A stretch of 21,640 nt of DNA from an uncultured Oscillospiraceae bacterium (GTDB taxonomy: Bacteria; Bacillota; Clostridia; Oscillospirales; Acutalibacteraceae): the NCBI GenBank assembly GCA_900549945.1, contig URQJ01000013.1, forward strand, positions 1 through 21,640, read 5' to 3'. Of this stretch, positions 1 through 21,640 are shown piece by piece; the first letter of the stretch is position 1, and every line of letters starts with the position of its first letter. A model generated the notes under the pieces. The model was not told the origin of the DNA, made no database searches, and worked only from the letters and a program-made list of their open reading frames with translations. A program made the translations under genes and the position numbers.

Positions 1-161
1 TTAACCCCCTCTGTCAAACAGAGGTATCCCATCTTCTGGCGCTGTTCATCGGACAGAGAAATCTCATCCTTCTTCTGCCCCGGCAACCCCTTATAGATGT
101 GGAAGCTCTCGGGAGCATAACGATAACCGCGGATGTTGTACTCAAATTTCAATTTGCTCAA
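1..161 (-). CDS. Unidentified element protein, 5' part only (runs off the window)
   Basis: This reading frame opens with TTG at 161 and stays open for 53 codons to the window edge, so the C-terminus is missing. The start is chosen because an SD-like AAAGGGG lies 7 nt upstream and no ATG is comparably placed. The visible protein begins MSKLKFEYNIRGYRY and continues with charged, tyrosine-rich residues; I see no signal peptide, membrane segment or known motif. It follows pcfJ in the same direction after a 65-nt gap that contains a long stem-loop, so it is probably the next gene of the element operon. The family is not recognised. The SD, the spacing and the codon use resembling its neighbours support a real gene, but the TTG start and the truncation keep confidence moderate. 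Confidence 0.5.
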   Translation of the reverse strand, partial: MSKLKFEYNIRGYRYAPESFHIYKGLPGQKKDEISLSDEQRQKMGYLCLTEGV

Positions 162-183
162 TGTAAAACCCCTTTCTTAAATG

Positions 184-217
184 AATGGCCGAACGCCCCA
201 AGGGACGCCCGGCCATT
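184..217 (-). repeat. Long intergenic stem-loop between pcfJ and the next gene
   Basis: On the minus strand, arms AATGGCCG and CGGCCATT (8 bp) enclose a second stretch that also pairs with G-U wobbles, giving about 16 bp around a TT loop. No U-run follows, so it is not a typical intrinsic terminator. It lies just before the SD of the next gene and could block 3' exonucleases or affect ribosome access. The structure is visible in the sequence; its role is inferred. Confidence 0.55.
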
Positions 218-226
218 GAACCTGTC

Positions 227-2419
227 TCACACGGCTGCCGGGAGTGCCTGCGGCTGTATGACTTCCGTATTTTCCATTAAGTCGGCCAACAACACATCTG
301 CCAGCAGACGGCCAGCCAGATGCCCGGTGTGAATAATCACACGGTCTTTCTGCATCTGGATAAATTCCTCCTTCCGCAGCTCACGGCTCCGTTCGGCCAG
401 CTTCAGGTCGCGGCCGGTAAGACGGGCTGCTATGACCTTCTGCCACTTCAGCAGGAATTCCGTTGCCTGTTCGATGTCCTCATATTGGCGGTCAAACAGG
501 GTGCGTTTCTGCCTCACAGTACCATCCGGCTCAATTTCAAGCGTGTAATAGGGGTCTTCCGGTTCATCCGTCCGACGAAGGAACATGATGAAGCTCTCCC
601 GGCGCTCGATGCGCTCATAATACCGCTCACCACTTCCGTCATTCCCGACGCAATGGTGGAGCATACGCCCCTCTTTGATGATGGCAAAGATGTTTTGGGG
701 CGCAAGCACCGTGTAGTCGCCATCGCTGTAGGCATATTTTTTCTGCAGCTCCATGCAGATGTCGTTGACATGGGGATATTTCGCCGCCATTTTCGATGCC
801 TGCTCCTCCAGACTCCCAGCTTCACTCTGAAGGACCAGTTCATCGTGCCGCTGGCGCAGTTTGCGCACACGGTAGACGATTTCATCACTGGTGTCATAGT
901 GCAGCCGTTCTGCCATAGCAAGGTAGTCCTGCCAGGTGGTCAGCGCCTGCTGGCAGCTGCCATCAAAATACTCTTTTTGCCGTTCCAGATAATTTCTGAT
1001 CTGTACCAGGCTCATGCGGTCTGCGATAAAGACCAGGTCCCTGGGACTGATCCGTTCTTTTTTGCTCCAACACAGCATTTCATCCGTGATACACTGTCCG
1101 GTCCGCTTCTCAAGCTGCAACCAGGCCAAAGTCTCTGCGTCTCCGTCCAACTGGCGCAGGCGGCGGAATTTGGGCGTATCCAGACCAAGAGCTCGAATCA
1201 ACCCTGGCTCGTTCGGATGCAGAACCAATTTCCGCACACGATCACAGGAGTTGAAGCACTCGTCGGTCAGCCGCGGCAGTCCAGCCTTCCAGATCTGCTC
1301 CATCTGGGGAAGTTTTTCCCATACCGCCAAGTATTTTTCAGGATCAGTGATTGGATGGCTTCTTATCCACTCAACCAAGCCGGTCTGGCGAAGTTCTTTT
1401 TTCCCCAGGCTAGGCAAAGTCTTTCCATACACCCGACCAGACTGATTCCAGCTATAGTTGTAATAGCAGGGGCTTCCCTCGATCCAGCGCACTTCTCTTT
1501 GGCAGTACATTCCCCAGAAATAGGAACGGATCTCTCCGCTGCGGTCGTAAATCGAACGCCGGAACTCATGCCAATAAGGTTCGCTATGAGGAAGAATGTG
1601 TTTCCGGTAGGTCCTGTTCGCCCAGAATTCTCGGATGACAAACCCATCCTTACACCGCTGGATGAGGTAAGCATAATGCCTCTGCGTCTGAAAATAGCCA
1701 GTGCGGCCCAGCGCCTTGAAAACAACGGGATGCCGACAGCAGATGCAACGCCCCTCTTTGTTGTGGTAGGGATGCCCAGAAATGGGCACCTCCTTCCCGC
1801 AGAAGGTGCAGTAGCCGATCTTGGCGCCGCCGCGCTTGTACTGGTAAAATATAAAATTTTCTCGCACGGCCACCTTGTCAGCCCAACGGCCCCAGTCTTT
1901 CGGCAATTTCGGCACTTGAGCAAGATCTTTGTCCCACGGGTCGGTGATCCGCTTATGACGCCGCTCCAGCTGTTCTTCCCTCACTTTTCTTTGAAAATCG
2001 AGGATGCCGGAGTATCCGCCCCGTTCGCTGGAAAAATACCGTTGCACCATATCCGAGTCTTCTGTGCCAACCCAGCAAACAGCATCATAATCCTGTCCAG
2101 ACCATTCCAGTCTGTCCAGCTTGGCGTCTCTCCACTTCTTATCCAAATAGTCGTAGGTAAGGAACTGGCGCTTCTTTTTATCAAGAAACACCTCATAGGC
2201 GGGATTGTCCCCATCCAATCGAAGATAATCCGGCAGATAAAGCGCCGCCTTCAAAATGCCGTTCTGAACCATGCAATTCATATAGCATTTATACTTGCGA
2301 CGAATGCGGGTATAACCGGAGTAGGTTCTAACTTTTTCCGGCTCGTCCTCAAGAGCCACCTTTTTCATTTCCGGCGATGCCGTCAGTTTCGACATCCCCA
2401 GAAGAATAGATTTCTTCAA
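227..2419 (-). CDS. pcfJ: PcfJ-like conjugative element protein
   Basis: This 730-aa protein matches the PcfJ-like family, named after a gene in the conjugation region of the enterococcal plasmid pCF10; its molecular function is not established. A cysteine cluster resembling a zinc ribbon lies at residues 204-228 (C204, C207, C225, C228). The family core is near residues 555-665, including GRMLHHCVG at 584-592 and a YTLEIEPDG stretch. The C-terminal third is rich in charged helices. No signal peptide or membrane span is visible, so it is probably cytoplasmic. Translation starts at TTG (2417-2419), which overlaps the TGA of the upstream gene as TTGA and has GGACGG about 10 nt upstream, suggesting translational coupling. 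PcfJ next to a PcfK-domain gene repeats the pCF10 pairing. An internal ATG at residue 9 is a possible alternative start. Confidence 0.85.
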   Translation of the reverse strand: MKKSILLGMSKLTASPEMKKVALEDEPEKVRTYSGYTRIRRKYKCYMNCMVQNGILKAALYLPDYLRLDGDNPAYEVFLDKKKRQFLTYDYLDKKWRDAKLDRLEWSGQDYDAVCWVGTEDSDMVQRYFSSERGGYSGILDFQRKVREEQLERRHKRITDPWDKDLAQVPKLPKDWGRWADKVAVRENFIFYQYKRGGAKIGYCTFCGKEVPISGHPYHNKEGRCICCRHPVVFKALGRTGYFQTQRHYAYLIQRCKDGFVIREFWANRTYRKHILPHSEPYWHEFRRSIYDRSGEIRSYFWGMYCQREVRWIEGSPCYYNYSWNQSGRVYGKTLPSLGKKELRQTGLVEWIRSHPITDPEKYLAVWEKLPQMEQIWKAGLPRLTDECFNSCDRVRKLVLHPNEPGLIRALGLDTPKFRRLRQLDGDAETLAWLQLEKRTGQCITDEMLCWSKKERISPRDLVFIADRMSLVQIRNYLERQKEYFDGSCQQALTTWQDYLAMAERLHYDTSDEIVYRVRKLRQRHDELVLQSEAGSLEEQASKMAAKYPHVNDICMELQKKYAYSDGDYTVLAPQNIFAIIKEGRMLHHCVGNDGSGERYYERIERRESFIMFLRRTDEPEDPYYTLEIEPDGTVRQKRTLFDRQYEDIEQATEFLLKWQKVIAARLTGRDLKLAERSRELRKEEFIQMQKDRVIIHTGHLAGRLLADVLLADLMENTEVIQPQALPAAV

Positions 2420-2967
2420 TTCATTTCACCGTCCTTTTTTTCAAGATCGGCTCCATACCACTCATTGGGTCGGAGTTTCTTCCCATCGATGGTCGCCACC
2501 ACGATCTTCTGGATGCAGCCGGTGACCGGATCTTCCTTGGCAAACGCAAGCACATCACCTTTCCGGCTGCCTTGTGCAACAGGGTCAACACCACGCACAA
2601 CAGCGTACCCACAACATGCCACAGCTTTGTCCTTCTTCACATGGCTGTTCCATTTCCGCTTCGGATGATCGGCCATAAACGCAAGGCCAAGGGTGAAAAG
2701 TTCTTCCTTGGTCAGCCGCCTAAGAACCGTCAATTCAGTGCAGGAAATCTTTGAGTCAAATTCGTCCTCATCAATGTCGCCTCCGGCGTTGACAATATAG
2801 TATTCCGAGTGATCCGCATCACCGTAATAACTCAGGCAGTCCAGTGGGTCTTCCGCACAATGGAAACCGTTTTTGCGGCAGTTGGCTTCTTCGGTCATGT
2901 TCAATCCCATCTGAAACTGATAGCCGATACAAACCATGCCAGGATGAAACCCTTTGTACGCGATCAT
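2416..2967 (-). CDS. DUF7666-like small element protein
   Basis: This 183-aa protein opens with YKGFHPGMVCIGYQF and then shows GFHCAEDPLDCLSYY. That layout (an early GFxY-type segment, then a CxxGFHxCxxPLDxLxYY segment) is common in small phage and integrative-element proteins grouped as DUF7666. I recognise it by pattern only, and no function is known. A mid-region basic patch is followed by GDVLAFAKED and a C-terminal GKKLRPNEWY, consistent with a small beta-rich fold. The ATG at 2967 has a strong AAGGAGG 6 nt upstream that lies across the stop of the preceding gene, and its own stop overlaps the pcfJ start. It is therefore an internal gene of the operon, made together with the PcfK-domain protein and PcfJ. 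Confidence 0.65.
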   Translation of the reverse strand: MIAYKGFHPGMVCIGYQFQMGLNMTEEANCRKNGFHCAEDPLDCLSYYGDADHSEYYIVNAGGDIDEDEFDSKISCTELTVLRRLTKEELFTLGLAFMADHPKRKWNSHVKKDKAVACCGYAVVRGVDPVAQGSRKGDVLAFAKEDPVTGCIQKIVVATIDGKKLRPNEWYGADLEKKDGEMN

Positions 2968-2978
2968 GCGCTACCTCC

Positions 2979-3941
2979 TTAACCAGCTTTTGCCACGCTG
3001 AAATCCAGCAAAGACATCTGGCCATCAGCAGAAGGTTTCTTTTCCGGCGCCGGCTTTGGTTCCGGCTTCTTCTTTTCGGCGGGTTTCTTTTCCGCTTTCT
3101 TTTTCTTGCCGGTATTCCCGGTGGTCTTGCCAATATAGGGCTTCGGCACAAACTTTTCCTCCTGCTCCTGGTCCTCCTTGGCATCCGGGTCGCGGAAATA
3201 ATCTTCCGCCCACTGGTAGCACAAATCGTCTGGAATATCGCAGCCATAGCCTTGGCCGCCCTGTCCGGGCTGGATACCATTGGCTTTGAGCTCGTCCTGA
3301 ACATAGTCCCACGCCTTCCGGCTGATGTACTGGAAGCAATGGATCATGGTTTTCTTCGGGTGCATGGTGAGCCGGGCAAAAGCCGGATCATCCAGGCAGA
3401 GCGTCTGGATATACTCCGAAACGCACTCCTTCATGTTCCGACGGGTCAACTTTTCTACATCCTTGCTGACACGCTGCATGGAGGCGGATACCACTTCATC
3501 ATCGCTCATGGCGGCAAGGTGATCCATCTGCTCCTGCAGGGCCCGCTTTTTCTCCGCCTGCTTGGCCTCCCATTCAGCCTTGCGTTTTGCTTCGGCAGTT
3601 TCATGCTCGGCACGACGCTTTTCTTCATCGGCATCCTTGGATGCGCCATTTCCGGCGGGCACATCTGTTTTGATGTCATCCACATCGTCACATCCGCCAT
3701 TCTCTTCCACGGGGTCATCCTCCGGCGCTTCCATCATCTCAGTAGAAACGGAGGATGCCGCATCAGAACCAGGCTGGGGTGCAGCTTGGTTCAGGGGCTG
3801 GACAGACGAACGGATGACCGGAGGCACCGGCAGTTCGTCAAAGCTTTCCTCTTCCTCAAAGGCATTTTCGCCCGTGAGTGCAGCAGCCGACGGTTTGCGT
3901 CCCTCCTGCATATTCAGCGACATCTCTGAAAAATATCCCAT
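2979..3941 (-). CDS. PcfK-domain protein (AcrIIA9-family-like) with long N-terminal extension
   Basis: The 320-aa protein starts at the ATG at 3941, which has AAAGGAG about 6 nt upstream; an in-frame ATG 17 codons earlier has no SD. Residues 1-100 are acidic and low-complexity. Residues 103-142 form an Ala/Lys/Glu coiled coil. Residues about 160-258 resemble the PcfK-like domain: a YIQTLCLDDPAFA segment, PKKTMIHCFQYIS, and DDLCYQWAEDYFRDPD. A Lys/Pro-rich tail (268-304) ends in QMSLLDF (308-314), which resembles a sliding-clamp-binding motif. PcfK-like proteins are the family of the Cas9 inhibitor AcrIIA9, but they are also ordinary conjugative-element genes, so anti-CRISPR activity here is unproven. 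Typical members are about 120-150 aa, so the extension is unusual. Its position two genes upstream of pcfJ supports the family call. Confidence 0.72.
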   Translation of the reverse strand: MGYFSEMSLNMQEGRKPSAAALTGENAFEEEESFDELPVPPVIRSSVQPLNQAAPQPGSDAASSVSTEMMEAPEDDPVEENGGCDDVDDIKTDVPAGNGASKDADEEKRRAEHETAEAKRKAEWEAKQAEKKRALQEQMDHLAAMSDDEVVSASMQRVSKDVEKLTRRNMKECVSEYIQTLCLDDPAFARLTMHPKKTMIHCFQYISRKAWDYVQDELKANGIQPGQGGQGYGCDIPDDLCYQWAEDYFRDPDAKEDQEQEEKFVPKPYIGKTTGNTGKKKKAEKKPAEKKKPEPKPAPEKKPSADGQMSLLDFSVAKAG

Positions 3942-3963
3942 AGTAATCTCCTTTCTGTAAACG

Positions 3964-4000
3964 AAAAACGGCATGGACGGGCCAAAGCCCATTCCATGCC
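3964..4000 (-). terminator. Intrinsic terminator-like hairpin upstream of the PcfK-domain gene
   Basis: On the minus strand an 8-bp stem, GGCATGGA with TCCATGCC, is extended after a small internal loop by GGGC/GCCC around a TTTG loop, and GTTTTTC follows. It lies in the 72-nt gap after the 87-aa gene. No obvious promoter is visible between it and the next gene, so it may only attenuate transcription within the operon. Confidence 0.6.
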
Positions 4001-4013
4001 ATCGTTACCTGTA

Positions 4014-4277
4014 TCACAGCACATAGAGCAAAGTGCTGAAGCTGTCAAAGCAGTAGCAGACCACATTGGGGTACTGCTCCGCCCATTCTTTGATTTGTTC
4101 CTGTACTGCCTGCGCCACCAGCTGTGCCGAAATATTCCAGGGCGGCGGAACTGTCACCGTGAAATATCCCTGTTCTATGTTGGGGCGAACATCCGCATTC
4201 AGCTGAACGCATTGCTCCAAAAGCGCCTCCAACTGTCCCTTCTTCGTTCCTTTTACAACAACCATCGATCTGCTCAT
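4014..4277 (-). CDS. Orphan 87-aa protein coupled to the primase-like gene
   Basis: This gene begins at the ATG at 4277, inside an ATGA overlap with the stop of the primase-like gene, the usual sign of translational coupling. An earlier in-frame start would overlap the primase gene deeply and is less likely. The protein begins MSRSMVVVKGTKKGQLEALLEQ and has a VTVPPPWNISAQ segment followed by an amphipathic helix, ending in CYCFDSFSTLLYVL. I see no catalytic motif, zinc site, signal peptide or clear membrane span, and I do not recognise the family. It may be a small partner of the primase-like protein, an idea that rests only on the overlap. Confidence 0.6.
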   Translation of the reverse strand: MSRSMVVVKGTKKGQLEALLEQCVQLNADVRPNIEQGYFTVTVPPPWNISAQLVAQAVQEQIKEWAEQYPNVVCYCFDSFSTLLYVL

Positions 4278-6052
4278 GCTCCTCCCGAAACCTTCTTTTT
4301 GGCGAGCATCGGAGAAAATTTCACCTGCTGAAACTGTGTATCTCCGTTCACATAGTAGTAAATTCGTTTCATGGGATACTCCAGTTCCACAACATCGGAA
4401 AGCGACATTGGCCGTCCGTTGCAACCCTCCGGTAATTCCACGCTGAGTTCTGAAAACAGGCGCTGCAATATCTCGGTATCGCTTTGGCCTGTAGGACAAT
4501 AGATTTCTCCCGTCCAGACCATGCGATATTGAGCCGCAGGCGGCTGCTCATAGCCGGCCTTTTTTACCGCTTCCATACCCTTGAACGCAAACGGAATCGC
4601 TTTCCGCTCGTCCAGTTCCAGCTGGTAGAGCACAAATCGCTGACTCCTGCGCTGGGGTTCCAGAAGGACGCCAAGCGCCTCCCGGCCATGGCGCAGAAAT
4701 GTTTCATGCTCTTCCCGGGTCAGGCCCAGATATTCGGTCAAACCGATGTTACTCTCCGCCCGGTGCTGCCATTGCTCGGTACAGTCCTCAATATGCGCCA
4801 ACTCACACCAGCCATTGAGGTACTGTTCTTTGAATGTCTTTCTTTCCAACTCCTTTCTTCGCTGATTTTCCCGGCGCAAGGCAAGCTGCCAATCATCAAA
4901 TCCCTTATAGTTGGGGTTCCAGGTCAGCCGCCTGCAATTCATTCCGTACTTTCGGGCTGTCAGATAGATTTTTGATGCTCCCGCCATGGTCATTTGGTTA
5001 TTGTACTTGTCCATATCGTGGGCTTCGATGATCTCCTCTGTACCGCTCTGCGCCAGAAGGGCAAATAATGGGTCCAGCGGACTTGTGTTATTGGCTCCGG
5101 CAATCGCAGCAAAGGTGCGTCCAGTCAAACAGTGGGATATGTCGGCTTTCAGCAACCCCTCAATGACATACACCACACGGGCAGACGGATCACCAACCAG
5201 GTGTACCGGGCTTCCCGATGAAGCGCCGTCTCTCTTGGAAGAAGAAGAGAACCAGATGTATTTGGCGCCAGCTTTTTCCGGCGGGTCATCTTTGTCCTTC
5301 AGTGGCACATCCAGCATGATTTGAAACCCCTGTAATCTGCCGTCAAAACCAACGGCTGGAATCAAGATTCCAGATGTTTTTTTATAAAAGGCCATGGTCC
5401 AGTAGCCGCAGTCATCGCGGTAGAACCCCGGGACACCTTCCACCTTACAGCCCATCTGTATCAGACGCGCTGTAATAGATCGGCACAAAAAGGGCGGCGG
5501 GGTGCTCTTAAAGCCCAGCGATTCGATTTGTTCATCAGATAACCCACGCTTTGGTGACCGAAGATGCTCCCTATGAGCCGGTCGCAGTGTAAGCTGGACC
5601 AACAGCAGGGATAGCGTCTGGTGGATCTCCGCAGGACTTGCTTTCTCTGACTGCGGCACAGTTTTTCGCTCGGAAGTAGAATGACGGCCGGCGTCAGCCC
5701 GGGCCCCCGAAAACGAGGACCCGGTGCTGACCGCCAGCTTAGGAGCTTCATTCCCGGAGCGTATATGTTCTTCATGGCAGTTGTCGCACAAAGCTTCTGC
5801 TATTTCCCAATAAGCGTCCGAGGTCGTCGTATTGTTGAGCCGTGCATACAGCCCAAGCATTCCGCCATGCTCGCCGCAGTAATTGCAGCGCCACACATTT
5901 TTGACGAAATTGACATTCATTTTTCCCCGGCGATCACCGCAGAACGGGCAATCCACATAGACACTATTTGACTGCTGGCGCCTGACACGCAGGCGCAACA
6001 GTTCCACGACATCCATGATATTGAACGGAAATTCATCCGGGTATGAGCCCAT
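4274..6052 (-). CDS. CHC2 zinc-finger/Toprim primase-like replication protein
   Basis: This 592-aa protein has a DnaG-like zinc finger near the N-terminus (C35, C38, C56, C59, within CPFC and CNYC), which would bind template DNA. A Toprim-like region lies in the middle: an acidic residue in VIEGLL (E298), a DxD at 346-348 and a GFDDWQ element near 384-389. That combination marks mobile-element primases that make RNA primers on single-stranded DNA, useful for replication or for second-strand synthesis after transfer. The C-terminal 170 residues are charged and unassigned. No DnaB-type helicase Walker motif is present, so it would need a separate helicase. The ATG at 6052 has GGAGG 8 nt upstream. 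The fourth zinc ligand is Cys rather than the classic CHC2 His pattern, so I call it primase-like. Confidence 0.8.
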   Translation of the reverse strand: MGSYPDEFPFNIMDVVELLRLRVRRQQSNSVYVDCPFCGDRRGKMNVNFVKNVWRCNYCGEHGGMLGLYARLNNTTTSDAYWEIAEALCDNCHEEHIRSGNEAPKLAVSTGSSFSGARADAGRHSTSERKTVPQSEKASPAEIHQTLSLLLVQLTLRPAHREHLRSPKRGLSDEQIESLGFKSTPPPFLCRSITARLIQMGCKVEGVPGFYRDDCGYWTMAFYKKTSGILIPAVGFDGRLQGFQIMLDVPLKDKDDPPEKAGAKYIWFSSSSKRDGASSGSPVHLVGDPSARVVYVIEGLLKADISHCLTGRTFAAIAGANNTSPLDPLFALLAQSGTEEIIEAHDMDKYNNQMTMAGASKIYLTARKYGMNCRRLTWNPNYKGFDDWQLALRRENQRRKELERKTFKEQYLNGWCELAHIEDCTEQWQHRAESNIGLTEYLGLTREEHETFLRHGREALGVLLEPQRRSQRFVLYQLELDERKAIPFAFKGMEAVKKAGYEQPPAAQYRMVWTGEIYCPTGQSDTEILQRLFSELSVELPEGCNGRPMSLSDVVELEYPMKRIYYYVNGDTQFQQVKFSPMLAKKKVSGGA

Positions 6053-6090
6053 CTGTCATTCCTCCCTTTGTACCCTCGCTGGGGTTCATA

Positions 6091-7110
6091 TCAGCCAGCC
6101 TTCTGGAGAGAATCGAGCACCAGCTGGGCGGCAGCGCGCACCAGATTGTTCTTGCTTTTGCCCGGAATGAGATAAAAGCGCAGATTGACCGGGCGTTTCT
6201 CTGCCACCTGCGCGATCGTCATGCCACGGCAGATACCATCATCCACAACGACCTGTCTGGCCTGTTCCAGCGTCATCACCTGCAGAAGCTCTTCCACAGG
6301 AGTATTCTGCGTGTAGGCGGGAGCCTCGTCCTGCGCAGGCGCATCGTTGCCCTTGGGTTCGATTCGCATCTCAGCCTTTTGGTTGGGCAGCGGCAGTTCA
6401 TCCGTCTGCTCCACGGCTCCCGGCTCAGCGGTAGCCATCACAGTATCCGTGGGCACCACTTTCTCCGCCTTAACAGGCTCCACCGGCAGCCGCTGTTCCA
6501 CCGACTCTACAGGCGGGGCCGTCACAGCCGTTTCCGGGGCCACAGGTGCCCTCTGCTGCGTTTTATGGCCGTTGGAAGGGAAATCACCCACGGCGGGCGC
6601 AGCGGGCTTCTGAGGGGTGCTGGCAGGCGTCTGCCGCGGTTCCGTACGCTCCGCCTGAATAGGTGCAGCCTCAGCCGCCTTTTTCTCAGTGGCATCGGCT
6701 TTCTTTTGCCCAACGGCGTCCTGTGCGTCGGCACTGATGAGCTGAATACCGAAGCCGGCATCCGTGAGCGCCTGGCTCAAAGCCTCATTCTGGGCGCCTC
6801 GGATAAAGTCCCGGTTGTCCTGAAGCTGCTGTTGGGCCACGCTCATGCTGAAAGGCTCAGCATCGCTGCGATCCAAGAACACACGGGCCTCGAAAATCGC
6901 CATCTGCTCGGTGATCCGCAGCGCCGTCACGCGCATACGCCCGTTGGGATGGGCCATGCGGAACCACAGCTTCTGATAGGGCAGATCCAGCCTCATACTG
7001 TCCTTGGTGCGGCGGAGGAACTTGAGCGGGTCAAAGTCCGGCACCTTGTTCAACTCTGCTACGGCGGGTACGGCCTCATACATGGTTTTGGCATTGCTGC
7101 TTTCGTTCAT
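6091..7110 (-). CDS. Unidentified element protein; possible single-strand annealing protein
   Basis: The 339-aa protein has two ordered ends joined by a long Pro/Ala/Glu-rich linker (about residues 130-265). The N-terminal part (25-122) includes YQKLWFRMAHPNGRMR, TEQMAIFEARVFL and a stretch ending RGAQNEALSQALTDAGFG. The order 'HPNGR, then AIFEA, then xAxxxALxxALxxAGFG' resembles phage and conjugative single-strand annealing or DNA-binding proteins, which often carry an AETxAIGRAL-type helix there. This likeness is weak and by eye. The C-terminal part (270-339) is a small helical domain with MTLEQARQVVV and NNLVRAAAQLVL. The gene lies beside a RecD2-like helicase and a YqaJ exonuclease, where an annealing partner would be expected. 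The ATG at 7110 has AAGGAG 8 nt upstream. Function is unproven. Confidence 0.55.
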   Translation of the reverse strand: MNESSNAKTMYEAVPAVAELNKVPDFDPLKFLRRTKDSMRLDLPYQKLWFRMAHPNGRMRVTALRITEQMAIFEARVFLDRSDAEPFSMSVAQQQLQDNRDFIRGAQNEALSQALTDAGFGIQLISADAQDAVGQKKADATEKKAAEAAPIQAERTEPRQTPASTPQKPAAPAVGDFPSNGHKTQQRAPVAPETAVTAPPVESVEQRLPVEPVKAEKVVPTDTVMATAEPGAVEQTDELPLPNQKAEMRIEPKGNDAPAQDEAPAYTQNTPVEELLQVMTLEQARQVVVDDGICRGMTIAQVAEKRPVNLRFYLIPGKSKNNLVRAAAQLVLDSLQKAG

Positions 7111-7130
7111 TTTGCAAACTCCTTCCTGTT

Positions 7131-7176
7131 AAATAAAATAGGAGACGCACTGTGCTTTTTCTGCACTTTACGTCCC
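7131..7176 (-). terminator. Weak terminator-like hairpin after the helicase gene
   Basis: In the 69-nt gap after the helicase gene the minus strand can pair GGGACG with CGTCTCC (one bulge), with a GTGC/GCAC inner stem around an A-rich loop, and TATTTTATTT follows. The stem is broken by mismatches, so it is more likely a partial terminator or processing site inside the operon than a full stop. Confidence 0.4.
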
Positions 7177-7179
7177 TTT

Positions 7180-9453
7180 TTAACCTGCGTGTTTCAATTC
7201 TTTTTTCGCTTCGTTCGGGAGCGGGATGCCGGCGCGTCTGGCATAGGCCTTAAAATACATGCCAATGCGTGCGCCCAGCAGCGTATTTCGCTTGCTGATC
7301 TCGTTGCGGTGAATCGCCATGAACAGCACCTGCTTCTGTCCAATCAGCACCACACGCTTTTTAGCACGGGTGATTCCGGTATAGAGCAGGTTGCGGTAGA
7401 GCATGATGCTATGCGCTTTCAAAAGCGGCATGATAACCGTTTCATACTCAGAACCCATAGACTTATGGATGGTGGTGGCATAGGCAAGGTCCAGGTTGAC
7501 CATATCCTCTACGCTGTATTCCAGTTCTCGACCAACTCCAAAATCGAGGCCCACACGCTTTCCGTTCTCACCGTCTTTGATATAACGGATAAAACCCAGA
7601 TCGCCATTGGATACCTTTGCGGTATTCTTGGTCTGCATAATACGGTCATTGACCCGGAAAACTTTGACGCCGATTTTGATCTCGTCTTCGGCGGAGCGAA
7701 ACGGGTTGACCACTTCACGGATTGCCTCATTGAGCTGTTCCGCCGATGCCGCACCTTCTGAGCGGAAGGGCGACAGAATCTGCACCCGGTCGATGCCGCT
7801 TTCCTCAATCTCTCTGCAATAACGGGAGATAATCCGCTCGGCGGCATCCGCCTGGTTATCGCTCGCCATGAACATGAAATCCGGCCCATAGTACAGCTTG
7901 GTATTGCCCTCGTTGATAAACTTGGCATTGTAGGCTATCAGACTGTCTTTGGACTGGCGAAAAATCTGATCCAGCACAGTGACAGGCACCAACTTGCAGT
8001 CAATCAACTCACGGAACACATTTCCGGCTCCCACGCTGGGAAGCTGGTCCGGGTCGCCTACAAGCACGATTCGTGCCCCGTCCTTGATACGAGAGAAGAA
8101 TTTATCTGCCAACCACATATCCACCATGGAAAACTCGTCTACGATGATCAGGTCAGCCGACAACGGTTCCTGCTGTTTGGTTCGGTTGACATCGTCCTCT
8201 TCGCTGCCGAGACCCAAACCGCTGTGAAGTGTCCGGGCCATATCAAAGCCGGTGCTCTCTGCCATACGGCGGCTCGCTCTGCCCGTCGGTGCCATCAAGA
8301 CGATTTGGCCGTCAGGGTGCAGCCGGCGGTATACCTCCAAGATCGTTTTCAGAACCGTCGTTTTGCCGGTACCGGGAGAGCCTGTGATAATGGAAAGATT
8401 GTGGCGGTACGCCGCATAGACGGCAGACTCCTGTTTGGAGGACAACACCACGCCCATCTCACGCTTGACCCGTTCCAGTACCCGCTCGATCCGCTCCGGT
8501 TCCGACGGCTCCACCAACCGCATGGCAATGCGGCGGGCGGTCTCGTCCTCCTGTGCAAACACCCGGGGCAGATAGATGTTATCCTTGACTGCCACCACTT
8601 CTCCTTTGAGAATCATGTCCTGCAGCACATCTGCGACTTCCTTCGCCTGAAGGCGAAGTGCCGGCACAGGAATCTTGTTGTTGAGCAGCCGAAGTGCCTC
8701 TTTCTGCAGGGTTTCCCCGGGCAAGAACAGGTGCCCTTTGGAGCCTTTGCCATCTTCCAGCGCCCAGAACAGTGCTCCTTTGACCCGCATGGGGTCATGA
8801 AGGTCACCGCCGTTCTTCTGAACAATGGCATCTACGCGCAAAAAGCCGAATCCGGATATCTGGCACAGTTCGAACGGACTCTTTTTCAAGATGTCCACAC
8901 TGGCTGGCCCGAAATACTGATAGATCTTGAGCGCCGTTTTCGGCGTGATCTTGAACGGGGAGAGCAGAACCAAAAGATCCTGCAGCATCCGGCTCTCCGC
9001 ATAGGAGGTCTTAATCTCCTCCAGTTTGCTTTCCGTGATACCCTTGATTTCCAAAAGCCGTTCCGGCCGCTTCTGCAGAATGTCCAGCGTGTCCTCTCCA
9101 AATCGGGATACGATCAGCGTAGCGGTCGCAGGTCCGATGCCTTTGATAAGGCCCGATGCCAGATACCCCTCCACACCGCTTTTGGTCCGAGGGACGATCT
9201 GGCGCCACTGCTCCACCTGAAACTGCATACCATACTTGCCCTGCTTCCATTCGCCGTCCAGTTCCAGATCCACCGCATCCGTGCGGGGCAGTTCATAGCC
9301 GGTCGCCACGAAGCGGATCAGATGGTCTCTGTACCGGCGGGTAGAACGGGCCTCCAGCGGCACCTCTTTGTCAGCAGTCTTCACACTGATAATGCAGAAC
9401 CGATTTGCCGGGTTGTGATAAATCGTCCCGTCATAAGTTCCTTTATGGATCAC
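7180..9453 (-). CDS. RecD2-like SF1B DNA helicase
   Basis: This 757-aa protein has the RecD2 architecture. A small N-terminal domain is followed by helix-hairpin-helix elements (near 102-116, 134-147 and 196-210), then a superfamily 1B motor: Walker A GSPGTGKTT at 358-366, Walker B IIVDEFSM at 436-443 with D439 and E440, motif III GDPDQLPS near 466-473, and the final helicase motifs TTIHKSMGSE near 660 and YTGITRAKKR near 691. Such enzymes unwind DNA 5' to 3' using ATP. RecD2 acts without RecBC, and here it probably serves the element's recombination or replication. The start is GTG at 9453, with AAAGGAGGG 9 nt upstream inside the gap after the exonuclease gene. The family is clear; it is probably an element-encoded copy, because it is locked into this operon. 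Confidence 0.88.
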   Translation of the reverse strand: MIHKGTYDGTIYHNPANRFCIISVKTADKEVPLEARSTRRYRDHLIRFVATGYELPRTDAVDLELDGEWKQGKYGMQFQVEQWRQIVPRTKSGVEGYLASGLIKGIGPATATLIVSRFGEDTLDILQKRPERLLEIKGITESKLEEIKTSYAESRMLQDLLVLLSPFKITPKTALKIYQYFGPASVDILKKSPFELCQISGFGFLRVDAIVQKNGGDLHDPMRVKGALFWALEDGKGSKGHLFLPGETLQKEALRLLNNKIPVPALRLQAKEVADVLQDMILKGEVVAVKDNIYLPRVFAQEDETARRIAMRLVEPSEPERIERVLERVKREMGVVLSSKQESAVYAAYRHNLSIITGSPGTGKTTVLKTILEVYRRLHPDGQIVLMAPTGRASRRMAESTGFDMARTLHSGLGLGSEEDDVNRTKQQEPLSADLIIVDEFSMVDMWLADKFFSRIKDGARIVLVGDPDQLPSVGAGNVFRELIDCKLVPVTVLDQIFRQSKDSLIAYNAKFINEGNTKLYYGPDFMFMASDNQADAAERIISRYCREIEESGIDRVQILSPFRSEGAASAEQLNEAIREVVNPFRSAEDEIKIGVKVFRVNDRIMQTKNTAKVSNGDLGFIRYIKDGENGKRVGLDFGVGRELEYSVEDMVNLDLAYATTIHKSMGSEYETVIMPLLKAHSIMLYRNLLYTGITRAKKRVVLIGQKQVLFMAIHRNEISKRNTLLGARIGMYFKAYARRAGIPLPNEAKKELKHAG

Positions 9454-9469
9454 TTCTTTTTTCCCTCCT

Positions 9470-10534
9470 TTAAGCCGCCTTGGTATCAGCTTTCACACTG
9501 AACCGGCGAAACTCCGAGATCGTGACATACTGCTCATAGATATCAGGATGGTCCAGTTTCAACCGGTCCAGATTGTCTTTGTCGATGCTAGGCTTCCGCA
9601 CCGGATTGTAGGTGACCGTATAATTTACGCCGTCCTGCTGGCAAATGGCTTTGCAGCTCTTGCCCATTTCGGCAATCAATGCTCCTTTCAGCCGTTGCAT
9701 ATCCGCATCGATTTCCTTGCTGTTCTTTTCAGCATGTTTCTTTTCTTCTTGGAGCTGGAGATACCGCATCAGCTTGGCAGTCAGAGAATAATCAAAGGTC
9801 ACCACAGGGGCGTCCTTATCCGCAGGACCCGTATGCCGGCGCACGCTTTCAATTACAAGATTGCCCTCCTCGGTATAGGGCGGCGGTGTTTTGGCAAGGA
9901 CATAGTTCTCCCAGAAATGTTGTTCCAAGAAAATCATCTCATCCTCATAAGCCTCGTCGCGGCGAATCTCACGAATGATGGTTTCTTCCTCGTTGTTGCC
10001 GTACAGACAGCAGAAGAAGCAGCGATCCACATTCATAACGGCCATGTAATGGCGCCCCTGGGTTTCGTAGTAGACCGGAACAGTTTCTTCCCCGTTCAGC
10101 CACCAGTGATCCTTGGCATTGTAGTTCGTGGTTTTGATTTCCAGAATTGCGGTCGTACCATCCGGAAGTTCCACAAAGTAGTCCACATCCGCCAGCATCC
10201 AGGGATACTTGGGGTGCTGGAACATCTTCTTGACCTGATATATCTTGTAGCCGGTCCGATGCTGGAAAATTTTCGCCACTAGCGGCTCCAGCAGATGCCC
10301 CATTTCCAGAGCAACCCAGTTTTCTTCGTTGTCCTCAACCGCTGCAATATTCAGCTTGTCGTAGTACAGGTCACGGGCCGTCCGCCAGGGTGATATACCC
10401 AGCAGCGCAGCCACATCACTGCCACCAATTCCTTTTCGCCGATAAGCGAGCCATTCCTTTTCGGATAAGCCTGCGGTCTCGACCAGTACCTGCGGTTGAT
10501 GCGTTTCCTTCAATGCCGCACAGCTATCCGGCAT
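9470..10534 (-). CDS. YqaJ-type viral recombinase exonuclease
   Basis: The 354-aa protein matches the YqaJ/lambda-Exo family, which resects double-stranded DNA ends 5' to 3' to leave single strands for annealing. Visible family signs are GIGGSD at 35-40, an early acidic E83, and the PD-(D/E)xK nuclease core LADVD (D116, D118) followed by ILEIKTT (E132, K134), with Q159 downstream. The C-terminal part has a coiled-coil-like KKHAEKNSKEID stretch. The start chosen is the ATG at 10534, because GAGGAGGGGG lies just upstream and the preceding gene stops 2 nt before it. The frame stays open 33 codons further upstream, but that segment overlaps the 53-aa gene and lacks an SD. The exonuclease, helicase and possible annealing protein look like one recombination module. 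Confidence 0.87.
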   Translation of the reverse strand: MPDSCAALKETHQPQVLVETAGLSEKEWLAYRRKGIGGSDVAALLGISPWRTARDLYYDKLNIAAVEDNEENWVALEMGHLLEPLVAKIFQHRTGYKIYQVKKMFQHPKYPWMLADVDYFVELPDGTTAILEIKTTNYNAKDHWWLNGEETVPVYYETQGRHYMAVMNVDRCFFCCLYGNNEEETIIREIRRDEAYEDEMIFLEQHFWENYVLAKTPPPYTEEGNLVIESVRRHTGPADKDAPVVTFDYSLTAKLMRYLQLQEEKKHAEKNSKEIDADMQRLKGALIAEMGKSCKAICQQDGVNYTVTYNPVRKPSIDKDNLDRLKLDHPDIYEQYVTISEFRRFSVKADTKAA

Positions 10535-10536
10535 AC

Positions 10537-10698
10537 TCAGCACCCCCTCCTCGTCGGGCGAGGAACGACATGCGCCTTCATTACCGGGCACCGCCTCTTG
10601 ATGGGCTGCTGCAGTTTCTTGAACTGCCTCCAACTCTCGTTCAATTTTTTCTCTTTCACCATGATGTCATGGTTCAGCATTTTCGTGTTCATTTGCAT
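10537..10698 (-). CDS. Small basic 53-aa protein leading the operon
   Basis: This short frame begins MQMNTKMLNHDIMVKEKKLNES and ends RPTRRGC. It is strongly basic, has a helical middle (KLNESWRQFKKLQQPIKRR) and shows no membrane segment or known domain. The start at 10698 has AAAGGCAGG directly upstream; an ATG two codons later is possible. Its stop lies 2 nt before the exonuclease start, and the exonuclease SD is inside its last codons, so translating it would feed the exonuclease. It is the first gene after the structured leader, so it may be a leader-type or DNA-binding protein. It is also possible that only its translation matters for coupling. Confidence 0.5.
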   Translation of the reverse strand: MQMNTKMLNHDIMVKEKKLNESWRQFKKLQQPIKRRCPVMKAHVVPRPTRRGC

Positions 10699-10751
10699 AC
10701 CTGCCTTTCTGATTTTTGATATATCCTCAAAGCCGTTTCCGGCATTTGGGC

Positions 10752-10825
10752 AAAAAAATAAGCGAGGTTGACTGCGGCATACGCCTGCTGTCCACAGCAA
10801 CCTGTGAACCAAAGTCATCCTCGCC
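10752..10825 (-). terminator. Second terminator-like structure in the leader
   Basis: The minus strand pairs GCGAGG (10,824-10,819) with CCUCGC (10,767-10,762). After an A-A mismatch, UGACU (10,817-10,813) pairs with AGUCA (10,773-10,769). Two small hairpins, UGCUG/CAGCA and GGC-GUAU-GCC, fill the interior. UUAUUUUUUU follows directly. It lies only about 55 nt upstream of the first gene, so transcription must pass it for the operon to be expressed. Confidence 0.62.
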
Positions 10826-10828
10826 AAT

Positions 10829-10846
10829 AGGGAATGGGCATTCCCT
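10829..10846. repeat. Perfect 8-bp inverted repeat between the two leader terminators
   Basis: AGGGAATG and CATTCCCT are perfect complements around a 2-nt centre. As RNA it is a tight hairpin; as DNA it is a symmetrical 18-bp site that could be an operator. Its place between two terminator-like structures suggests a spacer hairpin or a protein-binding site. Neither role is shown. Confidence 0.5.
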
Positions 10847-10847
10847 G

Positions 10848-10903
10848 AAAATAGAAAAAGCCAGTAATATACCGACCCATACGGGCGCAGTAATACTACT
10901 GGC
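10848..10903 (-). terminator. First terminator-like hairpin in the leader
   Basis: On the minus strand, GCCAGUAGUAU pairs with the AUA-UUACUGGC side (11 pairs including one G-U). After a bulged U there are four more pairs, then CCC/GGG around a GUAU loop. UUUUUCUAUUUU follows at once. This is a strong intrinsic-terminator pattern, about 100 nt downstream of the promoter and 160 nt before the first gene. Confidence 0.68.
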
Positions 10904-11008
10904 ACAAGTACAATCTTAACTGCGTGTGCAATGCGGGCTTTTGGCCTGCGGTACAGAACTTATGTCTGTATCCCATACGGGAAGCGCACAAAAATCAATT
11001 ACAAAGCA

Positions 11009-11037
11009 AGTTTAGCACAATATATAGTATTAGTCAA
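11009..11037 (-). promoter_or_regulatory. Promoter of the leftward element operon
   Basis: Read on the minus strand, TTGACT (11,037-11,032) and TAAACT (11,014-11,009) are separated by 17 nt. TG precedes the -10 box by one base (TGC-TAAACT), an extended -10. The likely start of transcription is near 11,002. No other convincing leftward promoter is seen before 10,698, so this probably drives the whole replication and recombination operon. Confidence 0.65.
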
Positions 11038-11454
11038 GTATTGTTGTCTACATATAGCGTCTTAATTGTTTCTTCGTATCTGTCTGAGAATAAAAAATAG
11101 GAATCTGCAGAATTCAGCTCGTTCCGTCCCTATATATAAAGCGTATAGACATGGCGTGTGGTTCCACTGCCTGTCTGTTCGCCTTTTGTACCTTGACAAC
11201 CCCCATAACCTTTTCCATTGGAGTTATACAGGGGTCGTGGATAGTGTGTGATGACTGCATGGAGCACGCCCACGACTGAAATGCTGCACAGCAGTTGCCT
11301 GAAAATACGCGGCGGAAAAACCCGGCGCAGGAAATGGCCTTTGGAAGAGACCTGATACTTCCCGATAAATTTGAATGACTTCATTGTTTTTGTTGAAAAC
11401 CTTTCCCTACAAACAGTAGAGGATATATGTAATTGCAAATAAAGGAGGGCAATT
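11038..11454. other. Regulatory stretch between the divergent operon and the excisionase gene
   Basis: These 417 bases hold no gene I can support. A minus-strand frame covering 11,130-11,549 is open but overlaps the excisionase gene, and its best internal ATG has only a weak SD. An inverted repeat at 11,201-11,234 (CCCCATAAC with GTTATACAGGGG) could be a hairpin or protein-binding site. The last 20 bases carry the excisionase SD. The stretch probably holds the promoter of xis-int and binding sites for Int or Xis, but I cannot name a convincing plus-strand promoter. Confidence 0.4.
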
Positions 11455-11655
11455 ATGGAGAAAAGAAAACCCAATGACCTTTCGCCTGAGCAGTGCTTGG
11501 CGGTAGATACGGAATCGCTCTGCAAGCTGCTCGACTGCGGGCGGCACACTGCCGTTCAGATCGGCGACCTTGCCCATGCTCGCATCACCATGAATTCTCG
11601 TGTCCTTTGGAGCGTTCAGCGCGTAAAGGAATATCTTTACGAGATCTCATGCTGA
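11455..11655 (+). CDS. xis: Excisionase-like small helix-turn-helix protein
   Basis: This 66-aa protein lies directly before the integrase gene. It contains TESLCKLLDCGRHTAVQIGDLA (about residues 19-40), the shape of a MerR/excisionase-type winged-helix DNA-binding segment, followed by a LWSVQRVKEYL helix in which such proteins usually end. Excisionases bend attachment-site DNA and turn the integrase towards excision. The ATG at 11,455 has AAAGGAGGG about 6 nt upstream. The next gene starts 57 nt after its stop, so the two are probably cotranscribed. Size, motif order and position agree with Tn916-type Xis proteins, though residue-level identity cannot be judged here. Confidence 0.75.
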   Translation: MEKRKPNDLSPEQCLAVDTESLCKLLDCGRHTAVQIGDLAHARITMNSRVLWSVQRVKEYLYEISC

Positions 11656-11712
11656 CAGAATCCTGCCCACCAGGGGCGCAACAGCACACCAACCATCGGG
11701 AGGTATCAATTT

Positions 11713-12942
11713 ATGCCCAAAATTAGAAAAGACAACAAAGGCCGCAATCTCCGACCAGGCGAAACCCAGCGTTCAGACGGCAACTATATGTTTGTCTATA
11801 TGCTGGGGAAAAAGAAAAAGTACATTTACGATACTGACTTAGCCGCTCTTCGCGCAAAAGAAAAGCAACTCACGAAAGATGCCGATGACGGCGTTCGTAC
11901 CCAAGAGGCCATGAAAATCACCCTAAATGACATGTTCAAAGTTCTCATGGATACGAAACTCCAGTTGAAGGCTTCCACGCGGGCAAATTACGAATACCTT
12001 TGGAGCAGTTATATTAAGGACGAGCCATTTGCTAACACTCCGCTGCCCAATATTCGTAAAAGCGATATCCTGACATTTTACACTAAGCTTTTGAAAAAGG
12101 GCTTTGCAATCAACTCGCTGGAAAGCATCAATAATCTGGTTCATCCCGCACTTGAATTGGCAGTCGATGATGACTATATCCGAAAGAACCCCAGCAAGGG
12201 TGTTTACCGTTCTCTAAAATCCGAGGGAAGCGGAAAGCCTGCAAAAACAAGGATTGCGTTGACCAAGGAGCAGCAGAAGAACTTCCTGCGCTTCATTTCC
12301 AAATCGCCGATGTATAGTCACTGGCTGCCCGTCATGGTCGTGCTGCTTGGTACGGGACTGCGTGTGGGAGAGTGTACTGGGTTAACCAAAAACGATGTGG
12401 ATCTGGAGAACAACACTATCTCCGTGAATCATAACTTGATTTATCGGGTCATTGATGGGAAAGCAGGCTTTCACATTACTACTCCCAAAACGGCAAGCGG
12501 TACTCGCACTATTCCCATCCTGTATCCGGAGGTTGCCGAACAGCTCCGTGCGCTGATTGAAGTGATGGACGCCTTGTATCCGGAGGATCTCGTGATGAAT
12601 GGATATCATGGTTTCCTCTTCCGAAACCGCTCTGGTTACTTTCTCAGTGCCCACAACATCAACCGGGCCATTGAGCGCATCTCCATCGCCTACAACGCCG
12701 AAGAAATGGATCAAGCAGAATTGGAAGACCGTGAGCCGAGTCTATTGCCTCATTTCAGCGTACATAATTTACGGCACACCTTCTGCACCAGACTTTGCGA
12801 GAGCACAAACGACATTAAGTTCATCCAGCAAGTAATGGGACATGCTGATTTCTCCACCACCATGGACATCTACACCCATATCACGCAGGAAAACATGAAG
12901 GAAAAAGCAGAAGTGATCAAGGGCAATTTGGTGCTGATGTGA
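11713..12942 (+). CDS. int: Tn916-type tyrosine integrase
   Basis: The 409-aa protein is a tyrosine site-specific recombinase of Tn916 Int length (about 405 aa). An N-terminal arm-binding domain (1-55, basic, with GKKKKYIYDT) is followed by a SAM-like core-binding domain (about 65-160) and a catalytic domain with all expected residues: R217 in GLRVGE, K259 in TPKTASGTR, H351 and R354 in HNLRHTF, H377 in MGHADF and the nucleophile Y387 in MDIYTHI. It should integrate and excise the element with the help of Xis. The ATG at 11,713 has GGGAGG about 8 nt upstream. The gene points out of the element towards lysS and ends in a strong hairpin, the usual layout of an integrase next to its attachment site. 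No truncation is seen, so it is probably functional. Confidence 0.93.
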   Translation: MPKIRKDNKGRNLRPGETQRSDGNYMFVYMLGKKKKYIYDTDLAALRAKEKQLTKDADDGVRTQEAMKITLNDMFKVLMDTKLQLKASTRANYEYLWSSYIKDEPFANTPLPNIRKSDILTFYTKLLKKGFAINSLESINNLVHPALELAVDDDYIRKNPSKGVYRSLKSEGSGKPAKTRIALTKEQQKNFLRFISKSPMYSHWLPVMVVLLGTGLRVGECTGLTKNDVDLENNTISVNHNLIYRVIDGKAGFHITTPKTASGTRTIPILYPEVAEQLRALIEVMDALYPEDLVMNGYHGFLFRNRSGYFLSAHNINRAIERISIAYNAEEMDQAELEDREPSLLPHFSVHNLRHTFCTRLCESTNDIKFIQQVMGHADFSTTMDIYTHITQENMKEKAEVIKGNLVLM

Positions 12943-12949
12943 AAATTAC

Positions 12950-12990
12950 AAAAAAGGGCAAATCCGCATCTCAAACGCGGATTTGCCCTT
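12950..12990. terminator. Bidirectional terminator between int and lysS
   Basis: A perfect 14-bp stem (AAGGGCAAATCCGC with its complement) has a 9-nt loop. On the minus strand it is followed by TTTTTTGTAATTTT, a strong terminator for transcripts leaving lysS. On the plus strand, CATTTTGG follows, weaker but usable after int. It insulates the integrase from lysS read-through. Confidence 0.82.
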
Positions 12991-13000
12991 CATTTTGGCC

Positions 13001-13052
13001 CGTCTGGTGTCGTCTGGTTTCAAGCAAAAGTTGTAAAAAAGTTGTAGTTGTA
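13001..13052 (+). repeat. Short direct repeats at the integrase end of the element
   Basis: Two 10-bp tandem copies CGTCTGGTGT/CGTCTGGTTT (13,001-13,020) are followed by three GTTGTA copies (starting at 13,030, 13,041 and 13,047). Repeats near the ends of Tn916-type elements are often arm-type integrase binding sites. The copies are seen; the binding role is inferred. Confidence 0.45.
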
Positions 13053-13090
13053 AGCCCCTTTTACTTCATCTTGTGCTGTCTGCTTCCATC

Positions 13091-13150
13091 AGGCACTACA
13101 TATTGTGTTTTACTTGTCCAATGGCTTCATTGTAGGAAACAGCAGAACAT
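13091..13150. other. Candidate attachment site at the 3' end of lysS
   Basis: The integrase-proximal end of the element meets the lysS stop codon (13,110-13,112). The last eight lysS codons before the stop include CCT, ACA, CCA and TTG, whereas the preceding part of the gene mostly uses G/C-ending codons. That is expected if the element resupplies the 3' end of its target gene. The other junction, which should hold a direct repeat, lies outside the window, so the exact core cannot be fixed. Confidence 0.4.
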
Positions 13151-14618
13151 CGCGGATCGAGGCGGAATCCGTCAGCAGCATGACAAGGCGGTCCACACCG
13201 AAGCCGAGGCCGCCCGTCGGCGGCAGGCCGTATTCGAGCGCGGTGATGTAGTCGTAATCGACCTGCGCCTTGCAGGCCGGGTCAAGCGCGCGGCGCTCAG
13301 CCACCTGGCGCTCAAAGCGTCCCTTCTGGTCAATCGGATCGTTCAGCTCGGAGAACGCGTTGCCGAATTCCATCGCGTTGATGAAATACTCGAAGCGCTC
13401 CGTAAAGGCGGGGTCGTCCGTCTTGCGCTTGGCGAGCGGGCTGTTCTCCACCGGATAATCGTAGATAAACGTCGGCTGGATGAGGTTCTCCTCCACGAAC
13501 GCGTCGAAGAACTCCGCGAGGATCGCGCCCTTTGTCGGGATCTCCGGCAGCGCAACCTTGTGGGCCTTCGCCGCTTCGACCGCCTCGGCGTCGGAGGAGA
13601 TCGCCGCGAAATCGACGCCGCTGTACTTCTTGACGGCCTCGACCATCGTCATGCGCTCCCAGTGGCTCAGGTCGATCGCCTTGCCCTGATACGTGATCTG
13701 CAGCGAACCGCAGACGTTCTGCGCCACGGTTTTCATCATTTCCTCGACGAGGTCCATCATGCCGTGGTAATCGGTGTACGCCTGATACAGCTCGATCGTC
13801 GTGAACTCGGGGTTGTGCTTCGTGTCCATGCCCTCGTTGCGGAAGATGCGGCCCACCTCGTAGACGCGGTCCATGCCGCCGACGATCAGGCGCTTCAGAT
13901 AGAGCTCAGTCTCGATGCGCAGCACCATATCCATGTCGAGCGTGTTGTGGTGCGTGAGGAACGGACGTGCCGCCGCGCCGATCTCAAACGGCGTCAAAAT
14001 CGGTGTATCGACCTCGAGGAAGCCCTTGCCGTCGAGGTAGCTGCGCAGCTCGCGCAGAATCTGACTGCGCTTTTTGAAGGTGTCCTTCACCTCGGGGTTC
14101 ACGATCAGGTCCACATAGCGCTGGCGGTAGCGCATGTCCGTGTTCGTCAGGCCGTGGTACTTCTCGGGCAGCACCTGCAGGCTCTTCGAGAGCAGCGTGA
14201 CCGAAGCGGCCTTCACGGAGATCTCTCCGGTTTTGGTGCGGAAAACCTCGCCGCGGACACCGATAATGTCGCCGATATCGTACTTTTTGAAATCCTTATA
14301 GGCCTCCTCGCCGACCATGTCGCGCGCAACATACGACTGGATCACGCCGCCGAAATCCTGCACGTTGCAGAACGAGGCCTTGCCCATGATGCGCTTTGCC
14401 ATCATGCGGCCGGCGATCGCGACCTCCTGCCCCTCGAGCGCCTCGAAATCCGCCCGGATCGCATCGCTGTAATGGGTGACATCGTATTTCGTGATCGTGA
14501 ACGGGTCCTTGCCGTCCTGCGCGAGCTGCGCGAGCTTTTCGCGGCGCAGGCGCAGAATCTCGTTGATTTCCTCCTGCGACTGCTGCGCAGGCACTTCGGG
14601 CATGTTCTTCTCAGCCAT
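13110..14618 (-). CDS. lysS: Lysyl-tRNA synthetase, class II
   Basis: This 502-aa enzyme charges tRNA-Lys with lysine using ATP. The N-terminal OB-fold anticodon-binding domain (about 60-150) leads to the class II catalytic core: motif 2 FRNEGMDTKHNPEF at 259-272 and motif 3 GLPPTGGLGFGVDRL at 464-478, with the usual RDVLLFP ending. Length and motifs are those of a complete bacterial LysS. The ATG at 14,618 has AAAGGA about 10 nt upstream. It lies 68 nt downstream of greA, a common bacterial pairing, but a terminator-like hairpin separates them, so some of its transcription depends on read-through. Its last codons are unusual and adjoin the mobile element. Confidence 0.97.
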   Translation of the reverse strand: MAEKNMPEVPAQQSQEEINEILRLRREKLAQLAQDGKDPFTITKYDVTHYSDAIRADFEALEGQEVAIAGRMMAKRIMGKASFCNVQDFGGVIQSYVARDMVGEEAYKDFKKYDIGDIIGVRGEVFRTKTGEISVKAASVTLLSKSLQVLPEKYHGLTNTDMRYRQRYVDLIVNPEVKDTFKKRSQILRELRSYLDGKGFLEVDTPILTPFEIGAAARPFLTHHNTLDMDMVLRIETELYLKRLIVGGMDRVYEVGRIFRNEGMDTKHNPEFTTIELYQAYTDYHGMMDLVEEMMKTVAQNVCGSLQITYQGKAIDLSHWERMTMVEAVKKYSGVDFAAISSDAEAVEAAKAHKVALPEIPTKGAILAEFFDAFVEENLIQPTFIYDYPVENSPLAKRKTDDPAFTERFEYFINAMEFGNAFSELNDPIDQKGRFERQVAERRALDPACKAQVDYDYITALEYGLPPTGGLGFGVDRLVMLLTDSASIRDVLLFPTMKPLDK

Positions 14619-14646
14619 TTGCTCTTTTCCTTTCCATTTCCGGGAT

Positions 14647-14679
14647 AAAAAAGGCGGGCGGATCCGCTCCGACCGCCCG
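14647..14679 (-). terminator. Terminator-like hairpin between greA and lysS
   Basis: CGGGCGG and CCGCCCG (7 bp, GC-only) enclose an 11-nt loop, and CCTTTTTTA follows on the minus strand. No clear promoter for lysS is seen after it, so it may set the greA to lysS ratio by partial termination. Confidence 0.68.
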
Positions 14680-14686
14680 GGATTGA

Positions 14687-15169
14687 TTAAGACACGGAGA
14701 GGATCGTGTAAACCACGATGCCGCCGGGTGTTTCGACTTCCACGCTGTCGCCGAGCCTCGCGCCGACAAGTGCCTTGCCGACTGCGGATTCATCGGAGAT
14801 TTTGCCGAGCCGCGGATTCGCCTCGTTTGAACCGACAATGCTGAGCTCGCGCGTGGCCTCCGCGCCGTTTTCTCGCTTAAAGGAGACGGAAACAGTCGAA
14901 CCGATGTGCACCTTATCCGCTTCCTGCTCGTTCTTTTCAATGACCTTCGCGTTGTTGAGCATGACCTCGAGGTCTGCAATGCGGGCCTCCAAAATCGCCT
15001 GATCGTTTTTCGCCTCGTCATATTCGCTGTTTTCGGAGAGGTCGCCGAAGGAAAGCGCCACCTTGATTTTCTCCGCCACTTCCTTGCGGCGGACAACCTT
15101 CAGGTAATCGAGCTCCTTTTCAAGCGCCTCACGGCCTTCTTCTGTGACATAGTATGCCTTTTCAGCCAT
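14687..15169 (-). CDS. greA: Transcription elongation factor GreA
   Basis: The 160-aa protein has the standard GreA layout. An N-terminal antiparallel coiled coil (about 1-75) carries the tip FGDLSENSEY, with the acidic residues D43 and E46 that hold the metal ion in the RNA polymerase active site. A C-terminal FKBP-like domain (about 85-158) binds the polymerase edge. GreA stimulates cleavage of backtracked RNA to restart stalled polymerase. Length matches the family. The ATG at 15,169 has AAAGGTGG 10 nt upstream, and a consensus promoter lies about 65 nt further up. It is the first gene of a greA-lysS unit. Confidence 0.96.
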   Translation of the reverse strand: MAEKAYYVTEEGREALEKELDYLKVVRRKEVAEKIKVALSFGDLSENSEYDEAKNDQAILEARIADLEVMLNNAKVIEKNEQEADKVHIGSTVSVSFKRENGAEATRELSIVGSNEANPRLGKISDESAVGKALVGARLGDSVEVETPGGIVVYTILSVS

Positions 15170-15231
15170 TCTTTAGCAACCACCTTTATAGGATATTCTG
15201 TATAGGGAATGAAATCTCGCCAATACTTTTT

Positions 15232-15260
15232 ATTATAGTGATTTCATGCGGACTTGTCAA
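15232..15260 (-). promoter_or_regulatory. Consensus sigma-A promoter of greA-lysS
   Basis: On the minus strand a perfect TTGACA (15,260-15,255) and a perfect TATAAT (15,237-15,232) are exactly 17 nt apart. Transcription should start near 15,225, about 55 nt before greA. Confidence 0.93.
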
Positions 15261-15330
15261 TGTTTTTTCCGCTTCACAGCGCGCTTTCCGGCAAAACGAG
15301 GCCACAGCCTGCGGGCGCCGCGCATTTCTT

Positions 15331-15368
15331 CCCGCCGCTTCCCCCTCGCGCTTCCGCACAGCGGCGGG
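15331..15368. repeat. GC-rich inverted repeat between divergent promoters
   Basis: CCCGCCGCT and AGCGGCGGG are perfect 9-bp complements about 20 nt apart. They lie upstream of both the greA and the transporter promoters, so neither transcript should contain them. A regulator site or an old terminator are possibilities. The rest of the 310-nt gap holds only the two promoters and leaders. Confidence 0.45.
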
Positions 15369-15394
15369 CGCGGGGAAATTTCGTTTTTCAAGAA

Positions 15395-15423
15395 TTGCAT
15401 TTTAAGGAAAACTGTGCTACAAT
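15395..15423 (+). promoter_or_regulatory. Promoter of the transporter-coaX operon
   Basis: TTGCAT (15,395-15,400) and TACAAT (15,418-15,423) are separated by 17 nt, with an extended TG before the -10 box (TGC-TACAAT). The leader then has a TGTATTGTATTG tract and a 6-bp hairpin at 15,443-15,456 (TCTCCC/GGGAGA) before the SD. Confidence 0.6.
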
Positions 15424-15481
15424 GCGACTGTATTGTATTGTATCTCCCTCGGGAGAATAATAACAAGGAGGAAAACTAAAT

Positions 15482-16111
15482 ATGAAACCCAAGTTCAACG
15501 TAAAGCAGCTCACCCTGCTGGCTATGCTGGTCGCGGTTCTGCTGCTGATGTCGTTCACGCCGCTCGGATACCTCAATATCGGGCCGCTGGCGATCACGTT
15601 CAACGTCATTCCGGTGGCAATCGCCGCTCTGGCTCTCGGACCTGCAGGTGGCCTCATCGCAGGATCTGTTTTCGGGCTGACGAGCTTTCTGCAATGCCTC
15701 GGCATCGGCGGCCTGAGCCCGCTGGGCTCTATCCTGTTCGGCATCAACCCGTTCTTTGCCATTCTGCTGTGCTTCATCCCCCGCATGTTGGACGGCTTTC
15801 TGCTCGGTTATATTTTCCGCATCGTCGGCCGCCTGAACCGCCCCGCCGCCTGCTTTGTAATAGGCTTCTGCGCCGCATTTTTCAACACGCTGGGCTTTAT
15901 GAGCCTGCTTTTGCTGCTCTTCGGCCGCACCGATTACATGCAGGGGCTGATCAACGGCCAGAATATCCTGATTTTTGCCTGCCTCTTCGTCGGCCTCAAC
16001 GCCATTTTTGAGATGCTATCCTCGACGCTCATCACCGGCGCGGTCGGCTCTGTGCTGTGCAGGGCGCGGCTCGTGCCCGAAGCCGCAAATGATAAAGATA
16101 AGGAAGATTAA
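15482..16111 (+). CDS. ECF transporter substrate-binding S component, probably pantothenate (PanT-like)
   Basis: This 209-aa, strongly hydrophobic protein has about six membrane helices and a short charged C-terminal tail (NDKDKED). The first helix carries A14-M-L-V-A18, the AxxxA motif by which ECF S components dock on the shared EcfT-EcfA module; no such module is in the window. GPLAITFNVIPVAIAALALGP and GGLIAGSVFGLTSF are typical of the vitamin S-component fold. Substrate assignment to pantothenate rests mainly on the gene directly downstream, type III pantothenate kinase, 4 nt away. It would import vitamin B5 for coenzyme A synthesis. The ATG at 15,482 has GGAGG about 9 nt upstream. Another vitamin substrate cannot be excluded. 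Confidence 0.82.
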   Translation: MKPKFNVKQLTLLAMLVAVLLLMSFTPLGYLNIGPLAITFNVIPVAIAALALGPAGGLIAGSVFGLTSFLQCLGIGGLSPLGSILFGINPFFAILLCFIPRMLDGFLLGYIFRIVGRLNRPAACFVIGFCAAFFNTLGFMSLLLLLFGRTDYMQGLINGQNILIFACLFVGLNAIFEMLSSTLITGAVGSVLCRARLVPEAANDKDKED

Positions 16112-16115
16112 CGCT

Positions 16116-16889
16116 ATGGTTCTCGCCATCGACATCGGAAACACCAATATTGTGCTCGGCTGCTGCCGCGGTGAAACGGTTCTCTTCCGCGAGCGCGTTT
16201 CGACGGTCCACACGTCCACCGTGCTGGAATACGCCGCGATCCTGCGCACCGCGTTTGAGATGAACCGCATCGACCCCGCAGACATCCACGGCGCGATCAT
16301 CTCGTCCGTCGTGCCGCCCGTGACCAGCACGATGAAGGCCGCCGTTCAGAAATACCTGCACGTTGCGCCGCTCGTCGTCGGCCCCGGCATCAAGACGGGC
16401 CTGCGCATTCAAATCGACAACCCCGCCCAGCTCGGCAGCGACCTCGTCGTAGACGCCGTGGCGGGCATCCACAATTATCCCCTGCCGCAGATCATCATTG
16501 ATATGGGCACGGCGACGACGGTCTCCGTCATCGACCGCGGCGGCAATTACCGCGGCGGCATGATTCTGCCGGGCGCCGTCGTCTCGAGCGATTCGCTGAT
16601 CAGCCGCACGGCGCAGCTTCAAAAGGTCGCGTTTGAGGTGCCGAAAAGCCTGATCGGCACGAACACGATCGACTGCATGAAGAGCGGCATTCTGTACGGA
16701 AACGCCGGCGCGCTCGACGGCCTGATCGACCGCATCAACGCGGAGCTCGGCGAGCCGTGCACGGTCGTCGCGACGGGCGGCCTCGCGGGTGTGATCACGC
16801 CGCTCTGCCGCAACAAAATCCTGCTCGATGACGACCTGCTGCTCAAGGGGCTCCTGCTTCTCTACAACAAAAATACGCCTACAGACTGA
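16116..16889 (+). CDS. coaX: Type III pantothenate kinase
   Basis: The 257-aa enzyme phosphorylates pantothenate, the first step of coenzyme A synthesis, and has the ASKHA fold of CoaX. Visible motifs are DIGNTN at 6-11 (phosphate-binding, D6), LGSDLVVDA at 106-114 with the catalytic-position D109, DMGTATT at 129-135 and the adenosine-side TGGLAG near 220. Length is standard. Type III kinases are not inhibited by coenzyme A, unlike type I. The ATG at 16,116 has AGGAAG about 9 nt upstream and lies only 4 nt after the transporter stop; the frame stays open further upstream but that part overlaps the transporter gene. The pair forms an uptake-and-trapping operon ending in the terminator at 16,906. 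Confidence 0.95.
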   Translation: MVLAIDIGNTNIVLGCCRGETVLFRERVSTVHTSTVLEYAAILRTAFEMNRIDPADIHGAIISSVVPPVTSTMKAAVQKYLHVAPLVVGPGIKTGLRIQIDNPAQLGSDLVVDAVAGIHNYPLPQIIIDMGTATTVSVIDRGGNYRGGMILPGAVVSSDSLISRTAQLQKVAFEVPKSLIGTNTIDCMKSGILYGNAGALDGLIDRINAELGEPCTVVATGGLAGVITPLCRNKILLDDDLLLKGLLLLYNKNTPTD

Positions 16890-16905
16890 GGCAATACAAT
16901 ACACG

Positions 16906-16937
16906 CGGCCGGCGCAGAAAATGCGCCGGCCGTTTTT
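16906..16937 (+). terminator. Strong intrinsic terminator of the coaX operon
   Basis: CGGCCGGCGCA and TGCGCCGGCCG (11 bp) close a 5-nt loop, and TTTTT follows immediately. It ends the transporter-coaX operon. Confidence 0.92.
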
Positions 16938-16971
16938 ATGCCCGCAGAAAGCCGCACAAACATTCGATGCC

Positions 16972-18153
16972 TCAGGGCCACGAGACTGGCTTTGTATACC
17001 GCTTGATGCACAGCGCCGCGGAAAACAGCCGCTTTTTACCTGCACCGTACAGAACAGTCCCGCGCGGCATGCCGTCCGCATCAGCACCAAGCCGCAGAGC
17101 AACCGACGAAAAGCCGCAGAAATGCGCGACGTTCGTCGGCTCCGTCATCAAGCAGGCATCAAAGCCGCGCAAAGATTCCATAAATGCGGCGCGCGTATAA
17201 GCTGGGTCCGCGATACTGCTTCCGTGCGCAGTGGATCGATCCCATACGGCATTTGCGCCGAATCCTCCCCCATACTGCGCCACGATCTGCCCCAGCATGC
17301 GGTTCTCCGCATTTGTTCCGGCCAAGTAATCCTCCAGACCATGCCGGAACGCACAGCGTATCGCGTCCTTCTGCATCGGCTGATACGGATGTACGACCGT
17401 CCTGATAAACACATCCAGCACGCCCCGAAACAGCGCCTTCTGTACTTCAGGAACCGTTTCCTCCCAAAAGGTGTTGACCGCCAAACGCAGCCGTCCCGCT
17501 TCGGGCGCATACAGTGGTTCAAGCGCCTCCGCACGCATGGCGCTGTAGACCAAACCGCATCCGCAAAGGTGTGCGCCGGCAGCCCGGCACTGTCCAGCAG
17601 CGATGCAATCGGCACAATGCCGCGCCCGGAAAGCGAGCCATGCGCCGTTTTCCGCCGCACAGCCGGCCACAAAAAAAGAGGTGTCCGTCCCGATTGCCGC
17701 CGCGCAAAGCCCGCCGAAACAGCAACCGCGGACCCCGTACTGGAGCCGCTCGGGTCCCCTGCCTTTCCATACGCACTGTAAACCTGCCCGCCGCGCGCGC
17801 TGAAACCGTTCGGCATTTTCGACGACGTATAATTGGCAAACTCCGTCATATTGGCTTTGCCGAGGATCAGCGCACCCGCGCACCGCAGGCTCCGAATGCC
17901 GGCGCGTCGCGCTCCGCAAGGTTGTCCGCAGACGCCGGCCTGTCCGCCGCAGTGTGCATCCCTTTCACATCGGTGTTGTCTTTGACAAGAACCCGGCTGG
18001 CCGAACAGCGCGCCTCCTCCAGCACATGCGGACTCAGCCCTGCCAGCACGCTGAGACCGTTTGGCCCGCCGTAACGGACGAGGCGTTCAAGATATTCCTG
18101 CATGAGCGCTTCGGCCCGCTGCGCACGGCGGCAATCTGCTCCGGCACCGGCAT
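16972..18153 (-). pseudogene. Broken amidase-family gene
   Basis: Pieces of an amidase-signature enzyme lie in order on the minus strand but in different frames: MPVPEQIAAV near 18,153; LMQEYLERLVRYGGPNG and the catalytic-lysine motif VLVKDN (Lys codon at about 17,983); GDPSGSSTGSAVAV, which holds the Ser-cisSer-Ser signature (about 17,730-17,759); AIGTDTS then AAENGAW (about 17,650-17,697); GRGIVPIASLLDSAG (about 17,585-17,627); and a long C-terminal part to 16,972. At least five frame changes are needed to read it through. Amidases hydrolyse carboxamides; the original substrate cannot be told. It lies in the same direction just downstream of rarA, with high GC like its neighbours, so it is chromosomal decay, not part of the mobile element. 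Confidence 0.85.
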
Positions 18154-18189
18154 TTTCCAGATTTCGCCCGTATTTTCCCCTTTCAGGTC

Positions 18190-19521
18190 TCACGTCTCTT
18201 CGCCGCGGTGCGCAGCCTTCCATGCCTCGATCTGCCGCAGGCGCTCCCGGACGCGGGCCTCGCTGCCCTCGCCGGTCGGCATGTAGTACTTTCGGTCCTT
18301 TAGGGAATCGGGCAGGCACTGCATCGCGGTGAGCTTGTCCGCCGTGTTGTGGGCGTATTCGTAACCCTCGCCGTAGTGCAGCTCGCGCATGAGCTTCGTC
18401 GGCGCGTTCCGGATAATCAGCGGCACCGGCTCTGCCAGCATCTTTTCGGCGTCGCGCTTCGCACTTTCATACGCCTTGTACAGCGCGTTCGACTTCGGCG
18501 CCATCGAAAGGTAGACGACCGCATGCGTGAGATTGACAGAACACTCCGGCATACCGATGAAGTGGCTCGCCTGATACGCCGCGACGGCGATTTCCAGCGC
18601 GCGGCTGTCCGCCATGCCGACGTCCTCGCTCGCGAAGCGGATCAGCCTGCGCGCCACGTAGAGCGGGTCCTCGCCGGCCTCGAGCATGCGCGCGAGCCAA
18701 TATACAGCGGCGTCCGGGTCGCTGTTGCGCATCGATTTGTGCAGCGCCGAAATGATGTTGTAGTGCTCCTCGCCCTTTTTGTCGTAGAGCAAGGATTTTT
18801 TGCTGATGCACTGCTCGAGCGTCTCCATCGTCACGGTCGTTTCGCCGCCCTCGCGCCGGCCGTTGAGCACGACCATTTCGAGCGTGCCGAGCGCCGTGCG
18901 GGCGTCTCCGTTGGCAAAGGCGGCGAGCATGCCGAGCATTTCGTCCGTGATGTGTACCGTCTGGCTGCCGAAACCGCGCGGGTCCGTCAGCGTCCGGCGC
19001 AGGAGCGATGCGAGCTCCGCCTCGGTGAGCGCCTGCAAAACGAATACCTTGCAGCGGGACAAAAGCGCGGCGTTCACCTCAAAGGAGGGGTTCTCGGTCG
19101 TGGCGCCGATCAAAACGATGCTGCCCTTTTCCACAAACGGCAGAAAGGCATCCTGCTGCGCCTTGTTGAAGCGGTGGATCTCATCGACAAACAGCAGCGT
19201 GCGCTCGCCGAGGATGGCGCTGTGGTCCGCCTCGTTCATCACCTCACGAATCTCCTTGATGCCGCTTGTAACCGCGCTGAAATTGATGAAATTCGCCTTT
19301 GTGCGCCCGGCGATGATGCGTGCCAGCGTCGTTTTGCCGACGCCCGGCGGTCCCCAGAAGATCATCGAGCTCACGCGGTCCTCCTCGATGAGCTGGCGCA
19401 GCACCTTGCCCGCGCCGAGCAGGTGCGTCTGCCCCACGAATTCCTCGAGCGTCCGCGGGCGCATCCGCGTCGCAAGCGGCACGTCCTGCTTCGGCTGCTC
19501 GAATAAGGTTTGCTGTCTCAT
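18190..19521 (-). CDS. rarA: Replication-associated recombination ATPase RarA (MgsA)
   Basis: The 443-aa AAA+ ATPase has Walker A GPPGVGKTT at 57-65 and Walker B LLFVDEIHRF at 109-118, then sensor motifs (IGATTENPSFEVN) and a C-terminal tetramer domain with the family stretch RFASEDVGMADSRAL. RarA works at stalled replication forks with SSB and remodels DNA ends. Length fits the family. The first residues MRQQTLFEQ resemble a sliding-clamp-binding QxxLF motif, but this is only suggestive. The ATG at 19,521 has GGAGG about 8 nt upstream. The frame extends 76 codons further but runs through the promoter, so the shorter form is chosen. The amidase pseudogene follows 37 nt after the stop. Confidence 0.94.
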   Translation of the reverse strand: MRQQTLFEQPKQDVPLATRMRPRTLEEFVGQTHLLGAGKVLRQLIEEDRVSSMIFWGPPGVGKTTLARIIAGRTKANFINFSAVTSGIKEIREVMNEADHSAILGERTLLFVDEIHRFNKAQQDAFLPFVEKGSIVLIGATTENPSFEVNAALLSRCKVFVLQALTEAELASLLRRTLTDPRGFGSQTVHITDEMLGMLAAFANGDARTALGTLEMVVLNGRREGGETTVTMETLEQCISKKSLLYDKKGEEHYNIISALHKSMRNSDPDAAVYWLARMLEAGEDPLYVARRLIRFASEDVGMADSRALEIAVAAYQASHFIGMPECSVNLTHAVVYLSMAPKSNALYKAYESAKRDAEKMLAEPVPLIIRNAPTKLMRELHYGEGYEYAHNTADKLTAMQCLPDSLKDRKYYMPTGEGSEARVRERLRQIEAWKAAHRGEET

Positions 19522-19597
19522 CGCTTTTCCTCCCTTTGCACCTGCAGTGCCTGTGCGGCCCAGCGCGCCGCCCTTGATCGAACTATTGTTTAAAATC

Positions 19598-19626
19598 AGT
19601 ATAGCACGGGCGGCCGCAAAAAGCAA
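19598..19626 (-). promoter_or_regulatory. Promoter of rarA
   Basis: On the minus strand, TTGCTT (19,626-19,621) and TATACT (19,603-19,598) are 17 nt apart, and TG precedes the -10 box by one base. It lies right after the terminator of the upstream gene, so rarA is transcribed independently. Confidence 0.65.
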
Positions 19627-19628
19627 GC

Positions 19629-19671
19629 AAAATAAAACCCAGCCGCGCGCAAAATTCCGCGTGCAGCCGGG
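19629..19671 (-). terminator. Terminator of the flavodiiron protein gene
   Basis: On the minus strand, CCCGGCTGCACG pairs with CGCGCGGCTGGG (two G-U pairs and one mismatch), and TTTTATTTT follows. It ends the fprA transcript just before the rarA promoter. Confidence 0.7.
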
Positions 19672-19711
19672 CGATTGCATTCTATCGTATTCTTCTGTAT
19701 TTCGGCTGGGC

Positions 19712-20872
19712 TCAGCAGAGCTCTGCCGCGAGCGCCTCGATCTGCGCACGGCTCTCGTCGCTCAGCGCAGATTTCACCGTCACCGTCGTTTCCATGAAGG
19801 CGAGGTTCTTCGAGCCCTCAAGCAGTTTCTTCATTGTTTTCGCCGCCGTCGGCGCCCAAGAGCCGTTCTCAAGCAGGCCGACCGTGCGGTTCTGGAAATT
19901 GCGCTCGGTCAGATGGTCGATGAACGTGTGCATGAACGGGAAGATCCCCGCATTGTACGTCGTAGTCGCGAGCACAAGCTTGCTATAGCGGAAGGCGTCC
20001 TCTACAGCCTCCGCCATGTCGCAGCGCGCAAGGTCGGCGACTGTTACCTTCGGGCAGCCCTTTTCGCGCAGCTTTTCCGCGAGCAGTTCGACCGCCGCCC
20101 TTGTGTGGCCGTACACCGAGGTAAACGCGATCAAAACGCCCTCGTCCTCAGCGGTATAGGACGACCACGCGTCGTACTTGCCGATGTAATAACCGAGGTT
20201 CTCGCGCAGGACCGGGCCGTGCAGCGGGCAGATCATCTGAATATCCAGCGCCGCCGCTTTTTTGAGCAGCGCCTGCACCTGTGCGCCGTACTTACCGACA
20301 ATACCGATGTAGTAACGGCGGGCCTCGCAGGTCCAATCCTCCTCCACGTCGAGCGCACCGAACTTGCCGAAGCCGTCGGCGGAAAAGAGCACCTTGTCCG
20401 CACTGTCATACGTGACGATGACCTCCGGCCAGTGCACCATCGGCGCGGTGACGAACGTCAGCGTGTGGCGGCCGAGCGCCAGCGTGCTGCCCTCGCCCAC
20501 GACGATCTGCCGCTGCGCGTAATCCGTGCCGAAAAACTGCTTCATCATGGCGAACGCCTTGGCCGAGGCGACGACCTGCGTCTCGGGGTATGCCTCCATA
20601 AACCGCGCGATATTCGCGGAATGATCCGGCTCCATGTGCTGCACGATCAGGTAGTCGGGCCGGCGCGCGCCGATCGTATCGGCCAGCTTTCCGAGCCATT
20701 CGTCGCCGAAGCGCGCGTCCACCGTATCAAAAACCGCGATCTTCTCGTCGAGCACGACATACGAGTTATACGCCATGCCGTTTTCCACCACATACTGCCC
20801 CTCGAACAGGTCGATGTCGTGGTCGTTCACGCCGATGTAGCGGATGTCCTCCGTAATCTTCAACTGTATCAT
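19712..20872 (-). CDS. fprA: Flavodiiron protein (O2/NO reductase)
   Basis: The 386-aa protein has a metallo-beta-lactamase-like diiron domain followed by a flavodoxin domain. The iron ligands are in place: H79, E81, D83 and H84 in HMEPDH, H147 in VHWPE, D166 in ADGFG and H218 in LHGP. The flavodoxin part starts near 246 with IAFTSVYGHT, the FMN phosphate loop. These enzymes reduce oxygen to water (or NO to N2O) and protect anaerobes. No extra rubredoxin domain is fused, so a separate electron donor is needed. The ATG at 20,872 has an AAAGG directly against it, too close to be used; TTG at 20,863, about 9 nt after that same SD, would give MKITEDIRYIGV and may be the true start. Confidence 0.95.
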   Translation of the reverse strand: MIQLKITEDIRYIGVNDHDIDLFEGQYVVENGMAYNSYVVLDEKIAVFDTVDARFGDEWLGKLADTIGARRPDYLIVQHMEPDHSANIARFMEAYPETQVVASAKAFAMMKQFFGTDYAQRQIVVGEGSTLALGRHTLTFVTAPMVHWPEVIVTYDSADKVLFSADGFGKFGALDVEEDWTCEARRYYIGIVGKYGAQVQALLKKAAALDIQMICPLHGPVLRENLGYYIGKYDAWSSYTAEDEGVLIAFTSVYGHTRAAVELLAEKLREKGCPKVTVADLARCDMAEAVEDAFRYSKLVLATTTYNAGIFPFMHTFIDHLTERNFQNRTVGLLENGSWAPTAAKTMKKLLEGSKNLAFMETTVTVKSALSDESRAQIEALAAELC

Positions 20873-20949
20873 CCTTTCTTTTCCCGACTGCGCGCGGAGC
20901 GCCGCACACGCGGCCTGCCCACCGCCGCAAAACAGCCTTTTTCACTCCT

Positions 20950-20955
20950 ATTATA
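20950..20955 (-). promoter_or_regulatory. Extended -10 promoter of fprA
   Basis: On the minus strand a perfect TATAAT is preceded by TGG (extended -10). No good -35 box is found 16-18 nt upstream. The start would be near 20,943, leaving a leader of about 70 nt before fprA. Confidence 0.6.
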
Positions 20956-21534
20956 CCACAGGGCATGGCCGCAGAAAATAGGAAAACAGAAACTTTTTTA
21001 TCGATTGCCGGGAGCGCCCCGCGCCTCTATCCGGCGCGGCGGAAACCGGGCACGCCGCCCTCTTACGCGGCAAGTCCGCGCGTTTTACGGCCTCCGCTCG
21101 CAAAACGCCACGCAGCATGCGGATATAAGAGCGGCACACGGCTGGCTTCTCTCTTTTTGCAGGATGGCTCCAGTCATGCGCAGTTCTGCTTAAAGCTGAT
21201 AAATGGTATCGAAACCAACACGGTATATCCGCAAGCAGAATCTCACGGCAAAAGCACAGAACCGCCGACCAATTCAAATAGGACCGTGCTCTTTGCTCCA
21301 ACACCCTAATCTTAAACCACTTTGCCCGTAACTGAAACCATAACTTTAGAACATTTCTACCAGCAAGGCGGTGGATTCCATATACAAAAGAAATCGTTAA
21401 TCACTTCCAAGTAACCGCCCATATTCCCGTCCACACATGGAAGAAAACATTTCACACGCTGCAAACATGTGGGAAAGACCGAATATCTCTGCGGAAATAG
21501 TTGAACATTTAAGAAATCAATCGAGCAAACAAAA
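20956..21534. other. Gene-poor stretch between fprA and tRNA-Asn
   Basis: I see no gene I can support here. The part next to fprA (about 21,000-21,130) is GC-rich like the backbone, and the part next to the tRNA (about 21,190-21,534) is clearly AT-richer. Frames of 110-120 codons are open on both strands (20,951-21,304 minus; 20,965-21,309 plus) but lack SDs and family motifs. A relic of an element once inserted at the tRNA 3' end would fit, but nothing proves it. Confidence 0.4.
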
Positions 21535-21567
21535 AAAGAGTTTGCAAATCCAATCTGCAAACTCTTT
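21530..21567 (-). terminator. Terminator of tRNA-Asn
   Basis: A perfect 12-bp stem, AAAGAGTTTGCA with TGCAAACTCTTT, has a 9-nt loop and is followed on the minus strand by more T. It starts 1 nt after the encoded CCA end of the tRNA. Confidence 0.9.
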
Positions 21568-21568
21568 C

Positions 21569-21640
21569 TGGCTCCCCCTGTTGGACTCGAACCAACGACC
21601 CTGCGGTTAACAGCCGCATGCTCTACCGACTGAGCTAAGG
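21569..21640 (-). tRNA. tRNA-Asn (GTT), missing 4 nt at the 5' end
   Basis: On the minus strand the cloverleaf is clear: D arm GCTC..GAGC, anticodon stem TGCGG/CCGCA with loop CTGTTAA (anticodon GTT, asparagine), T arm GTTGG-TTCGAGT-CCAAC and a 3' acceptor strand AGGGGGA, then G and an encoded CCA. The window ends at acceptor position 5, so the first four bases (expected TCCC) are cut off. It is a normal, probably functional tRNA; its 3' end is a common target for integrating elements. Confidence 0.96.

Follow-up and report, generated by a model that had tools for sequence, protein, structure and literature searches.

How the long operon of a mobile element can be expressed from behind two apparent transcription terminators is the question raised by the stretch of DNA analysed here (the window, all 21,640 nt of it, from an uncultured Oscillospiraceae bacterium). 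An earlier note on this DNA had described a promoter, a multibranch RNA domain, a terminator-like hairpin (T1), a perfect 8-bp hairpin and a branched second terminator (T2), all of which are present on the minus strand (Table 1), and had argued that an antitermination signal would be needed by the operon behind the terminators, an argument that we judge sound. With a predicted folding energy of -94.6 kcal/mol (z -4.77), the 256-nt leader was more stable than every one of 200 shuffles. Behind it lie the YqaJ recombinase gene and the remainder of the operon, in which the 339-aa protein encoded at 6091-7110 (minus strand) is without any Pfam family, and on the other side of the leader Pfam identified an integrase with a Tn916-type DNA-binding domain (PF00589, PF02920), adjoined by a gene which we take, from its sequence, to be lysS. 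A long, TTG-started form of YqaJ (from 10633) was dismissed, since many relatives are 354 aa long and fit the ATG at 10534, the preceding stretch being the small ORF of Table 1; a programmed frameshift from that small ORF into YqaJ was dropped for the same reason.

Table 1. Predicted features of the promoter, leader and operon, with positions counted in the window
Feature	Position	Strand	Description and basis
Promoter, leader and operon		-	Order: promoter, domain A, T1, 8-bp hairpin, T2, GNRA-type hairpin, 51-aa ORF, YqaJ
Upstream operator-like palindrome	11048..11057	-	CTATATGTAG; conserved form CTATATATAG
Promoter	11009..11037	-	TTGACT-17-TAAACT, TG before the -10; sequence
Spacer operator-like palindrome, within promoter	11016..11029	-	TACTATATATTGTG; conserved form CACAATATATTGTG
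Domain A, conserved 5' domain	10904..11004	-	GUAAUUGAUUUUUGUGCG ... UUGCACACG..GUUAAG.UUGUA, hairpins inside helix P2; R1, alignment
Terminator T1	10848..10903	-	Stem 10903-10860, U-tract 10859-10848 UUUUUCUAUUUU; z -6.10
Perfect 8-bp spacer hairpin between T1 and T2	10829..10846	-	Sequence; conserved only in part in alignment
Terminator T2	10751..10825	-	Branched stem 10825-10761, U-tract 10760-10751 UUAUUUUUUU; z -5.37
GNRA-type hairpin after T2, ahead of ribosome binding site	10725..10750	-	z -3.24, 1/200 shuffles as stable
Small ORF, 51 aa, Lys/Arg-rich, unannotated	10537..10692	-	Counterparts at other loci
YqaJ recombinase, 354 aa, ATG 10534	9470..10534	-	PF09588
Remaining operon in window	227..9453	-	RecD2, uncharacterized protein, CHC2/YodL protein, PcfK, DUF7666, PcfJ; Pfam

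Taken alone, the multibranch domain A is unexceptional in stability (z -1.26, with 22 of 200 shuffles as stable), and the case for it is mainly one of sequence conservation, not of stability. Together with T1 it makes up a covariance model, R1, which leaves the promoter and T2 outside and matches the window at 10851-11004 with 137.8 bits. Further downstream, the CCCAAANGCCGNAANGGCUUUGAGGAUA sequence of the GNRA-type hairpin is common among the aligned leaders and divergent in some rows.

The earlier note had called for a covariance model from homologous leaders and for compensatory base changes, and with R1 built, both A+T1 and T2 were found to covary beyond controls with slid partners. For A+T1, 84.5% of the cells were paired across 109 distinct rows, vs 34.0-46.2% with partners slid by one to three columns, and changes on both sides were seen at 37 of the 43 pairs (7/7 in the lower T1 stem), in an alignment which, being fitted to the model, leans toward structure. 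The 59-row MAFFT alignment of T2, which was not structure-fitted although the structure tested is its own consensus, gave 94.2% paired cells against 29.0-50.5% with slid partners, and both-side changes at 15/18 pairs. Before any fitting, RNAalifold on 56 sequences found both-side changes at 7/19 pairs, every one of them in the stem of T1. There is hardly any variation in the helices that close A, a point against the reading set out below, and since P2 is nearly invariant and some rows, such as those of L035 and L042, have a broken P1, there is little covariation support for these two helices. The 5' strand of A is also nearly invariant, including in leaders without T2, and this too counts against that reading. 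As judged from the alignments, both terminator stems covary and the leader is a conserved RNA family.

That the earlier note knew of no described riboswitch or T-box of this shape was in line with the searches of Rfam 15, which at gathering cut-offs returned nothing but a tRNA at the edge for the whole window, at E≤5 a single sub-threshold match for the leader (SNORA73, 11.4 bits, E 1.4), and at E≤0.1 no match for 18 divergent leader loci. Rfam includes a T-box model, and no T-box match was obtained for the window, the leader or the 18 divergent loci. The tRNA, which is cut off by the window edge (21572-21640, minus strand), was seen by Rfam and missed by ARAGORN. In the open-licence literature no paper describing the leader was found by title or start of abstract, and it may have been published elsewhere.

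The promoter is as much a part of the conserved arrangement as the RNA. Among leader matches from 100 chosen sources (115 matches in the model-fitted alignment) rather than all fetched loci, a promoter scoring at least 9/12 lies directly upstream in 110 of 114 distinct leaders, and the distance from the -10 to the model start is 4 nt in 100 of the 112 leaders scoring at least 8/12. The upstream palindrome CTATATATAG was found at 8/10 or better in 74 promoters of a dereplicated set of 100 (5.2 expected from shuffles), at -53/-54 from the model start in 71 of these 74, and the spacer palindrome CACAATATATTGTG at 10/14 or better in 86 of 100 (3.0 expected from shuffles), at -25 in 82 of the 86. 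The natural reading of the two palindromes is a shared DNA-binding regulator. The earlier note had suggested that the leader could be the switch by which the integrated element is silenced; as the promoter carries both palindromes, the operon may instead be locked mainly at initiation, by a repressor. Another operator-like sequence, CACTACATATTGTG, lies at 13094-13107 of the window between the integrase and its opposite-strand neighbour, near the likely end of the element.

In the same set of matches, at least one terminator-like site was called in 112 of the 113 sufficiently long leaders and at least two in 86, by a rule which misses T2 of L085 and T1 in several rows (e.g. L046, L048, L049), and which also over-calls, with extra sites in 21 leaders and a second site in the SSB-type leaders L115 and L121. 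The sole leader without a called terminator, L085, has T2 followed by CCUAUUUUUUU, overlooked by the rule. On the alignment, the leaders of operons opening with a single-stranded DNA-binding protein (SSB-type) have A and one terminator and the YqaJ-type leaders have T1 and T2, while in one lineage (L071, L076, L085 and L092) the T1 hairpin is kept with its U-tract lost or shortened, leaving effectively T2 alone. Further along, a scan of the window operon found 25 terminator-like sites on both strands, vs 11.8 in shuffles, of which 11 are on the operon strand; since the stems of these have only 5-7 pairs, long-distance read-through is not clearly demanded by this operon, a further point against the reading set out below.

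Between the leader and YqaJ lies a small basic ORF which recurs at other loci. An ATG ORF of 44-60 codons with a net charge of at least +8 precedes YqaJ in 56 of the 66 loci tested, against 1.5 expected from 2-mer shuffles, and is missing in the other ten. The 47 listed small proteins have 48-54 aa and often end in RRGC or RRGA. Third codon positions are the most variable in their alignment, and single-change codons are synonymous in 298/700, 84/169 and 312/490 cases in three groups; as the neutral synonymous share is about a quarter and these shares exceed it, the ORF appears to be translated and to be shaped by selection. The small protein fits no family of Pfam, PHROGs or NCBIfam, the copy in L024, a locus of an Anaerotruncus colihominis strain, giving one sub-threshold NCBIfam match of 12.5 bits, and a profile of it matches 45 database proteins, of which those named are hypothetical or uncharacterized. 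AlphaFold predicts a single helix over residues 3-28 at moderate confidence (pLDDT 73.8, pTM 0.28). We regard this protein of about 50 aa as a candidate RNA-binding partner of the leader; an alternative role, as an accessory to YqaJ in recombination, is possible because SSB directly follows the leader in SSB-type operons.

We then asked how closely the leader is tied to YqaJ. Among loci fetched by YqaJ similarity, blastn found a leader relative in 93 of 95 (80/80 from genomes, these being the 80 top-ranking among 114 confirmed YqaJ relatives, with several near-duplicates, and 13/15 from viral collections); it starts at most 700 nt upstream of YqaJ in 91 of the 95, and 14 have two or three leader copies. 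Within ten genomes, a leader match lies within about 1.5 kb of 9 of 18 YqaJ matches, so that the presence of YqaJ does not by itself bring the leader. R1 found two to four copies in all 11 of the genomes already known for a YqaJ leader, and matched 4/391 genomes of the class, 17/299 and 11/297 of two families and 3/398 of the phylum, in samples with stricter filters that include the seed genomes, many matched genomes showing a single copy. Up to six leaders were found per genome. In nine genomes (G001, G002, G003, G004, G009, G011, G515, G545, G838) one contig carries a convergent pair 45-106 kb apart. This picture is incomplete, because eleven others (G007, G008, G010, G089, G327, G414, G427, G434, G501, G673, G1181) have same-direction copies on one contig, which again counts against our main reading.

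The second copy of the convergent pairs examined heads an operon which opens with an SSB-like protein, followed by a protein with a hydrophobic stretch and, where enough sequence is in view, a DUF932 protein in third place (Pfam on the G003 genes). In a more distant branch (G089, G327, G434 and others) the leader heads SSB, an NAD-dependent ligase and uncharacterized proteins. A further copy in L027 (1723-1878), L043, L046, L051 and others heads a protein of about 400 aa, which in L027 is without a Pfam family, and leaders on opposite strands stand back to back in L072 (4302-4403, minus, and 4558-4675, plus) and L073 (2176-2278, minus, and 2432-2549, plus).

A TraG/VirD4-type coupling protein is encoded 16-19 kb upstream of the second leader copy, on the same strand, in six of seven genomes, and for this reason we take the leader-bearing pieces to be conjugative elements; no PF03432 relaxase was found within the intervals between leaders. 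Several leader-bearing sequences are filed as phage, viral or plasmid (L004, MT835653.1; L005, MT836821.1; L003, OY725878.1; and the IMG/VR loci L086-L098), and relatives of these pieces are found in chromosomes, near conjugation genes. The leader is an RNA of conjugative elements, present in several families of the Clostridia, without a match in Rfam.

The promoter, A and the terminator hairpins are found together as a conserved set, which several operons of a single element share. We propose that domain A is a processive antitermination element which gates each element operon it heads, and put the probability of this at slightly under one in two. The operator-bearing promoter would be the first lock; A, with which the transcript is predicted to begin, would carry RNA polymerase through one or two predicted intrinsic terminators downstream, where transcripts lacking an active A would be stopped; and, as the least certain step, the basic protein of about 50 aa or another factor may assist A. 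An action on RNA polymerase, and not by refolding, is suggested because one and the same A precedes T1, T1 and T2, or effectively T2 alone, and because no conserved pairing between A and a terminator strand was found. A classic attenuator or riboswitch was rejected on the same grounds, as truncation folds and duplex shuffles gave no conserved pairing of A that excludes a terminator: the consensus fold of A was unchanged without the 3' strand of T1, and pairing of the 5' strand of A with that of T2, with T2 cut short, had a mean z of -0.93 with only 3/66 in the 5% shuffle tail. Regulation by an antisense RNA was also rejected: an opposite-strand promoter-like site occurs in 41 of 67 sequences, but 35 of the 54 sites fall in alignment columns 0-49, no further downstream than the palindromic sense promoter, the rest being scattered, with eight in columns 110-129.

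A close rival to this proposal arises because an always-on A would make the adjacent terminators pointless. T1 and T2 might instead stop transcription by default, with read-through enabled by a protein, ligand or RNA binding to A, as in nut/N-, ANTAR- or riboswitch-like control. Such a gate would fit the terminator-like sites retained behind A in all but one of the leaders scored, the several leaders per genome, which would form a regulon for a single factor, and the conserved basic protein adjoining the leader. That same protein is missing from ten loci and has no room before SSB, however; no NusG-family gene lies in the leader-bounded intervals, with a single NusG-family match in 7/11 genomes, and for the pLS20 ORF assumed to be ConAn1 no relative was found among the loci fetched. 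With no conserved alternative pairing between A and a terminator either, we consider factor-dependent attenuation somewhat unlikely. Rather doubtful, in our view, is the fuller, bipartite scheme, in which an RNA module placed at the +1 of as many as six operons in a genome would arm RNA polymerase to run through tandem terminators, with an N-like, RNA-binding partner protein of about 50 aa, the upper lock being a common repressor bound to the operators.

The terminated transcript of about 150 nt might itself be what the leader is for, regulating the element in trans on the model of the P4 CI RNA, which is a short terminated RNA that acts in trans. In favour of this, A and T1 form a compact unit, fixed relative to the promoter, with a near-invariant 5' strand, yet the invariant 14-mer has no second site in the window when both strands are searched with three mismatches allowed, no site closer than two mismatches in the G003 stretch outside the two leaders, and the U-tract that would end the RNA is lost or shortened in one lineage; we hold this to be improbable. 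Less probable again is that a repressed promoter is the sole lock, with T1 and T2 as passive insulators against stray transcription and A not antiterminating. The two conserved palindromes at nearly fixed promoter positions agree with it, and T1 of Tn916 is described as an insulator (PMC11658703), but T1 and T2 would here block the operon's own promoter as well, and A appears to be conserved beyond the needs of two terminators.

Few antitermination systems have been described in Gram-positive bacteria, with LoaP, EAR, conAn and canT named in the papers cited below, and a covarying RNA without a match in Rfam, heading several operons of gut conjugative elements, is a candidate for a further one. 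The leader would offer a single module in which the silence of such an element, followed by the joint expression of long operons, can be assayed, and a marker for locating element operons, and the small proteins encoded between it and YqaJ make up a family to which nothing in Pfam, PHROGs or NCBIfam corresponds.

Compared with known systems, the leader has several partial counterparts. Lambda combines a boxB/boxA nut site with the arginine-rich N protein, of which the small basic protein of the leader loci would be a candidate counterpart. LoaP, which depends on a UNCG hairpin and on a paralogue of NusG (PMC12691694), resembles the leader in its dfn hairpin, terminators and occurrence in Bacillota, but was rejected here, as no PF02357 match falls within the leader-bounded intervals, the NusG-family genes lying outside them. 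The EAR element of Bacillales, as cited in PMC11658703 and PMC8955417, is likewise an RNA antiterminator of a long operon, and the leader had no match in Rfam. The conAn system of pLS20 consists of a protein and an RNA at the start of a long conjugative operon (PMC8955417); it shares with the leader the opening of a long conjugative-element operon by RNA plus protein, whereas in the window the protein comes after the RNA and the terminators, both of which are found again at several operons. R1, run on the first 50 kb of pLS20, gave one match of 9.5 bits, far from the operon start, and with filters off its best match at 1400-5000 scored 11.3 bits (E 0.033); a distant tie below the sensitivity of the model may exist. 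A tblastn search of the fetched loci, in which the window's element is partly in view, with the pLS20 ORF taken as ConAn1 by position alone (a hypothetical protein in the record) gave no match at E≤1.

Closer likenesses are found in canT and put. The canT RNA of Tn916 belongs to an ICE, acts in cis and processively, and passes T1-T3 as well as foreign terminators (PMC11658703), and both systems place a predicted structured RNA and terminators before DNA-processing genes, the window also having an integrase with a Tn916-type DNA-binding domain. By contrast, canT lies between orf8 and xis, away from its promoter, with an active fragment of 452 nt (PMC11658703); on L185 (the Tn916-type element of pCF10, used as a stand-in), R1 with filters off returned nothing at E≤10 in the stretch from the HTH gene to the excisionase, its best match on the element (12.1 bits) being elsewhere. 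In HK022, put RNAs lie behind both early promoters (PMC9378689), so that, as with the leader, a single mobile element has two operons in which the promoter is followed by a cis-acting RNA with stem-loops near the 5' end. By their descriptions the two are distinct, put belonging to a lambdoid phage and having two stem-loops in about 70 nt, whereas the leader has a multibranched A of about 100 nt at the predicted +1, one or two terminators and operator-like sites. In common with put, canT and EAR, it is a conserved structured RNA upstream of terminators that heads operons. An established member of none of these systems, the leader appears to follow the same plan as HK022 put and Tn916 canT, and would work like them if it does bring about antitermination.
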